A DNA stretch of 64,000 nt from Gemmatimonadetes bacterium T265. GTDB lineage: Bacteria > Gemmatimonadota > Gemmatimonadetes > Gemmatimonadales > Gemmatimonadaceae. The position numbers were made by a program, and so were the translations under genes. The DNA lies in assembly GCA_019973575.1 (NCBI GenBank), contig BPUI01000001.1:1624342-1688341 (forward strand), given 5' to 3'. Positions 1 through 64,000 of this stretch are shown here, in pieces; within the stretch, counting starts at the first letter, position 1; each line of letters begins with the position of its first letter. Below the pieces are notes generated by a model. The model did not search any database. It was not told where the DNA came from and worked only from the letters and a program-made list of their open reading frames with translations.

Positions 1-97
1 CGGGCTGGGAGTGCAGCAGCCGCTGTTCACGGCGGCGGGGCGGGGGTGACCGCGGCACGCACCGACGCTCCGTATACGTTGTAAACAGCGTACACAT
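1..97. other. Intergenic start of window
   Basis: One frame is open from base 2 to a TGA at 47-49 and could be the last 15 codons of a plus-strand gene entering from the left, but this is too short to identify. Bases 78-105 are AT-richer than the surroundings and contain GTATAC and GTACAC on either side of a TTGTAAACAG core, a loose dyad. This would suit a promoter or operator for the toxin-antitoxin-like pair that follows; such modules are usually autoregulated. No clear -35/-10 pair was identified. Confidence 0.25.
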
Positions 98-538
98 ATG
101 GACACGGGGCAGGGGGGCCGCATGGCGACGGTCACGGCACGACTTGAGGATTGGCTCAAGGAGGACGTCGAAGCATTCTGGCAGTCGCACGGCGAGAAGC
201 CCTCGCCCGGGCTCCGTCGTGTCGTGCAGGAGTGGTGGGCCGCCCAACGGCTACCTGCGATCACGTTCCGCGACGGGGTCAGCGGTCGCCGCGCCGTCCT
301 GCGTGACGGGCCCGACGTATGGGAAGTGGTGCTGGTGGCCCGCGACTACGGCGATGATCGCCAGGGGCTGTACACCCATTTCGCCGGGTTCGTCGCGCCC
401 GAAGCCCTCGACCAGGCGCTCGCCTACGCCGAGCGTTTTCCGGAGGAAGTCGCGACGATGCTGGCCGAGAACGCGCGCGTTGAGCGGCTGCTCGGGGGAC
501 GGGGTGAGGCCGCCGGCGCGGACGTCGCCCGCGGGTGA
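98..538 (+). CDS. DUF433-like antitoxin-type protein
   Basis: A 146-residue protein (122 is an alternative ATG that gives the more natural start MATVTARL). Residues about 10-50 look like a small DNA-binding region, and residues 55-120 resemble the DUF433 family, with the signature GRRAVLRDGPDVWEVV. DUF433 proteins are commonly the first gene of a pair with a DUF5615 PIN-like protein, which is exactly what follows: the stop codon overlaps the GTG start of the next gene in a GTGA, so the two are translationally coupled. The inferred role is antitoxin and autorepressor. The match is by recognisable motif only; the antitoxin role is inference. Confidence 0.65.
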   Translation: MDTGQGGRMATVTARLEDWLKEDVEAFWQSHGEKPSPGLRRVVQEWWAAQRLPAITFRDGVSGRRAVLRDGPDVWEVVLVARDYGDDRQGLYTHFAGFVAPEALDQALAYAERFPEEVATMLAENARVERLLGGRGEAAGADVARG

Positions 539-897
539 CGTTCCGGTTTCTCTTCGACCAGCATGTGAACGGCCCCGCGCTGCACGCGCTCGGCGCGCAA
601 GGAGTGGACGTCGTGCACGTGGCCGATGTGGGAATGGCACGTGCCGACGACGCGGCCGTCCTGCAATGGGCCCGGGACGAGGGTCGCATCGTGGTAACCC
701 GCAACTACCGCGATTTCGCACCGCTCGTCGAAGCGCTCGCGGGCCGCGGCGAGTTGGTCCCCGGTGTGTTGTTCTTCGCGACGTCGGTGCGCCAGTGCGA
801 CGTCGGGGCGCACGTCCGTGCCCTCAGCACCTGGATTGCCCAAGCCGAGACGGCGGACGCCAACCCCGTGCAGGGTGGGTTTGCGTGGCTCCGCTGA
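535..897 (+). CDS. DUF5615 PIN-like protein (putative toxin)
   Basis: A 120-residue protein starting at a GTG that overlaps the upstream stop. The sequence reads FRFLFDQHVN near the N-terminus, GVDVVHVADVGMARADD in the middle and RIVVTRNYRDFAPL after that. These are the conserved acidic and Asp-rich blocks of the DUF5615 (Mut7-C/PIN-like) nuclease fold: D8, the D of ADD and the D of YRDF would bind metal. Length is normal for the family. Together with the gene before it, it forms a type II toxin-antitoxin-like module; ribonuclease activity is presumed from the PIN relationship and has rarely been shown for this family. Confidence 0.7.
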   Translation: MTFRFLFDQHVNGPALHALGAQGVDVVHVADVGMARADDAAVLQWARDEGRIVVTRNYRDFAPLVEALAGRGELVPGVLFFATSVRQCDVGAHVRALSTWIAQAETADANPVQGGFAWLR

Positions 898-925
898 TCG
901 GCCGCCCCGCGCCTAACGCCCGCAC

Positions 926-1729
926 TCAGGGGGCCGCGGTCGCCAGCAACTCCGTCACCAGGTCCTCCGGCGGGTACGCGTCCGCCGTGAAGCGCAGCGC
1001 GAGGTTCGCGTACGCCGCGCCGTCGTACGCGTCGCCCGCCGGGTCGGCCGCGAGCCGCACCCGCACCGCGGGCACGGTCGCGTCCTCGAACGCCCGCTGC
1101 ACCGGGTGGTGCGGGTCGGACGGGTCGAAGGCGAGCGCGAACTGCGCGTCGGCCGGGTCGCGCGCGCGCAGCCGGTCGACGAGCGCGGCGAGCGCCCGCG
1201 GCCCGAACGCGTTGTACGCCTCGTCGTCGTAGTCCGCCGCGCCCTCGAACCGCGTGGCGTGCACGACGACGAGCGGCGACGCGCCCTCGCGGTCCTGTAG
1301 CCAGTTGTCGATGTACCCCGGGGCGAAGGTCTGGACGCGCTCGGGCAACGCGCGGAGCGCGGGCGGGATCCGGCGCGTGTCCTCGAACTCGTCGACCACC
1401 AGCACCTGCTGCGACGCGTCGCGCGCGAGCACGAAGCGGAGCGCGAGCGCGTTGAGCAGCGACGACGCGCGGTCCGCGAGCGCCGGCGGCCGGGCGAGGA
1501 GCAGGTGGCGCGCCGACTCGGTGTGTCCGACCGTCGCGGGCAGTCGCAGCGGCCGTCCCGTGGCGCGCTGTTCGTAGCGAAGCGTCCCGATCCGCAGCGC
1601 CCCCGCCATTTCGGGACGCGCGCCCGCCCCTTCGCCGCGTGCCAGGTCGCCCCACGCCATGAGGGCGAGCGGGCGCCGGCGGACGACCTCGTCGGCCCGC
1701 TGCTGGAACGCGTCGGTGGGGTTGGACAT
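926..1729 (-). CDS. Conserved hypothetical protein
   Basis: A 267-residue soluble protein without signal peptide or membrane segment, starting at an ATG ([16 protein letters not shown]). I do not recognise a family. It has a leucine- and alanine-rich middle (about residues 85-110), then [11 protein letters not shown] and an aspartate-rich C-terminal half ([10 protein letters not shown]). It is convergent with the toxin-like gene, 28 bp away, and divergent from the histidine ammonia-lyase gene, with 152 bp between the two starts. Codon use matches the neighbours, so it is probably native and real. Confidence 0.6.
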
Positions 1730-1881
1730 GCGGGGAAGGCGGGCGTCGCGGGCCGAGCCCTCGCCCGGCGGGCGCAGTCTACCCCGGCCGCGAACGGGCG
1801 GGCAAGCGCGCCGCGGCTATACTCTCCGCCGTCCGGCGGCGCACGATCGGCCGCCGCCGTCCGCGTCTTCCCCGACCCCGC

Positions 1882-3504
1882 GTGCCCGCCCAGCGTTCGG
1901 TAGCTCCCGCCCGGCCCCGCGACCGCCAGTCCGCCGGCGCCGCACCCGTCGTCGTCGGCGAGCCGATCACGCTCGACGACGTCGTGCGCGTCGCGCGCCA
2001 CCGCGCGCCGGTCGCACTCGCCCCCGCGGCGCTCGAGCGCGTGCGCGCGAGCCGGGCGTTCGTCGAGCGGATCGTCGCCGACGGGCGCACGGCGTACGGC
2101 ATCAACACGGGCTTCGGCCGGCTCGCGCACGTGCGCATCGCGGCCGAAGACGTGCGCGCGCTGCAGCGGCACCTCGTCCTCTCGCACGCGGTCGGCGTCG
2201 GCGCGCCGCTGCCGGCCGAAGTCGTGCGCGCGATGCTCCTGCTCCGGGCGCAGAGCCTCGCCGTCGGCCACAGCGGCATCCGCCCCGAGACGCTGCAACT
2301 CCTGCTCGACTGCCTCGACCGCGGCGTGCACCCCGTCGTCCCCGCGCAGGGCTCGGTGGGCGCGAGCGGCGACCTCGCCCCGCTCGCGCACGTCGCGCTC
2401 ACGCTCATCGGCGAGGGCGAGGCGGAGTTGGGCGGCGCGGTGCTCCCCGCGGCCGACGCGCTCGCGCGGGCCGGGCTCGCCCCCGCGGTGCTCGACGCCA
2501 AGGAAGGGCTCGCGCTCATCAACGGCACCCAGGCGATGACCGCGCTCGGCGCCCTCGCCGTCGCCGACGGGCTCGCGCTTGCGACCTGCGCCGACGTGGC
2601 GGGCGCGATGTCGCTCGAGGCGCTCCAGGGCACGCTCGCCGCCTTCGACCCGCGCGTCGCGGAGCTGCGGCCACACCCGGGCGCGGCCGCGGCCGCGGAG
2701 AACGTGCGGCGGCTCGGCGCCGGGAGCGGCATCCACGCCGCGCACGCCGACTGCCCCAAGGTGCAGGACGCCTACAGCCTGCGCTGCATCCCGCAGGTGC
2801 ACGGCGCCACGCGCGACGCGCTCGCCCACGCGGCGGAGGTGTTGGAGCGTGAGGCGAACAGCGTCACCGACAACCCGCTGCTCTTTCCAGATGACCGTGG
2901 GCCGGACGACCGCGGGCCGGACGGCCGCGCGGGCCGCGTGCTGTCGGCCGGCAACTTCCACGGGCAGCCGGTGGCGCTCGCGATGGACTATGCGAAGCTG
3001 GCGGTGGCCGAGCTGGCGAACATCTCCGAGCGGCGGACGGCGCACCTGCTGGACCCCGCGGTGTCGGACGGGCTGCCCGCGTTCCTCACGCCGCGCCAGG
3101 GGCTCAACTCGGGGCTGATGATCGTGCAGTACACGGCCGCGAGCCTCGTGAGCGAGAACAAGGTGCTCGCGCACCCGGCGAGCGCCGACAGCATTCCGAC
3201 GAGCGCCAACCAGGAGGACCACGTCTCGATGGGAACGACGAGCGCGCGGCACGCGCGGCAGGTCGTCGAGCACGCGCAGTGGGTGGTCGCGATCGAGCTG
3301 TTGTGCGCGGCGCAGGCGCTGGAGTTCCGGCGGCCACTGGAGCCGGCGCCCGGGACCGGGGCGGCCTACGAGGCCGTACGCGCCGTCGTGCCGGCGCTCG
3401 ACGGTGACCGCGCGTTGCAGGCGGACCTGCGCGCGGTGTACGCCCTCGTCGCGGACGGCGCGGTGGTTCGCGCAGCGGAGGCAGCAGTCGGCGTGCTGCG
3501 ATGA
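1882..3504 (+). CDS. hutH: Histidine ammonia-lyase
   Basis: A 540-residue cytoplasmic enzyme that removes ammonia from L-histidine to give urocanate. The cofactor-forming triad Ala161-Ser162-Gly163 sits in [14 protein letters not shown] and would cyclise to the MIO group. [10 protein letters not shown] near residue 72 and [10 protein letters not shown] are further family signatures. The GTG start gives an N-terminus about 25 residues longer than usual. Between VTDNPLLFP and [11 protein letters not shown] there is an insertion of about 16 residues (DDRGP twice, then DGRAG) built from a 15-bp tandem repeat at DNA level. No hutU, hutI or hutG lies nearby, so histidine use must rely on genes elsewhere or this is a stand-alone urocanate-forming enzyme. 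A hairpin follows the gene. Confidence 0.93.
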
Positions 3505-3589
3505 CGGCGTGGTGGTGGCTCGTGCACCGCGTGTTCGGGTTGCCGACTGTTGGACCGATCTCTAGCTTGCAGTCCTAGTACGCCGTCCG

Positions 3590-3613
3590 GGGCTCTCGCG
3601 CTCGCGAGAGCCC
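3590..3613 (+). terminator. Terminator-like hairpin after hutH
   Basis: GGGCTCTCGCG and its exact complement CGCGAGAGCCC are separated by two bases, followed directly by TTT and, a few bases later, TTTT. An 11-bp perfect stem followed by a short T-run is the best intrinsic-terminator candidate on this side of the window. It lies 86 bp after the hutH stop. Confidence 0.6.
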
Positions 3614-3683
3614 TTTCGAGTTTTCGGCACCGATAGAACCGAGAGAAAGGCATGGCGCGGGCTCCGCGCCGGAGGCACACGCG

Positions 3684-4157
3684 ATGGACGACGAAGTGGT
3701 AGGCGTGCACGGCGCGACCGCGTCGCGCTGGGAGGACCGTCCCACGGCGCAGCAGCGTACCGGTGTGCAGCACGCGGTCAATGCGCTCCTCGACGCCCTC
3801 GCGCCCGAGCGCCCGCCCGCGCGTGGGGGCGAGACCACGCCCGAGGTGCAGCGCGTGCGCACGCCGCGCGGGTGCATCCTGCAGGGGCCGACGCGCGCCG
3901 TGAGCGTGTCGTGGTTCCCGCCCGGCGCCTCCGACCTCCAGCTCGGCGAGTTGCAGATCGTCACGTGGAGCGGGCGCGTGGCGCGGCCCGGGGCGGCCCG
4001 TGCGCCGGGGGCGGGCGGCGGTGCGGAGACGCTGGCGCAAGAGATCCTCACGCCCGCCCTCGCCGACGGCGGCGCGTGGGAGTGGAAGGCGGCCGACGGC
4101 GCCCGCTACACGCGCGACGCGCTCGCCGCCCGTTGCGAGGCGATGCTCGTCGGCTGA
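3684..4157 (+). CDS. Hypothetical protein
   Basis: A 157-residue protein of unknown function. It begins MDDEVVGVHG and contains a central beta-rich stretch (RAVSVSWFPPGASDLQLGELQIVTWSG) and a C-terminal alpha-rich part. It has no signal peptide or membrane segment. It lies alone between the hutH hairpin and a convergent small basic protein. The ATG at 3684 is the first start after the upstream stop codons and has no strong ribosome binding site. I cannot place it in a family. Confidence 0.6.
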   Translation: MDDEVVGVHGATASRWEDRPTAQQRTGVQHAVNALLDALAPERPPARGGETTPEVQRVRTPRGCILQGPTRAVSVSWFPPGASDLQLGELQIVTWSGRVARPGAARAPGAGGGAETLAQEILTPALADGGAWEWKAADGARYTRDALAARCEAMLVG

Positions 4158-4209
4158 GCCGTCGTTGCCCGGGCGGTGACCACCGGGGCGGCCCGCCCTG
4201 GCGGCCGCG

Positions 4210-4410
4210 TCAGGCGCCGTCCGCCTCGTCGGCGGCCGGGTTGGCCCCGGGCAGCACGGTGATCGGCCGCCCGTACTCGTCGAACCCGGGCTCGCTGCTC
4301 CCGCCGTCGTCGCGGCCCTCCTCGCGACGCTTGAGCTTCTCTTCCTTCTTGTTCTTGCGGTCGAGCTCCTTCTGCCGCTTTTCGAAACCGTAGTTCGGCT
4401 TTCGGGCCAC
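4210..4410 (-). CDS. Small conserved basic/charged protein
   Basis: A 66-residue protein starting at GTG 4410 (VARKPNYGFEKRQKELDRK). The first half is a highly charged Lys/Arg/Glu helix and the second half is acidic and glycine-rich, ending in DEADGA. Small proteins beginning M-A-x-K-P-N-Y-x-F-E-K-R-x-K-E are widely conserved in bacteria; their function is unknown. The start was chosen at the conserved VARKPNYGF; longer in-frame readings upstream are low-complexity Arg/Pro sequence and unlikely to be translated. Confidence 0.7.
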   Translation of the reverse strand: MARKPNYGFEKRQKELDRKNKKEEKLKRREEGRDDGGSSEPGFDEYGRPITVLPGANPAADEADGA

Positions 4411-4498
4411 GTGGCGGACTCCGCGAATCGGGGGTGGGCGGCGCGCGCGGGGCGCCCCGGGACGACGCAACCTAGCGGCAACGAGCCCGGGCCGTAGT

Positions 4499-4558
4499 CC
4501 GGCGCGTCGTGGGCCGGCGCGTCGTAGGCCGGCGTGTCGTAGGCCGGCGTGTCGGGCG
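4499..4558. repeat. 15-bp tandem repeat, four copies
   Basis: Four consecutive 15-bp units, CCGGCGCGTCGTGGG then near-identical versions (CCGGCGYGTCGTAGG), lie in the divergent spacer between the small charged protein and the PPK2 gene. The last unit is degenerate at its end. Differences between units are single transitions, which suggests recent slippage expansion. Confidence 0.8.
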
Positions 4559-4597
4559 GACCCGCCCGCCGGCGTAGTTCTTCCACCGCGGCCGGGC

Positions 4598-5431
4598 ATG
4601 CACCTCGTGCCCGTCGACCCCGACCACGTGCCCGCGCTCGCCGACGCGGAGGCGACCCCGCCCGACGACGCCCCGCACGGCAAGGCGCTCGCGCGGGCGA
4701 GCACCGAGCGCCTCGAGGCACTCGCCGCGCTGCACGCGCGCTTCATCGCCGATGGGTCGCACGCGCTGCTCGTCGTGCTGCAGGCGCGCGACGCGGGCGG
4801 CAAGGACGGCACCGTGCGCCACGTGTTCTCGGGGCTGGACCCGAAGGCGTGTCGCGTCACCGCGTTCGAGGCGCCCGCGGGCGAGGAGACGCGGCACGAC
4901 TACCTCTGGCGCGCGCACGCCGCCTGCCCGCCGCGCGGCGTCGTCGGGATCTTCAACCGCTCGCACTACGAGGACGTGCTCGTGGCGCGCGTGCGCGGAC
5001 TCGTGCCCGAGGCGGTGTGGTCGCGCCGGTACCGCCACATCGCGGAGTTCGAGCGCCTGCTCGCCGACGAGGGGACGGCGGTCGTCAAGCTGTTCCTGCA
5101 CGTGTCGCGCGCCGAGCAGGCGCGGCGGCTGCGCGCGCGGCTGGACGCGCCGGACAAGAACTATAAGTACGACCCGGGCGACCTCGACGACCGCGCGCGC
5201 TGGGACGACTACACGCGCGCGTACCGCGACGTGCTGCGGAAGACGGCCGCGCGGCGCGCGCCGTGGTACGTCGTCCCGGCCGACGACAAGCGGGTGCGCA
5301 ACTACCTCGTCGCCGGGGTGCTCGTGCGCGCGCTCGAGGCGGTGTGCCCGGCGCCGCGCGAGTTCGCGCCCGCGCGGCTGGCGGCGCTGCGGGCCGGGCT
5401 CGAGGCCCGGCTCGCGGAGGAGGGTGCCTAA
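4598..5431 (+). CDS. PPK2-family polyphosphate kinase
   Basis: A 277-residue cytoplasmic kinase of the PPK2 family, which moves phosphate between polyphosphate and nucleotides, usually making NDP or NTP from polyphosphate. The Walker A-like loop QARDAGGKDG is at residues 62-71 and the Walker B-like FNRSHYEDV at 119-127, with the expected RRYRHIAEFE and KYDPGDLDDRARWDDY further on. Length fits class I or III single-domain PPK2. The stop codon TAA is inside a copy of the GCCTAACG motif. The class (ADP- or AMP-phosphorylating) cannot be decided by eye. Confidence 0.9.
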   Translation: MHLVPVDPDHVPALADAEATPPDDAPHGKALARASTERLEALAALHARFIADGSHALLVVLQARDAGGKDGTVRHVFSGLDPKACRVTAFEAPAGEETRHDYLWRAHAACPPRGVVGIFNRSHYEDVLVARVRGLVPEAVWSRRYRHIAEFERLLADEGTAVVKLFLHVSRAEQARRLRARLDAPDKNYKYDPGDLDDRARWDDYTRAYRDVLRKTAARRAPWYVVPADDKRVRNYLVAGVLVRALEAVCPAPREFAPARLAALRAGLEARLAEEGA

Positions 5432-5464
5432 CGAAGCGCCCGCCCCGTCAGGCACCGCCCGCGC

Positions 5465-6874
5465 TCAGAAACGGAGCGAGAGGAACCGGTACGAGGCCGT
5501 ATACTCCTGGTTGAACTGCTTGGAGCCCGTGATCCAGGCGCCGTAGACGCCGCTCGCGAAGGCCGCGTCGCCCTTCGCGTAGTACGACGCGTCGCCGGTC
5601 TGCTGGGCGACGAACGCGTAGCCCGACGAGATCAGGTTGTTGAGGTCCGAGACCGGCAGGCCGGTGCCGCCGCTGTTCGTGTTGCTGCAGTCGGCGTCGA
5701 GGTAGCGGAACCCCGGCTTCGAGGCGACCCAGTCGTGCGTCCACATGAAGTCGACCGACCGCTTGACGGCGTCCACGATGCGTGCGTCGGCCTGGAACGA
5801 GACGTGATACCGGATCAGCGCGTCGTCGACCATGCCGCTCATGAACGGCTTGTTGTAGTTGCACTGCCCCGGCCAGCGGAACGCGCCGTAGCGCCCCTGC
5901 GTGGTCAGGATCCGGGCCATGAGCGGGGGCAGGATCGCCGCGTAGTCGTAGCCGCGCGGGCTCGTCACCTTCAGCAGGTAGGCGTCGAGCACGGCGGAGA
6001 GCACGCGGGCGGAGTGGCGGCTGTCGCCGTCCTGGTCGTGCAGGTGCCCCGCGACGTACGCCCACCACCCGTTCGGGTTCCCCATCACGTCGGCGACCTT
6101 CGCCACCGTCGTCGCCGAGCGCTGGTCGCCGGTGACGAGCGCGTGGAGCGCGACGCCGTCGATCATCATGTTGTACGACGGCGGGGTGTAGTTCGTGTTC
6201 TCCAGGTACGTCCGCGCGTTCAGGGCGAGCTTGTTGGCCCGGTCGAGGTACGTCGCGTTCCCGGTCCGCGCCCACCACACGTAGTAGATCATCGCGCGGT
6301 CGTAGAAGTTCGCGTCGAACGACGTGCTGTCGCCGGCCCAGTGCGAGTCGGCGTACTTGACGAAGTCGGACTCGTAGCGGGCGTAGACGCCGCCCCTGGC
6401 CTGCAGCGCGGCGACCGTGGGCACGTTCGACGCGGCCATGAAGGCGAGCACCTGCGCGGCGGTGCCCGTCGCGGCGGCCCGGGTCGCGCGGACGACGACC
6501 GCGACGCTCCGGGCCGCCGAGCTGTTGGCGGCCGTGACGGTCGCCGAGCCGGCGCCGACGGCCGTGACGAGCCCCGTCCGCGAGACGGTCGCGACGGCGG
6601 CGTTGGACGAGGTCCACGCGGGGGCCGCGTGGTCGGTCGCGAGGAGCGCGGCCGTCAGCTGCACGGTGCCGCCGACGGCGAGCGTGTCGGCGGCGGCGTT
6701 GTTGGCGAGGCCGAGCGCGGCGGACGGGCCGGCGGCGTTCGCGCTCGCGACCGGCGCGGTGGTCGCGTCGCGGCAGGCGGAGGCGGCGAGTGTGAGGGCG
6801 GCGAAGAAGGCGGGGAGTGCGGCGGACGGGCGCGGCGGGCGGGCGGGCGGGCGGCGGTGCGACGTGGGCTGCAT
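5465..6874 (-). CDS. BIG2-domain lipoprotein with alpha/alpha-barrel domain
   Basis: A 469-residue exported protein. The N-terminus is basic, followed by a hydrophobic stretch and a lipobox ending LAASAC (Cys34), so it is probably lipid-anchored. Residues about 60-130 form a bacterial Ig-like group 2 domain (VGGTVQLTA, SSNAAVATVS, GLVTAVGAGSATVTA). Residues 140-469 are helical with Trp/Tyr-rich motifs (FYDRAMIYYVWW, YNMMIDGVALHALV, NPNGWWAYVAGHLHDQDGD), typical of six-hairpin glycosidase-like barrels that act on polysaccharides. The substrate is unknown. It is convergent with the PPK2 gene. Confidence 0.75.
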   Translation of the reverse strand: MQPTSHRRPPARPPRPSAALPAFFAALTLAASACRDATTAPVASANAAGPSAALGLANNAAADTLAVGGTVQLTAALLATDHAAPAWTSSNAAVATVSRTGLVTAVGAGSATVTAANSSAARSVAVVVRATRAAATGTAAQVLAFMAASNVPTVAALQARGGVYARYESDFVKYADSHWAGDSTSFDANFYDRAMIYYVWWARTGNATYLDRANKLALNARTYLENTNYTPPSYNMMIDGVALHALVTGDQRSATTVAKVADVMGNPNGWWAYVAGHLHDQDGDSRHSARVLSAVLDAYLLKVTSPRGYDYAAILPPLMARILTTQGRYGAFRWPGQCNYNKPFMSGMVDDALIRYHVSFQADARIVDAVKRSVDFMWTHDWVASKPGFRYLDADCSNTNSGGTGLPVSDLNNLISSGYAFVAQQTGDASYYAKGDAAFASGVYGAWITGSKQFNQEYTASYRFLSLRF

Positions 6875-7057
6875 ACGGCGGGGCTACGTGGAAGGATGCG
6901 GGAACGTCCGTGCGGATGGACGCCCGCGCGGAACGACCACAACGAACCCGAGCCGTAACCGACGCCGCGTGCTGTATGTCACCATACGCAGTCACGCGTG
7001 CTACGTCCCTCCGCTGCCGCGTGACGAACGTCGCACTCGGCCGTGACGTCCGCGTAA

Positions 7058-7093
7058 CGCCGGGGCCGCCGTGATGCCGGCGTAACCCCGGCG
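7058..7093 (-). terminator. Hairpin after aminotransferase gene
   Basis: CGCCGGGG at 7058-7065 and CCCCGGCG at 7086-7093 form an 8-bp inverted repeat immediately downstream of the minus-strand aminotransferase stop. There is no T-run, so this is at best a factor-dependent or weak terminator. Confidence 0.35.
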
Positions 7094-7096
7094 GCG

Positions 7097-8290
7097 TCAT
7101 GCGCCTAACGCGGCCACCGCCTCCCGCACGCGCGCGACCGCCGCGTCGAGGTCCGAGCGCGCCGACGCGAACGAGAAGCGCAGGTGCCCCTCGCCGCACG
7201 GCCCGAACGCCGCGCCGTCGATCGCGGCCACGCCGTGCGCCTCCAGCAGCCGGCCGGCGAAGGCGCGCGACGTCAGCCCCCGGGGCGCGAGCGCCGCGGA
7301 GAAGTCGGGGAAGACGTAGAACGCCCCCGCCGGGGCGGCGCAGCGCACGCCCGCGATCGCGCCGAGCGCCGCGACGAGAAAGTCGCGCCGCGCGCGGTAC
7401 GCCGCGACCTGCGCCGCGACCGCGTCCTGCGGCCCGGCGAGCGCCGCCACGCCCGCCCGCTGCACGAACGGCGGCACGCACGTGTGCCCGTTCACCGCGA
7501 GCGTGACGAGCCGCTCGGTCCACGCCGGCGGCGCGACGAGGTACCCCAGCCGGTAGCCCGTCATCGCGTACGTCTTCGAGAACCCGTCGACGAGCAGCGT
7601 GCGCTCGGGCGCGAACGCCGCCGCGCTCGGCGCCCGCCCCCCCTCGTAGACGAGCCGCGAGTAGATGTCGTCGGCGACGACGACGAGGTCGTGCCGCCGC
7701 GCCAGCTCGGCGAGGCGCGCGAGGGCCGCCGGGCCTAACGCACCGCCGGTCGGGTTGCCGGGCGCGTTGAGCGCGAGGGCGCGCGTGCGCGGCGTGACCC
7801 GCGCGGCGACGTCGTCGAGGTCGGGCGCGCCGTCGGCGTCGTGCGCGTAGCCCACCGGCACCCCGCCCGCGAAGCGCACCACTGAGGCGTAGATCGGGAA
7901 CCCGGGGTCGGGCACGAGCACCTCGTCGCCCGGCCCCACGGCCGCGAGCAGCGCGTAGAACACCGCCGTCTTCGCGCTCGGCGTGACCAGCACCCGGTCG
8001 GCGTCCGCCTCCACGCCGCGCGAGCGCACGTCGGCGGCGATCGCCTCGCGCAGCTCGGGGAGGCCCTGCGGCGCGACGTAGCGCGCGTCGCCGGCGCGCA
8101 GGGCGGCCACGGCCGCGTCGACGACGTGCGAGGGCGCGTCGACGTCGGGGGCGCCGAGCTCGAGGTGGATGACGGGGCGCCCGGCGCGCTCGAGTTCCTG
8201 CGCGCGGCGGAAGACGTCGAGCGCCCCCTCGCCGGACAGGAGGGCCAGGCGGGCGGCGGGGGCGGGGGAGGTGAGGAGCGTGTCGGTCAT
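7097..8290 (-). CDS. Aminotransferase class I/II, PLP-dependent
   Basis: A 397-residue cytoplasmic enzyme. The start was set at ATG 8290 (MTDTLLTSPAPAARL) because the longer open frame runs back through a REP palindrome. Signatures of fold-type I aspartate aminotransferase-like enzymes are present: NAPGNPTGG, DDIYSRLVYEG, and DGFSKTYAMTGYRLGY, where the Lys of SKT binds PLP. The C-terminus RFSFASARSDLDAAVARVREAV is typical. The substrate amino acid cannot be told. Two Leu-Gly pairs use the rare TTA codon within the CGTTAGGC motif, one of them three residues from the stop. Confidence 0.88.
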   Translation of the reverse strand: MTDTLLTSPAPAARLALLSGEGALDVFRRAQELERAGRPVIHLELGAPDVDAPSHVVDAAVAALRAGDARYVAPQGLPELREAIAADVRSRGVEADADRVLVTPSAKTAVFYALLAAVGPGDEVLVPDPGFPIYASVVRFAGGVPVGYAHDADGAPDLDDVAARVTPRTRALALNAPGNPTGGALGPAALARLAELARRHDLVVVADDIYSRLVYEGGRAPSAAAFAPERTLLVDGFSKTYAMTGYRLGYLVAPPAWTERLVTLAVNGHTCVPPFVQRAGVAALAGPQDAVAAQVAAYRARRDFLVAALGAIAGVRCAAPAGAFYVFPDFSAALAPRGLTSRAFAGRLLEAHGVAAIDGAAFGPCGEGHLRFSFASARSDLDAAVARVREAVAALGA

Positions 8291-8319
8291 CGGGCAGCCG
8301 TGTGGTCGTGAGGCAGCTG

Positions 8320-8448
8320 TGTCATCCTGAGCGCAGCGAAGGATCTCGTGTCCCCGCCGCGAGACTGCATCCGGTCGGGCCGGCCCGTCCCCGTCTACCG
8401 GGGCTCCGTTGGCCGCACGCAAGATCCTTCGCTGCGCTCAGGATGACA
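8320..8448. repeat. REP-like palindrome, copy 1
   Basis: Two perfect 27-bp inverted arms, starting TGTCATCCTGAGCGCAGCG at 8320-8346 and its complement at 8422-8448, enclose a 75-bp spacer. The element lies between the end of the SDR gene and the start of the aminotransferase gene, both on the minus strand. Related copies occur at 35.3, 40.8, 50.0 and 58.1 kb. Such repeats are known as REP/MITE-like elements in many phyla. Confidence 0.9.
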
Positions 8449-8478
8449 CGGGTGTCCAGAATCTTCCGACAAGCACGC

Positions 8479-9267
8479 TCACACCAGCGCCCGGATCCAC
8501 CCCCCGTCCACCGGGATCGAGGCCCCCGTCGTGTAACTCGCCTGGCGCGAGCACAGGAACGCCACCATCGCCCCGAACTCCGCCGGCTCGCCGAGCCGCC
8601 CCATCGGGATCTGCCGCTCCCAGCCGCCGAACTCGTCCGCCGGCGTAGTGCCGCGGAGCGCCGCGTTGCGCCGCGCCAGCTCGTCGACGCGCGCCGTGCG
8701 CGTGTAGCCGGGCATGACGTTGTTCACCGTCACCCCGAACGGCGCCACCTCGTTGGCGAGCGTGCGCGCGAACCCGGTCACCGCGGCCCGCACGCTGTTC
8801 GAGAGGATGAGGTTGTCGACCGGCTGCTTGACGGCGATCGACGTCACGTTGACGACCCGCCCCCACCGCCGCGCCTTCATGCCGGGGAGCACGGCGCGCA
8901 CGAGCTCGACGACGCTCGCCAGGTTGACGCGCACCGCCTCCTGCCACGCGGCGGCGTCGTGGCTCTCGAACGGCCCGGCCGGCGGCCCGCCGGCGTTGGT
9001 GACGAGGATCTCGACCGGGCCTAACGCCTCCGCCGCGCCGACGACGCGCGCCACGCCCGCCGGGTCCGCGACGTCGGCCGCGACGTCCGCGACGCGCACG
9101 CCGTACGTCCGGCGCACGTGCTCGGCCGTCTCCGCCAGCGCCCCCGCCCCGCGCGCGCAGAGCACGAGGTCCGCGCCCTCCGCCGCGAGCGCCTCCGCCG
9201 TCGCCCGCCCGAGGCCGCGGCTCGAGGCGGCGACGAGCGCGACCTTGCCCCGGATGCCGAGGTCCAC
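8479..9267 (-). CDS. SDR-family oxidoreductase lacking the usual Tyr-Lys pair
   Basis: A 262-residue Rossmann-fold protein of the short-chain dehydrogenase type. The cofactor motif is altered from TGxxxGxG to AASSRGLGRA (residues 13-22), NAGG is present, and the catalytic Ser is in VTSIAVK. At the place of the YxxxK pair the sequence reads LILSNSVRAAV, so Tyr and Lys are missing. This matches the FabG-like SDR subgroup known to lack the complete tetrad. The C-terminal SIPVDGGW is normal. The start is a GTG two bases after the cupin stop, so cupin and SDR form one transcription unit. It may be a non-canonical reductase or a binding protein. Confidence 0.85.
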   Translation of the reverse strand: MDLGIRGKVALVAASSRGLGRATAEALAAEGADLVLCARGAGALAETAEHVRRTYGVRVADVAADVADPAGVARVVGAAEALGPVEILVTNAGGPPAGPFESHDAAAWQEAVRVNLASVVELVRAVLPGMKARRWGRVVNVTSIAVKQPVDNLILSNSVRAAVTGFARTLANEVAPFGVTVNNVMPGYTRTARVDELARRNAALRGTTPADEFGGWERQIPMGRLGEPAEFGAMVAFLCSRQASYTTGASIPVDGGWIRALV

Positions 9268-9269
9268 GC

Positions 9270-9680
9270 CTAACGCTCCGGCGCCGACGCCGCGGCCGCC
9301 GGCGCGGCCGCGTGGAAGTACGTGTCCGTGCCGTCCAGCCAGTCCGCCCGCGGCGGGCAGAAGATGTCGACGTCGAGCGTGTCCTCGAGCGCCTCGGCCG
9401 CGTGCGGCAGGTGCGACGGGATCACGAGCACCTCGCCCGCCCGCACGACGACCTCCTCGGCCCCGTCCTCGCCGAGCCAGAAGCGGAGCGCGCCCTCGAC
9501 GATCCAGGTGATCTGTTCGTTCTCGTGCGAGTGCTTCGGGACGACGCTCCCGCGGTCGAGGTAGACCTGGGCGAGCATCATCCGCTCGCTCGTCACGAGG
9601 CGGCGGGCGAGCTGCGGGGTGACCTGCTCTCTCGGCAGGTCCTCCCAGCGGAGGTGTCGGGCGGTGGTCTCGGCGGACAT
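9270..9680 (-). CDS. Cupin-domain protein
   Basis: A 136-residue single-domain cupin. Motif 1 is HSHENEQITWIVEG with metal-binding His and Glu; motif 2 is VIPSHLPHAAEALEDT with the third His. Such small cupins are sugar or dioxygenase-type metal enzymes or binding proteins; the activity here is unknown. It is the first gene of a two-gene unit with the SDR. Its stop TAG is part of a CGTTAGGC copy at 9268-9275. On the minus strand upstream, near 9720, GCATAAT could be a -10 element. Confidence 0.82.
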   Translation of the reverse strand: MSAETTARHLRWEDLPREQVTPQLARRLVTSERMMLAQVYLDRGSVVPKHSHENEQITWIVEGALRFWLGEDGAEEVVVRAGEVLVIPSHLPHAAEALEDTLDVDIFCPPRADWLDGTDTYFHAAAPAAAASAPER

Positions 9681-9820
9681 GGCGGCGCGGGCGTGGTTGG
9701 GGCGGGGTGACTACGTCGGTATTATGCTAGACGTTTGGCCCCGGGGTGTGGCGGTCTGACCTCCGCGGCGGGAACGGCGCAGCGACGGTCACCCGACCAC
9801 CTCGTCCTGGGACCGAGCGG

Positions 9821-10600
9821 CTAAATCGCCATGCCGCCGGAGACCTCGATGCGCTGCGCGTTGACCCAGCGGTTGTCCTCGGAGAGCAGCGACGCGATCA
9901 TCGGGCCGATGTCGTCGGGCAGGCCGGCACGCCCCAGCGCGGTCATGCCGGCGACGGCCTTGTTCACCTCGGGATTGTCGCGGACCACGCCGCCGCTGAA
10001 GTCGGTGGCGATGGCGCCCGGCGCGACGACGTTGACCGCGATCCGGCGCGGCCCCAATTCCTTGGCCATGTACTTCGTCAGCACCTCGACCGCCCCCTTG
10101 ATCGAGCCGTAGGCGGCGCGGTTCGGCATCACGATGCGCGTGAGACCGGTCGACAGGTTCACGATCCGTCCGCCGTCGTTGATGAGCGGCAGCAGCTTCT
10201 GGGTCAGGAAGAATACGCCCTTGAGATGGACGTTGTAGAGGGCGTCCAGCTCCGCCTCCGTGGTCTGCTCGAAGCTCTTCCCGTGCGAGGTGCCCGCGTT
10301 GTTGACGAGGTAGTCGAACCGCTCGGCCCCGAGTTCGCCGAGCGCCTGGCGTACGCGCTCCGCAAAATCGTCGAAGGAGCCGACGTCGCCGGCGTCGAGC
10401 TGCAGGGCGATCGCCCGTCGCCCGGCCTCGGTTACCAGGCCGATTACCTTGTCGGCTTCTGCTCGGTTGGAATGGTAGGTGAAGATCGAGTCGACGCCGC
10501 GCTCGGCGAGGCTCAACACGGTGTTGCGGCCGAGCCCCCGGCTGCCGCCGGTGACGATCGCGGTCTTCCTGGGTGTGGCGTCTGGATTTGCGGCAGGCAT
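9821..10600 (-). CDS. SDR-family oxidoreductase (classical)
   Basis: A 259-residue classical short-chain dehydrogenase. It has TGGSRGLGRN near residue 17 for NAD(P), LVNNAGTSHG, the catalytic Ser in VNLSTGLTR, and YGSIKGA supplying Tyr and Lys. The C-terminal EVSGGM is typical of FabG-like enzymes. It is divergent from an AraC regulator whose start is 170 bp away, a common arrangement in which the regulator controls the reductase. The substrate is unknown. It probably works in the cytoplasm on a carbonyl or alcohol. Confidence 0.9.
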   Translation of the reverse strand: MPAANPDATPRKTAIVTGGSRGLGRNTVLSLAERGVDSIFTYHSNRAEADKVIGLVTEAGRRAIALQLDAGDVGSFDDFAERVRQALGELGAERFDYLVNNAGTSHGKSFEQTTEAELDALYNVHLKGVFFLTQKLLPLINDGGRIVNLSTGLTRIVMPNRAAYGSIKGAVEVLTKYMAKELGPRRIAVNVVAPGAIATDFSGGVVRDNPEVNKAVAGMTALGRAGLPDDIGPMIASLLSEDNRWVNAQRIEVSGGMAI

Positions 10601-10737
10601 CGTGCGCTCCGTGGGAATTGGTAACCGCGCGCAACCTACCCCGGTCCTCCGGAGCCCCGGAATACCGGAAGCTGCCCGGGTCTTGCCTATTCCTACTCCG
10701 CGGGCGACCGTCGCGCGGTGGCACGCGACCGCGGGTC

Positions 10738-10760
10738 TGTCACAGGGTGTTTGTCACAGG
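10738..10760 (+). promoter_or_regulatory. Direct repeat TGTCACAGG before araC-type gene
   Basis: TGTCACAGG occurs twice, at 10738-10746 and 10752-10760, 14 bp apart and ending in the AGGAGG ribosome binding site of the AraC gene. A direct repeat directly upstream of the regulator is a reasonable autoregulatory site for an AraC-type protein, though their half-sites are usually nearer 20 bp apart. Confidence 0.35.
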
Positions 10761-10770
10761 AGGATCGACT

Positions 10771-11709
10771 ATGTCAGTCCGTGCGTTGGCCGACGCCGTC
10801 CGGCGCTACACCGACGCCCGGGGCGGGTCGGGCACGTTCGCCACGGCGGTGGACGGGCTCACGCTCCACCGCGCGGATCACGAGCGGCGGCCCGCCTACC
10901 GGGTGTTCAAGCCCGCGCTCTGCGTCGTCGCCCAGGGGGCGAAGACGGCGGTCATCGGCGAACGGCAGCTCGAGTACCGGGCGGGGCAGGCCCTCGTGGC
11001 GAGCGTCGAGGTGCCGGGCGTCGGGCGGGTGGCCGAGGCCAGCCCGGGCGCGCCGTACCTGGGCGTCATCGTCGAGCTCGACCTGGCCGCCATCCGCGAG
11101 GTTCTCGAAAGCCTAACGTCGCCGCCCGGCCCGGCCGGCGGCGCGCGCGACGACGCACGTGACGCATCACGCGACGACGCGCGCGCGGGCGTCGTCGTCG
11201 TGAACGTCGAGAAGCCGCTGGCCGACGGCGTGCTGCGCCTGGTGCGCCTGCTCGACACGCCCGCGGCGATCCCGACCTTGCGGCCGCTCATCATGCGCGA
11301 GCTCTGCTACTGGCTGCTGACCGGCCCGCACGGGGGCGTGGTCGCCCGCATGGCGCTGGCGACTACGCACGCCGTCCCCGTCCTCCGGGCGGTACACGTG
11401 CTCCGCGACCGGTTCGCCGAGCCAGTCCGGGTCGAGGAGCTGGCGCGGGTCGCCCGGCTGAGCCCGTCCGCCTTCCACCGGCAGTTCCGGGCCGTGACCG
11501 CGCTGACACCGTTGCAGTACCAGAAGCAGCTCCGGCTGCTCGAGGCCCGGCGCTTGATGGTGGCCGAGGCGGTCGGCGCCGAGTCCGCCGCGTACCAGGT
11601 CGGGTACGAGAGCCCGTCGCAGTTCAGCCGCGAGTACGCCCGCATGTTCGGCGCGCCGCCGCGGCGGGACGCCGACGCGGTCCGGGCGGTCGTCGCCGAC
11701 GAGTCCTGA
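10771..11709 (+). CDS. AraC-family transcription regulator with AraC_N domain
   Basis: A 312-residue regulator. The start ATG 10771 is preceded by a strong AGGAGG at 10757-10762, which excludes the longer frame. Residues about 15-200 form the AraC-type N-terminal ligand domain (PALCVVAQGAKTAVIGE), interrupted near residue 118 by a low-complexity Asp/Ala/Arg stretch (DDARDASRDDARAG). The C-terminal 100 residues hold two helix-turn-helix motifs (VEELARVARLSPSAFHRQFR and SAAYQVGYESPSQFSREYAR). It is divergent from the SDR gene and probably controls it. Confidence 0.92.
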   Translation: MSVRALADAVRRYTDARGGSGTFATAVDGLTLHRADHERRPAYRVFKPALCVVAQGAKTAVIGERQLEYRAGQALVASVEVPGVGRVAEASPGAPYLGVIVELDLAAIREVLESLTSPPGPAGGARDDARDASRDDARAGVVVVNVEKPLADGVLRLVRLLDTPAAIPTLRPLIMRELCYWLLTGPHGGVVARMALATTHAVPVLRAVHVLRDRFAEPVRVEELARVARLSPSAFHRQFRAVTALTPLQYQKQLRLLEARRLMVAEAVGAESAAYQVGYESPSQFSREYARMFGAPPRRDADAVRAVVADES

Positions 11710-11720
11710 ACGGGCGGACC

Positions 11721-12392
11721 GTGTTAGCACCTTCCGCCCTCCCGCTCGTCGGCGTCCTGCTCGTCGTCGTCGGCTTTGTCCGCCGCGTGAATCCGCTGCT
11801 CGTCGTCGCGGCCGCGGCGCTCGCGACGGGGCTCGCCGCGGGCCGGCCGCTCGGCGCGGTGCTCGCCACGCTCGGCCACGCCTTCGTCGAGAACCGCTAC
11901 GTCGCGATCGTCTGGCTCGTCGTGCCGGCGATCGGCCTGCTGGAGGCGGCGGGGCTCAAGGAGCACGCGCGCGCGCTCGTCGCCCGACTGCGCGGCGCGA
12001 CCCCCGGGCGCGTGCTGCTCGCCTACCTCGCGCTCCGCCAGCTCACCGCCGCGCTCGGCCTCACCTCGCTCGGCGGGCATCCGCAGATGGTCCGCCCGAT
12101 GCTCGCCCCGATGGTCGAGGGCGCGGCCGGCGCGGCCGATGGGGCGACGCGCGAGGGGCTCCGCGCGCACGCGGCCGCCGCGGACAACGTCGGCCTCTTC
12201 TTCGGCGAGGACGTATTCATCGCGATCGGCTCGATCCTGCTCATCCGCGGCGTGCTGCAGCAGAACGGCGTGCACGTCGAGCCCACGCACGTCGCGCTCT
12301 GGGCGGTGCCGACGGCGGTCGCCGCGTTCGTCGTCCACGGCGCGCGGCTACTCCTGCTCGACCGGCGGCTCGCGCGAGGCCGCGGCGCGTGA
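11721..12392 (+). CDS. DUF969 membrane protein
   Basis: A 223-residue integral membrane protein with about five or six hydrophobic helices, starting at a GTG followed by a rare TTA codon. The loop LGLTSLGGHPQMVRPMLAPM and the block AADNVGLFFGEDVFIAIGSI are the conserved DUF969 features and look like a permease substrate region. It overlaps the DUF979 gene by 4 bp. DUF969 and DUF979 always travel together and are thought to be the two halves of a transporter; the DUF2891 gene follows. The substrate is unknown. Confidence 0.88.
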   Translation: MLAPSALPLVGVLLVVVGFVRRVNPLLVVAAAALATGLAAGRPLGAVLATLGHAFVENRYVAIVWLVVPAIGLLEAAGLKEHARALVARLRGATPGRVLLAYLALRQLTAALGLTSLGGHPQMVRPMLAPMVEGAAGAADGATREGLRAHAAAADNVGLFFGEDVFIAIGSILLIRGVLQQNGVHVEPTHVALWAVPTAVAAFVVHGARLLLLDRRLARGRGA

Positions 12393-13360
12393 TCGGCCTC
12401 GGCTTCGTCTACGCGCTCATGGGCGTGCTCACCGCGGTCGTCGCGGTCGCGAACGCGCGCGACGCGTCGCACCCGCGGCGGTGGCGGGCGGCGGCGTTCT
12501 GGGGGCTCTGGTCGCTCACGTTTTTCGCCGGCCCCGCGTTAGGCGACGTCGGCGCGGGGCTCGTCGTCGTCGCGCTCGGCGCGCTCGCGGGCCTCGGCGG
12601 CGGGTTCGCGCGGCCGGCGGGCGCCCCGGCGACGGCGGGCCCCGCGCCGGGCGGCCCGCCGCCGGACGGCCGGTCGTACGGCAACCGGCTCTTCGTCCCC
12701 GCGCTCCTCGTCCCCGCCGTCACGGTCGCGGGCACCTGGGCGTACAGGCGCCTGCGCGTCGGCGGCGCGCCGCTCGTCGACCCCGCGCAGCCCACCCTCG
12801 TCGCGTTAGGCACCGGCGCCCTGGTCGGGCTCGCGGCGGCGGTCGCGCTCGTCCGCCCCGCGCCCGCGGCCCCCGCGCGCGAGACGCGCCGGCTCATGGA
12901 CGCGGTCGGCTGGGCGGCCGTCCTCCCCCAGGCGCTCGCTGCGCTCGGCGCCGTGTTCGCCGCGGCCGGCGTCGGCCGGATCGTCGCCGACGGCCTCGAG
13001 CGCGTCGTCCCGCTCGGCATCCCGTTCGCCGCCGTCGCGGCGTACACGCTCGGGATGGCGCTCTTCACGGCCGTGCTCGGCAACGCGTTTGCCGCGTTCC
13101 CGGTGATGACGCTCGCGCTCGGGCTCCCCGTGCTCGTCGGCCGCTTCGGCGCGGACCCGGCCGCGGTCGCCGCGCTCGGCATGCTCTCCGGCTTCTGCGG
13201 CACGCTCTGCACGCCGATGGCCGCCAACTTCAACGTCGTCCCCGTCGCCCTGCTCGACCTGCCGGACGAGTGGGCGGTGATCCGCGTCCAGGCGCCGACC
13301 GCGCTCGCGCTCCTCGCCGCCAACACCGCGATCCTCTATGCCGTCGTCGCCCGCCCCTGA
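12389..13360 (+). CDS. DUF979 membrane protein
   Basis: A 323-residue integral membrane protein with around nine or ten helices. Conserved pieces are NRLFVPALLVPAVTV, GNAFAAFPVMTLALGLPVL and MLSGFCGTLCTPMAANFNVVP, typical of DUF979. It overlaps DUF969 upstream by 4 bp and DUF2891 downstream by 23 bp, so all three are co-translated. Residues about 70-95 (between the first helices) form a Pro/Gly-rich insertion. Two TTA codons occur, both inside CGTTAGGC copies. Confidence 0.88.
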   Translation: MIGLGFVYALMGVLTAVVAVANARDASHPRRWRAAAFWGLWSLTFFAGPALGDVGAGLVVVALGALAGLGGGFARPAGAPATAGPAPGGPPPDGRSYGNRLFVPALLVPAVTVAGTWAYRRLRVGGAPLVDPAQPTLVALGTGALVGLAAAVALVRPAPAAPARETRRLMDAVGWAAVLPQALAALGAVFAAAGVGRIVADGLERVVPLGIPFAAVAAYTLGMALFTAVLGNAFAAFPVMTLALGLPVLVGRFGADPAAVAALGMLSGFCGTLCTPMAANFNVVPVALLDLPDEWAVIRVQAPTALALLAANTAILYAVVARP

Positions 13361-14426
13361 CAGGCCCGCGGCCGCGCCGGTCGCTGACGACGGCCTGCCC
13401 GTGCTCACCCCCGCCCTCGCGTCGCGCTTCGCCGCCCTCGCGCTCGGCCACGTCACGCGCGAGTACCCGAACAAGCTCGACCACGTGCTCGCCGGGCCGG
13501 AGGACGTGCGAGGGCCGCGCGCGCTCCACCCCGTGTTCTACGGCAGCTTCGACTGGCACTCGTGCGTGCACGGCTACTGGCTGCTCGCGCGCCTGCTGCG
13601 GCGCGTGCCGTCGCTCCCCGAGGCGGGCGCGGTGCGCGCGCTCTTCGACGCGCACTTCACCCCGGCCCACGTCGCGGGCGAGGTCGCCTACCTCGCGCGC
13701 CCGGAATCGCGCGGGTTCGAGCGCCCCTACGGCTGGGCGTGGCTGCTCGCGCTCGCGGCCGAGCTCGGGCGGGACGAGACGGCGGACGGGCGGCGGTGGG
13801 CCGACGCGCTCCGGCCGCTCGCCGACGCGTTCGCGGCGCGGTTCCGCGCGTTCCTGCCGCAGGCGGACTACCCCGTGCGCGTCGGGACGCACTTCAACAC
13901 CGCGTTCGCCCTCCGCCTCGCGCTGGACTACGCCGACGAGGCGGGCGACGGCGCGCTCGGCGCCTTGGTCCGCGACCGCGCGCGGGCGTGGTACGGGGGC
14001 GACCGCGACTGCCAGGCGTGGGAGCCCGGCGGCGACGACTTCCTCTCGAGCGCACTCGTCGAGGCCGAGTGCATGCGGCGCGCGCTCCCCGCGGGCGAGT
14101 TCGCGTCGTGGTTCGAGCGCTTCCTCCCGCGCCTCGCGCGGGGCGAGCCGGCCACGCTGTTCGCGCCCGCCGCGGTGAGCGACCGCACCGACGGCAAGAT
14201 CGCGCACCTGGACGGCCTCAACCTGAGCCGGGCGTGGTGCTGGCGCGCCCTCGCCGGGGCGCCCGGCGGTCCGTTAGGCGCCCCCGCCTCGTGGCACGCC
14301 GCCGCCCTCGCCGCGGCCGGCCGGCACCTCGCGGCGGGGCTGCCGCACGTGGCGGGCGACTACATGGGCGAGCACTGGCTCGCGACCTTCGCGGTACTCG
14401 CGCTCGACGGCGGGCCGGGCGCCTGA
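13338..14426 (+). CDS. DUF2891 protein
   Basis: A 362-residue soluble protein of the DUF2891 family. Conserved features are LGHVTREYPNKLDHVL, the FYGSFDWHSCVHGYWLLARL block with His and Cys near residue 70, and a C-terminal NLSRAWCWR and HWLATFAVLAL. The helical repeats suggest an alpha/alpha-barrel similar to sugar-modifying enzymes. It is fused by gene overlap to the DUF969/DUF979 transporter pair, so it may process the transported compound. No reaction is known. Confidence 0.9.
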   Translation: MPSSPAPDRPAAAPVADDGLPVLTPALASRFAALALGHVTREYPNKLDHVLAGPEDVRGPRALHPVFYGSFDWHSCVHGYWLLARLLRRVPSLPEAGAVRALFDAHFTPAHVAGEVAYLARPESRGFERPYGWAWLLALAAELGRDETADGRRWADALRPLADAFAARFRAFLPQADYPVRVGTHFNTAFALRLALDYADEAGDGALGALVRDRARAWYGGDRDCQAWEPGGDDFLSSALVEAECMRRALPAGEFASWFERFLPRLARGEPATLFAPAAVSDRTDGKIAHLDGLNLSRAWCWRALAGAPGGPLGAPASWHAAALAAAGRHLAAGLPHVAGDYMGEHWLATFAVLALDGGPGA

Positions 14427-14488
14427 GTCGCCCGGCGCCCGCGCCTGCCCCTCTGGCGCGGCGCGGTGTCGGGGATCACTGTTGCACG

Positions 14489-17206
14489 ATGGCGCACGAC
14501 GACGCAGCCCGGGAGGCGGCCCGCTTCCGCGCCCTCATCGAGGCCACGGCCGACGTGGTGTGGCGGACGGACGCGCACGGCCGCGCCATCGACCTCGGGC
14601 GGTGGGAGGCGGTCATCGGCTCCGCCCCCGACGACGCCGGCGGCTACGGGTGGGCGCACGCCGTCCACCCCGACGACCTGCCGCGCATGCAGGCGGAGTG
14701 GCGCGACGCCCTCCGCGAGCGCCGTCCCTACACGTCGACCTACCGCCTCCGGCTTGCCGACGGCGGCTACCACCGCTTCCACACGCGCGGGGTCCCGATC
14801 CTCGGCCCCGACGGGCGGGTGGCCGAGTGGGTCGGCGTGTCGAGCGACGTCGAGGAGCGGCTCGCGGCCGAGGAGGCGGTGCGGGCGAGCGAGGCGCGCT
14901 ACCGATCGCTGACCGAGGCCGCGGCGCAGATCGTCTGGCGCACGACGGCCGAGGGGCGCCCGCTCGACGGCTACGGGGCGTGGAGCGCGTTCACCGGCGT
15001 CCCGGTGACGCCCGAGAGTCCGGCCGCCGACTGGTACATCCCCGTGCACCCCGACGACCGCGCGCCGCTCGCGGCCGCGTGGCAGGCCGGCCTCGCGGCC
15101 GGGGCGATGTACGAGCACGTCTACCGCCTCCGCGCGGCCGACGGGGCGTGGCACCACATGGTCGTCCGCGCGGTCCCCGTGCGTGCCCCGGACGGTACCA
15201 TCACCGAGTGGGTCGGCACGCACACCGACGTGACCGAGCGCGAGTCCGCCCGCGCCGCGCTCGAGCGCGAGCGGGGCCTGCTCGCCGAGGCGCAGCGCAT
15301 GGGCCGGCTCGGCAGCTGGTCGTGGGACATCACGACCGGCGAGACGTGGGTGAGCGACGAGGTGTACCGCATCTTCGGCGTCCCCCCCGAGGTAGTCCCG
15401 ACGCTCGGCCGCAACGCGGTCGAGGCGTTCGACGCCCTGCTCGTCCCCGAGGACCGCGCCGCGTCCGACGCCAAGCGCCGGGAAATCATCGACGCGCGGC
15501 AGCCCGCGGCCAGCGGACGATGGCGCGTCGTGCGCCCCGACGGCAGCCGGCTCGTCGTGGTCACGTACAGCGAGTGGCGCTACGACGACGCGGGGCGCCC
15601 CGTGTACGCGTCGGGCACGGTGCAGGACGTGAGCGAGCAAGTCGCCGCCGACGAGGCGCTGCGCGCGAGCGAGGAGCGCTTCCGCCTCGCCTCGCGCGCC
15701 ACGCGCGACGTGCTCTACGAATGGGACGTCGCGAGCGGGCGCGTGTGGGCGAGCGCCCTGATGCGCGCCACCTTCCGCCTCGCGGCGGACACGGTGATCG
15801 ACCACGCGTGGTGGATCGCCGGCCTGCACCCGGACGACCGCGCGCGCGTGCTCGCCTCGCTCGACGCCGGGCTCGCGGGGGGGGACGCCGTCTCCTCGAT
15901 CGAGTACCGCTTCCGGCGCGGGGACGGGACGTGGGCCACGGTCACCGACCGGGCGTACCTGGTGCGCGACGACAAGGGCCGGGCGTGCCGTGTCATCGGC
16001 GCGCTGCGCGACGTGTCGGAGCAGCGCGAACTGGAAGCGCAGCTGCGGCAGGCGCAGAAGATGGAAGCGGTCGGCCAGCTCGCCGGCGGCGTGGCGCACG
16101 ACTTCAACAATCTCCTCTCCGTGATCCTCGGTAGCGCGGAGCTGGCCCGCGGGACGGCGGCGTCGGGCTCGGTGCTCGCTGCCGACCTCGACGAGATCAC
16201 CCGGGCGGCGCGCCGCGGCGCGCGCCTCACGCGGCAACTCCTCGCCTTCAGCCGACGGCAGGTGCTCCGCCCGCGCCTGCTCGACGTCGTCGGGGTCGTC
16301 CGCGGGGCCGAAGCGCTCCTCATGCGTCTCCTCCCCGAGACGGTCGCGCTCGACCTCGCGCTCCCCGAGGCCCCGCACGTCGTCTACGCCGACCCCGGCC
16401 AGCTCGAGCAGGTGCTGATGAACCTCGTCGTCAACGCGCGCGACGCGGTCGAGGCCGTGCCGGGCCGCGCGCACGGGCTCGTGCAGGTCGCGGTCGACGC
16501 GGTGCGTCCCGCGGCCGCCGCCGGCGAGGCGAAGGGCGCGGCTTCGGAGTACGTGCGACTCGTCGTGCGCGACGACGGGGTCGGGATGGACGCCGAAACG
16601 CGCGCGCGCGCGTTCGAGCCTTTTTTCACGACCAAGGAGCCCGGGCGTGGTACCGGGCTCGGCCTTTCGACGGCGTTCGGCATCGTCACGCAGAGCGGCG
16701 GCACGGTGCAGGTGGAGAGTACGCCGGGGGAGGGTGCGACCTTTACGGTGCTCCTGCCGAGCGCGGGCGACGCCACGCCGGCCGCGGATCTCGCGCGGGG
16801 CGCGGCCGGCGCGCCCGCGGCCGTCGGCAAGACGGTGCTCCTCGTCGAGGACGAGACCGCGGTCCGCCACACCGCGCGCCGCGTGCTCGAGCGGCACGGC
16901 TACCGGGTGCTCGAGGCGCGGCACGGCGCCGACGCACTCCTGCTCTGGGACGAGCGCGCGGGCGCGGTCGACGTGGTGCTCACCGACCTTCGCATGCCCG
17001 AGCTGGGCGGTTACGAGCTGTTGAAGCAGCTGCGGGCGCGCTCCCCCGCGCTCCCCGCGGTGGTGATGTCGGGCTACGTGCACGAGCCCGAGGCGCCTGA
17101 CGCGGCGCCGGGTCCGTCGGTGCGCACGCTCGACAAGCCGTTCAGCCCGGCGCAGCTGCTGGACGCGGTGCGGGGGGCGCTGGAGGCGAAGACGGAGGGG
17201 GGGTAA
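14489..17206 (+). CDS. Hybrid sensor histidine kinase with four PAS domains
   Basis: A 905-residue cytoplasmic sensor without membrane segments. Four PAS/PAC units run from about residue 10 to 510 (FRALIEATADVVWRTDAHGR, YRSLTEAAAQIVWR, a third at LGSWSWDITTGETWVSD, a fourth at ASRATRDVLYEWD). Then comes a HisKA domain with His537 in VAHDFNNLL, a HATPase domain (NLVVNARDAVE, DDGVGMDAE, GRGTGLGLSTAFGIV) and a receiver domain with Asp833 in LTDLRMPELGG. The ATG 14489 was chosen because the frame upstream overlaps the DUF2891 gene. The signal and output partner are unknown; it stands alone. Confidence 0.93.
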   Translation: MAHDDAAREAARFRALIEATADVVWRTDAHGRAIDLGRWEAVIGSAPDDAGGYGWAHAVHPDDLPRMQAEWRDALRERRPYTSTYRLRLADGGYHRFHTRGVPILGPDGRVAEWVGVSSDVEERLAAEEAVRASEARYRSLTEAAAQIVWRTTAEGRPLDGYGAWSAFTGVPVTPESPAADWYIPVHPDDRAPLAAAWQAGLAAGAMYEHVYRLRAADGAWHHMVVRAVPVRAPDGTITEWVGTHTDVTERESARAALERERGLLAEAQRMGRLGSWSWDITTGETWVSDEVYRIFGVPPEVVPTLGRNAVEAFDALLVPEDRAASDAKRREIIDARQPAASGRWRVVRPDGSRLVVVTYSEWRYDDAGRPVYASGTVQDVSEQVAADEALRASEERFRLASRATRDVLYEWDVASGRVWASALMRATFRLAADTVIDHAWWIAGLHPDDRARVLASLDAGLAGGDAVSSIEYRFRRGDGTWATVTDRAYLVRDDKGRACRVIGALRDVSEQRELEAQLRQAQKMEAVGQLAGGVAHDFNNLLSVILGSAELARGTAASGSVLAADLDEITRAARRGARLTRQLLAFSRRQVLRPRLLDVVGVVRGAEALLMRLLPETVALDLALPEAPHVVYADPGQLEQVLMNLVVNARDAVEAVPGRAHGLVQVAVDAVRPAAAAGEAKGAASEYVRLVVRDDGVGMDAETRARAFEPFFTTKEPGRGTGLGLSTAFGIVTQSGGTVQVESTPGEGATFTVLLPSAGDATPAADLARGAAGAPAAVGKTVLLVEDETAVRHTARRVLERHGYRVLEARHGADALLLWDERAGAVDVVLTDLRMPELGGYELLKQLRARSPALPAVVMSGYVHEPEAPDAAPGPSVRTLDKPFSPAQLLDAVRGALEAKTEGG

Positions 17207-17266
17207 GCGAGGGAGTACGGCCGAGGGCGGGCGCGACGGCCTGCCGCAGTGTGTCTGCGTAGTGCG

Positions 17267-18061
17267 TCAGCCACCCGCCGCCGTGCTCGGCGCACCCGAT
17301 CCGCCGCGGCCTACGACGGCCGCCGCGAGCACGGCCCAGACGGTTTGTGGGGCGAGGAACCCCGCCAGGTTCCCGGGCCCCAGCCAAACGTCCGCGCCCA
17401 GGAGTCCCACCACGGGCGTCACAGCGCACACGAGCCCGACGACACCGGCGACCCGGTCGACCGCGCGCGCCGCCCCGCGACCGGCCGCGCCGGCGAGCAC
17501 CGCGAGCGCCCAGGCGCCCGTCCCCGCGGACATCGCCATCAACCCCGCCTTCGTGAAATCCTGGATCACGACGGCGACGAGCCGGAACACTGCACCGTCG
17601 GCCGGGCCGCATCCCTGCGCGGCGCGCAGACACGCCGCCGCGAGGTCCGGGGCGACGAAGCCGTCGAGGAGCGCGGGAACCGCCGTGACGGCCGTTCCCG
17701 CCGCGTACGCCAGGAATCCCGCCGCGACCGCCGCACGGTCCCACCCCATCCGGGCGGAGAATCGGAAAAAGCCGAGCACCTGCACGGCGAGCAGCACGAG
17801 CACGCCCCCGTGCATGAGGCGGAGCGCCGGACTGATGGCCGCGACCCCGGCCGCGACCCCCGCGGCGCCATGCGCTCCGCGGAGCACGGGGTGGTGCAGG
17901 ACCAGCACGAGGGTGAGCAGGGCGGGCCCCGCGAGCAACGCCGCCGCGAGCCGGTCGGCCGGTCGGTCGGCCGGCCGGTCGTCGGGCGGGATAGCGGCCG
18001 GGGGACGCGCCGTGGGGGGTATGGCGGTCGGCGCGAGCGGAGGGGCCGGGGCGCTGGACAT
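17267..18061 (-). CDS. Seven- or eight-helix membrane protein of unknown function
   Basis: A 264-residue integral membrane protein. The start at ATG 18061 (MSSAPAPPLAPTAIPP) leaves a Pro-rich cytoplasmic leader with a short duplicated DRPADRPADR segment, followed by hydrophobic helices such as LLAGPALLTLVLVLHHPV and LMHGGVLVLLAVQVLGFFRF. I do not recognise a family. It faces a TetR regulator across 97 bp, so it is a likely target of that regulator. It is convergent with the kinase gene. Confidence 0.7.
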   Translation of the reverse strand: MSSAPAPPLAPTAIPPTARPPAAIPPDDRPADRPADRLAAALLAGPALLTLVLVLHHPVLRGAHGAAGVAAGVAAISPALRLMHGGVLVLLAVQVLGFFRFSARMGWDRAAVAAGFLAYAAGTAVTAVPALLDGFVAPDLAAACLRAAQGCGPADGAVFRLVAVVIQDFTKAGLMAMSAGTGAWALAVLAGAAGRGAARAVDRVAGVVGLVCAVTPVVGLLGADVWLGPGNLAGFLAPQTVWAVLAAAVVGRGGSGAPSTAAGG

Positions 18062-18158
18062 CGGTGGGGGCGGGAGTGATCGTGAGCCGTCGCCGTCGCG
18101 CGCCGGATGCTGCGGCGCGTCCGGTAACCTGCCGTCTGATCTCCGCCCCCCGCTGCCG

Positions 18159-18881
18159 ATGACGAACAACGTCCCCGCCCGTGTTCGGCATCCCCTCGAC
18201 GCCACCCGCCCCGACGTGGCGCCGGACGACGCGGCCTGGGTCGACCCGCGGGTGGCGCGCACCACGCGCGCGCTCGGCCGCGCCCTGGTCGCCTTGCTCG
18301 AGGAGCGCGCCTTCGACGCGATCACCGTGCAGGACATCCTCGACCGCGCGGGCGTGGGCCGGACGGCCTTCTACGCCCACTACCGCAACAAGGAGGACGT
18401 CCTCCACTCGAGCTACGAGGGCGTGTTTGCCTGGCTCGAACCACTGGTCGAGCGGCCGCTCGGCGCCGCGCGGGCCGGGGGCGCGGCCGGCGCTCGGCTG
18501 TTTCCGGTCGCCGAGTTGTTGGCGCACGTCGGCGAGGAGCGGGCGCTCGTCGACGCACTCCGGCGCGACGGCCTGCTGGACGACATGTGGGGACTGCTCG
18601 CCGGGTACGCGGCCCGGATGATCGCGCGCCGGCTCGACGGCTGGGTGAGGCACCCCGCGGGGGCGCCCGCCGCGGGGGCTGCGCTGGGGCCGGTGGCCGG
18701 CGTGCCGCACGGGGACGCGTGTCCGCCGGCCGCACGCGACCTGCTCGCGCACATGCTGGCCGGCGCTCTCGTCGAGAGTGTCCGGTGGTGGCAGGACCAC
18801 CCGACGGCGGCGACGCCGGCCGGGGTGGACGCGGCGTTCCACGATCTCGCGTGGGGCGTCCTCCGGCGGCCGCGCGCCTAA
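18159..18881 (+). CDS. TetR/AcrR-family transcription regulator
   Basis: A 240-residue regulator. The N-terminal domain has the TetR helix-turn-helix (RALVALLEERAFDAITVQDI, then AGVGRTAFYAHYRNKEDVL). The C-terminal part is alpha-helical and ends in WWQDHP, similar to the TetR_C domain seen in regulators such as those with C-terminal DUF-type dimerisation. ATG 18159 is favoured because the open frame upstream overlaps the divergent membrane protein gene. The stop TAA lies within GCCTAACG at 18876. It probably represses its own gene and the membrane protein. Confidence 0.9.
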   Translation: MTNNVPARVRHPLDATRPDVAPDDAAWVDPRVARTTRALGRALVALLEERAFDAITVQDILDRAGVGRTAFYAHYRNKEDVLHSSYEGVFAWLEPLVERPLGAARAGGAAGARLFPVAELLAHVGEERALVDALRRDGLLDDMWGLLAGYAARMIARRLDGWVRHPAGAPAAGAALGPVAGVPHGDACPPAARDLLAHMLAGALVESVRWWQDHPTAATPAGVDAAFHDLAWGVLRRPRA

Positions 18882-18925
18882 CGAGAACGACCGTCCGCGC
18901 GGCGGGTCGCGCGGGGGCCCTTGCC

Positions 18926-19825
18926 TCAGGGCAGGCCCGGTGCCCTCAACTCGCCGCGGCCTCCCCGCCGCGGCCGCATGCTGACCTCGAAGGTGATCGG
19001 GAGCTCGACCAGCTGTCGGACCTTGTGATGACCGATCTCTGCGGGGCGGAACCGGGCCGACGCCAGCGCGGTCCGCGTGACCTGGACGAACACCGGGTCG
19101 GTCACATCGAGGACGCGGAACGTGCTCAGGTCCGCGGCCCCCGCCGTGTCGACGACGAACTGCACCACCAGGCTATCGCGGCGGGCGCCCCCGTTGAGCA
19201 ATACCTCGGGGTACTCCACGCGCAGCGTCCCCGGCACCGTGGCGGCCAGTCGCTCGCCCGGAACCACACAGAGCGTCGCCTCACTGCCCAGGTGCAGCAT
19301 GCGTGCGCCGCGCGCGGTATGCTTGGGCACACGGAACGTCGAGTCTTGGGCGATGGCGGTGAGGACCGCCTCGCTCGTGCACGGCGGCGGCGCCGGCGTC
19401 GCGCCGCTCGGTGATGGGGCCGCCGGTCCCGCCGGCGTGACCGCGACCGCCGGAGGGAGCGCGGCGAGGAGGTACTCGCGATCCTCGAAGCTCTCGGCGT
19501 CGGCGAGGACGATCGGCTGCGTGACGAACCCCTCGCCGATCTGGGCGCGGTACGTCCCGGGCGCCGGGGCTGCGAGCAGGAACGCCCCGTCCGGGCCCGT
19601 CGTCGCGCGGGCGAGGGGGATCGTGTCCCGGCCGGCCGGGTCGTGACGGCCTGTGTCGGCCGGGGCCGCCCGGAGCAGACGGACCGGGAGCCCCGCCACC
19701 GGCTGGTGCGTCGCCGCGTCGAGCACCCGCCCACCCAGGACCTGCGCGAGGACGGCGTGGGGAATCGACGCGGCGCCGGTGGCGAGGATGAGCGCCACCG
19801 CAATCCGAGGCAGGGATGCGAGCAT
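18926..19825 (-). CDS. Secreted carboxypeptidase-regulatory/TonB-C protein
   Basis: A 299-residue exported protein with a cleavable signal (MLASLPRIAVALILATGAAS, cleavage after VLAQ). Residues 30-110 look like a carboxypeptidase regulatory-like beta domain (VLGGRVLDAATHQPVAGLPV). After a Pro-rich linker the C-terminal 100 residues resemble the TonB C-terminal domain (VVQFVVDTAGAADLSTFRVL, ARFRPAEIGHHKVRQLVELP). The usual TonB membrane anchor and Pro-rich spacer are absent; the protein is secreted instead. It may bind or sense an outer-membrane receptor. It starts divergently from the ankyrin-like gene. Confidence 0.75.
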   Translation of the reverse strand: MLASLPRIAVALILATGAASIPHAVLAQVLGGRVLDAATHQPVAGLPVRLLRAAPADTGRHDPAGRDTIPLARATTGPDGAFLLAAPAPGTYRAQIGEGFVTQPIVLADAESFEDREYLLAALPPAVAVTPAGPAAPSPSGATPAPPPCTSEAVLTAIAQDSTFRVPKHTARGARMLHLGSEATLCVVPGERLAATVPGTLRVEYPEVLLNGGARRDSLVVQFVVDTAGAADLSTFRVLDVTDPVFVQVTRTALASARFRPAEIGHHKVRQLVELPITFEVSMRPRRGGRGELRAPGLP

Positions 19826-19976
19826 CGGGCGAGGAACGGGTCGGCACCGTGGACGAAATTTCGCGTGACCGTGCCCGGCACTCCGTCGAGGCGGGGCCGC
19901 GGACGGCCGACGCGGCCCGTCGATTCCGGCCCTTCGCCTGACAGGGGATGCACGAGGCCGCCATCGCATTTGTAAT

Positions 19977-21104
19977 GTGCGTCACAATGTCGAGGCTGGC
20001 GACATTTCCGGCAAGGACGCGACGATTTACCCGGCCCGCGCGCGGCGCGGCCGCCTCGCCGACGCGATCTGGCGCGACGACGTCGGTGCCGTCCGCGCCC
20101 TCGTCACCCGGCACCCCCGCCTGCTCGGGGAAGACGTGCGCTTTCGCGAGGACGGCGAGCGCAGCAACTGGGGGCCGCCGCTGTCCTACGCGGCGACGCT
20201 CGGGCGCGACCGGATCGTCACGTTGCTCCACGCCCTCGGCGCGACCGACCTCGACGCCGCGCGCGCGCGCGCGACGCTCACGAGCCACGTCGAGACCGCC
20301 CGCACGCTGCACGCGCTGCTCGGCGCGCCGCGCCCGCCGGCCGACGCGTTCGGCGGGCCGGCCTACACGCTCAGTACGGCGGGGACGGCGCTCCTCTTCG
20401 AGTTCGGCGCCCAGGTCCGCGACGCGAGTGGCGTCCGGACCGCGCCCGTCGACGTGGTGCTCGAGACCGACAGCCGGAACCCGGCGGCCAAGCCCGCGAT
20501 CCTCGAGTCCTACGTCCGCCACGGGGTGGCCCTGCCCGACACGCCGCCGATGGCCGTCCACCGCGGCCGGCTCGACCTGCTCGCGGCGCACCTCCAACGC
20601 GACCCGGGGCTCCTGTCGCGCACGTTCTCGCACGAGGAGATCTACCCGCCTGAACTGGGGTGCCACGACGAGGTGCTGGCGACGCACGGGACGCCGCTGG
20701 CCGGGGCGACGCTGCTGCACATGGCCGTCGACTACGACGAGACGGAGATCGCGCGCTGGCTGCTCGACCGCGGGATGGCCGTGGACGCGCGGGCGGCCGT
20801 GGACGCCGACGGCTTCGGCGGGCACACGGCGCTGTTCGCGACCGTGGTGTCGCAGCCGAACTTCTGGATGAATCACGACGGCCGGGCACAGGTCGCGCCG
20901 TTCACGCAGTTGCTCCTCGACCACGGCGCCGACCCGAACGCGCGCGCCTCGCTCCGCAAGCAGCTGCACCCGGGCTACGGCCCCGACACGCTCCAGGCGT
21001 ACCGGGACGTGACGCCGCTCGCGTGGGGGGAGCGGTTCCACCGCCGCGTGTTCGTGAGCGCGCCCGCGATGCGGCTCATCGCGGCGCGGGGCGGACATGC
21101 CTAA
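19977..21104 (+). CDS. Ankyrin-repeat-like protein
   Basis: A 375-residue soluble protein. Repeats typical of ankyrin are visible: WRDDVGAVRALVTRHPRLL, then LSYAATLGRDRIVTLLHALG, GATLLHMAVDYDETEIARWL with LLDRGMAVDARA, and TQLLLDHGADPNARAS. Spacing between them is irregular, with non-ankyrin stretches between. The start is a GTG at 19977 with weak context; a later start is possible. Probably a protein-interaction module; the partner is unknown. The TAA stop is in a GCCTAACG copy. Confidence 0.75.
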   Translation: MRHNVEAGDISGKDATIYPARARRGRLADAIWRDDVGAVRALVTRHPRLLGEDVRFREDGERSNWGPPLSYAATLGRDRIVTLLHALGATDLDAARARATLTSHVETARTLHALLGAPRPPADAFGGPAYTLSTAGTALLFEFGAQVRDASGVRTAPVDVVLETDSRNPAAKPAILESYVRHGVALPDTPPMAVHRGRLDLLAAHLQRDPGLLSRTFSHEEIYPPELGCHDEVLATHGTPLAGATLLHMAVDYDETEIARWLLDRGMAVDARAAVDADGFGGHTALFATVVSQPNFWMNHDGRAQVAPFTQLLLDHGADPNARASLRKQLHPGYGPDTLQAYRDVTPLAWGERFHRRVFVSAPAMRLIAARGGHA

Positions 21105-21247
21105 CGGGCAGGCGCACCGCGGGCGGCGCCGGCGTGAGGTCTTTTCGCAGGTGGCAGTGGGTGTGCCCCGACGGGAAGCCGGGGAGCGCCGCGAAGACCG
21201 TGTAGCCGTGGCGTTCGTAGAACGGCCGCGCCCGCCACGCCCGTGCG
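21105..21247 (-). pseudogene. Remnant of a GNAT acetyltransferase C-terminus
   Basis: On the minus strand one frame reads ARPFYERHGYTVFAALPGF then PSGHTHCHLRKDL. This is the well-known last part of GNAT acetyltransferases (beta-strand with xxFYxRxGF and final LxK). No start codon or N-terminal acetyl-CoA domain exists upstream, where a different short frame and a CGTTAGGC copy are found, and the frame runs on without a stop after LRKDL. It is therefore a truncated relic of about 35 recognisable codons. Confidence 0.65.
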
Positions 21248-21472
21248 TTAGGCCCGCGCGGCGCGGCGGACCGCCTCTTCGGCCCACGCCCGGGCCGCCA
21301 CGTGGGCCGCGACCGCGTCGTTGGTGAGCGCGGCCCGGGTCGGCTCGCGGGCCGCCCGGCAGGAGAGTCGGAGCGCCCGCGCGTAGGCGGCGACCGCGCG
21401 GCCGAGGGCGTCCTCGTCGTCGGGCCGTCGCCCGTCCGGGTCGCCGCCCGACCCCGTCGGGCGGCCGGTCAC
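21248..21472 (-). CDS. Small hypothetical protein (uncertain)
   Basis: A 74-residue open frame ending in a TAA inside a motif copy. The C-terminal 50 residues are amphipathic alanine/arginine helices (AVAAYARALRLSCRAAREPT). It sits just upstream of the GNAT remnant in the same direction, so it may be a small accessory gene or merely open by chance in GC-rich DNA. I do not recognise it. Confidence 0.3.
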   Translation of the reverse strand: MTGRPTGSGGDPDGRRPDDEDALGRAVAAYARALRLSCRAAREPTRAALTNDAVAAHVAARAWAEEAVRRAARA

Positions 21473-21705
21473 GGGACGGCGCGGGGCGCGTGCCTAACGC
21501 GCTCTCCGCCTCCGCGTCTCGCGCCGCCGCGCGCCGCCACGCTGCCAGCCGACTCCGGGATGTCCACGACGCCTCCCGCCGTGATTCGGGTTTTGTTCGG
21601 GACGGCGAATGTGGCGCAATCCGGGTCGGCGCGCAAGGGCGCGGGTCACAGGCGGCGGGTGTTAGGCCTGGACGACGCCGGGGCGGCCGGCAGCCGGCCG
21701 GCGGC

Positions 21706-22395
21706 TTACCGGGCGTTGATGTCCCGGGTCTCGAGCACCGGCGTCGGCGCGCCGCCTCGCGCCACGGCGAGCATCGCCCGGCCGACCTGCGCGGTCGTCG
21801 TCACCGCCTGCAGGAAGCGGCGCCGCAGCAGCGGCAGCGCGGGCCCCAGCGCGGCGTAGAGCGCCCGGTACCACCACGTCCGCGACCGGATCCCGTCCAG
21901 CGGGACGATGAGCCCCGGCCGGAACAGGTAGATGGCGCGGAAGCCCACGCGCTGGAGCGCGTTTTCCGTCCGCCCCTTCACGCGCGCCCACATCGTGCGC
22001 CCCCGCTCGGTGGCGTCCGTGCCCTGGCCCGACACGTAGACGAACGTCAGCGCTGGGCTGGCGCGCACCAACGTCTCGGCGACCGCGAGCGTCAGGTCGT
22101 AGGTCAGCGCCGTATAGCGCGCCTCGGACAGGCCCGCCGCCGACACGCCGAGGCAGAAGAAGCAGGCGTCGAAGTCGGTGAACTCGGCGGCGACGCTCGA
22201 GAGGTCCGCGACGTCGGGGATGACGAGGTCGCGCAGCTTCGGGTCTTGCCGACCGGTGGGACTGCGACCGACAGCGAGTACGTGCTCCACGCCCGGGCCG
22301 CGCAGGCACTCCAGCAGGACACCCTGGCCGACCATGCCGGTCGCGCCGAAGAGGACGACACGCCTGACCGTTCCTACCGCGGGAGGAGGCGTCAT
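21706..22395 (-). CDS. NAD(P)-binding Rossmann-fold protein (atypical/extended SDR)
   Basis: A 229-residue protein starting at ATG 22395 (MTPPPAVGTVRRVVL). The cofactor loop is FGATGMVGQGVLLE. FFCLGVSAAGLSE, FVYVSGQGTDATERGRTMWA (with a following K of ARVKGRTE) and RPGLIVP follow the pattern of the HTATIP2/NmrA-like group of NAD(P)H-binding proteins. Role unknown, possibly a quinone or oxidoreductase-related sensor. It stands alone, 40 bp downstream of the DUF6582-like gene on the same strand. Confidence 0.85.
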   Translation of the reverse strand: MTPPPAVGTVRRVVLFGATGMVGQGVLLECLRGPGVEHVLAVGRSPTGRQDPKLRDLVIPDVADLSSVAAEFTDFDACFFCLGVSAAGLSEARYTALTYDLTLAVAETLVRASPALTFVYVSGQGTDATERGRTMWARVKGRTENALQRVGFRAIYLFRPGLIVPLDGIRSRTWWYRALYAALGPALPLLRRRFLQAVTTTAQVGRAMLAVARGGAPTPVLETRDINAR

Positions 22396-22435
22396 GCCCG
22401 GGCGGAGGCTGGCCGTCGGTGGGCGACCCGGCGCA

Positions 22436-22762
22436 TCAGCGCCCATGCTCCGGGTTCGGCGTGTGCGGCGCGCGCCCGAGGTCCTGCCACCGCGTCTCGC
22501 GTACCTCGACGCCGAAGTGTTGGGCCGCGGCGAGGACGTTGGCCCACGCGAGATCGCGGTCCGCGTCGGTCACGCCGGTCACCTGGTCGAAGCGGGCGAG
22601 CGCGGCCCGCACGTGCCCCGCGTCCGTCAGCGGGAGCTTGCGTTGGGCGGGCAGGCCGTAGGCGGTGTCGGGCAGTTCCTCGCGCTCCGACGCCTCGAGG
22701 CGGTGGTTGTGGTTGTGGTCGACGTCCGCGGGCGGCGGACGCCAGGTCGGCGTCGACGGCAT
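22436..22762 (-). CDS. DUF6582-like small protein
   Basis: A 108-residue protein (start ATG 22762, MPSTPTWRPP). The N-terminus has a His/Asn run (DHNHNHRL) which might bind metal. The core LPDTAYGLPAQRKLPLTDAG followed by HVRAALARFDQVTGVTDADR is a conserved domain usually found as DUF6582 in phage and bacterial proteins of unknown role. It is divergent from the serine hydrolase gene, 142 bp away. The family assignment is from memory of the motif and should be checked. Confidence 0.65.
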   Translation of the reverse strand: MPSTPTWRPPPADVDHNHNHRLEASEREELPDTAYGLPAQRKLPLTDAGHVRAALARFDQVTGVTDADRDLAWANVLAAAQHFGVEVRETRWQDLGRAPHTPNPEHGR

Positions 22763-22904
22763 GGGCGGCAAGGGAGAAGGGAAGGAGGGAGTGATCGGGT
22801 CCTGGTCCCGCGCAGAGCGCATGCCCGCGCGCCGCGCGACACCGGCGGCGTGACGCTCGCGTACGAGGGGAAGGCCCCACTCTCGCCCGCCCCGTCGTCG
22901 CCCC

Positions 22905-24383
22905 ATGGCTCCCCCCTTTGCCCCGCCCATGATCGCAACACGCGTCGTCGTGCCCGCGCTCCTCTTCAGCATTGTGGCAGTCGGACCGTCCCCAGCCGTC
23001 GCACAACCCGGCACCCCGGCGGCGTCCGTCCCGGCCGGCGGCGCACCTGCGCGGGCGGCCGTGGTCGCGCGCCTCGACTCGCTCGCGACGGCGTTCCTGC
23101 GCGAGGCGCCCGCGGCCGGTCTCACGCTGGCCGCCGTGCATGGCGCCGACACGCTCGTGCTCCGCGGCTACGGGTGGGCCGACACCGCCCGGCACCGCGC
23201 GGCGGGGCCGACCACGGTGTACCGCGTCGGTTCGATCACGAAGCAGTTCACCGCCGCCGCGGTCCTCCAACTGGTCGAGCAGGGCCGGCTGTCCCTCGCC
23301 GACACGCTCGGCCGCTTCCTGCCGCAGTACCCGCGGTGGGAGCACGTGACGATCCGCCACCTCCTGAGCCACACCTCCGGCATCCCGACCTACACGGCGT
23401 CGCCGGCGTGGACCGCGCGCATGACGGAGGCGCTCGCGCCCGACACCGTACTCGGCTTCGTCGCCGGGCAGCCGTTCGACTTCGCGCCCGGGACGCAGTT
23501 CCGCTACGACAACACCGGCTACTTCCTGCTCGGCCGCGTCCTCGAGCGCGTCACGGGGCGGCCGTACGCCGCGCTCCTGCGCGAGCGCTTCTTCGCGCCG
23601 CTGCATATGACGCAGAGCACGTACTGCCCCGACGTCCCGACCGACACGAGCTACGCGGCCGGGTACGACCGGGCGCGCACCGGCCCCCCGGCGTACGGCC
23701 CGACCACGCTCATGAGCATGACGTCGCCCTACGCGGCGGGCGCGCTCTGCCTCACGGTGCCCGACTACCTGCGCTGGCAAGCCGCGCTCACCGGCGGGCG
23801 CGTGGTCACGGCGGCCACCTACGCGCGCATGAGCCGCTCGGACACGCTCGCCGACGGGAAGCCGACCGGCTACGGCTGGGGCCTCGCGCCGGGCCGGCTC
23901 GGCGCGCACCGCTTCGTCGAGCACGGGGGCGACATCAACGGCTTCTCCGCGCAGCAGCTCTGGTTCCCGGACGACGCGCTCCGCGTCGTGGTGTTCACCA
24001 ACACGTTAGGCAGTGACCCCGACCGGCTCGCGGCCAACGTCGCCGCCGCGGTGCTCGGCCTGCAGTTGCGGCCGGCGCCGACGGCCGAAGCGCCCGCGGC
24101 CTCCGTCCCGCTCCCGGCGGCGCTCCGCGATGCGGCCCCGGGCACGTACGCGCTGCAGCTCCCCGGGCGGACGCTCCTCCTGACGCTCCGGGCCGAGGGC
24201 GACGGGCTCGTCGGCCAGGCGACCGACCAGCCGCCGATCCCGCTCGTCTACCGCGGCGACAGCACGTTCGGCGCGGCGTTCGACCCGGCCATGCGGCTCC
24301 GCGTCGTGGTCGAGGGCGGCCGCGCGACGAAGGTCGTGCTGCAGCAGGGCGGGGCGACCGTCGAGGGCCCGCGGCAGCCGTAG
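22905..24383 (+). CDS. Exported serine hydrolase, beta-lactamase class C-like
   Basis: A 492-residue exported enzyme with a signal peptide (MIATRVVVPALLFSIVAVG, cleavage near AVAQ; the ATG at 22929 is an alternative start). Ser110 and Lys113 in VGSITKQF are the catalytic SxxK, and Tyr201-Asp-Asn203 is the YxN motif. HGGDINGF supplies the third element in place of KTG. A C-terminal DUF3471-type beta domain follows (about residue 390 onward). Such proteins are D-aminopeptidases, esterases or penicillin-binding protein-like; true beta-lactamase activity is unlikely. Confidence 0.88.
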   Translation: MAPPFAPPMIATRVVVPALLFSIVAVGPSPAVAQPGTPAASVPAGGAPARAAVVARLDSLATAFLREAPAAGLTLAAVHGADTLVLRGYGWADTARHRAAGPTTVYRVGSITKQFTAAAVLQLVEQGRLSLADTLGRFLPQYPRWEHVTIRHLLSHTSGIPTYTASPAWTARMTEALAPDTVLGFVAGQPFDFAPGTQFRYDNTGYFLLGRVLERVTGRPYAALLRERFFAPLHMTQSTYCPDVPTDTSYAAGYDRARTGPPAYGPTTLMSMTSPYAAGALCLTVPDYLRWQAALTGGRVVTAATYARMSRSDTLADGKPTGYGWGLAPGRLGAHRFVEHGGDINGFSAQQLWFPDDALRVVVFTNTLGSDPDRLAANVAAAVLGLQLRPAPTAEAPAASVPLPAALRDAAPGTYALQLPGRTLLLTLRAEGDGLVGQATDQPPIPLVYRGDSTFGAAFDPAMRLRVVVEGGRATKVVLQQGGATVEGPRQP

Positions 24384-24390
24384 GGCGCGA

Positions 24391-24422
24391 CCCCGCGCGC
24401 CGTCGCGCGCCGCCGCGCGGGG
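24391..24422. terminator. Hairpin between convergent genes
   Basis: CCCCGCGC at 24391-24398 and GCGCGGGG at 24415-24422 form an 8-bp inverted repeat just after the serine hydrolase stop and before the end of the convergent TldE gene. No T-run. It could serve both directions. Confidence 0.3.
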
Positions 24423-24471
24423 CGGCGTCGGGAGCCGCGGGCGTCAGCGCCGCCTAACGAATCCCCGCCCG

Positions 24472-25848
24472 CTACACCGCGTCGCTCAGGCTCGTGAAGC
24501 TGAAGTCGTGCGCCTTCACCGGCGGCATCACCACCGACGCCCCCGGGCTCCCGTCCTCGCTCGCGCTCACGCGCACCGGCCGGCCCATCGCCTCGAGGTT
24601 GTTGAGCAGGAACACCGGCGACTCGTTCCAGCGCAGGTTCTTCACCGCGCGCGTGATCTTCCCGCGCTCGATGAGGAACGTGCCGTCGCGCGTGAGCCCC
24701 GTGTAGAGGATCGTGCGCGGGTCGACCGGGCGGATGTACCAGAGCCGCGTGACGAGCAGCCCGCGGTCGGTCGAGGCGATCAACTCGTCGAGCGAGGCGG
24801 TCCCGCCCGACATGCGGAGCGAGCCCGGGCCGCCGAAGAAGCCGCCCCCGCCGCCCCCCGTGTTCGCCGGCCGCCCCTGCCGCTGCGCCCAGTACCGGTC
24901 GTAGGCGAGGTCCTTCACGACGCCGTTCTCGATCCACGCCGTGCGGCCTAACGGCAGGCCGTCGGCGGTGAACGGCGCGGCCGGCGCCTCGGGGTCGAAC
25001 GGGTCGGTGACGAGGGTGACGCGCTCGTCGACGACCTTCTGCCCGATCTTCGTCCCGCCGCCGGGTTTGGAGAAGAACGAGCGCCCCTCGTCGGCCGCGC
25101 GCGCGTTGAGCGCGAAGGCCATCAGCTGTACGAGGTTGGCGACCGCGGTCGGCTCGAGCACCACCGTGTAGCGCCCGGGCTCGACCGCGACCGGGTTCGC
25201 CGAGCGGCGCGCCTTGTCGATCGCGCGGGCGCCCAACGCGGCCGCGTCGATCTGCGCGGCGTCGTTGTCCGACGCGCCCGCCCAGCCGGAGCCCGTGCCG
25301 TCGGGCGTGCGCACGGTCGTCGTCAGCGACGCGCGCGTCTGCCGGGTGTAGGCGAAGAGGCCGCGGTTGTTCGCGACCGCCGTCGCGCCGGTGGTGTGCT
25401 CGAAGTAGCCCGTCGCGACGAGCCCCGCGGCGCGCGCCGGCTCGGTCACCGCGCGCACCGCGGCCGCCCTGGCCGCCGCGTCGAGCGCCGCGGTCGCCTC
25501 CACGTACCCCGGCGCCTCGCGGTACTGCTGCGCCCCGAGCTCCGCCACCTGCTCCGGGTCCTCCGGCGCGAGCCGCGCGAGCGACTCGGCGCGCTGCACC
25601 ACGCCCCGCAGCGCGTCGTCGGTGAGGCCGTTGGTCACCGCGCTCGCCGACCGCGCGCCGAACGTGCTGCGCACCGCGACGACGACGTCCTGGTCGTCGC
25701 CCGCGGTCGAGATCTGGTTCACCGCGAAGCGCGTGTCGCCGCGCGTGCCGCTCGCGAGGCTCACGCGCGTCTCGTCGGCCGTCGCGTAGCCGAGCACCTG
25801 CTTGGCGAGCGCCTCGCAGGCGTCGCGGGAGAGGACCGGCGCGCTCAC
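24472..25848 (-). CDS. TldE/PmbA-type metalloprotease subunit, locus 1
   Basis: A 458-residue protein of the TldD/PmbA family. The GTG start overlaps the stop of the upstream tldD by 4 bp (GTGA). It has no signal peptide and lacks the HExxxH zinc motif, as expected for the TldE (PmbA) partner. Family blocks are GTGSGWAGAS, VEPGRYTVVLEPTAVANLV, ADEGRSFF, KIGQKVVDERVTL and GRLLVTRLWYIR-like VDPRTILYTGLTRDGTFLIE. An inserted glycine run (TGGGGGGFFGGPG) is unusual. It should form a heterodimer with TldD. A paralogue is at 44312-45676. Confidence 0.9.
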   Translation of the reverse strand: MSAPVLSRDACEALAKQVLGYATADETRVSLASGTRGDTRFAVNQISTAGDDQDVVVAVRSTFGARSASAVTNGLTDDALRGVVQRAESLARLAPEDPEQVAELGAQQYREAPGYVEATAALDAAARAAAVRAVTEPARAAGLVATGYFEHTTGATAVANNRGLFAYTRQTRASLTTTVRTPDGTGSGWAGASDNDAAQIDAAALGARAIDKARRSANPVAVEPGRYTVVLEPTAVANLVQLMAFALNARAADEGRSFFSKPGGGTKIGQKVVDERVTLVTDPFDPEAPAAPFTADGLPLGRTAWIENGVVKDLAYDRYWAQRQGRPANTGGGGGGFFGGPGSLRMSGGTASLDELIASTDRGLLVTRLWYIRPVDPRTILYTGLTRDGTFLIERGKITRAVKNLRWNESPVFLLNNLEAMGRPVRVSASEDGSPGASVVMPPVKAHDFSFTSLSDAV

Positions 25849-27509
25849 GCGGTCCGCCCCGTGTTGATGACGTTCACGTTGCGGAAGCGCGCCGGCACGC
25901 AGCCGTGGCTCACCGCGTTGCTCTGGCTCGGCTGCCCCTTGCCGTCGTTGTTCGCGCCGCTCAACAGGTACGACTTCGGCCCGCCGATCATGTCCATCCC
26001 GGTCCAGAATTCGGGCGTCCGCATCTGGTACGCCACGTCCTTGAGCATCCCGACGACCTTGCCCCCGCGGATCTCGTAGAAGAGCTGCCCGCCGAACTGC
26101 GCGTTGTAGCGCTGCTGGTCGATCGAGAAGCTGCCGTCGCCGACGATCGCGATCCCGCGGTCGGTCGCGGCGATGAGGTCCTCGTACGACTGCTCCTTCG
26201 CGCCCGGCAGCAGGCTCACGTTCGGCATGCGCTGGAACTGCACGTCACGCCAGCTCTGCGAGTACGAGTTGCCGTGGCTGCGCACCGGCCGCCCCTGCTG
26301 CGCGTACCACCACGCCAGGTAGGGCGCCTGCTCGCGCGTCGTCTGGTAGTCGACGACCACGCCGTCCTTGATGAGCGCGTACGTCTCGGGCTTCACGCCC
26401 TCGTCGTCCCACCCGCAGGCGGCGAGCGACCCGGGCTGCGCACGGTCGGCCTGGATGTTCATGAGCGGCGAGCCGTACTTCAGCTTGCCTAACACACGCT
26501 CGGGCGGCGTGACGAAGCTCGTCCCCGCGTAGTTGGCCTCGAAGCCCAACACGCGGTCCAGCTCGGTCGGGTGCGCGACGCTCTCGTGGATCGTGAGCCA
26601 GAGGTGCGACGGGTGCAGCACGAGGTCGTAGCGCCCCACCTCGACCGGCTTCGCCTTCAGCTTCTCCTGCGCCTCGGCCGCCCACCGCGCGCTCTGCCCG
26701 ACGAGGTCCGACCGCGTCACGTGCTCGTAGCCGAGCCCTCGCGGGGCGACCTCGGCGCTCTGACGCGTCTGGAAGTCGCGGTTGTCGCTCGATACCGCGG
26801 TGACGAGCACCGTGGGCGAGCTGCGGTAGAGCGTCTGCACCGTGTAGGTGCCGTCGGTCGAGGCGAAGCTCTTCTCCTCGCGGAGGAAGGTCATCCCCGA
26901 GTTGACGAACTTGGCGCCGCCCTTGAGCGCGGCCTCGTTGGCGGCGAGCAGGAGCGCGACCTTGTCGGCCACGGGGACCGTGAACGGGTCGACCTCGATC
27001 GGGCTCCGCCACTCGCCCGCCGCGGTGGGCGTGACGGGCGCGAGCGTGACCGGGCGGACCTGCGCGGCGCGGTTGGCGCGCGCCTGCGCGACCGCCTGGC
27101 GCGCGGCAGTCGCGACGCCGTCGGGGGTGAGGTCGCGGCTCGCCGCAAAGCCCCACGCGCCGTCGACGAGGGCGCGCACGCCGATCCCCTGCGTCTCGGT
27201 GTCGGCGAGCGCCTGGACGCGGCGCTCGCGGGTGAACACGGCCTGCGACCGGTTCTGCCCGACACGCGCGTCCGCGTAGCTCGCCCCCGCGCCCTTGGCC
27301 GAGTCGAGGGCGCGCATGAGCAGGTCGCGCACGCCCGGGTCGCCCGGCGAGGCGCCGTGCAGTGGCACGTAGCCGGCTGTGGCGTACGGGTCGGGGGCGA
27401 GCGACGTGGCGCCGACGCGCCGCGCGAGCGCGGCGGTGGCGGCCGCGGCGGCCGTGCCTTTGAGGAAGTCGCGACGGTGAAGGGACACGGGCGGGGCAAG
27501 GGTCAGCAC
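25845..27509 (-). CDS. TldD-type metalloprotease with Tat signal, locus 1
   Basis: A 554-residue zinc protease subunit. Near the N-terminus HRRDFLKGTAAAAATAALA is a twin-arginine signal, so the protein is probably exported folded; GTG 27488 is an alternative start. The zinc motif HESVAH lies about 300 residues in, followed by PTELDRVLGFEANYAGTSF. The C-terminal block NAVSHGCVPARFRNVNV contains a cysteine, a possible metal ligand. TldD/TldE degrade unfolded or small peptides (microcin B17, CcdA in E. coli, where both are cytoplasmic). Export of TldD while TldE lacks a signal suggests co-export or different location. Confidence 0.9.
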   Translation of the reverse strand: MLTLAPPVSLHRRDFLKGTAAAAATAALARRVGATSLAPDPYATAGYVPLHGASPGDPGVRDLLMRALDSAKGAGASYADARVGQNRSQAVFTRERRVQALADTETQGIGVRALVDGAWGFAASRDLTPDGVATAARQAVAQARANRAAQVRPVTLAPVTPTAAGEWRSPIEVDPFTVPVADKVALLLAANEAALKGGAKFVNSGMTFLREEKSFASTDGTYTVQTLYRSSPTVLVTAVSSDNRDFQTRQSAEVAPRGLGYEHVTRSDLVGQSARWAAEAQEKLKAKPVEVGRYDLVLHPSHLWLTIHESVAHPTELDRVLGFEANYAGTSFVTPPERVLGKLKYGSPLMNIQADRAQPGSLAACGWDDEGVKPETYALIKDGVVVDYQTTREQAPYLAWWYAQQGRPVRSHGNSYSQSWRDVQFQRMPNVSLLPGAKEQSYEDLIAATDRGIAIVGDGSFSIDQQRYNAQFGGQLFYEIRGGKVVGMLKDVAYQMRTPEFWTGMDMIGGPKSYLLSGANNDGKGQPSQSNAVSHGCVPARFRNVNVINTGRTA

Positions 27510-27604
27510 ACGGCGTCGGGCCCGGCTTGGGCGGACGACGTCAGATACGCACGGTCATCGCGTCGGCTACGCGGCAAAGTTCGGAAGCGCTGACGTACAA
27601 GTCA

Positions 27605-27677
27605 GACGTGTCGAAAAACAGCTAGAAGTTCTACACATTTCTTTGACACGTCGACGCCGACGACATACCGTTGAAAC
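27605..27677 (+). promoter_or_regulatory. Fic promoter with flanking inverted repeat
   Basis: This stretch is markedly AT-richer than the surroundings. TTGACA at 27643-27648 is a perfect -35 box; 16 bases later ATACCG at 27665-27670 could be the -10. That places transcription start at or next to the ATG at 27678, so the message would be leaderless. GACGTGTC at 27605-27612 and its complement GACACGTC at 27645-27652, the second overlapping the -35, make a wide dyad that would suit a repressor. Confidence 0.5.
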
Positions 27678-28832
27678 ATGTCGATAAATCGCGAGATCAT
27701 AGATATTTCGACAGCGCCGTGGCGACCGGACCGGCCGTACGATGCAATTCCGCTGTTGCCGCCCACCGCCGAACTCGAGACACGGCCAGTGCTGAAGCAG
27801 TGCCTCGCGGCCCGGGTGGCGCTCGCCGAACTCAATCAGGCCGCCGAGCTGATTCCGAATCCAGCCGTGCTCATCAACACGCTGCCGCTGTTGGAGGCCC
27901 AGGCCAGTTCGGAGATCGAAAACATTGTGACGACCGCCGATCAGCTCTTCCGCCACGCGCAGGGTGACGCGCCGGCGGACCCCGCGACGCGCGAGGCACT
28001 CCGCTATCGGCGCGCCTTGCTCGAAGGAGGCAACGCGATCCAACGGCGCCCGATCACGACCGGCACGGCCGAGGTGATCTGTACGCACATCAAGGGCGTC
28101 GAAATGCGCGTGCGTCGGGTGCCCGGAACGGCGCTCGCGAACACGGCAACGGGGTCGGTGATCTACACCCCGCCAGAGGGCGAGGCACGCCTCCGCGACC
28201 TGTTAGCCAACTGGGAGCACTTCCTCCACGACGAGTCCTCGCTCGACCCACTCGTTCGCCTGGCGGTCGCCCACTACCAGTTCGAGGCCATCCACCCGTT
28301 CACCGACGGCAACGGGCGCACGGGGCGCGTGCTGAACAGCCTGTTCCTCGTCGAGCAGGGGTTACTGACGCAGCCCATCCTTTACCTGAGCCGGTACATC
28401 ATCCGCCACAAGGCGGACTACTACCGGCTCCTTCTCGACGTGACGCGCACGGGCGAGTGGGAACCCTGGCTGCTCTACATGCTGCGCGGCGTGGAAGAGA
28501 CGGCCCTGTGGACGTCGGCCAAGATCGCCGCCGTGCGCCGCCTCGCGGCCGCGACGGCGGCCTACGTGCGGCACGCACTTCCCAAGGTGTACAGCCGCGA
28601 GCTGGTCGACGCCGTGTTCGCGCAGCCGTACTGTCGCATCGGCAACCTCGTCGACCACGGCATCGCGCGGCGCGAGACGGCATCGCGGTACCTGAAGGCG
28701 CTGACCCAGATCGGCGTCCTGCGCGAGGAGGCGGTCGGGCGGGAGCGGCTGTTCCGCAACCCGCGGCTCGTCGACCTGCTGACGCGGGACCCCAACGACT
28801 TCGCCCCCTTCCCGGCGACGCCGATTTCGTGA
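27678..28832 (+). CDS. Fic-family protein (AMPylase-type)
   Basis: A 384-residue cytoplasmic protein. His206 begins the motif HPFTDGNGRTGR, the full Fic active site for transfer of AMP from ATP to a protein hydroxyl. An inhibitory helix motif (S/T)xxxE(G/N) is present at residues 77-82 as SSEIEN, in front of the Fic core, so this is a class II, self-inhibited enzyme. A winged-helix-like C-terminal region (about residues 310-370) is common in this family, which includes SoFic-like proteins. It has several rare TTA codons not in the CGTTAGGC motif and AT-rich upstream DNA, a hint of acquisition by transfer. Confidence 0.92.
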   Translation: MSINREIIDISTAPWRPDRPYDAIPLLPPTAELETRPVLKQCLAARVALAELNQAAELIPNPAVLINTLPLLEAQASSEIENIVTTADQLFRHAQGDAPADPATREALRYRRALLEGGNAIQRRPITTGTAEVICTHIKGVEMRVRRVPGTALANTATGSVIYTPPEGEARLRDLLANWEHFLHDESSLDPLVRLAVAHYQFEAIHPFTDGNGRTGRVLNSLFLVEQGLLTQPILYLSRYIIRHKADYYRLLLDVTRTGEWEPWLLYMLRGVEETALWTSAKIAAVRRLAAATAAYVRHALPKVYSRELVDAVFAQPYCRIGNLVDHGIARRETASRYLKALTQIGVLREEAVGRERLFRNPRLVDLLTRDPNDFAPFPATPIS

Positions 28833-28862
28833 CGCCCGGGCGGGCCCCGCCGTCCACGGCTC

Positions 28863-30800
28863 GTGCCTACCCCGCCGCCGCCCGCCGTCGCCCGGCAGAG
28901 CGCGTACGTCCTCGCCGGGACGGCGGTCGGGATGTTCGCGTACGAACTGGCGAAGTCGGTCCTCCTGCCGGGGCTCACGCTGTGGCAGTCGCACGCGATC
29001 ACGATCGCCGTCAGCAGCGTCGGGGCGGCCGTCGCGGCGCACCGCGCGCTCGGCGCACAGGCGCGGCTGCACGCCCTCGCCGCGGCCGAGGCGAACGCGG
29101 CGCGCTACGGCGTGCTCTTCGACGCGAGCCCGCGGCCGATGTGGGTCTACGACGTCGAGACCACCGCCTTCCTCGCCGTCAACGAGGCGGCGCTCCGGCA
29201 GTACGGGTACACACGCGACGAGTTCCTTGCGCGCACGATCCGCGACGTCCGCCCGGACGCGGACGTCGCGACGCTCGACGCGCACCTCGCGACGATGCCG
29301 CCCGGCTACAACCCATCGGGCACGTGGCGGCACCAGACCAGGGCGGGCGCCGTGCTCGACGTCGAGATCACGTCGCACCCGGTCGAGTGGGAGGGGCGCC
29401 CGGCGCGCCTCGTCCTCATCAACGACGTCACGAGGCGCGCCCAGCTCGAGGCGCAGCTCGCCTACCAGGCGTTCCACGACGGGCTCACCGGCCTCGCCAA
29501 CCGCGCCCTCTTCCGCGACCGCGTCGACCACGCGCTCGAGCGCGCCCGCGGCGCGCGCGCCGGGGCCACGGTGGAGTACGTCGCCGTCCTCTTCCTCGAC
29601 CTCGACAACTTCAAGGCGGTCAACGACTCGCTCGGCCACGCCGAAGGCGACCGGCTGCTGCGGCACGTGGCCGACCGTCTGCGGCGCGCCACGCGCGGCT
29701 TCGACACCGTGGCGCGGCTCGGCGGGGACGAGTTCGCCGTGCTGCTCGAAGGGCTCACGGCCCCGGACGACGCGCAGGTGGTCGCGGCGCGCGTGCAGGC
29801 CGCGCTCGCCGCGCCCGGCGCCGGGGCCGAGCGCGACGCCCGCGCGCAGGCGAGCCTCGGGCTGGCGCACGCGACGCCGGAGGTGACCGCCGACGAACTG
29901 CTGCGCAACGCCGACACGGCGATGTACGCGGCCAAGTCGGCGGGGAAGGGGCGCTCCGCGCTCTTCGTGCCGAGCATGCACCAGGCGGTGGTCGCCCGAC
30001 GCGAGCTCGAGCGCGACCTGCGCGACACGCTCGAACACCCGGCGTACCCGGGGCTCTCGCTGGCCTACCAGCCGGTGGTCGAACTCGCGGGCGGCGGGGT
30101 GGTCGGGGTCGAAGCGCTCTTCCGCTGGCGGCACCCGGAGCGCGGCCCCGTGTCGCCCGCGGACTCGATCCCCATGGCCGAGGAGTCGGGGCTCATCGTG
30201 CCACTCGGGAGCTGGGTGCTGCGCGAGGCGTGTCGCCAGCTCGCCGCGTGGCGGGCGCAGCGTGCCGCGGCGGCCGGCGCGGTCAAGATGTCGGTGAACG
30301 TCTCGGGGCGGCAGCTCGAAGACCCGGCGTTCGCCGATGAGGTGGCCGCGGTGCTCGCGGAGTTCGGCCTCCCGGCGCACCGCCTCACGCTCGAGGTCAC
30401 CGAGACCGCCGTCATGCGCGACACCGCGCGCTCGGTCGCCGCCCTGCACGCCCTCAAGGCGCTCGGCGTCGGCGTCGCGCTCGACGACTTCGGCACCGGG
30501 TACTCGTCGCTCAGCTACCTCCAGCAGTTCCCGATCGACGTGCTGAAGATCGACAAGCGGTTCGTCGACGGGGTGGCGTCGGGCGGGGAGGACGCGGCGC
30601 TCGCCCGGACGATCGTCGCGCTCGGGCAGACGCTCGGGCTGCGCACGGTGGCCGAAGGCGTCGAGACGGCCGAACAGCGCGACGCGCTCGCGGGGTTCGG
30701 GTGCCTGCTGGGGCAGGGGTACCTGTTCGCGCGGCCGCTCCCGGCGGACGAGGCGGGGCGGCTGCTCGCACGGCCGGCCGGGGTCGCGCGGGGCGGCTGA
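28863..30800 (+). CDS. PAS-GGDEF-EAL cyclic di-GMP protein
   Basis: A 645-residue protein with a GTG start. Two hydrophobic segments near residues 12-60 suggest membrane association. A PAS domain covers about 80-190. The GGDEF site is intact (G287-G288-D289-E290-F291) with the inhibitory I-site RGFD at 278-281, exactly five residues in front. The EAL domain starts after residue 400; GVEALFRW, the loop DDFGTGYSSL and KIDKRFV are intact. It could both make and break cyclic di-GMP. It follows the fic gene after 30 bp and may be co-transcribed. Confidence 0.93.
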   Translation: MPTPPPPAVARQSAYVLAGTAVGMFAYELAKSVLLPGLTLWQSHAITIAVSSVGAAVAAHRALGAQARLHALAAAEANAARYGVLFDASPRPMWVYDVETTAFLAVNEAALRQYGYTRDEFLARTIRDVRPDADVATLDAHLATMPPGYNPSGTWRHQTRAGAVLDVEITSHPVEWEGRPARLVLINDVTRRAQLEAQLAYQAFHDGLTGLANRALFRDRVDHALERARGARAGATVEYVAVLFLDLDNFKAVNDSLGHAEGDRLLRHVADRLRRATRGFDTVARLGGDEFAVLLEGLTAPDDAQVVAARVQAALAAPGAGAERDARAQASLGLAHATPEVTADELLRNADTAMYAAKSAGKGRSALFVPSMHQAVVARRELERDLRDTLEHPAYPGLSLAYQPVVELAGGGVVGVEALFRWRHPERGPVSPADSIPMAEESGLIVPLGSWVLREACRQLAAWRAQRAAAAGAVKMSVNVSGRQLEDPAFADEVAAVLAEFGLPAHRLTLEVTETAVMRDTARSVAALHALKALGVGVALDDFGTGYSSLSYLQQFPIDVLKIDKRFVDGVASGGEDAALARTIVALGQTLGLRTVAEGVETAEQRDALAGFGCLLGQGYLFARPLPADEAGRLLARPAGVARGG

Positions 30801-30923
30801 GGGGCGCCGCCGGCTGCTGGGCGAGCGGGTGCCCGGGATGTACCGGCCCACGGCGGACGAAATGTGGGCCGACGAACGGTGACGCCGGGACGCGCGTAGT
30901 AAGCGCGTAGGCACCTACGACGC

Positions 30924-30973
30924 GCCGGCGGACCGCCGGCGGGCCCGGCGGCGCAACGTTCTGCGCCGCCGGG
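30924..30973. terminator. Two adjacent hairpins after the GGDEF-EAL gene
   Basis: GCCGGCGG/CCGCCGGC (30924-30940) and, directly after, a perfect 12-bp stem CCCGGCGGCGCA with loop ACGTTC and its complement (30944-30973). There is no T-run. Placed between the GGDEF-EAL gene and the TonB-type receptor gene, they may end the upstream transcript or act in the leader of the receptor. Confidence 0.45.
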
Positions 30974-31027
30974 CTGTCGTATGCGCGACCCCCGTTGCGC
31001 GTCCCGCTCTCCGTCCCTCTCGACTTC

Positions 31028-33517
31028 ATGTCTTCCCGTCGCGGGCTGCTCGTCGCCGCGTCCTGTTTTGTCGCGCCCGCGGCCGTGCGGGCGCAAACGC
31101 GCGGCGAGTTGCGCGGCACCGTGGTCGCCGCCGTCTCGGGGCAGCCGGTCGCGTCGGCGTCGGTCGCCGTGCGGCGCGTCGCCGGCGGAGGAGGCGCCGC
31201 CAGCGGGGGCGCCGACACCGCGCTCGCCGGGGGCGCGACCGCCCGCGCGGACGGCACGTTCCGCGTCGAGCGGCTGCGCCCGGGGCGGTACACGCTCCGC
31301 GTGCGCGCGCTCGGCTACGCCCCGCTCGTGCGCGCGGTGACCGTCCCCGACGCGGGCGGCCCCGTCGACCTCGGGCGCCTCGCGCTCGCGACGGTCGCCG
31401 CGCAGCTCGGCGGCGTCAAGGTCGAAGGGCAGCAGGAGCAGGCCACGCTCGCCCCCGACCGCAACACCTTCCAGACCAAGGACCTCCCGGCCGCCGCGGG
31501 GGGCACGGCGATCGACGTGCTGCGCAACGTGCCGCAGGTGGAGGTCGACACCGACAACAACGTGTCGGTGCGCGGTAACCAGAACGTCACGGTCCAGATC
31601 AACGGTCGCCCGACGCCGCTCAAGGGACAGCAGTTAGGCAACTACCTCGCGCAGCTGCCGGCCAACCTCGTCGCCAAGGTCGACGTGGTCACCAACCCGT
31701 CGGCCAAGAACGACCCCGACGGCCAGGCCGGGATCATCAACATCACGCTCACCCAGCGCACGGACCTCGGCACGAGCGGCGGCGTCCAGGCGTCGACGTC
31801 GACCACGGGCCTCGTCAACCTCAACGGGAACGTGGGGCGGCAGCAGGGGCCGTGGACCGGGTTCGCGAGCTACGGCTTCTTCCACGACAACCGCCACTCG
31901 TCGGGCACGTCCGACCAGTTCAACGGCGGCGACGTCCCGTCGACGCTGGCCTCGACGCTCACGGGGCGCCAGCGGCCGCAGTTCCACAGCGCGACGCTCC
32001 GCGGCGAGTACAAGCTCGCCGAACACGACGCGCTCGCGGCCGACGTGGTCTTCAACACCGGCGCGTTCCGGCGCACGAGCGACGCGGCCTACGTCGCCGC
32101 CGACGCGTTCGGCACGCCGACGGCGCGGTACGCGCAGTTCACCAGCTCGCGCTACCCGAGCACGACGGGCGACTACGCGCTCGCCTACCGGCACACGGTC
32201 GACCCCGAGAAGAACGCGCTCTCGGTCGAGCTGCGCCTGAACGACGCACAGCCCGGGTTCGACAGCCAGATCGTGCCGCAGTCGGTCGCGACCACACAGG
32301 CGGCGACCGCGCCGGCGGCCGGCGTCCCGACGCGCACCACGGAGCGCGAGCGCACGCCGACGTGGCGGTTCCAGACCGACTGGACGCGCGGCCTCGGCGC
32401 GAACACGAAGCTCGAGGCCGGCCTGCTGGGCATCCGTCGCCGCCAGTCGGCCGCGTTCAGCGCGGCGGCCGATTCGGGCGCGGGTTACGCCGACCTCGCG
32501 GGGCAGGACAACGCGTTCACGTATCACGAGAACGTCGCGTCGGTGTACAGCGTGCTGACGCAGAAGGCGGGGCCGTGGCAGTTCCAGGGCGGGCTCCGGC
32601 TGGAGCAGGCGACGACCCGCTTCGACCTCGCGGCGGCGACCGCCGGCGCGGAGGGGCAGCACTTCGACAACGGCTACAAGAGCGCGTTCCCGAGCGCGCT
32701 CGTCGCCTACAACCTCGACCCGACGCAGCAGGTCAAGGCGAGCTACTCGCGGCGCATCAACCGGCCGGACCCGTCGCAGCTCAACCCGTTCGTCGAGCGC
32801 CAGGACGCGTACAGCATCTTCCAGGGCAACCCGACGCTCCGCCCGGAGTACACGGACTCGTACGAGCTGGGCTACCAGCGCTCGTTCGCGAAGGGCTCGC
32901 TGCAGATCAGCCCGTACTACCGCCACACGCCGCACGCGGTGCGCTATATCCGCACGGTCGACACGGCGGGGGTCACGCGCGCGACGTTCGCCAACGTGGC
33001 GCTCAGCACCTCCTACGGCACCGACCTCAACGGGACGCTGCGGCTCGCGCGGTTCACGCTCTTCGGCGGGGGGAGCGTGTTCGGGGTGTCGACGGACGCG
33101 CACAACGTGACGCCTGACGTCTCGTTCCGCGGGGCCGGGTGGAACGCGCGCGGCAACGCCACCTTCAAGGCCACGCCGCTCGTCGACCTGCAGGCGTTCG
33201 TGTTCTACCGCGCGCCGCAGGCGGTCGAAGGGGGGCGGATGCGCGGCTTCACGTGGAACTCGCTCGCGCTCAAGCGCAAGCTCGGCGGCGACCAGACGAC
33301 GCTCACGCTCTCCGCGCAGGACCCGTTCAACCTCGTCGCGTTCGGGATGCGGACGGTGAACGGGCCGCTCGTGCTGACGACGGACCAGCACTTCGGCGCG
33401 CGGTCGCTCCGCGTCAGCTTCAATCACACGTTCGGCAAACCGCCGCAGTTCCGCCCGCAGACCAACGACGCCGGGGAGCAGCAGCCGCAGGGCGGCGGGG
33501 GCGGGCCGCCGGGGTGA
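31028..33517 (+). CDS. TonB-dependent receptor-like outer-membrane protein
   Basis: An 829-residue outer-membrane protein. Start ATG 31028 gives a signal peptide (MSSRRGLLVAASCFVAPAA, cleavage at VRAQ). Residues 30-125 form a carboxypeptidase regulatory-like domain (GELRGTVVAAVSGQPVASAS, with a glycine-rich insertion). A plug domain follows (DVLRNVPQVEVDTDNNVSVR, QINGRPTPLKG, VVTNPSAKNDPDGQAGIINI). The rest is an outer-membrane beta-barrel family 3 domain. This group imports or senses peptides, siderophores or carbohydrates. The C-terminus is Gly/Pro-rich, without a clear terminal aromatic residue. Confidence 0.92.
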   Translation: MSSRRGLLVAASCFVAPAAVRAQTRGELRGTVVAAVSGQPVASASVAVRRVAGGGGAASGGADTALAGGATARADGTFRVERLRPGRYTLRVRALGYAPLVRAVTVPDAGGPVDLGRLALATVAAQLGGVKVEGQQEQATLAPDRNTFQTKDLPAAAGGTAIDVLRNVPQVEVDTDNNVSVRGNQNVTVQINGRPTPLKGQQLGNYLAQLPANLVAKVDVVTNPSAKNDPDGQAGIINITLTQRTDLGTSGGVQASTSTTGLVNLNGNVGRQQGPWTGFASYGFFHDNRHSSGTSDQFNGGDVPSTLASTLTGRQRPQFHSATLRGEYKLAEHDALAADVVFNTGAFRRTSDAAYVAADAFGTPTARYAQFTSSRYPSTTGDYALAYRHTVDPEKNALSVELRLNDAQPGFDSQIVPQSVATTQAATAPAAGVPTRTTERERTPTWRFQTDWTRGLGANTKLEAGLLGIRRRQSAAFSAAADSGAGYADLAGQDNAFTYHENVASVYSVLTQKAGPWQFQGGLRLEQATTRFDLAAATAGAEGQHFDNGYKSAFPSALVAYNLDPTQQVKASYSRRINRPDPSQLNPFVERQDAYSIFQGNPTLRPEYTDSYELGYQRSFAKGSLQISPYYRHTPHAVRYIRTVDTAGVTRATFANVALSTSYGTDLNGTLRLARFTLFGGGSVFGVSTDAHNVTPDVSFRGAGWNARGNATFKATPLVDLQAFVFYRAPQAVEGGRMRGFTWNSLALKRKLGGDQTTLTLSAQDPFNLVAFGMRTVNGPLVLTTDQHFGARSLRVSFNHTFGKPPQFRPQTNDAGEQQPQGGGGGPPG

Positions 33518-33587
33518 GCCGCGGTGTGCGGGGGGAGCCGGCTCGGCTACCTTGCGCGGACAGGCACCCGTATACGGAGGAGCGCAC

Positions 33588-34163
33588 ATGACGACGGCCG
33601 TCGGCACCGAGCGGATTACCGCGGCGGACTTCCTTCACCACCCGGCGGCCAAGGGGCCGTCGGAACTCGTGCACGGGGAGATCCGGATCTTGGCACCCGC
33701 AGGCGGCCGGCACGGGGGAATCGCCGGCAACATTTTTCGTGCGCTCGACCGTTACGTCGAGCCGCGCGCCCTTGGCCGATGCTTCCCAGACGGGACCGGC
33801 TTCGCCCTCCCGCCCGACGACGACGTCGTCCGGTCGCCGGACGCTGCGTTCGTGCGTGTGGGACGGCTGTCGGACGACGAGCTACCCGATGGGTGGATTC
33901 CGCTCGCGCCCGATTTCGTCGCGGAGGTGCTCTCGCCGAGCGAGACGCACTCCGAGGTCATGGAGAAGATCGACGACTACTTCGCCGGCGGGACGGCGTT
34001 GGCCTGGATCGTCGACCCGCGCCGGCGCGGGGTGGAGGTGCACGCGGCCGGTCAACCGATTCGTTGGGTGCCCTGGGGCACGACGCTCGACGGCGCGCCC
34101 GTGCTCCCCGACTTCCGCGTCGCCGTCGCGGATCTGTTCAAGGGTGTGATCCCGCAGCCCTGA
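33588..34163 (+). CDS. Uma2-family (DUF820) endonuclease-like protein
   Basis: A 191-residue protein; ATG 33588 follows GGAGGAG at the right spacing. Family features are LVHGEIRILAPAGGRHG, SPDAAFVRVGRL, the core DFVAEVLSPSETHSEVMEKI and GTALAWIVDPRRRGVEVH. The D...E-x-(V/L) and later K are the PD-(D/E)XK nuclease residues. These proteins are abundant in cyanobacteria and soil bacteria, probably as nuclease-like or mobile-related genes, without known biological role. Confidence 0.9.
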   Translation: MTTAVGTERITAADFLHHPAAKGPSELVHGEIRILAPAGGRHGGIAGNIFRALDRYVEPRALGRCFPDGTGFALPPDDDVVRSPDAAFVRVGRLSDDELPDGWIPLAPDFVAEVLSPSETHSEVMEKIDDYFAGGTALAWIVDPRRRGVEVHAAGQPIRWVPWGTTLDGAPVLPDFRVAVADLFKGVIPQP

Positions 34164-34217
34164 CCGCCGCGCGCCACCGACTGCAACGGCCGGCGCGCGC
34201 GGGCCGTAGGTAGGCCG

Positions 34218-35267
<1,050 letters not shown>

Positions 35268-35295
35268 GCCGCTACGTCGTTCCGGGCATCAAGTG

Positions 35296-35321
35296 TGTCA
35301 TCCTGAGCGTAGCGAAGGATC
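35296..35321 (+). repeat. REP-like element, single arm
   Basis: TGTCATCCTGAGCGTAGCG followed by AAGGATC matches one arm of the REP palindrome seen at 8.3 kb, with one substitution. No second arm is visible within 150 bp, so it is a half element. It lies inside the MoxR-DUF58 spacer. Confidence 0.7.
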
Positions 35322-35451
35322 CTGCGTGTGGAACGTGGGGCAATGTGTTCGCGCGGGGCGGGCGGCCGGGACGGCCGATCGCCCCGCGCCGCGCGGGGGC
35401 GGGGATCGGCGGTACGCCTAACATCGTGTCCGTGGGCGCGACGCTGACGGC

Positions 35452-36387
35452 ATGAGCTACGCGCCGCTGCTCGACGAGTTGCGCGGGCTGCGATGGCCGG
35501 CGCGGCGGCGGGTGCCCGGGGTGCTGCCCGGCGCGCACCCCGCGCGGCTGCGCGGGCCGGGCGGGGAGTTCAGCGAGTACCGCGCGTACCGGCAGGGGGA
35601 CGACCCGCGGCGGCTGGACTGGCGGCTGCTGGCGCGGAGCGACCGGGCGTACGTGCGGCTCGCGGACGATCATGCGCTGCTGCCGACGGTGTGCGTGGTC
35701 GACGCGAGTCTGTCGATGGCGTACCCGGACGCGGAGACGGTGCGGGGCGATGCGGGGCGGCTGCGCGCCCCGCAAGTGCGTACCAAGTGGCAGGCGGCGT
35801 GCGCGCTCGCGGTCGGGCTCGCGGGGGTGGCGCACGCGGCCGGAGACCCGGTGGGGCTCGTCGTCGGGGGGCGCGCGGGCGACGGACGCGACATGCCCCG
35901 GGTGCTCGCGCCGCGGTCGCGGCGCGGCGTGGTGCTCGAGCTCGCGCGGGCGTTGGACGCGACGACGCCGGCCGCCGCGGGTGGGCTCGCCGCGTTGATG
36001 GCGCGGGTGCCGGGCGGTGTGGGCACGCGCGTCGTGCTGATCGGCGACTTTCTGGACGACGATCCTGGCGCCGCGCGGCGGGCCGCGGCCGCGCACGTGG
36101 CGGGTGGGGGTGAGGTGTACGCGGTCCACGTGGTCGCGGCCGAGGAAGTGGAGCCGCCGCCGGGGCTGCGGGTCGCGGTCGACCCGGAAGACGCGCGGGT
36201 GCGCCGAGCGATGGACGCGGGCGCGAGGGCGGAGTACGCGGCGCGGTTCGCCGAGTGGCGGCTGGAGCTGGCGCGCGCGTGGCGGGGGGCGGGGGCGGCG
36301 TACGCGCTCGTACGGACGGACGAGCCGGCGGGGCGCGTGGTACGGCGCGTCGTGCAGGGCGCGACGGGCGACGGGGCCGCCGCGTGA
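35452..36387 (+). CDS. DUF58-domain protein
   Basis: A 311-residue protein. The DUF58 signature YRQGDDPRRLDWRLLARSD is at residues about 43-61. The following PTVCVVDASLSMAYPDAE resembles the metal-binding DxSxS site of von Willebrand factor A domains. It overlaps the next gene by 4 bp. DUF58 proteins partner MoxR ATPases; they may help assemble or maintain envelope complexes. No membrane helix is present in this copy. Confidence 0.9.
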   Translation: MSYAPLLDELRGLRWPARRRVPGVLPGAHPARLRGPGGEFSEYRAYRQGDDPRRLDWRLLARSDRAYVRLADDHALLPTVCVVDASLSMAYPDAETVRGDAGRLRAPQVRTKWQAACALAVGLAGVAHAAGDPVGLVVGGRAGDGRDMPRVLAPRSRRGVVLELARALDATTPAAAGGLAALMARVPGGVGTRVVLIGDFLDDDPGAARRAAAAHVAGGGEVYAVHVVAAEEVEPPPGLRVAVDPEDARVRRAMDAGARAEYAARFAEWRLELARAWRGAGAAYALVRTDEPAGRVVRRVVQGATGDGAAA

Positions 36388-37844
36388 ACGGGTTCACGCT
36401 GCTCGCACCCTGGGGGCTCGCGCTTGGCGCGGCGGTCGCGGGGGTACTCGTGCTGCTGCACGCGATCACGGTCGGACGGCCGCGGCCGGCGTGGCTCCCG
36501 ACGGCGCGCTTCGCGCCGGACCGGGCGCCGCGCGCGGCGCGGCGGATCGCGCGGTCCACGGACCGGGGGTTGCTCGCGCTCCGGGTCGCGGCGGTGCTGC
36601 TCGCGGGGCTCGCGCTCGCGCGGCCGGTGCGGGAGCCGGTGCGACGGCGCGTCGCGCGACTGGTGCTCGCGGACGTGTCGGACGGCGCGACCGGCGCGGC
36701 GGTGCGCGACAGCGTGCGGGCGCTCGTCGGGGCGGGGGACGCGCTCGTCGCGTTCGCGGCAGTGCCGCGGCCGGTGCTGCTCCTCCCCATCAACGCGCCG
36801 GCGGCCGATGCTGGCGCGCGCCGTGCCGCGCTCGATTCGGCGCTCGCGGCTGCGGGGCAGGACGCGGATGCGCCGGCGTCGCTCTCCGCGGCACTCGTCG
36901 CGGCGCGGCGGGCGGCGTTGGCGCTGGCGGCCGGTGCGGACTCGCTCGAATTGGTCGTCGTCTCGCCGTTCGGGCGCGAGGTGGTCGACGCGGGCACGCG
37001 TGGGATAAGAGCTACCTGGGCGGGACGAGCGCGGATCGTCCGGGTTGCCGCGGCGGTGCCGATGCCGCGGGCGGCGCCCGACCGGCGCCTGGTGGTCGCC
37101 CTGCGCGAGGGACCCGCGGACGATGCGCTCGGGGCCGCCCTCGGGCGTGCGGGTATCGCGCGGGACGACGCGGCGCCGGTTCGCCTCGTACGCTCGGCCG
37201 CCGTGGTGGCGGACCGGGACTGGGCGGCCGCTCTCCCCGGTCGCGTGCTTGTAATCTGGCCTGCGGGTGGCGCCCAGGTGCATGTTGGAAGCGCTGGACC
37301 TGTTGCAGAGGGATTCCTCGTCAGCGGGCGTGCCGTGGTCGGGGCGTACGGGCGTTTGCCGCTCGACGCGGCGGGCGACCAGAGACGTGCGTCGCGCACG
37401 GTCGCGCGCTGGGCCGACGGGACGCCGGCCGCGGTCGAGCAGCGCACGGGCAATGACGGTTGCGTGCGGACGGTCGGCGTGCGCGTACCGCAGACCGGCG
37501 ACGCCGCGCTCCGCCCAGGCTTCGTCGCGGTCCTGCCCGCGCTGCTCGGCGCGTGCGGCACGACGCGCGACCGCGCGCCGCTCACCGCCGCCGACCTCGC
37601 CTCGCTGGCCGGTACGGGACCGCTCCTCGCCGCAGCGCCGCTCCGCGCCCCCCATGCGGCCCACGCGCCCGACCCGCTCGGCGCCGCGCTGCTGGCTGTG
37701 TCGGCGGCGCTGCTCTTGTTGGAGCTGCCACTTCGTCGGTTCTGGCGCCGGACGGATGATGCGGGCGAGCGCGATGTGACGAACGCGGCCACGGATTCGG
37801 TCGCGGTCGGCACCCCGGCGCCCGCACGCGCCGAGGCCGCATGA
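36384..37844 (+). CDS. BatA-like double-transmembrane protein
   Basis: A 486-residue protein with a GTG start in a GTGA overlap with DUF58. The N-terminus matches the N-terminal double-transmembrane domain of BatA-type aerotolerance proteins: first helix APWGLALGAAVAGVLVLLHA, then RPRPAWLPTARFAPDRAPR, second helix LLALRVAAVLLAGLALARP. The middle part is a degraded von Willebrand-like region (RLVLADVSDGATGAAVRDS) in which the metal-binding DxSxS is not intact. A C-terminal helix LGAALLAVSAALLLLELPL follows. It belongs to the MoxR/DUF58 complex and overlaps the next gene by 4 bp. Confidence 0.85.
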   Translation: MNGFTLLAPWGLALGAAVAGVLVLLHAITVGRPRPAWLPTARFAPDRAPRAARRIARSTDRGLLALRVAAVLLAGLALARPVREPVRRRVARLVLADVSDGATGAAVRDSVRALVGAGDALVAFAAVPRPVLLLPINAPAADAGARRAALDSALAAAGQDADAPASLSAALVAARRAALALAAGADSLELVVVSPFGREVVDAGTRGIRATWAGRARIVRVAAAVPMPRAAPDRRLVVALREGPADDALGAALGRAGIARDDAAPVRLVRSAAVVADRDWAAALPGRVLVIWPAGGAQVHVGSAGPVAEGFLVSGRAVVGAYGRLPLDAAGDQRRASRTVARWADGTPAAVEQRTGNDGCVRTVGVRVPQTGDAALRPGFVAVLPALLGACGTTRDRAPLTAADLASLAGTGPLLAAAPLRAPHAAHAPDPLGAALLAVSAALLLLELPLRRFWRRTDDAGERDVTNAATDSVAVGTPAPARAEAA

Positions 37845-40138
37845 CGACGGGAACGCCAGCGCGCTCCGCGCCGCCCGCGGCTGACGGCAGCGCGCCCACG
37901 GGCGATCGCGGTGAATCGGATCGGGCGCGGGCTGCCGTGGCGGAGCGGCTCCGCGGCACGCGCCGCCGCTTGCGCGCGGTCGTGCTCGCCCGGGCGGTGT
38001 TGTGGGTCGCCGCGGCGCTGACCCTGTGCGCCCTCGCCGGGGCACTCGCGCAGCGCGTGGGGTGGCTTCCGCCGCGCGGGCTGGTCATCGCGGCGGCGGG
38101 CGCGATCGTCGCCGCGGGCATCGCAGCCGTCGCTCGGCCGTGGCGCGCGTGGACGCTCGCGGCGGTCGCGCTCTGGATCGAGGCACGCGTGCCCGCCCTG
38201 CGCTATGCCCTCGTCACCCTCGCCGACGCGGGGCCGACGGCGGCCGTGCTGCCCGCCCCCGTGGCGCGTCTGCTCGCCGACCGCGTGCGGGCGGTCCGGT
38301 GGGACGACGTACTGCGCGACGCCGCCCGGCGCGCGCTCGTCCGACCCGCCGCGGTACTCGTGGCTGCCGCCGGACTGCTCGTCGCCGCCCACCGCGCGCC
38401 CGGGATCGGCGGCCGCGAGCGTGGCGCGCCGGTTTCCGTGGGCAACGCACCCGCCGGCACCGCCGCACCCGGGCCGGCCGCGGACCCGCTCGCCCACGTC
38501 CGCGCGACCGTGACGCCGCCCGCGTACGCGCGCCAGCCCGCGCGCACGCTCGACGACCCGCCCGCGATCACCGCCCTCGTTGGCAGCTCACTCGTGATCG
38601 ACGGCGCGGGAGACGCCGCGCGCGTGCGGGCCTCGATCATCGCGGCGCCCGGCGGCCCTGTGGCGAACGGCTCCGCTTCCACGCCGCTGACGGCCGCGCC
38701 GACCGCGGTCCCGCTCGCGGTGCGCGCTGCGGGCGGACGCTGGCGTGTCGCGCTCGCAATGCCGGGCGCGCCCACGGCGCTCCGCCTCGCCGGCCCCGTG
38801 CGCGACCGGGTCGTCGTGCTCGACCCGCGCCCCGATCTGCCGCCGCGCGTCGCGCTCCTCGCGCCGACGCGGGACACGGTCGTGCGCGCCGCGCAGGGCG
38901 TCGTCGCCCTCCGCGCCCGCGCCGCCGACGACCTCGGCCTCGTGGACGGCGCGTTCGAGTACGTCGTCAGCTCGGGCGAGGGAGAGAACTTCACCTTCCG
39001 CACCGGCCGTGTCGGCGCCGCGCACTTCGGCGGCACGGCATCGGGCGCACTCGGCGCGTCGCTCGACCTCGCCACGCTCGCCCTCAAGCCGGGCGACCTC
39101 GTGCACGTGCGCGCCCTCGCCCGCGACGCGCGCCCGGGCGCCGCACCGGGTTCGTCCGAGACGCGCGCCATCCGCGTCGCGCGGGCGGGCGAGTACGACT
39201 CGATCGCCGTCGAGGGCGCGCCGCCCCCCGAGGCCGACACGAGCGCACTCGGCCAGCGCATGCTCCTCCAGCTCACCGAGGCGCTCGTCGCGCGCGCGGA
39301 CGCGCGGCGTGCGCCCCTCCCCCGCCCGGAGGTCGTCGCCGAGTCGCGCCGGATCGGTGGCGATCAGGCGCGGTTGCGCCGGCGCGTGGGCGACGCGGTG
39401 TTCAGCCGACTCGGCGGTCACGCGAGCGGCGAGGAGTCCCAGGGGAGCGACGACGCCTCCGAGCGGCGTGGCCGGCTCACGCCACAGGAGTTGTTGGCCG
39501 AGGCGAACCGGGCGACGGGCGCGGGGGCGGGCGGGGCGTTGGAGGGGGACGAGGCCGAGGCGCCGGTGACGGCCGTCAACAAGCCGCTGTTGGAGGCGTA
39601 CAACGCGATGTGGGACGCAGGGCGCGCGCTCGAAGTCGGCGAGCCGCGGGGCGCGCTCGCCCCGATGCGCCGCGCGATCGTCGCGCTCGAACGCGCGCGG
39701 CAGGCGGAGCGGATCTACCTGCGCGGCCGCCCGCCGGTGGTGGTCGTCGATCTCGCCAAGGTGCGCGGGGCCGGGCACGTGCGCGGCGACACGCTGCACC
39801 CCGCCCCGCGCGACCTCGGATCGGGCGCGCTCTACGCCCCGATCGACCCCGCCGCGCGGGCGCGCGCCGCCGCGCTCGACCGCGCGCTCGCCGCCCTCGC
39901 CGGCGGTCCGGCCGCGCGCGCGGGCGCGGCCGACTCGCTCGCCCTGCTCCGCGTCGCCGCGTTAGGCACCGCCCCCGCCCTCGCCGCCGCGCTCGGCGAC
40001 GCGCTCGCCGCCCTCGCGCGCGGCGGCGACGCGACCGCCCCGCTCGCCCGCGCGCGCCGCGCCGCGCTCGGCCCCGCCGCGCCCGCGGGCCCCGGCGCGG
40101 GCGCGTGGGCGGGCGGCTGGCAGGACCTGCGGCCGTGA
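37841..40138 (+). CDS. DUF4175-like large membrane protein
   Basis: A 765-residue protein. Two hydrophobic helices lie at about residues 48-100 (VLWVAAALTLCALAGALAQR, LVIAAAGAIVAAGIAAVARP) and a third near 170-185. A long periplasmic or extracellular alanine-rich region follows, with AVNKPLLEAYNAMWDAGRALE near residue 580. Proteins of this layout, DUF4175-like, are found in the MoxR/DUF58/DUF4159 clusters of Gemmatimonadota and Bacteroidota. Overlaps of 4 bp on both sides show translational coupling. No enzyme motif is seen. Confidence 0.7.
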   Translation: MTTGTPARSAPPAADGSAPTGDRGESDRARAAVAERLRGTRRRLRAVVLARAVLWVAAALTLCALAGALAQRVGWLPPRGLVIAAAGAIVAAGIAAVARPWRAWTLAAVALWIEARVPALRYALVTLADAGPTAAVLPAPVARLLADRVRAVRWDDVLRDAARRALVRPAAVLVAAAGLLVAAHRAPGIGGRERGAPVSVGNAPAGTAAPGPAADPLAHVRATVTPPAYARQPARTLDDPPAITALVGSSLVIDGAGDAARVRASIIAAPGGPVANGSASTPLTAAPTAVPLAVRAAGGRWRVALAMPGAPTALRLAGPVRDRVVVLDPRPDLPPRVALLAPTRDTVVRAAQGVVALRARAADDLGLVDGAFEYVVSSGEGENFTFRTGRVGAAHFGGTASGALGASLDLATLALKPGDLVHVRALARDARPGAAPGSSETRAIRVARAGEYDSIAVEGAPPPEADTSALGQRMLLQLTEALVARADARRAPLPRPEVVAESRRIGGDQARLRRRVGDAVFSRLGGHASGEESQGSDDASERRGRLTPQELLAEANRATGAGAGGALEGDEAEAPVTAVNKPLLEAYNAMWDAGRALEVGEPRGALAPMRRAIVALERARQAERIYLRGRPPVVVVDLAKVRGAGHVRGDTLHPAPRDLGSGALYAPIDPAARARAAALDRALAALAGGPAARAGAADSLALLRVAALGTAPALAAALGDALAALARGGDATAPLARARRAALGPAAPAGPGAGAWAGGWQDLRP

Positions 40139-40779
40139 CGCGCCCCGCGCCGCCGGCGGGCGGGCCCCCCGCCGACTTCGTCTTCGCGACGGTGCAGTAC
40201 GAGAGCGGCGACTGGGACGCCGCGCCGCTCGTCCCCGCCAACCTCATCGACACGCTCGCCCGCTACACCACGCTCCGCGTCGCGCCGAGCGGCGTCGTCG
40301 TCCCGCTCGCCTCGGCGGCGCTCTTCCGGTACCCGTTCGCGTACCTCACGGGGCACCTGCCCGTGCGCTTCTCCGAGGCCGAGCGGCGGACGCTCCGGGC
40401 GTGGGTCGACCGCGGCGGCTTTCTATTCGCCGACGACCACAACCACGACGTCGACGGCGTCTTCCACAAGTCGTGCACCGAGGAGATGGAGCGCACGTTA
40501 GGCCCGGTGGTCGACCTGCCCAACGACCACGCGCTCTACCGCGCCTTCTTCCGGTTCCCCGACGGCCCGCCGACGACCAGCCACGAGCTGAACGGGTGGG
40601 GGGACAACCTCGTGCACAAGCAGCTGCGGGCGGTGATGCGCGGCGGGCGCGTCGCGGTCCTCTACAGCAACAAGGACTACAGCTCGGAGTGGGGCTACCA
40701 CCCCGACAACAAGCGGTTCCAGAGCGTGGACAACACGCGGTTCTTCGTGAACATCGCGACCTATGCGCTCACGCGGTAG
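40135..40779 (+). CDS. DUF4159-domain protein
   Basis: A 214-residue protein starting with GTG in a GTGA overlap. It shows the DUF4159 features FATVQYESGDWDAAPLVPANL, the LRAWVDRGGFLFADDHNHDV block, FRFPDGPPTTSHELNGWGD and NKDYSSEWGYHPDNKRFQSV. DUF4159 is a glutamine-amidotransferase-like (ThuA-type) fold without known activity. No signal peptide is present, whereas many homologues are exported. It is the last gene of the tightly overlapping DUF58-to-DUF4159 block. Confidence 0.9.
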   Translation: MTRPAPPAGGPPADFVFATVQYESGDWDAAPLVPANLIDTLARYTTLRVAPSGVVVPLASAALFRYPFAYLTGHLPVRFSEAERRTLRAWVDRGGFLFADDHNHDVDGVFHKSCTEEMERTLGPVVDLPNDHALYRAFFRFPDGPPTTSHELNGWGDNLVHKQLRAVMRGGRVAVLYSNKDYSSEWGYHPDNKRFQSVDNTRFFVNIATYALTR

Positions 40780-40819
40780 GGCGGGGGGTCGACGCGGACG
40801 GGTGCCGGTCGTTCGGAGC

Positions 40820-40948
40820 TGTCATCCCGAGCGCGGCGGAGGGTCTTGCGTCCTCGCTGCGAGGCCGTCCGGGGCGGGACGGCGTCCGCCTAACGGCTCG
40901 ACGCTCCCGGGTAGGCGGCCGAGGTCCTTCGCTGCGCTCGGGATGACA
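40820..40948. repeat. REP-like palindrome, copy 3
   Basis: Imperfect arms starting TGTCATCCCGAGCGCGGCGG (40820-40847) and ending CGCTGCGCTCGGGATGACA (40921-40948) enclose a spacer that holds an exact GCCTAACG at 40888-40895. It lies between the DUF4159 gene and the last gene of the cluster. Confidence 0.85.
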
Positions 40949-41025
40949 CGCCTCATGGTGACACGCCTCGGGGCGACGCGCCGCCCGGTCCCGTTCCGCA
41001 CGACGCCCGTCCTTCACGCAGTCCG

Positions 41026-42339
41026 GTGGTGAAGAACTCCCTCCGCCCCGCGGCCGAGCACGCGCTCCGCGTCCTCGCCGTCGCGGCCCTCGCGCTCGCC
41101 GCGTGGGAGCGCCTGCATCCCGCGCCCGCGGCTTCGCCGACATTCGAGCGCGCCGACGCCCGCACGCTCCCGGCTGCCCTCGCGCGCTGGACGGCCGAGC
41201 CCGTGCCCGCGGTCCACGCCGCGCTCGACACCCTGCCCGATGCACCGACACGCGCGTGGCTCGCCGCCCTCGCCGCGGCCAGCACGCGCGTGACCTGGGG
41301 CGCCGCGCACGCCCCCGCGCTCGCCGCGTCCGCCGAGTTCGTCGCCGACCCCGCTGGCGGTGTGCGCGTCGACGCGACGGCGCCGGACGGGACGACGCTC
41401 GCCGCCGCCGACGCGCTCGGACCCCTCGACAGCGCACGTGCGGCCGCGGGCGGCGCGACGTTCCGCCTAGCCGACGAGGGCCCGGGGTTCGCCGTGCGCA
41501 CCGCCGGCACCGTAGCCCGCATCGCCGCACCGCGCCCGCCCGCCCGGCTCGGCGCCGCCGTCGTGCTCGCGCGGGCCGGGTGGGAAGGGAAGTTCACGGC
41601 CGCCGCCCTCGAAGAGCGTGGGTGGACCGTGCGCACCCGCTTCGCGATGAGCCCGGACGTGACCGTCGAAGGCGATCCCGCCCCGCGCCTCGACACGAGC
41701 GCCGTCGCGGTCGTCGTCGCGCTGGATTCGAGCGCGGCAGCGCTCGCCCCGTCGATCGCCCGCTACGTCCGCAGCGGCGGCGGCCTCGTGCTCGCGGGCG
41801 AGAGCGCCCTCGCTTCAGGGCTCGCCGCCCTCGCCGCTGCCGTCCCCGCGCTCGCGCCGGTCGATGACAGCGCGGGCACCGTCCGCCCGCTTGACCGCCT
41901 GCGCTCGGACGCCGTTCCCCTCGCCTGGCGCGTGATTGCCGACCGGCGTACCCTCGTCGCGGCCGCGCGCCGCGTCGGCGCGGGGCGCGTTGTTCAGATT
42001 GGCGATGAGGCCACGTGGCACCACCGCCTCCGCGCCGACGCCGCCGCGCCCGCCGCCCACCGCGCGTGGTGGGCTCAGGTGCTCGCGGCCGCCGCGTACG
42101 CCGGCGCCCCGCGCCCGGACACGGCGCCACCCGCTTCGTTTCTCACGCCCCCACCGACCGACCCCGCCCCGCTCGCCGCCACCGTCGCGACCCTGGGTCG
42201 GCCGTCCTCTGCCCCTCCGTCAAACGGACGCCCTACGCTCCCCACGCACCGTCGAATCCCCGACACCGTCCTGATCGCGACCGCCCTCCTCGCCCTCGCC
42301 GCCGAGGTCGCCAGCCGCCGCCTGCGCGCCCGCGCGTAG
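41026..42339 (+). CDS. Membrane-anchored hypothetical protein of MoxR cluster
   Basis: A 437-residue protein with a GTG start (41029 is an alternative). A hydrophobic segment near the N-terminus (ALRVLAVAALALAAWERL) and one near the C-terminus (DTVLIATALLALAAEVASRR) bracket an exported part that includes YVRSGGGLVLAGESALASGL, a glutamine-amidotransferase-like or BatA-C-like pattern. Position and topology fit the large membrane proteins that close MoxR/DUF58 clusters. Function unknown. Confidence 0.7.
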   Translation: MVKNSLRPAAEHALRVLAVAALALAAWERLHPAPAASPTFERADARTLPAALARWTAEPVPAVHAALDTLPDAPTRAWLAALAAASTRVTWGAAHAPALAASAEFVADPAGGVRVDATAPDGTTLAAADALGPLDSARAAAGGATFRLADEGPGFAVRTAGTVARIAAPRPPARLGAAVVLARAGWEGKFTAAALEERGWTVRTRFAMSPDVTVEGDPAPRLDTSAVAVVVALDSSAAALAPSIARYVRSGGGLVLAGESALASGLAALAAAVPALAPVDDSAGTVRPLDRLRSDAVPLAWRVIADRRTLVAAARRVGAGRVVQIGDEATWHHRLRADAAAPAAHRAWWAQVLAAAAYAGAPRPDTAPPASFLTPPPTDPAPLAATVATLGRPSSAPPSNGRPTLPTHRRIPDTVLIATALLALAAEVASRRLRARA

Positions 42340-42369
42340 GGCAAACAGCGCGTGCGCTCGGCGGAGGTG

Positions 42370-42425
42370 GACCCCCGCTTTCGCGGGGATGACGAGCGTG
42401 TCGGGCTGTTACCTCCGCGGAGGTA
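42370..42425. repeat. Two short palindromes after MoxR cluster
   Basis: CCCCGC-TTTC-GCGGGG followed by ATGACGAGC at about 42372-42398 resembles the widespread GTCATCCCCGCGAAAGCGGGGGT repeat. Immediately after is a perfect 16-bp palindrome TACCTCCGCGGAGGTA (42410-42425). Either may end the preceding transcript. The 332-bp region 42340-42671 holds no gene I can support; besides these it holds the MITE-like element. Confidence 0.7.
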
Positions 42426-42450
42426 GGTGTCTAAATCGCTATCACCTTTG

Positions 42451-42573
42451 GCGCACGGCGGGGGCGGGGCCGAAGCGCGCGTCGGCGTCGCGGCCCACAC
42501 CGGACCTGCCCTCGCGACGGCGCATGGGCCGTGCGTCGTTGAGCACGCGGAGCGCCCCGCCCCCGCCGTGCGC
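42451..42573. mobile_element. MITE-like element with perfect 20-bp inverted ends
   Basis: GCGCACGGCG-GGGGCGGGGC at 42451-42470 is repeated as its exact complement at 42554-42573. The 83-bp interior contains a second, shorter dyad (CGGCCCA ... TGGGCCG). There is no open frame of note and no obvious target duplication. Size and structure suit a non-autonomous miniature inverted-repeat element or a large REP. It sits 99 bp in front of the second tldD gene and may carry or disturb its promoter. Confidence 0.6.
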
Positions 42574-42671
42574 GGCGCGACCCCGGCCCGCCATCCCCCG
42601 CCACGCCGCGCGTCGCCCGAAACGCCACTCCGCCCCGCCCCGTACACCGATCGCACCCACTCCCTTCGCCC

Positions 42672-44312
42672 ATGACCTCCAGACGCGACTTTCTGCGCCA
42701 GAGCGGCCTCGCCCTCGGCGCCCTGGCCACCGCCGGGGGCGCCCTCGGCGCCGTCCCGCGCCTCCTCTCCGCGACACCGGCTCCGGCCGGCCGCGCCCTC
42801 GACACCTTCGCCGACCCCGCGGCGACGAAGGCCCTCATGGCCGCCGCGCTCAACGCCGCCAAGGCCGCGGGCGCGAGCTACGCCGACGTCCGCGTCAGCC
42901 GCCAGCGCCAGAACTTCGTCTTCACCCGCGAGCAGCAGATCCAGAACGTCGTCGACACCGACACGTTAGGCATCGGCGTGCGCGCGCTCGTCGACGGCAC
43001 GTGGGGCTTCGCCGCCACGCGCGCCCTGACCGCCGACGGCGCCGCGTCCGCGGCCCGCGAGGCCGTCGCGATCGCCAGGGCGAGCCGCCTCGCGCGCGAC
43101 CGGGCCGTCGAGTGGCTCCCGTCGCCGGTCTACGCCGACGTAACGTGGAAGAACGCCGCCGAAAAGGACCCGTGGGACGTGCCCGTCGAGCAGAAGGCCG
43201 ACCTGCTGCTCCGCGCCAACAAGGAGGCGCTCAAGGCGAAGAACGTGAAATTCGTCTTCTCCGGCCTGTTCTTCGTCAAGGACGAGCGCAACTACGCCAA
43301 CACCGACGGCTCGGTCATCCGGCAGGACGTGATCCGCTCGTGGCCGCTCATGCAGATCACCGCGGTCAACACGGCGTTCACCGACTTCCAGACGCGCGGC
43401 AACGTCGTGCCGCCGGCCGGGCGCGGGTGGGAGTACGTCGAGGCGAGCGACCTCGCCGGCCACGCGGCGCAGTGGGGCGAGGACGCGGCCGCCAAGCTCA
43501 CCGCCAAGCCCGTCGACGTCGGCCGCTACGACCTCGTGCTCGACCCGAGCAACGTGTGGCTCACCATCCACGAGTCGATCGGGCACCCCACGGAGCTCGA
43601 CCGCGCGATGGGCTACGAGGCCAACTTCGCCGGCACGAGCTTCGTCTCGCCGCCCGACAAGATGCTCGGCCAACTCAAGTATGGGCGGCCGCTGATGAAC
43701 ATCCAGGGCGACCGCGCGCAGCCGGGCGGCCTGTCGACGATCGGCTACGACGACGACGGCGTGAAGCCCGACACGTTCCTCATCATCAAGAACGGCGTCA
43801 TGAACGACTACCAGACCACGCGCGAGCAGGCGCCGTGGCTGCGCTGGTGGTACGCCAAGGAGGGGCGCCCGGTCGCGAGCCACGGCTGCTCCTACGCGCA
43901 GGGGTGGAGCGACGTGCAGTTCCAGCGCATGCCCAACGTCTCGCTGCTCCCGGGGGAGCAGGACCTCACGCGCGACGACCTCGTCGCGGCCACCGACCGC
44001 GGCATCCTCATCGTCGGCGACGGCTCCTTCAGCATCGACCAGCAGCGCTACAACGCGCAGTTCGGCGGCCAGACCTTCTACGAGATCAAGGGCGGCAAGG
44101 TCGCCGGCATGCTCAAGGACGTCGCCTACCAGATCCGCACCCCCGACTTCTGGAACAGCATGGACATGATCGGCGGCCGGCGCTCCTACCAGCTCGGCGG
44201 GAGCTTCTTCGACGGCAAGGGCCAGCCCGAGCAGTCGAACGCGGTGAGCCACGGCGCGCCCGCGGCGCGCTTCCGCAACGTCAACGTCATCAACACCGGG
44301 AGGAAGGCCTGA
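42672..44312 (+). CDS. TldD-type metalloprotease with Tat signal, locus 2
   Basis: A 546-residue zinc protease subunit starting MTSRRDFLRQSGLALGAL, a clear twin-arginine signal. The zinc motif HESIGHPTELDRAMGYEAN lies near residue 300. SRQRQNFVFTREQQIQNVVD at the N-terminal domain and DRGILIVGDGSFSIDQQRYN near the C-terminus are family blocks. Compared with the locus-1 copy (25845-27509) it lacks the Cys in the final SHGxPARFRN block but has one in ASHGCSYAQGW. The stop overlaps the next start (TGATG). Confidence 0.92.
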   Translation: MTSRRDFLRQSGLALGALATAGGALGAVPRLLSATPAPAGRALDTFADPAATKALMAAALNAAKAAGASYADVRVSRQRQNFVFTREQQIQNVVDTDTLGIGVRALVDGTWGFAATRALTADGAASAAREAVAIARASRLARDRAVEWLPSPVYADVTWKNAAEKDPWDVPVEQKADLLLRANKEALKAKNVKFVFSGLFFVKDERNYANTDGSVIRQDVIRSWPLMQITAVNTAFTDFQTRGNVVPPAGRGWEYVEASDLAGHAAQWGEDAAAKLTAKPVDVGRYDLVLDPSNVWLTIHESIGHPTELDRAMGYEANFAGTSFVSPPDKMLGQLKYGRPLMNIQGDRAQPGGLSTIGYDDDGVKPDTFLIIKNGVMNDYQTTREQAPWLRWWYAKEGRPVASHGCSYAQGWSDVQFQRMPNVSLLPGEQDLTRDDLVAATDRGILIVGDGSFSIDQQRYNAQFGGQTFYEIKGGKVAGMLKDVAYQIRTPDFWNSMDMIGGRRSYQLGGSFFDGKGQPEQSNAVSHGAPAARFRNVNVINTGRKA

Positions 44313-45676
44313 TGCCCGCGCGAACGGCGGACCCGCAGCACGCGATCCTCTCGCGCGAGGAGGCGCAGGCGGTCGTCGCCAAGGCCGTCGCGCTGAGCAA
44401 GGCCGACGGGGTCGAGGTGCAGCTCGACTCGAACTACACCGGCAACGTCCGCTTCGCGGCCAACCAGATGTCGACCTCGGGCGCGAACACCAACGCGCAG
44501 CTCGCCGTGCAGTCGAGCTTCGGCCCGAAGCACGCCGTCGTGACGACCAACGACCTCTCCGATGATTCGATCCGCCGAGCGGTCGAGCAGAGCGAGCGCG
44601 TCGCGCGCCTCGCCCCCGACGACCCGGAGGCGATGCCCGCGCTCGGCCCGCAGCAGTACGCGCCGGTGGACGCGTACTTCGAGAGCACCGCCGCGCTCAC
44701 CCCCGAGGACCGCGCGCGCGCGGCGCTCGCGGCGTTGAAGCTGACGCGCGCCGCGGGCGACCTCGCCGCCGCGGGCTACCTCCAGGCCGGGATGAGCGCG
44801 TCGGCGCTCGGCAACAAGGCCGGCCTCTTCGCCTACCACCGGCGCACGTCGAGCAACTACACGCTCACCGTGCGCAGCGCCGACGGCACGGGCTCCGGCT
44901 GGGCCGCGGCCGACCACCCCGACTGGTCGCAGGTCGACGTCGCCGCGCTCGCCGAGCGGGCGACGACGAAGGCGCGCCTGTCGCGGAACCCCGTCGCGAT
45001 CGAGCCGGGCCGCTACACCGTGATCCTCGAGCCGCAGGCCGTGGGCGACCTCGTGCAGCTGATCGGCAACTACGCCGGCGCGCGCGAGGCCGACGAAGGG
45101 CGCTCGCCCTTTGTGAAGCAGGGCGGCGGGAACAAGATCGGGCAGAAGGTCGCCGACGAGCGGGTCACCCTCTTCTCCGACCCCGCCGACCCGCAGCTCC
45201 TCGCGCAGCCGTGGGACGGCGACGGGCTGCCGTTAGGCCGTCAGGTGTGGATCGAGAACGGCGTCCTGAAGCAGCTCTACTACTCGCGCTTCTGGGCCAA
45301 GAAGCAGGGCAGGACGGCCACCGGCGCGCCGAGCTCGCTCAAGATGGCCGGCGGCACGCAGGGCGTCGACGACCTGGTCAGGGGCACCGCGCGGGGCGTG
45401 CTCGTCACGCGCCTCTGGTACCTGCGCGAGGTCGACCCGCGCACGATCCTCTACACGGGCCTCACGCGCGACGGGACGTTCCTCGTCGAGAACGGCAAGA
45501 TCACGAAGGCGCTCCGCAACTTCCGCTTCAACGAGAGCCCCCTCTTCATGCTCAACAACCTCGAGGCGCTCGGCCGCGCCGAGCGGCTGGCGGGCACGGA
45601 GCAGGGGGGCGACGTGGTGATGCCGAGCATCAAGGTGCGCGACTTCGACTTCACGAGCCTCTCCGAGGCGGTGTAG
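44312..45676 (+). CDS. TldE/PmbA-type metalloprotease subunit, locus 2
   Basis: A 454-residue partner of the preceding TldD, starting at ATG 44312, whose A is the last base of the tldD TGA. No export signal and no HExxxH motif. Conserved blocks: GTGSGWAAADHPDWSQVDV, IEPGRYTVILEPQAVGDLV, ADEGRSPFVKQGGGNKIGQK, LPLGRQVWIENGVLKQLYYS and the final KVRDFDFTSLSEAV, which closely matches the end of its paralogue at 24472. The glycine run found in the paralogue is missing. Both paralogues carry a CGTTAGGC copy at the same LPLGR. Confidence 0.92.
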   Translation: MPARTADPQHAILSREEAQAVVAKAVALSKADGVEVQLDSNYTGNVRFAANQMSTSGANTNAQLAVQSSFGPKHAVVTTNDLSDDSIRRAVEQSERVARLAPDDPEAMPALGPQQYAPVDAYFESTAALTPEDRARAALAALKLTRAAGDLAAAGYLQAGMSASALGNKAGLFAYHRRTSSNYTLTVRSADGTGSGWAAADHPDWSQVDVAALAERATTKARLSRNPVAIEPGRYTVILEPQAVGDLVQLIGNYAGAREADEGRSPFVKQGGGNKIGQKVADERVTLFSDPADPQLLAQPWDGDGLPLGRQVWIENGVLKQLYYSRFWAKKQGRTATGAPSSLKMAGGTQGVDDLVRGTARGVLVTRLWYLREVDPRTILYTGLTRDGTFLVENGKITKALRNFRFNESPLFMLNNLEALGRAERLAGTEQGGDVVMPSIKVRDFDFTSLSEAV

Positions 45677-45694
45677 GCGCCGCCGCTCGCGGGG

Positions 45695-45737
45695 GCGTGC
45701 GGGGGCGGGGCGCGTCGTGCGCCCCGCCCCCGCACGC
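45695..45737 (+). terminator. Strong GC hairpin after tldE locus 2
   Basis: A perfect 19-bp stem, GCGTGCGGGGGCGGGGCGC with loop GTCGT and its complement, starts 19 bp after the stop codon. No T-run follows (GTTTGCGG). The G-rich arm resembles the ends of the MITE-like element in front of the operon. It probably protects or ends the tldD-tldE transcript. Confidence 0.55.
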
Positions 45738-45761
45738 GTTTGCGGAGGTGCGGAAGATCCG

Positions 45762-45923
45762 TCAGCAGCCGAGGGACGCGGCCGCGCGGCGGCCGAGGTA
45801 GAGGCCGACGCCGGTCCCGACGACGCTGAGGAGGAACGCCGCGAAGATGCCGGCGCCCTCGCCGAGGGCCCAGCCGGCGGAGCTGCCGGCGCACGCGCCG
45901 AGGGTGCCGAAGAGTTTGGTCAT
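45762..45923 (-). CDS. 53-residue glycine-zipper membrane peptide
   Basis: This short frame starts at ATG 45923 and reads MTKLFGTLGACAGSSAGWAL, then GEGAGIFAAFLLSVVGTGVG and LYLGRRAAASLGC to a TGA. It is almost entirely hydrophobic with regular small residues (GxxxG spacing), ending in a basic RR and a final Cys. Small proteins of the form M-x-K-x-F-G-T-x-x-G...G-x-Y-x-G-R-R are widespread and conserved, without known function. It is convergent with tldE and divergent from the RHH/H1-like gene. A real gene is likely because the reading frame matches this family closely. Confidence 0.7.
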   Translation of the reverse strand: MTKLFGTLGACAGSSAGWALGEGAGIFAAFLLSVVGTGVGLYLGRRAAASLGC

Positions 45924-45988
45924 CCCCCGGAGTGTCGGCCGCCCGCCGCGCGCGCCGAGCTTCGGCGTGCGTTCGGGCGCGCGGGCCG

Positions 45989-46069
45989 CGTTGGGCGGGC
46001 GCCCGGGGGCGCGTTGGGCGGGGCGCGGCCGGCCGTTGGGCGCCCCCGCGTTGGGCGCGGATGTTAGGC
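45989..46069 (+). repeat. Cluster of CGTTGGGC, relatives of the CGTTAGGC motif
   Basis: CGTTGGGC occurs at 45989, 46012, 46034 and 46049 and is followed by TGTTAGGC at 46062. Each differs from the window-wide motif by one base. The cluster lies in the divergent spacer between the 53-residue membrane peptide and the RHH/H1-like gene. Confidence 0.75.
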
Positions 46070-46111
46070 GATGGTTGCGGAATGCGCCCCATCCCCGCAG
46101 TTTCCCCCGCG

Positions 46112-46128
46112 TTAGGAATTTTTCCTAA
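46112..46128 (+). promoter_or_regulatory. Perfect dyad TTAGGAA-TTT-TTCCTAA (operator candidate)
   Basis: Two 7-bp arms are exactly complementary around TTT. The surrounding DNA is the most AT-rich spot between 45 and 48 kb. It lies 41 bp before the ATG of a ribbon-helix-helix protein, the class of regulators that binds short AT-containing dyads, so autoregulation is a natural idea. The left arm with its flank reads CGTTAGGA. Confidence 0.5.
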
Positions 46129-46169
46129 TCGTGTGGTCTAACGTGAACCCCCGCACCCGGGAGCCCGCC

Positions 46170-46562
46170 ATGCCGAGCGCCGACCGCTACTCCAAGTACC
46201 GCGCCGACCAGACCACGGTCTGGATCAGCAAGACCGCCGCCGAGTTCATGGCCCGCGAGCGGGCGGGCGGCGAGGGGACGGCCGCCGTCCTCGACCGGCT
46301 CATCGGGGAGCTGCGCCGGCACCGCCGCGCCAACCCCGCGCTCGCCCCCGAGCCCCGCCCCGCCGCCAAGGGCGCGGCCAAGTCGGCCGGGAAGTCCGCC
46401 GGCAAGACCGCGGCGAAGGGCGCCGGGAAGACGGCCGCCAAGGGCGCCGCGAAGTCGGCGGGCAAGACGGCCGCGAAGGCCGCGGCCAAGGGCGCGAGCA
46501 AGACCGCGGCAAAGGGGGCGGCGAAGGCCGGCGCCAAGCGCGCGGCGAGCCGGTCGGCCTAG
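46170..46562 (+). CDS. RHH-type DNA-binding protein with histone H1-like tail
   Basis: A 130-residue basic protein. ATG 46170 was chosen for the GGGAG in front. Residues 1-52 (TTVWISKTAAEFMARE, then AAVLDRLIGELRRHRR) follow the beta-strand/helix/helix pattern of ribbon-helix-helix (MetJ/Arc-like) DNA-binding proteins. Residues 65-130 are almost only Ala, Lys, Gly, Ser and Thr in a repeating KTAAKGAAKSAGK pattern, as in bacterial histone H1-like tails. A role in chromosome packing with sequence-specific anchoring is likely. It probably binds the dyad in front of its gene. The fold call for the N-terminal part is by pattern. Confidence 0.72.
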   Translation: MPSADRYSKYRADQTTVWISKTAAEFMARERAGGEGTAAVLDRLIGELRRHRRANPALAPEPRPAAKGAAKSAGKSAGKTAAKGAGKTAAKGAAKSAGKTAAKAAAKGASKTAAKGAAKAGAKRAASRSA

Positions 46563-46587
46563 TCCCACGGACGCCACGCCGGACGGC

Positions 46588-47106
46588 GTGACGACCGCGC
46601 CGAGCGGCCCCGGCGCCCCCACGCCCGGCGCCCCCACGCCCGGCGCCATGCCCGGCACCGCCGCGCCCGGCCTCCTGCTCGGGGTCGGGCTCGGTGGGTT
46701 CGTGGACGGCATCCTGATCCACCAGATCCTGCAGTGGCACAACATGCTCTCCGCGCGCGTCCCGCCCGTGACGATGGACGCGATGCGGACGAACATGACC
46801 GCGGACGGCTACTTTCACGCCGCGGTCTGGGCGGCGACGCTCGCCGGGGTGTGGCTGCTCTGGGCGGCGGGGCGCCGCGGCGCCGTGCCCGGCGGCCGCC
46901 GGTTCGCGGGGCAGATGCTCGCCGGGTGGGGGCTGTTCAACCTCGTCGAAGGGGTGATCGACCACCACCTGCTCCAGCTGCACCACGTGGTGGACGTGCC
47001 GGTGCACGTCCCGCTCTACGACTGGCTGTTTCTCGCGGTCGGCGGGGTGGCGTTCCTCGTGATCGGGGCGGGGGTCGCGCGGGCGGCGCGGTACGACGGG
47101 CAGTAG
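46588..47106 (+). CDS. DUF2243 membrane protein
   Basis: A 172-residue membrane protein with a GTG start. After a Pro/Gly repeat (GAPTPGAPTPGA, from a 15-bp tandem repeat) come four helices. The signature DGILIHQILQWHNMLSARVP with its histidines, and DHHLLQLHHVVDVP later, are typical of DUF2243. The many His residues within or near helices suggest metal or haem binding, unproven. It may be co-transcribed with the RHH/H1-like gene (25 bp gap). Confidence 0.88.
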   Translation: MTTAPSGPGAPTPGAPTPGAMPGTAAPGLLLGVGLGGFVDGILIHQILQWHNMLSARVPPVTMDAMRTNMTADGYFHAAVWAATLAGVWLLWAAGRRGAVPGGRRFAGQMLAGWGLFNLVEGVIDHHLLQLHHVVDVPVHVPLYDWLFLAVGGVAFLVIGAGVARAARYDGQ

Positions 47107-47455
47107 ACTCCCGACCGCCCATGTCCACGCCCGCCGTTCCTTCGCTCACCGGCGTCGGCCGGGTCGCGATCGTCGCGCGCGGGGGGGACGTCGCTGGGCG
47201 CGCCGCACCGCATCGCGCGCCGGCCCGGGATAGATCCGGCCGCCGCCCGGCGGCCTAGCTCCGGCGAGTCGGGGCACTCGGGCCCGTTACGCAGGTGACC
47301 GCGTCGCCAGGAACGCGCGGGGGAACGTCGCCGAGGTCCCGACGTACGACGTGTGGTAGTCGAACGGCATGACCCACGTCGTCGACAAGGTCCGGTGCCC
47401 GCCATGTAAGGCGGACCGCCCTTCCCCAGCCGCAACCGTCAGGAGCACCCGGTCG
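47107..47455. other. Gene-poor spacer before msrB
   Basis: 349 bp without a supportable gene. A plus-strand frame from ATG 47121 (MSTPAVPSLTGVGRVAIVAR) stops after 45 codons and turns into Arg/Pro-rich sequence; it may be the broken start of a gene. On the minus strand a 27-codon frame ([20 protein letters not shown]) ends at 47287. Neither matches a family I know. An AGGAG at 47441-47445 belongs to msrB. Confidence 0.4.
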
Positions 47456-48061
47456 ATGCGATGTTCATTCCTTTCCCGCGCCCCGCGCGCACTCGCGGCA
47501 GGTCTCGCCGTCGCGTCGGCCGGCGTCGCCCACGCCCAGCCGGCCGGCCGCGAGCCGGCGCCCGCCGCGCACGCGCGCGTCGCGTCCGCACCGAAGTCGT
47601 CCGCGAAGGCGTACGCCAAGCCGGACACGGCCGCGCTCCGCCGCCGCCTCACGCCGCTGCAGTACGCGGTGACCCAGGAGAGCGAGACGGAGGCGCCCTT
47701 CCACAACGAGTACTGGGACAACCACCGCGCCGGCATCTACGTCGACGTCGTGAGCGGGGAGCCGCTGTTCAGCTCTCGCGACAAGTTCGAGTCGGGCACG
47801 GGGTGGCCGAGTTTCACGCGCCCCCTCGAGCCGGCCAACGTGCGCCGCGCGACCGACAACACCCTCGGCATGACGCGCACCGAGGTCCGGTCGGCGCACG
47901 CCGACTCGCACCTCGGCCACGTCTTCGACGACGGCCCCGCGCCGACGGGGCTGCGCTACTGCATGAACTCCGCGGCGATGCGCTTCGTCCCCGCCGACCG
48001 GCTGCGGGCGGACGGGTATGGGCAGTACGCGAAGCTGTTCGAGCCGAACGCGGGGCGCTGA
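47456..48061 (+). CDS. msrB: Exported methionine-R-sulfoxide reductase B
   Basis: A 201-residue enzyme that reduces methionine-R-sulfoxide in proteins. ATG 47456 follows AGGAG and gives a signal peptide ([20 protein letters not shown], cleavage near AHAQ), so the enzyme works outside the cytoplasm. The core [39 protein letters not shown] and [13 protein letters not shown] contain the catalytic Cys in RYCMNS. The two CxxC zinc sites of many MsrB are missing, as in the zinc-free class. A complete single-domain MsrB of normal length. Confidence 0.93.
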
Positions 48062-48244
48062 GCGCTGGCGCCTGGGCGCGGCACGGTGAGCGCCGCGCCG
48101 ACGGTCGCTCGCGCGCCGTTGCCGCGCCCGTTCGTCGCCGGGGGCGGCGTCGGTGACCGGCCGGCCTCGGCCGCCACGGCGCGACGGCGCCGCGCACCAG
48201 CCCGTCCCGCGGGCTCCGGAACGCGTAGACGCCGCCCGCGCTGC

Positions 48245-48276
48245 GGGCCGGCTCGATCGGGTGATCGAGCCGGCCC
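48245..48276. terminator. Perfect 14-bp hairpin between convergent genes
   Basis: GGGCCGGCTCGATC, loop GGGT, then the exact complement GATCGAGCCGGCCC. It lies between msrB (plus) and the Gfo/Idh gene (minus), which converge here, and could stop transcription from both sides. No T-run. Confidence 0.55.
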
Positions 48277-48314
48277 GTGTCTCGCCTCGTGAGTTCGGGG
48301 CGAGCTAACGCGTC

Positions 48315-49967
48315 CTACACCGCCCACCCCGCGCGCGCCTCGCGCTGCAGCCACTGGTTGGCCTCGGGCGCGTTGGTGATCTGCATGTGCTCGCCGTCGT
48401 AGTGGATCGGCCGCCCCTGCCCGGCGCGCAGGGCGACGAAGCCTAACAGCATCGTCTCGGTGAGCGGCCCCGCGTAGTCGAACGGGCAGATCGCCTGGCG
48501 CTTCTCGCGGATCGCGTTCACCCAGTTCATCTCGTGCGAGACCACGGGCGCGGCGCCGCTCGCGCTCGCGCGCGCCCCGGGGGGCGAGGCCGGCGCCGCG
48601 GCGACACCGGCGGCCTGCGCGCGCTGCCGCGCCTCCTTCTCGGCGCGCTCGCGCTCCAGCTCCGCCACGTACTCGGGCGCGACGCTCTGGAAGAGCGACT
48701 CGGGGTAGATGCGCGGGTTGCTGCCGTACGTCTCGTGCATGAGGACGCCGCGCTCGCCGACGATCAGCACGCCGCCCCCACGGTCGAGCACGATGTCCTC
48801 GGGGAGCTGCGCCGGGCGCGCCGGCATGAGCCCGCCGTCGTACCAGGTGAGCCGAACGGGCGGCTGGCTCCCCCGGGCCGGGAAGTCGTAGTGCACGACC
48901 ATGCTCTGCGGGTACGACGCCGGGTGCAGCTGGTCGCCCCCCCACGGCGTGCTCGTCGCCTCGATCGTCGTGGGGTAGGTGAGGCCGAGCGCCCAGTACG
49001 GGTGGTCGATGAGGTGGGCCGCCATGTCGCCGAGCGCGCCCGCGCCGAAGTTGGTCCACCCGCGCCAGTTGAACGGGTGGTAGATCGGGTGGTACGGGAT
49101 CATCGGCGCCGGACCGCAGTAGAGGTCCCAGTCGAGCGAGGCCGGCGGCGTGCGCGGCGCGCCGGCGGCCAGCGCGGCGGCCAGGTCGTCGCTGATCGTG
49201 CGCGACGTGTAGCCGTTGCCCGTCCACCCGACCGGCCGCGTGGGCGCCGTGCCGGCGGCCGGCCCGCCGACGCCCGCGGTCGCGACCGCCGGCTCGGCGG
49301 GGTAGGGGATGCCCTGCGGCCAGATCGGGCGGTTGGTCCACGCGTGCACCTCGCGCACCGGGCCGATCGCGCCCGAGCGCACCCACTGATTGATGAGCTG
49401 GGCGCCGCGGCTCGAGTGGCCCTGGTTGCCCATCTGCGTGACCACGCCGGTGCGCCGCGCGGTCTCGCGCAGCATGCGCGCCTCCTGCACGGTGTAGGTG
49501 AGCGGCTTCTGCACGTAGACGTGCTTGCCCAGGTCCATCGCCGCCTTGGCCGCGACGGCGTGGATGTGGTCGGGGCAGGCGACGACGACCGCGTCCGCCT
49601 TCCGCTCGCGCTCCAGCATGCGGCGGAAGTCGGCGTAGCGCGTCGCGGCCGCGTACTGCGCGACCATGCGCGCGCCGTCGGGGTTGGCGACGCCCGTCCG
49701 CGGGTCGGGCGTAGCGCGCGCCCTGGCCGCGCGGTCGGCGTAGGCCTGGTCGACGTCGGCGATCGCGACGATGCGCTGCCCGCCCTGCACGAGGGCGAAC
49801 GCGTTGCTCGCCGCCATCCCGCCCCCGCCGACCATCAGGATGTTCAGTTGGTCGCTCGGCGCGACGTAGCCCGGGCCGCCTAATACGTGGCGGGGGACGA
49901 TCATCACGCCGGCGCCGAACGCGGCGGCCTGGGAGAGAAACGTGCGGCGGGTGGTGGGGGCGGTCAT
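48315..49967 (-). CDS. Tat-exported Gfo/Idh/MocA oxidoreductase
   Basis: A 550-residue NAD(P)-dependent sugar oxidoreductase-like protein. [20 protein letters not shown] is a twin-arginine signal. The nucleotide loop is [15 protein letters not shown]; the catalytic Lys is in [27 protein letters not shown] holds the active-site His. Exported Gfo/Idh proteins of this subgroup keep their cofactor tightly bound and act on sugars in the periplasm. An Ala/Glu-rich insertion lies near residues 435-470. It is the last gene of the minus-strand keto-sugar unit, behind a REP element. Two rare TTA codons occur, both in Leu-Gly pairs. Confidence 0.92.
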
Positions 49968-50000
49968 GGGCGTGTAGGAAGCTGGTAAATGAGTGCTGGC

Positions 50001-50110
50001 GTCCCGAGCGCAGCGAGGGACCTAACGTCCGGGGTGACGGGGCCGAGCGTGGTGCGCCTTGGACGTCCCGTCACCAAGGTGAGTAGGCCCCTCCCTGCGC
50101 TCGGGACGAC
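50001..50110. repeat. REP-like palindrome, copy 4
   Basis: Arms GTCCCGAGCGCAGCGAGGGA (50001-50020) and, inverted, CCCTGCGCTCGGGAC (ending about 50107) are diverged relatives of the other REP copies. ACCTAACG, one base off the octamer motif, lies at the inner edge of the left arm. Located between the Gfo/Idh gene and the small dehydrogenase subunit gene. Confidence 0.75.
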
Positions 50111-50133
50111 AGGCGTACGACGTCGCGCTTTCG

Positions 50134-50895
50134 TCAGACGCGCACCTTCCCGCTTGCCGGCGTCACGCGCGTCGCCATCAATTCGTACCCGACGCCGAGC
50201 TTCGCCACGGCCTCGGGCGGGCACCCGTCCCACGAGGGCCGGGCCACGTTGCCCTGGTACTGCAGGTCCTTCCACCCCACCTGGCTCGAAAAGAACCCCG
50301 ACGCCGTGAAGTCGCGGAAGGTGTTGAAGAACGCCACGCCGCGGCGCATCTCGGGGCGCGCGCGCTTGGGATAGGCGATGTCGTCGAGGATCGCGCGCCG
50401 CTGCGCGTCCGTCGCCCGCGCGAACGACACGCCCCAGCGCCGCCCGCTCTCGGCGTTGAGCCAGCCGAGCCCGCCGCGCACCGCGAGCCGGAAGTGCGGC
50501 TCGGTGTCGGGGTGGGCGAGGAACTGGTCCATCCACGCCGGCACCCCGGCCTCGGTCGCACTCCCCGAGCGCTCGTCGCGCGGGATGACGTAGTCGACGA
50601 GCACGTTCACGGTCTCGCGCTCGCGCGGCGTGAAGAACGGTGTCGCCAGCCCGGGGACGACCTCCTCGCGCTCGAACGCGTCCGCGACGAGGCCGGGCCG
50701 GGTGGACGGCGGCCCGGCCGCGGTCGCGGCGCCCCCGTGGGCGTGGGACGCGGCCGGCGGGGCCTCGGGCGTACACGCCGCGGCGGCCACGCCGCCGGCC
50801 GCGAGCCCCAGCACGCGCAGCGCGTCGCGGCGGGAGACCCCGCGCGGCTGCGGCTCCGCCTGCTGCCGCGGCGTCTGTGATTCCTGGTCGCTCAT
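50134..50895 (-). CDS. Gluconate 2-dehydrogenase subunit 3-family protein, Tat lipoprotein
   Basis: A 253-residue small subunit. VSRRDALRVLGLAAGGVAAA followed by AC is both a twin-arginine signal and a lipobox, so it should be exported folded and lipid-anchored. The mature part has LVDYVIPRDERSGSATEAGV, PAWMDQFLAHP and FFNTFRDFTASGFFSSQVGW, which define the family. The ATG overlaps the stop of the GMC gene by 4 bp. In known enzymes this subunit escorts the FAD-containing large subunit through the Tat system. Confidence 0.93.
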   Translation of the reverse strand: MSDQESQTPRQQAEPQPRGVSRRDALRVLGLAAGGVAAAACTPEAPPAASHAHGGAATAAGPPSTRPGLVADAFEREEVVPGLATPFFTPRERETVNVLVDYVIPRDERSGSATEAGVPAWMDQFLAHPDTEPHFRLAVRGGLGWLNAESGRRWGVSFARATDAQRRAILDDIAYPKRARPEMRRGVAFFNTFRDFTASGFFSSQVGWKDLQYQGNVARPSWDGCPPEAVAKLGVGYELMATRVTPASGKVRV

Positions 50896-52577
50896 ACCGT
50901 CCCCTGCTTGCGCAGCTCGGTGATGTGGTCCGCCGTGCGCCACGCGAGCGCGAGGATCGTCCACGTCGGGTTCTTGTCTGCCTGCGACACGAACGGCGCG
51001 CCGTCGGTGACGAACAGGTTCTTCACGTCGTGCGCCTGGCAGTTGGCGTTGAGCACCGACGTCCGCCGGTCCTTCCCCATGCGCGCCCCGCCGGTCTCGT
51101 GGATGATGTGGCCGCCCGGGGCGATCCCGTAGCCCTTCTCCTTGGTCGGCATCGGCGAGAGCGGCGTGCCACCCATCTCGTGGATGAGCGAGCGGAAGGT
51201 CTCCTGCATGTGCTTGACCTGCAGGATCTCGTGGTCCGAAAACTTCCAATGGAAGCGGAGCACCGGGATCCCCCAGCGGTCGACGACCTCGGGGTCGATC
51301 TCCGCGTAGGAGTGGCTGTTGGGGATCATCTCGCCCCGGCCCGAGAAGCCGACCACGGCCCCGTACTGCCGCCGGTACTCCTGCTTGAGCGCCGCGCCGT
51401 AGCCGCCCTCGACCCCGGGCCGCGTCTGGATGCCGCCGCCGAAGCCGTACCCCGGCTCGCCGAGCCCGCCCCACACCTCGATGTGGTAGCCGCGGGGGAA
51501 GTCGAGCTTCCGGTTGTCGGCCCACCACGGCATGTAGACGTGCATCCCGCCCACGCCGTCCTCGTTGTGCGGCACGTGGTCGAGGAGCGCCGGGATGTGC
51601 CCCGCCACGTCGGTGCCGGTGGTGTCGGTGATGTACTTCCCGGCGGTCCCGCTCGAGTTGGCGAGCCCCTCGGGGAAGAGCGTCGAGCGCGAGTTGAGCA
51701 GCAGCCGCGCGCTCTCGAGCGCGCTCGCCGCGAGCACGACCACGCGCGCCCGCACGTGCTGGTCGCTCCCGTCGCGCTTGTCGACGTAGCTCACCCCCGT
51801 GGCGAGGCCGTCCTGGCCGACGGTGACCTCGCGCGCCATCGCGTTGGTGACGAGCGTCAGCTTCCCCGTCTTGAGCGCCGGCGCGATGAGCACGCCCGGG
51901 CTCGAGAAGTTGGCGTTCACCCCGCAGCCGCGGCCGCACTGCCCGCAGAAGTGGCACCCCGCGCGGCCGTTGATCGGCTTGGTGAGGATCGAGAGCCGCG
52001 ACGGGATGCACGTCACGCGCAGCCGGTCCGCCGCCTTCTTCACCAGCAGCTCGTAGCAGCGCGGCTTGGGCGCGGGGAGGAAGTCGCCGTCGGGGTGGTT
52101 GCGGAGCCCCTCCTTGGAGCCGAACACGCCGATCAGCCGGTCGACGCGGTCGTAGTACGGCGCCATGTCGTCGTACGAGATCGGCCAGTCGTCGCCGAGT
52201 CCGTCTTTACTCTTCTGCTTGAAGTCGTCGGGGCCGAAGCGGAGCGAGATGCGCCCCCAGTGGTTGGTGCGGCCGCCTAACATGCGCGCGCGCCACCAGT
52301 GGAAGTAGTTCCCCGGGGCGAAGGTGTACGGCTCGCCCTCGATGTCCCACCCGCCGATGCAGCCGTCGTGCTCGCCGAACGGCTTGCGCGGGGAGCCCGC
52401 GCCGCGGCGTACGGTGGCGTAGCTCGGCGTGAGCATGTCGGAGTCCCGGGTGCTGTACCACTCGGGGCCGGCCTCGAGCATCACCACGTTCGCGCCGGCC
52501 TGGGTCAGGACGTAGGCAGCCATTCCGCCGCCGGCGCCGGAGCCGATGATGCAGACGTCGTAGGGAGAGTCAGGCAC
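50892..52577 (-). CDS. GMC-family FAD oxidoreductase (glycoside 3-dehydrogenase-type)
   Basis: A 561-residue flavoprotein. The start is set at GTG 52577 (VPDSPYDVCIIGSGAGGG), because the longer frame would translate the palindromic repeat array as about 84 extra residues. FAD loop: IIGSGAGGGMAAYVL. The segment CHFCGQCGRGCGVNANF is a cysteine cluster like the iron-sulphur site of FAD-dependent glucose/glycoside dehydrogenases. ILALAWRTADHITELRK is the C-terminal GMC motif with active-site His nearby (GGHIIHETGGARMG). No signal of its own; export would depend on the small subunit. Oxidation of sugar C3 (or C2) is the likely reaction. Confidence 0.92.
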   Translation of the reverse strand: MPDSPYDVCIIGSGAGGGMAAYVLTQAGANVVMLEAGPEWYSTRDSDMLTPSYATVRRGAGSPRKPFGEHDGCIGGWDIEGEPYTFAPGNYFHWWRARMLGGRTNHWGRISLRFGPDDFKQKSKDGLGDDWPISYDDMAPYYDRVDRLIGVFGSKEGLRNHPDGDFLPAPKPRCYELLVKKAADRLRVTCIPSRLSILTKPINGRAGCHFCGQCGRGCGVNANFSSPGVLIAPALKTGKLTLVTNAMAREVTVGQDGLATGVSYVDKRDGSDQHVRARVVVLAASALESARLLLNSRSTLFPEGLANSSGTAGKYITDTTGTDVAGHIPALLDHVPHNEDGVGGMHVYMPWWADNRKLDFPRGYHIEVWGGLGEPGYGFGGGIQTRPGVEGGYGAALKQEYRRQYGAVVGFSGRGEMIPNSHSYAEIDPEVVDRWGIPVLRFHWKFSDHEILQVKHMQETFRSLIHEMGGTPLSPMPTKEKGYGIAPGGHIIHETGGARMGKDRRTSVLNANCQAHDVKNLFVTDGAPFVSQADKNPTWTILALAWRTADHITELRKQGTV

Positions 52578-52631
52578 GGGGGGCGGGGTGGAGAGAGCGA
52601 CCGCACGACGGGTGGGGCGCTGTGAGTACGG

Positions 52632-52817
52632 CGGGGGGGACGGCGCTGTTGATGACGCGCTGTTGGGCGACTGCTGTTGATGCGACGCTGTTGGTGCGGC
52701 GCAGTTGATACCGCGGGTAGAGCCGGCCCCGGGCAGCGCCGTTCCAACAGCACCCCGCCAACAGCGCCGCATCAACAGCAGTCGCCCAACAGCGCCGTTC
52801 CAACGGCGCCGTCCCCC
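52632..52817. repeat. Palindromic array A of 14-bp CAACAGCGCC units
   Basis: The right arm has CAACAG at 52745, 52759, 52773 and 52787 and CAACGG at 52801, exactly 14 bp apart. The left arm has the complement CTGTTG at 52646, 52660, 52674 and 52688 and CAGTTG at 52702, also 14 bp apart. Outer ends GGGGGGACGGCG and GCGCCGTCCCCC pair, and the centre holds GCCGGCC. The whole is a large imperfect palindrome of about 186 bp between the DUF1080 gene and the GMC gene. Confidence 0.85.
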
Positions 52818-52856
52818 GCGTCCCACCACCGGCGCCCCACCGACCTCCTCGTCCGG

Positions 52857-53648
52857 TCACTGCGCCCCTCGCTCGTCCAGCCGCCGGATCCGGATGTTGC
52901 GGAACGTCACCACGTCCCCGTGGTCCTGCAGCGCGATGAACCCCGTACGCTCGGTGGCGAAGTCCGGGTACACGTGGAACTTGCTCGCGGCGATGAGCTG
53001 CCGCCCGCGCGGGCTCGCGAAATCGAGGTCCGCCGTGAGGCGGCCGTTCACGTACGTCTGCACGTGCATGCCGCGCATCACGATCCGCGCGCGGTTGAAC
53101 TCGCCGACGGGCCGCGTTACGCCCGGGGGCGGCGCGATCAGATCGTAGAGCGCGCCCGCCCGGTGCGACGGCAGCTTGCCGTCGGCGTGCCGCGCGTCGT
53201 CGAGCACCTGCATCTCCGGCCCGGTCTGCCAGGTCGTCGGGGCCGTTTCGGCGACGCGGTAGATGAGCCCGCTGTTCCCCCCGGGCGAGATCTTCCACTC
53301 GTACTCGAGCTCGAAATCGCCGTACTGGTCGCGCGTGATCAGGTCGCCGTGCGCGGCGCTGTCGCCGCCGGTGCCCAGGGTGAGCACCCCGTTTTCGACG
53401 TGCCAGTTGGTCGGGACGTCGTTCCGCCGGTAGCCGCGCCAGTGCGCGGCGAGCGAGGCCGGCGTGCCGTCGAAGAGCACGGTCCACGCGCCGTCACGCG
53501 CTGCCCAACCGGCGGCCCCGTGGGCCGCCGGTTGGGCCGTCGTTTGAGCGGTCGTTTGGGCGGCGAGCGATGCGGGGGCGAGGGCGCCGACGACGGCGGC
53601 GCCGACGAGCGTGGCGCCCGCGAGGGCGAGGGTCAGACGCGGTGTCAT
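52857..53648 (-). CDS. DUF1080 (3-keto-disaccharide hydrolase-type) protein, copy 1
   Basis: A 263-residue exported protein with signal peptide MTPRLTLALAGATLVGAAVV (cleavage at SLAAQ) and a short TAQTTAQ repeat after it. The concanavalin-like DUF1080 domain has WTVLFDGTPASLAAHWRGY, LITRDQYGDFELEYEWKISP, GGNSGLIYR and GFIALQDHGDVVTFRNIRIR. DUF1080 proteins include 3-keto-disaccharide hydrolases that split oxidised glycosides. Its ATG overlaps the stop of the upstream methyltransferase by 4 bp. A second copy is at 61833-62663. Confidence 0.93.
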   Translation of the reverse strand: MTPRLTLALAGATLVGAAVVGALAPASLAAQTTAQTTAQPAAHGAAGWAARDGAWTVLFDGTPASLAAHWRGYRRNDVPTNWHVENGVLTLGTGGDSAAHGDLITRDQYGDFELEYEWKISPGGNSGLIYRVAETAPTTWQTGPEMQVLDDARHADGKLPSHRAGALYDLIAPPPGVTRPVGEFNRARIVMRGMHVQTYVNGRLTADLDFASPRGRQLIAASKFHVYPDFATERTGFIALQDHGDVVTFRNIRIRRLDERGAQ

Positions 53649-54442
53649 GCCGAGAGGGGGGAAGGAGGATCTTGCGCGACATGCCCCGCGCGCACGGTGA
53701 GCGGCCAGCGCACGACGACGCGCCGCTCGGGGTCGCGCCAGTGCGGCGCGAGCGCGCGCTCGAGTCCCGTGATCGGGTCGCGCCCGGTCGCGCGCACGTA
53801 CTGCGTGGTCGCCGACCAGGTCCCGACGTACCCGACCAGCTCGGCGAGCGTGCACGCGCGCGTCATCGGGAACGCCGGCGCGGCGACCTCGGTGAACGGA
53901 AACGGGATTTCGCGGTACGCCTCGCCGACGAGCCGCCGTTCGGGCGGCCAGTACGGCGCGAGCACCTCGCCCGCGTAATGCTGGAAGGCGGCGTCGAGCG
54001 CGGCGTCGGCCGGTCCGGCGGCGCCGAGCACCGCGTCGCCGTACGACCACACGACGACCGCTCCGCCCGGCACGAGCACGCGCCGCGCCTCGGCGTAGAA
54101 CGCGTCGCGGTCGAACCAGTGCAGCGCCTGCGCGACCACGACGAGGTCGGCGCTCGCGTTCGGCAGCCCGCTCGCCTCGGCCGGCGCCGCGCGGTACGTG
54201 ACGCGCGGGTGCGGCGCGGCGTGCGCGAGCTGCGCCGGGCTCGCGTCGGTCGCGACCACACGCGCGAAGTGGCCGGCCAGCGCGACCGCGGCTTGGCCGC
54301 TCCCGGTCGCGCAGTCCCACGCGCACGCGCGCCGCGGCGCGAGCGCGGCGACGAAGTCGAACAGCGCCGGCGGGTACGTCGGCCGGAAGGCCGCGTAGCC
54401 CGCGGCCTTCGGCGAGAAGTAGTCCGCCGGCGCGGTGGTCAC
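53645..54442 (-). CDS. Class I SAM-dependent methyltransferase
   Basis: A 265-residue methyltransferase with a GTG start. DYFSPKAAGYAAFRPTYP at the N-terminus, ACAWDCATGSGQAAVALAGH (SAM loop), VVATDASPAQLAHA and DLVVVAQALHWFDRDAFY are typical of the Methyltransf_11 group related to trans-aconitate methyltransferases. It is wedged between the TIM-barrel gene (7-bp gap) and DUF1080 (4-bp overlap), an unusual member for a sugar unit. The substrate is unknown. Confidence 0.9.
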   Translation of the reverse strand: MTTAPADYFSPKAAGYAAFRPTYPPALFDFVAALAPRRACAWDCATGSGQAAVALAGHFARVVATDASPAQLAHAAPHPRVTYRAAPAEASGLPNASADLVVVAQALHWFDRDAFYAEARRVLVPGGAVVVWSYGDAVLGAAGPADAALDAAFQHYAGEVLAPYWPPERRLVGEAYREIPFPFTEVAAPAFPMTRACTLAELVGYVGTWSATTQYVRATGRDPITGLERALAPHWRDPERRVVVRWPLTVRAGHVAQDPPSPLSA

Positions 54443-54449
54443 GCGCCGG

Positions 54450-55325
54450 TCACGCGAGCAGCGCCGCCAGCGCCTGCTCGCTCACGCGCGCGCTCGCGAG
54501 CGGGTCCTTGGTGTCGTCGCGCTCGACGAAGTAGTGCTGGAACTGGGCGTGCGCGAAGATGTTGCGGAAGTCGATCGAGCCCTGCCCGACGTCGGCCATG
54601 TGCGGCGTGCCGCCGGTGCGGCTCAGGTCCTTCACGTGGCAGAGCGGGTAGCGCGCCGGGTCGGCCGAGATGTAGGCGAGCGGGTCCTTGCCGGCGAAGG
54701 TGATCCAGTACAGGTCGATCTCCATCTTCACGAGCGACGCGTCGGTGCCGGCGAGCATCAGGTCGTACGGGAGCTTGCCGTCCGGGAGCGGCTTGAACTC
54801 GAAGTCGTGGTTGTGATAGGCGAGCTGCATCCCGCGCGCCTTGACCTCGCCGCCGATCCGCCCCAGGTCGTCGATGATGCGCCGGAAGCCGTCCGCGTTG
54901 CGCTGGTCGGGCATGACGAAGGGGCAGACGATGTACTGGTGGCCGAGCACGGCCGCGGCGTCGAGCGCCGGGCCGAGCCCGGTGCGCAGCACATCGAGCG
55001 GGATGTGCGCGCTCGGCGCCGTGAGCCCGAGCCCGTCGAGCGTGCTGCGGAGCGCCTTCGGGTCGCGGTTGTAGTAGCCCGCGAACTCGACCTCCTTGTA
55101 GCCGATCTTCGCGAGCGCGCCGAGCGTGCCCTCGACGTCGGTCGCCATGAGGGAGCGCGCCGTGTAAAGCTGGATGCCCGGGACGTGCCCCGCGGCCGGG
55201 GCGCTCGCGGGCGCCGCGTGTGCCGCGGCCGCGCCGAGCGTGGTGAGGGTGCCGAGGGCCGCGGCGCCGAGCGCGGTCGCGCCGAGCGTGCGGAGGAAGT
55301 CGCGGCGGGAAGAGGCAGGCGTCAT
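54450..55325 (-). CDS. Tat-exported sugar phosphate isomerase/epimerase-type TIM barrel
   Basis: A 291-residue protein starting MTPASSRRDFLRTLGATALG, a twin-arginine signal, with cleavage near AHAA. The AP-endonuclease-2/xylose-isomerase-like barrel shows GIQLYTARSLMATDVEGTLG, YKEVEFAGYYNRDP, LAYHNHDFEFKPL, MEIDLYWITFAGKDP and CHVKDLSRTGG. The His, Glu and Asp in these blocks are the metal ligands. Exported homologues work with Gfo/Idh and DUF1080 proteins on keto-sugars. It follows the permease gene, 59 bp after its stop. Confidence 0.93.
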   Translation of the reverse strand: MTPASSRRDFLRTLGATALGAAALGTLTTLGAAAAHAAPASAPAAGHVPGIQLYTARSLMATDVEGTLGALAKIGYKEVEFAGYYNRDPKALRSTLDGLGLTAPSAHIPLDVLRTGLGPALDAAAVLGHQYIVCPFVMPDQRNADGFRRIIDDLGRIGGEVKARGMQLAYHNHDFEFKPLPDGKLPYDLMLAGTDASLVKMEIDLYWITFAGKDPLAYISADPARYPLCHVKDLSRTGGTPHMADVGQGSIDFRNIFAHAQFQHYFVERDDTKDPLASARVSEQALAALLA

Positions 55326-55384
55326 GGCGGAGTCGGCGGAATGGGTGGGGGAAGGAAGCTGGTGTGGCGAGAGCCCGTTCGGGC

Positions 55385-56704
55385 TCACGGCTGCAGCTCG
55401 GCCGCGATCGCCGGGCCCGTGCGCGGCACCCGCCCGTCCGGCTCCGCCGCGCGCTCGCGGAAGAAGATCCCGAAGAAGATCGCGACCGCGGCCGCGAACG
55501 TCGCCGGGAACCACCAGAACTGCTGCCACTGCGCGAGCGAGAGCGCGGAGGCGCCGCGCAGGAAGCTGTTGTACACGTACCCCGCGACCTGCGCGCCGAT
55601 CAACATCCCGACGCCGTAGGTGACGAGCACGAAGAAACCCTGCGCCTGCCCGCGGATCGCGGGCGTGCTCTTCTTATCGACGTAGATCTGCCCGGTGACG
55701 AAGAAGAAGTCGTAGCAGGCGCCGTGGAGGAGGATGCCGAGCGCGATCATCCAGAACACCGCCGAGGGCGCGGCGACGGCGAACAGGATGTAGCGGAGCA
55801 CCCACGAGACCATGCCGGCGAGCAGCATCCACTTCACGCCGAGCCGCGCGAAGAGGAAGGGCATCGCGAGCATGAAGAGCATCTCCGACATCTGCCCGAG
55901 CGACTGCGTGGCGGCGATGTTCTCGACTCGCGCGGCCTGCAGGTAGAGCTGTGTGAAGTTGTAGTATGCCGCGAGCGGGATGCAGATGAGGAGCGCGCTC
56001 GCGACGAACACGTAGAACGGCCGGCTGCCGAGCTGGTCGAGCGCGTCGAGCCCGAGCACCGAGCGGGCCGAGACGCGCTGCCCGGCGGCCGACGGCGGCG
56101 TGTGCGGCAGCGTCAGGCAGTATGCGCCGAGCAGGAGGCTCGCGACGCCCGCCATGCGGAGCGGGAGCGACGTCTGCTCGGCGGGCCCGGCGGTGAAGCG
56201 GCTGAGCACGAAGCTGATGACGAGCCCCGCGACGATCCACCCGATCGTGCCCCACACGCGGACGCGGGGGAACTGCTTCTCCTGGTCCCGGATGTGTTGG
56301 AAGGCCAACGAACTCGAGAGCCCGAGCGTCGGCATGTAGCACAGGTTGTAGACGAGCAGCAGAAGGATGAACGACGTCGGGTTGCCGGCGAGTGCGGGCG
56401 CGGCGAGGAGGAGCACGCCGCCGACGAGGTGGAGCACCGCGAGCACCTTCTGCGTCGCGAAGTAGCGGTCCGCGATGAGGCCGACGAAGAAGGGCGCGGC
56501 GATCGCGGCCACGGGGTTCACCGTGTACGGCCACTGGGTGAGGGTGCCCATGCCGTGGTTGGACATGAACACGGCGATCGTGGTATACCACGCGCCCCAG
56601 ATGAAGAACTGGAGGAACATCATCGCGCCGAGCCGCGTCCCGAGGGTCGCGGCGGCGGTGGGCGAGGCGACCTGGGGGGGCGCGGGGCGGGCCGCTGCGG
56701 TCAT
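55385..56704 (-). CDS. MFS permease, nucleoside:proton symporter-type
   Basis: A 439-residue transporter with 12 predicted helices. It begins after a short cytoplasmic leader with MMFLQFFIWGAWYTTIAVFM. VNPVAAIAAPFFVGLIADRY, the VWGTIGWIVAGLVI block, and LHGACYDFFFVTGQIYVDKK are conserved in the NupG/XapB-like nucleoside permease family, members of which in these phyla lie in sugar gene clusters and probably carry sugars. First gene of the minus-strand unit. Confidence 0.9.
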   Translation of the reverse strand: MTAAARPAPPQVASPTAAATLGTRLGAMMFLQFFIWGAWYTTIAVFMSNHGMGTLTQWPYTVNPVAAIAAPFFVGLIADRYFATQKVLAVLHLVGGVLLLAAPALAGNPTSFILLLLVYNLCYMPTLGLSSSLAFQHIRDQEKQFPRVRVWGTIGWIVAGLVISFVLSRFTAGPAEQTSLPLRMAGVASLLLGAYCLTLPHTPPSAAGQRVSARSVLGLDALDQLGSRPFYVFVASALLICIPLAAYYNFTQLYLQAARVENIAATQSLGQMSEMLFMLAMPFLFARLGVKWMLLAGMVSWVLRYILFAVAAPSAVFWMIALGILLHGACYDFFFVTGQIYVDKKSTPAIRGQAQGFFVLVTYGVGMLIGAQVAGYVYNSFLRGASALSLAQWQQFWWFPATFAAAVAIFFGIFFRERAAEPDGRVPRTGPAIAAELQP

Positions 56705-56871
56705 CGGGGCCGGGCTCGGGAGAGGGAGGGCGGGCGGCGTGCGCGGCCGCTCTGGCGCGCACGGCTCCAGGCGAACATCGCTTCCGGTACGCACGGCGTC
56801 AACGCAACGTTAGGTTGTTCGGCCGCGGTTTGCCCCGGTCCAAACCCGTTCGAACCCTCTGCCCCCCGCGC
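56705..56871. promoter_or_regulatory. Divergent control region of the keto-sugar units
   Basis: 167 bp between the starts of the permease (minus) and the Gfo/Idh gene (plus) must hold both promoters. It contains GGTTTG-N8-CAAACC (56827-56832 and 56841-56846), a 6-bp dyad, and CAACGTTAGGTTG just before it (near 56806-56818), a CGTTAGGC relative. No regulator gene lies nearby. The dyad is a candidate operator. Confidence 0.4.
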
Positions 56872-58065
56872 GTGGCCCTCGCACGAAAGCTTCGGTACGG
56901 CATGATCGGCGGCGGGCCCGGCGCGTTCATCGGCGCCGTGCACCGGCGCGCGGCGGCGCTCGACGGGCTCGCGGCCCTCGTCGGCGGCGCGTTCGCCTCC
57001 AACCCCGAGCGGTCGCGGGCGCAGGGCGCGGAGCTCTTCCTCGACCCCGCGCGGGTCTACGACGGCTGGGCGCAGATGGCCGACGCCGAGGCGGCGCGCC
57101 CGGCGGACGACCGGCTCGACTTCGTGAGCGTCGTCACGCCCAACCACCTGCACTACCCTGTAGCACGCGCGTTCCTCGAGCGCGGCTTCAACGTCGTCTG
57201 CGACAAGCCGCTCGCGACGACGCTCGAGGACGCGGAGGCGCTCTGCCGGCTCGTCGCGGAGCGGGACGCGGTCTTCGCGGTCACGCACAATTACGCGGGC
57301 TACCCGATGATCAAGCAGGCCCGCGCGCTCGTCGGGTCTGGCGTGCTCGGCCCCATCCGCAAGGTCGTCGTCGAGTACGCGCAGGACTGGCTCGGCACCG
57401 CGGCCGAGCGCGCGGGGTCGAAGCAGGCGGCGTGGCGCACGGACCCGGCGCAGGCCGGCGCGGCGGGCGCGGTCGGCGACATCGGCACGCACGCCGAGCA
57501 CCTCGTGCGCTACGTGACGGGGCTCGAATTAGAGTCGTTATGCGCCGAGTTCACGACGTTCGTCCCCGGGCGCGCGCTCGAGGACGACGCGAACATGCTG
57601 CTGCGCTACCAGGGCGGCGCGCGGGGGGTGCTCTTCTGCTCGCAGGTGTCGACGGGGGAGGAGAACACGCTCGCGCTCCGCGTCTACGGCGAGCAGGCGT
57701 CGGTCGCGTGGTCGCACCCGCGCTGCAACGAGCTGTGGGTGCGGCGCGCCGGCGCGCCCGCGGAGCTGTGGACCCGGGCGCAGTCGTACCTCGCGCCCGC
57801 GGCGCAGCGGGCGTGCCGTCTCCCGCCGGGGCACCCGGAGGGGTTTCTCGAGGCGTTCGCGAACGTGTACGCGAACGCGCTGCGGACGATGGCGGCGCGC
57901 GCGGCCGGCGACGCGCCCGACCCGCTCGACCTCGACTTCCCGACGGTCGGGGACGGGGCGCGGGGGGTGCACTTCCTGCTCGCGGCGGTCGAGAGCGCGC
58001 GGCGGGGCGGGGCGTGGGTGGACGCCGCGTACGCGCCGCCCGGGGAGGCGACGACGGATGCCTAA
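56872..58065 (+). CDS. Gfo/Idh/MocA oxidoreductase, cytoplasmic type
   Basis: A 397-residue NAD(P)-dependent oxidoreductase; GTG 56872 gives VALARKLRYGMIGGGPGAFI, the natural N-terminus of this subfamily. The nucleotide loop is GGGPGAFIGAVHRRAA, catalytic Lys in VVCDKPLATTLEDAEAL, and AVGDIGTHAEHLVRYVTGLE holds active-site His and Asp. No export signal, in contrast to the copy at 48315. Homologues interconvert keto-sugars. The stop TAA lies in a GCCTAACG copy. It has two TTA codons outside the motif (GAATTAGAGTCGTTA). Confidence 0.93.
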   Translation: MALARKLRYGMIGGGPGAFIGAVHRRAAALDGLAALVGGAFASNPERSRAQGAELFLDPARVYDGWAQMADAEAARPADDRLDFVSVVTPNHLHYPVARAFLERGFNVVCDKPLATTLEDAEALCRLVAERDAVFAVTHNYAGYPMIKQARALVGSGVLGPIRKVVVEYAQDWLGTAAERAGSKQAAWRTDPAQAGAAGAVGDIGTHAEHLVRYVTGLELESLCAEFTTFVPGRALEDDANMLLRYQGGARGVLFCSQVSTGEENTLALRVYGEQASVAWSHPRCNELWVRRAGAPAELWTRAQSYLAPAAQRACRLPPGHPEGFLEAFANVYANALRTMAARAAGDAPDPLDLDFPTVGDGARGVHFLLAAVESARRGGAWVDAAYAPPGEATTDA

Positions 58066-58118
58066 CGCTGCGCGTGCGGGCGGCGGAACCGCGCCGTAGG
58101 CAGGCGTGTCATGAGGCG

Positions 58119-58230
58119 TGTCATCCTGAGCGCAGCGAAGGATCGCCGTCCGAGGCGACCACCCCCGCAGCCCCCGTTCCGCGGGGCGCCGTCCCACGGG
58201 TAACGATCCTTCGCTACGCTCAGGATGACA
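58119..58230. repeat. REP-like palindrome, copy 5
   Basis: Arms TGTCATCCTGAGCGCAGCG-AAGGATCG (58119-58145) and the inverted form ending CGCTCAGGATGACA (58204-58230) enclose 58 bp. It lies between the Gfo/Idh gene and the next TIM-barrel gene. The right arm has one substitution relative to copy 1. Confidence 0.85.
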
Positions 58231-58273
58231 ATCCGTCCTCTCCACACACCCGCCCACACCGACTAACGCGCCC

Positions 58274-59320
58274 ATGCCCCGCCCCGTCACCCTCTTCACC
58301 GGCCAGTGGGCCGACCTCCCGCTCGAGACGCTCGCCGCGAAGGCGGCCGACTTCGGCTACGACGGGCTCGAACTCGCCTGCTGGGGCGACCACTTCGACG
58401 TCGGGCGCGCGCTCGAGGAGGACGGCTACTGCGAGGAGCGGCACGCGCTGCTCGCGCGCCACGGGCTCGCGGTGCACGCGATCAGCAACCACCTCGTCGG
58501 CCAGGCGGTGTGCGACCCGATCGACGACCGGCACGGCGCGATGCTCCCGCCGCACGTGTGGGGCGACGGCGACCCGGAGGGCGTGCGCCAGCGCGCGGCC
58601 GAGGAGATGCGGCGCACGGCGTGGGCGGCGGCGAAGCTCGGCGTTGGGGTCGTGAACGGGTTCACCGGGTCGCCGATCTGGCACCTGCTCTACAGCTTCC
58701 CGGCCGTCCCCGAGGCGACGATCGAGGCCGGCTACGCGGACGTGGCGCGGCGGTGGACGCCGATCCTCGACGCGTTCGGCGCGGCCGGGGTGCGCTTCGC
58801 GCTCGAGGTGCACCCGACGGAGATCGCCTTCGACGTCGTCACCGCGGGGCGCACGCTCGACGCGTTAGGCGCGCACCCGGCGTTCGGCTTCAACTTCGAC
58901 CCGAGCCACTTCGCCTACCAGGGCGTCGACTACCTCGCGTTCCTCGAGCGGTTCGCCGAGCGGGTGTTCCACGTGCACGTGAAGGACGTGTGGTGGGCGG
59001 AGGGGCCGCGCCTGTCGGGGGTGTTCGGCGGGCACCTGCCGTTCGGGGACCCGCGGCGGTACTGGGACTTCCGCTCGCCGGGGCGCGGGCGGGTGGACTT
59101 CGAGGGAGTCGTGCGGGGGCTCACCCGCGCGGGGTACGCGGGGCCGCTCTCGGTCGAGTGGGAGGACCCGGAGATGGACCGCGAGCACGGCGCGCGTGAG
59201 GCGTGCGCGTTCGTGCGGCGGCTGGACTTCCCGCGCGCGGCGGGCGCGTTCGACGCGGCGTTCTCGCGGGACCTGCAGCCGGGCGCGGACGCGGGCGCGC
59301 AGCCCGCGGGGAGGGCGTGA
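58274..59320 (+). CDS. Sugar phosphate isomerase/epimerase-type TIM barrel, cytoplasmic
   Basis: A 348-residue protein beginning [20 protein letters not shown]. The xylose-isomerase-like barrel shows [89 protein letters not shown] and [16 protein letters not shown]. Glu, Asp, His and Glu of these blocks form the metal site. Members are encoded beside Gfo/Idh genes and take part in keto-sugar conversion. The next gene starts after one base. Confidence 0.93.
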
Positions 59321-59321
59321 C

Positions 59322-60191
59322 GTGGACCGGCGTGATTTTCTGGTCGCGGGTGCGGCGCTCGGTGCGGTGCCCTTCGGTCGTCCCACCCGCGAAAGCGAGG
59401 GTGACGACATGAGCGGCGACACCGGGCGGCTCAAGCAGTCGGTCGCCCGCTGGTACTTCTCCAAGCGCTCGGTCGACGAGACGGTACGCATCGCCAAGTC
59501 GCTCGGCCTGCAGTCGGTCGACCTCCTCGAGCCCGACGAGTGGGCGACGGCGCGCGCGCACGGGCTCGTCTGCGCGATGGGCTACGCGCCCGCGGGCGAC
59601 CCGAAGACGCGGCTCACGGTGGGGTGGAACCGCGAGGCGAACCACGCGTGGCTGCTCCCGGGCTACCGGCGCGGGCTCGAACTCGCCGCGGCGGCGGGGG
59701 TGCCCAACATCATCTGCTTCTCGGGGAGCCGCGGGGGGCTCGGCGACGCCGCGGGGCTCGCGACGTGCGCGGCGGGGCTCCGCCAGCTCATGCCCGACGC
59801 CGAGCGGCTGGGGGTGACGGTGTGCATGGAGCTGCTCAACTCCAAGGTGGACCACCCGGACTACCAGTGCGACCACACGGCGTGGGGCGCGGCGCTCGTC
59901 GACCGCGTGGGGTCGCCGCGGTTCAAGCTGCTCTACGACATCTACCACATGCAGATCATGGAGGGCGACGTGATCCGCACGATCCGCGAGCACCACGCGA
60001 AGATCGCCCACTACCACGTGGGCGGGGTGCCGGGGCGGCACGAGCCGGACAACTCGCAGGAGCTGTACTACCCGGCGGTGATGCGGGCGATCGCGGACGG
60101 CGGGTTCACGGGGTACGTGGCGCAGGAGTTCGTGCCGACGGGGGAGCCGGTGGCGGCGTTGGCGGCGGCGGTGCGGATTTGTCGCGTGTGA
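59322..60191 (+). CDS. Hydroxypyruvate isomerase-like TIM barrel with Tat-like leader
   Basis: A 289-residue protein. GTG 59322, one base after the previous stop, gives VDRRDFLVAGAALGAVPFG, a twin-arginine-like leader that is short and lacks a clear cleavage site; an ATG at 59409 (MSGDTGRLKQSVARWYFSKR) would give a cytoplasmic form. Barrel motifs: VCMELLNSKVDHPDYQCDHT, LLYDIYHMQIMEGD, IAHYHVGGVPGRHEPDNSQE, GYVAQEFVPTGEP, as in hydroxypyruvate isomerase (Hyi). Between leader and barrel, bases 59377-59408 derive from a palindromic repeat (see findings). Confidence 0.9.
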   Translation: MDRRDFLVAGAALGAVPFGRPTRESEGDDMSGDTGRLKQSVARWYFSKRSVDETVRIAKSLGLQSVDLLEPDEWATARAHGLVCAMGYAPAGDPKTRLTVGWNREANHAWLLPGYRRGLELAAAAGVPNIICFSGSRGGLGDAAGLATCAAGLRQLMPDAERLGVTVCMELLNSKVDHPDYQCDHTAWGAALVDRVGSPRFKLLYDIYHMQIMEGDVIRTIREHHAKIAHYHVGGVPGRHEPDNSQELYYPAVMRAIADGGFTGYVAQEFVPTGEPVAALAAAVRICRV

Positions 60192-60225
60192 GGGCGAGGC
60201 GCGTTGGTGGGACGGGGGAACGGCG

Positions 60226-60282
60226 CCGTTGACGAACGGCTGTTGATGCCGCGCGGTTGGTCGGGCGCTGGTGGAACGGCGG
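60226..60282. repeat. Palindromic array B, left arm
   Basis: Units at 60226 (CCGTTG), 60240 (CTGTTG), 60254 (CGGTTG) and 60268 (CTGGTG) are 14 bp apart and are the inverted form of the units on the far side of the IS element (61700-61761). The arm ends exactly at the target duplication of the IS. Confidence 0.8.
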
Positions 60283-60293
60283 CTCCCGGCCGG

Positions 60294-61673
60294 GCCTGTC
60301 CGGAATTTTGTGTGCGGGGTCCTACTCCGTGACCACGGGAGGTCAGGATGCCCCGACGCAAGCTGCCGCAAGATGAGGGCGGGGGGCCGGCGCGGCCGGC
60401 CCTCCGGTTCAGCCCGGCCGCGCTCGACGCGCTGCTCGCTGAGGTCGGCGGGCTCGCCGGGCCGGGCGATGTCGAGCCGCTATTCCGCGCGCTCAAGCAG
60501 GCCGTCGTCGAGCGCGCGCTCGGCGCGGAGCTGACCCACCACCTGGGCTACGCGCCCGGGACGGAGCGCCCGTCTGGGCAGCCGAACCACCGCAACGGGA
60601 GCACGCCGAAGACGGTGCTCACCGACGACGGCGCGTTGCCGCTGGCGATCCCGCGCGACCGCACCGGCACGTTCGCGCCGCAACTCGTGCCCAAGCACGC
60701 GCGCCGGCTGCCGGGCTTCGACGCCAAGGTGCTCTCGTTGTATGCGCGCGGGATGACCGTGCGCGAGATCCAGGCGCACTTGGAGGAACTCTACGCCGTC
60801 GAGATCGCGCCCGACCTGGTGAGCACCGTGACCGATGCGGTGGTCGACGAGGTGGCGGCCTGGCAGCAGCGGCCGCTCGAGCCGGTGTACCCGGTCGTCA
60901 TCTTCGACGCGCTGCGGGTCAAGATCCGCGACGAAGGCACGGTGCGGAACAAGGCCGTGTACCTCGCGCTCGGCGTGGACCGCGAGGGCCACAAGGACGT
61001 GCTCGGGCTGTGGGTCGAGCAGACCGAGGGCGCGAAGTTCTGGCTCCGGGTCCTGACGGAGCTCAAGGGCCGCGGCGTGCAGGACGTGCTCGTGGCGCTC
61101 GTCGACGGGCTGACCGGCTTCCCCGACGCGATCCACGCCGTGTACCCCGAGGCACAGGTGCACCAGTGCGTCGTCCACCTCGTGCGCCAAAGTCTCGCCT
61201 ACGTGGGGTGGCAGGAGCGCAAGCGCGCCGCCGCGCAGCTGCGCCCCATCTACCACGCGCCGACCGAGGCCGCGGCACTCGCCGCCCTCGACGCGGTGGC
61301 CGCCAGCCCGCTCGGGCAGCGCCTGCCCATGATCCCGGCGCTCTGGCGGCGGCACTGGGCCTACGTGGCGCCGCTCTTCGCCTACCCGCTCGCGGTGCGG
61401 CGCGTGCTGTACACGACCAACGCGCTGGAGAGCTTGCACATGCAGCTCCGGAAAGTCACCAAGGCGCGCGGGCACTTCCCGACCGACGCGGCCGCCACCA
61501 AGCTGCTCTACCTCGCGCTCCGGAACGTGGTCGCTCGGTGGAAGATGCCCGCGCCCGAGTGGCGCGCCGCGCTGCCCTACCTCGTCGTGCTCTTCGGCGA
61601 GCGCTTCCGGCTGGACGCGTGATCCCTATGCGCCCCGCTCACACCACCCCGCACACAGAAATTCAGACAGGTC
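60294..61673. mobile_element. IS256-family insertion sequence, complete
   Basis: About 1.38 kb. The left end (CCTGTCCGGAATTTTGTGTG then CGGGGT) and the right end (inverted: CCTGTCTGAATTTCTGTGTG then CGGGGT) match over about 26 bp with few mismatches. CTCCCGGCCGG directly repeats on both sides (60283-60293, 61674-61684) and includes the 8-9 bp target duplication usual in this family. One intact transposase fills the element. Good ends and a clean duplication show a fairly recent insertion. Confidence 0.9.
60348..61622 (+). CDS. IS256-family transposase
   Basis: A 424-residue DDE transposase. The first Asp is in YPVVIFDALRVKIRDEG, the second in VLVALVDGLTGFPDAIHAVY, followed by the family block QVHQCVVHLVRQSLAYVGWQ, and the Glu in YTTNALESLHMQLRKVTKAR with GHFPTD after it. 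All are intact and the length is normal for IS256 elements, so the protein should be active. The ATG at 60348 lies 54 bp inside the left end. Confidence 0.95.
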   Translation: MPRRKLPQDEGGGPARPALRFSPAALDALLAEVGGLAGPGDVEPLFRALKQAVVERALGAELTHHLGYAPGTERPSGQPNHRNGSTPKTVLTDDGALPLAIPRDRTGTFAPQLVPKHARRLPGFDAKVLSLYARGMTVREIQAHLEELYAVEIAPDLVSTVTDAVVDEVAAWQQRPLEPVYPVVIFDALRVKIRDEGTVRNKAVYLALGVDREGHKDVLGLWVEQTEGAKFWLRVLTELKGRGVQDVLVALVDGLTGFPDAIHAVYPEAQVHQCVVHLVRQSLAYVGWQERKRAAAQLRPIYHAPTEAAALAALDAVAASPLGQRLPMIPALWRRHWAYVAPLFAYPLAVRRVLYTTNALESLHMQLRKVTKARGHFPTDAAATKLLYLALRNVVARWKMPAPEWRAALPYLVVLFGERFRLDA

Positions 61674-61684
61674 CTCCCGGCCGG

Positions 61685-61765
61685 CACTGCCCGCCGTTCC
61701 AACAGCGCCGTTCCAACAGCGTTCCACCAACAGCGTAGCATCAACAGCGCCCGACCAACGGCGCC
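61685..61765. repeat. Palindromic array B, right arm
   Basis: CAACAG at 61700, 61714, 61728 and 61742 and CAACGG at 61756, exactly 14 bp apart, ending GGCGCC. With the IS removed, this arm pairs with 60226-60282 as one large palindrome. It lies upstream of the second DUF1080 gene. Confidence 0.85.
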
Positions 61766-61832
61766 CTCACCCCCGCTCCTGAACGCGCCCCCCATCCCTT
61801 ATTCTGTCCCCCACCCCTCTCCCCCAGCCGCG

Positions 61833-62663
61833 ATGCGTACCCGTCTCCTCCCGCTGACCGCCCTCCTCGGCTTCGTCGCCGTCCCCGCCTGCGCGCAGCA
61901 GCCCTCCGCGCAACCCGCCGCGCGCCACGAGGACACCGAGGTCTACACCCCCGTCCCCCCCGTCGTCACGCCGGCGGCCGGCGCCGGCCTCACGGGTGCA
62001 CCGCCGAGCGACGCGGTCGTGCTGTTCGACGGGCGCGACCTGTCGCAGTGGGTGACGGTGAGCGACGGCTCGCCCGCGCGCTGGACGGTGGCCGACGGGA
62101 TCGTCACCGTCAACAAGCCGACGGGCAACATCGAGACGAAGCGCCGCTTCACGAACTACCAGCTGCACCTCGAGTGGCGCGTGCCGCCGGACGTGACGGG
62201 GAGCGGCCAGCTGCGCGGCAACAGCGGCGTCTTCCTCGCCTCGACGGGCAAGGGCGACGCGGGCTATGAGCTGCAGATCATGGACTCGTACAACAACCCG
62301 ACGTACGTCAACGGGCAGGCGGGGAGCATCTACAAGCAGTACCCGCCGCTCGCCAACGCGAGCCGCCGGCCGGGCGAGTGGCAGGGCTACGACGTGGTCT
62401 GGACCGCGCCGACGTTCAACGCCGACGGGACGCTCAAGACGCCGGCCTACGTGACGGCGTACCACAACGGCGTGCTCGTGCAGAACCACGCCGAGCTGAA
62501 GGGCCAGACGCTCTACGTCGGCCGCCCCTCGTACACGGCGCACGGGCCCGCGCCCATCAAGCTGCAGGCGCACGGGGACCCGAGCCCGCCGCTCAGCTTC
62601 CGGAACATCTGGGTGCGCGAGCTGCCCGCGGGGCCGCAGGCGCCGGTGCCGCCCGTGCCGTGA
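61833..62663 (+). CDS. DUF1080 (3-keto-disaccharide hydrolase-type) protein, copy 2
   Basis: A 276-residue exported protein. The signal MRTRLLPLTALLGFVAVPAC could be a lipobox (Cys20) or be cleaved after CAQQ. The DUF1080 domain contains AVVLFDGRDLSQWVTVSDGS, TKRRFTNYQLHLEWRVPPDV, GQLRGNSGVFLAS, YELQIMDSYNNPTYVNGQAG and PLSFRNIWVRELP. It differs from copy 1 by longer loops. It was probably the last gene of the plus-strand unit before the IS element inserted between it and the TIM-barrel genes. Confidence 0.93.
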   Translation: MRTRLLPLTALLGFVAVPACAQQPSAQPAARHEDTEVYTPVPPVVTPAAGAGLTGAPPSDAVVLFDGRDLSQWVTVSDGSPARWTVADGIVTVNKPTGNIETKRRFTNYQLHLEWRVPPDVTGSGQLRGNSGVFLASTGKGDAGYELQIMDSYNNPTYVNGQAGSIYKQYPPLANASRRPGEWQGYDVVWTAPTFNADGTLKTPAYVTAYHNGVLVQNHAELKGQTLYVGRPSYTAHGPAPIKLQAHGDPSPPLSFRNIWVRELPAGPQAPVPPVP

Positions 62664-62669
62664 GCCGCG

Positions 62670-62717
62670 GCGCCTAACGCGGCGCCTAACGAAGCGCCTA
62701 GCGAAGCGCCTGACGCG
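62670..62717. repeat. Four 12-bp tandem units carrying the octamer motif
   Basis: Units GCGCCTAACGCG, GCGCCTAACGAA, GCGCCTAGCGAA and GCGCCTGACGCG follow each other without gap between the ends of the convergent DUF1080 and GNAT genes. The first two contain exact GCCTAACG; the others have single changes (TAGCG, TGACG). The GNAT stop codon TAG falls in the third unit. Confidence 0.85.
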
Positions 62718-63225
62718 GCGCGCGCGGCCCGCCCCCCGCGAGCCGCGGGAGCGCGTCCCCGTCCACACGCATGATCCGCCACTCGGTCATCATGCGCGCG
62801 CCGATCGCCTCGTAGAACCCGATCGCGGGCGCGTTCCAGTCGAGCACGCTCCACTCGAACCGCCCGCAGCCGCGCGCGACGGCCACGCCCGCGAGGTACT
62901 CCAGCAGCGCCCGCCCGACCCCGCGCCCGCGCGCGGCGGGCCGCACGAAGAGGTCCTCGAGGTACAGCCCGCGCCGCGCCTCCCACGTCGAGTAGTTGTG
63001 GAACCAGAGCGCGAACCCCTGCGGCGCGCCGTCGACCTCCGCGATCACCACCTCCGCCTGCGGCCGCGCGCCGAACAGGCTCGCCGCGAGCGCCGCCTCG
63101 GTCGCGTGGCACTCGTCGCGCGCGCGCTCGTACTCGGCCAACTCCCGCACGAGCGCGAGAATAAGTGGGACATCGGCCGCGGTCGCGGGCCGGAGAGCAA
63201 CGCCGGGGGGAAGGGGGGCAGGCAT
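62698..63225 (-). CDS. GNAT-family N-acetyltransferase
   Basis: A 175-residue enzyme; ATG 63225 (MPAPLPPGVALRPATAADVP) was chosen because the frame upstream is part of repeat array C. LILALVRELAEYERARDE, GFALWFHNYSTWEARRGLYL, EDLFVRPAARGRGVGRALLE (acetyl-CoA loop RGRGVG) and WNAPAIGFYEAIGARMMTEW are those of the spermidine/diamine acetyltransferase-like group. The substrate is probably an amine. The C-terminal residues are encoded by the 12-bp tandem motif repeat. Confidence 0.92.
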   Translation of the reverse strand: MPAPLPPGVALRPATAADVPLILALVRELAEYERARDECHATEAALAASLFGARPQAEVVIAEVDGAPQGFALWFHNYSTWEARRGLYLEDLFVRPAARGRGVGRALLEYLAGVAVARGCGRFEWSVLDWNAPAIGFYEAIGARMMTEWRIMRVDGDALPRLAGGGPRAPRQALR

Positions 63226-63245
63226 GGGGGCAAGTTCGCACGCCG

Positions 63246-63337
63246 GCCGTCGCGGTCCAACCGCCCCACCAACCGCGACGCTCCAGCAGCGCCTTCTCAA
63301 CAGCGCCTCACCAACCGCGCCCGATCAACCGCGCCCC
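63246..63337. repeat. Array C, one-armed CAACxG repeat
   Basis: CAAC(A/C)G or CAGCAG units at 63258, 63270, 63284, 63298, 63312 and 63326: one 12-bp step and then four 14-bp steps. GCCGGCC precedes it, as at the centre of array A. No second arm is seen; the GNAT start lies where it would be. The rest of the spacer to 63489 shows nothing else. Confidence 0.75.
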
Positions 63338-63489
63338 CCGCACGTCTTCCCGAGTCCGGGGTACGGCAGTCCATCCCCCCCCGGGCAGCGCCCGCAGCCG
63401 GTCGCCCGTATGAGGGGGTACGTCCGGGAGGAGCCCGCCGTCCATTGCCGCCGGCCGGCCCACCTCCGCCGCCTTCTCTTTCCGACCTC

Positions 63490-64000
63490 ATGTCCCGTTT
63501 CGCACGCCTCGGCGCTCTCTCTGCGGCGGCCGTCCTCGCGCTCGCGCCCGGCGCGGCGCGCGCGCAGGCCGCGGCCGACGCCGTCCCCGCGCCCGCCGCG
63601 CCGCTCCCGCTCAAGCACGCCCCGCAGCCGACCACCGGCGCGATCACGGCCGCCGACCTCATGACCCGGCTCTACATCTTCGCCGACGACTCGATGATGG
63701 GGCGCGAGGCGGGGACGGAGGGCAACGTCAAGGGCACCAACTACATCGCGAGCGAGGTCCGCCGCCTCGGCCTCAAGCCGGCCGGCGAGGACGGCGGCTA
63801 CTTCCAGACGCTGCCCTTCAAGAAGATCATGCTCGACCCGTCCTCGTCGATCGTGATCGGCGGCACGGGGACGCCGGCCCGCCTCGCCGCGGGCACGGAC
63901 TGGGCCGCCGCGGGACGGAAGAGCGTGAGCCTGCACGACCTCCCCGTCGTCTACGGCGGCACGCTCGGCGACTCGACGGCCATGATCAGCGGCGACCAGG
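63490..64000 (+). CDS. M28-type metallopeptidase, N-terminal part
   Basis: The gene runs off the window; 170 codons are seen. ATG 63490 gives a signal peptide (MSRFARLGALSAAAVLALAP, cleavage at ARAQ). DLMTRLYIFADDSMMGREAG, TEGNVKGTNYIASEVRRLGL and EDGGYFQTLPFKKI are the N-terminal features of exported M28 (aminopeptidase Y-like) peptidases with a protease-associated domain. Metal ligands would lie beyond the window. Confidence 0.85.
   Translation, partial: MSRFARLGALSAAAVLALAPGAARAQAAADAVPAPAAPLPLKHAPQPTTGAITAADLMTRLYIFADDSMMGREAGTEGNVKGTNYIASEVRRLGLKPAGEDGGYFQTLPFKKIMLDPSSSIVIGGTGTPARLAAGTDWAAAGRKSVSLHDLPVVYGGTLGDSTAMISGDQ

Follow-up and report, generated by a model that had tools for sequence, protein, structure and literature searches.

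Regulators and chromatin-like proteins of bacteria provide several points of comparison for the locus described here. MetJ, on its met boxes, and CopG are ribbon-helix-helix (RHH) repressors with tandem short operators. HupB/HupS, with an H1-like tail, AlgP and Hc1 all attach a low-complexity lysine/alanine tail, with its lysines at regular intervals, to a folded head that binds DNA. Uptake sequences are short words present in many copies in a genome, and the reader of the DUS is a minor pilin. Uptake sequences show a bias towards one orientation within reading frames (PMC2346458), and a minor pilin has also been proposed as the reader of the USS (PMC12616744). On the side of the RHH proteins, members such as pSM19035 ParB/omega use tandem operators made of heptads (PMC9499535).

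The window analysed here, a stretch of 64,000 nucleotides, belongs to Gemmatimonadetes bacterium T265, of the family Gemmatimonadaceae. This host genome (G000) has a size of 5.63 Mb, with a G+C content of 74.7% in a 464 kb sample. An initial annotation had singled out a putative RHH domain fused to a histone H1-like tail behind a perfect dyad, and proposed a chromosome-packing protein with a recognition head that could read an octamer scattered over the DNA. The observation turned out to be largely correct, with the fold unconfirmed, and its interpretation is partly supported.

A basic head and a lysine-rich tail

The gene (P0001) extends from 46170 to 46562 on the forward strand and encodes 130 amino acids. 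Judging from the sequence, translation almost certainly starts at the ATG at 46170, rather than at the GTG at 46131, since a Shine-Dalgarno-like GGGAG is found at 46159–46163 on the same strand and the homologues in six other genomes all begin with MPS or MPT at the codon of this ATG. Comparison of the head codons of two homologues (G021 and G166) gives seven synonymous and no non-synonymous changes, which reveals purifying selection and argues that the head is a real protein. The gene neighbours are unalike in all three genera where the gene occurs (those of T265 and Gemmatirosa, and the genus labelled g22), so the operon context yields no function. The gene lying downstream in T265 (46588–47106) encodes a DUF2243 membrane protein (E 8.5e-45), which was not seen beside the homologues of the other genera.

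The tail comprises residues 63–130 (46356–46559, forward strand), with a K-x-x-x repeat and a net charge of about +17. Lysine recurs at every fourth residue, at 67, 71, 75 and onwards to 123, without a miss. This low-complexity, strongly basic, lysine/alanine-rich segment with its regular lysine spacing is indeed histone H1-like, and it is the only such tail among the 403 genes called in the 464 kb around the gene. A scan of the genome contigs matched only lysine/alanine tails of unrelated proteins. Head and tail are both basic, with a pI of about 11. The tail is not a constant feature of the protein. The homologue of Gemmatirosa kalamazoonensis (G016; replicon of 1,106,233 bp, identical to NZ_CP007129 with a 100% DNA match) has a degenerate tail with a looser K/G/A/S composition, whereas those of five g22 genomes are only 57–58 residues long and have no tail at all. 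The pairing of head and tail thus recurs in other genomes in Gemmatirosa, in this looser form, but not in g22.

The head (residues 1–55; 46170–46334, forward strand) contains residues that are invariant across the three genera, and is putatively DNA-binding. It gave no sequence match in Pfam, NCBIfam, PHROG or PDB, and scans of the whole protein against Pfam, NCBIfam, PHROGs and PADLOC revealed no credible family, the matches to the tail in these libraries being low-complexity noise. The gene was not among the matches of a PF01402 search of relatives either. The protein is previously unclassified and DNA-binding-like.

The RHH fold suggested for this head could not be confirmed. Two predictions from the lone sequence gave no fold assignment. 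The AF2 model shows two helices (3–31 and 37–54, pLDDT 78) but no strand, and Foldseek found no solved relative. The missing strand does not refute an RHH fold, because the beta sheet through which RHH proteins dimerise, and which reads the major groove, forms between two molecules and is out of reach for AF2 on a single sequence. When a profile of five distinct heads was aligned by hhalign with 22 RHH_1 proteins from relatives, the segment QTTVWISK fell on the RHH_1 strand with both helices in register, over 42 columns ungapped in the profile. This match is weak: its probability is 2%, and as good a score arose in 7 of 200 column shuffles. If the head is of this type, the weak collinear match would place its strand at QTTVWIS and its helices at about 21–33 and 37–54; register and length are also those of CopG. 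An RHH fold of the head is consequently best described as plausible, though unproven.

The octamer and the distribution of the gene

The octamer CGTTAGGC fills the genome of this soil bacterium, with 2415 copies versus 115 for the reversed word. The window contains 26 copies versus 1.4 expected, and the excess reported at the outset is therefore well founded. In some Gemmatimonadaceae, the density reaches about one octamer per kb. Context statistics were obtained with a home-made gene caller on 464 kb of the T265 genome and 400 kb of the Gemmatirosa genome. Sense octamers within genes number 114 and 149, respectively, versus 2.9 and 3.2 under synonymous-codon shuffling. In these same samples, 147 of 201 TTA codons in T265 (73%) and 164 of 175 in Gemmatirosa (94%) lie inside xYG-TTA-GGC, the context of CGTTAGGC and TGTTAGGC; the octamer is strong enough to dictate the position of most TTA codons in some Gemmatimonadaceae. 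The variant TGTTAGGC is itself enriched about 40-fold in both samples. The flanks of the octamer carry little signal, save a deficit of T directly after the word. Octamers are also found antisense, in intergenic DNA and across gene ends, where the stop codon can be supplied by their TAG or TAA, as in the Gemmatirosa homologue. By analogy, the octamer looks like a DNA-level motif comparable to an uptake sequence. Text searches of a collection of papers, on the octamer word and on Gemmatimonadetes uptake sequences, found no account of it.

Two local arrangements may be mentioned here. After the stop codon of the open reading frame at 61833–62663, the segment 62664–62720 holds four graded copies (GCGCCTAACG, GCGCCTAACG, GCGCCTAGCG and GCGCCTGACG), which combine intergenic octamers and decayed ones. 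In three octamer-poor genomes of another family of the order (G059, G092 and G097), CGTTAGGC occurs in same-strand arrays with a spacing of about 500–700 bp, as expected of integron cassettes.

A profile search with the head in 179 genomes of the family retrieved T265, Gemmatirosa and the five g22 genomes (E 1.5e-30 or lower), noise starting from E = 0.003. No further homologue of the head was found in 395 genomes drawn across the phylum, tblastn with the g22 head gave nothing in plasmids or phages, and viral contigs likewise contained no relative. Of these 179 genomes, 26 are octamer-rich, with 223 to 4469 copies of CGTTAGGC each, as opposed to no more than about 70 in any of the remaining 153. 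The gene is present in 7 of the 26 octamer-rich genomes versus none of the 153 octamer-poor ones, for which a hypergeometric calculation, made by hand and ignoring kinship, gives about 6e-7.

The converse does not hold, since 19 of the 26 octamer-rich genomes are devoid of the gene. Among them are G020, G052, G053, G011, G005, G029 and G033, with a completeness of 97–100%, and the strongly octamer-enriched genera g21, g29 and g35; several of the 19 are 99–100% complete. The octamer excess can hence exist without the protein, which cannot be the sole reader of the octamer; the strong form of the initial proposal, which made it the reader, does not survive this finding. A tree of 26 genomes based on rpoB places G021 (of g22) and the pair Gemmatirosa/T265 in separate supported clades. 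Each gene-bearing clade has an octamer-poor, gene-less close relative (G046 for the former, G015 for the latter), and the octamer-rich state requires at least five changes on this tree. Within g22, G046 has 3 octamers versus about 1600–3750 in G021 and G164–G167, which means that the octamer can be gained or lost inside one genus. Overall, the octamer excess looks older than the tailed protein, or independent of it.

The region upstream of the gene

Four copies of CGTTGGGC, exact in sequence, lie upstream of the gene in the same orientation (at 45989, 46012, 46034 and 46049; 45989–46056, forward strand), each one mismatch away from CGTTAGGC. They are followed by TGTTAGGC at 46062–46069 (forward strand), the strong variant closest to the gene. 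Two more one-mismatch variants are CGTTAGGA, starting at 46110, and CGTTAGAC at 46136–46143 on the reverse strand. The canonical CGTTAGGC itself is absent between 45231 and 58060. With CGTTCGGC left out of the one-mismatch variants, the array amounts to 6 sites in 140 bp versus 0.09 expected. It is the densest in 464 kb, where the next-best window has 3. The Gemmatirosa homologue is preceded by three copies of CGTTGGGC at steps of 11 bp, together with CGTAGGGC and TGTTAGGC. These 5 sites, versus 0.07 expected, form the densest cluster in 400 kb, with 2 in the next-best window. The corrected Poisson values are about 2e-6 for T265 and 4e-5 for Gemmatirosa.

The spacings differ between the two arrays (23, 22, 15 and 13 bp in T265 versus the 11-bp steps of Gemmatirosa), the spacers cannot be aligned and the flanking genes are unrelated, yet the order is kept, with TGTTAGGC closing the array nearest the gene in both genomes. 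This combination argues for an array tied to the gene rather than to a segment that both genomes share. Three CGTTGGGC as close as this occur at a single place in the Gemmatirosa genome, upstream of the gene, and at two places in T265, upstream of the gene and inside a coding repeat; in all 179 genomes, CGTTGGGC is found three times over in this way at about a dozen places. As a word, CGTTGGGC is only mildly over-represented genome-wide. In three of the five g22 genomes, one CGTTGGGC is found a short way before the gene, which chance could give. What precedes the gene is a set of tandem, short, putatively operator-like sites, a trait that is common, not universal, among RHH proteins.

In both T265 and Gemmatirosa, the array sits between two divergently oriented genes, and could therefore serve the opposite gene or another regulator. 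On the opposite side in T265, a small open reading frame (45762–45923, reverse strand; 53 residues, MTKLFGTLGACAGSSAGWALGEGAGIFAAFLLSVVGTGVGLYLGRRAAASLGC), glycine-rich and membrane-like, borders the same intergenic region. It is conceivable that another factor recognising octamer-like sites uses the array as its operator, the tailed protein being merely a regulated target, for instance a DNA-protecting or condensing protein produced while the system of that factor is active. Some such factor is needed in the octamer-rich genomes without the gene, if any reader exists there, and the array stands between divergent genes in each case. However, the gene opposite is the membrane-like frame in T265 and an AAA ATPase in Gemmatirosa, which leaves the gene of the tailed protein as the sole neighbour common to both arrays, and a mere target need not be absent from octamer-poor genomes, none of which has the gene. 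This explanation is regarded as rather unlikely.

The perfect dyad TTAGGAA-TTT-TTCCTAA is present exactly as described, at 46112–46128, and its left arm with the preceding CG constitutes the variant CGTTAGGA (46110–46128 for the whole element). No second copy exists in the 5.63 Mb genome within two mismatches. Perfect 7-bp dyads with a 3-bp gap are not rare as such: the window has 27 of them, and the 464 kb sample 184. No other such dyad of the window has A+T-rich arms, however; 17-mers as rich in A+T represent 2e-5 of all, which places the dyad among the most A+T-rich spots locally. The dyad is absent upstream of the homologues, which rules it out as a family-wide operator. A terminator is excluded as well, since the dyad precedes the gene and has no T-run behind it, and Rfam gave no match. 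The dyad probably belongs to a promoter or operator in T265.

Proposed role and comparison with known systems

The gene being confined to octamer-rich genomes, with the densest cluster of near-octamers in the sampled regions upstream of it in two genera, a link between gene and octamer is likely, although the array consists mostly of CGTTGGGC and not of CGTTAGGC. The preferred reading, given a probability of about 0.45, is that of an autoregulated small basic DNA-binding protein which recognises octamer-like sites, as an accessory and not as the founding reader. Its head, probably but not certainly an RHH dimer, would recognise sites of the form YGTTRGGC. By binding to the array of variants before its own gene, the protein would repress or tune its own transcription. 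The lysine/alanine/glycine tail, in the genus of T265 and in Gemmatirosa, would add non-specific affinity for DNA, the ancestral form being likely a bare head of 58 residues as in g22. Should the head also bind the canonical CGTTAGGC, the protein would be titrated, or put to use, by the thousands of copies on the chromosome. Its own promoter, made of weaker variants, would then answer only to a free excess. The most far-reaching version would define a new family of histone-tailed, sequence-specific proteins that bind the octamer at thousands of sites and set their own level through weakened promoter copies, a titration feedback between chromosome and gene; it must be considered unlikely.

The initial idea, in which a nucleoid protein reads CGTTAGGC genome-wide with its RHH head and packs the chromosome with its tail, agrees with the basic character of both parts, with the restriction of the gene to octamer-rich genomes and with the octamer-like sites that flank it. 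It is weakened by the 19 gene-less genomes already mentioned, g21, g29 and g35 included, and by the absence of the tail in g22, which is the genus where octamer density peaks. Moreover, the octamer is strictly constrained in sequence within coding regions, which resembles an uptake sequence more than a packing site. A chromosome-packing reader is thus unlikely. A G-quadruplex as a shared element was rejected, since such a pattern overlaps part of the T265 array but is absent in Gemmatirosa. That the cluster is a local repeat expansion or G-rich structural element untied to the octamer, beside an ordinary lineage-specific histone-like protein, would suit the near-perfect 11-bp tandem repeat of Gemmatirosa, the quadruplex pattern of T265 and the small tandem octamer clusters seen elsewhere, as after the stop at 62663, but is improbable given that the T265 copies are not in tandem and have differing spacers, that the whole CGTTGGGC is retained rather than GGG alone, that TGTTAGGC, devoid of GGG, closes both arrays, and that drift is unlikely to have placed an array before this gene in each of two genera, the spacers being unalignable.

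Whatever its exact role, the gene provides a cis-linked lead to the cellular use of the octamer, and its upstream array a small, clonable target for finding an octamer-recognising protein. If the tailed protein were itself the octamer factor, it would be one of few tailed nucleoid proteins to recognise so long a word.

The autoregulated protein preferred here resembles MetJ, CopG and omega in its small size, its basic character and a possible strand-helix-helix register, as well as in the tandem, imperfect sites of 7–8 bp, mostly in the same orientation, before its own gene. It differs from them by the lack of a family match for the tailed protein, by a model without strand and by the C-terminal lysine tail, and R29-E30 occupy in the tailed protein the positions of the hydrophobic core of helix A of RHH proteins. 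With HupB/HupS, AlgP and Hc1, it shares a lysine/alanine tail with regular lysines attached to a head, for which DNA binding is putative here. In contrast to these proteins, the head is not HU, there is no match to Hc1 or HU, and homologues can do without the tail, which is short. As for the octamer, it is comparable to the Neisseria DUS and the Pasteurellaceae USS in its hundreds to thousands of copies, its presence in both orientations, its orientation bias in reading frames and its patchy distribution among relatives. The word itself is different, and the pilin that reads the DUS, or is proposed to read the USS, is quite unlike a tailed cytoplasmic protein. The octamer also contains GTTAGGC, which matches the core box of integron attC sites. 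Unlike attC arrays, however, its sites in octamer-rich genomes are scattered, single and mostly located in coding frames.
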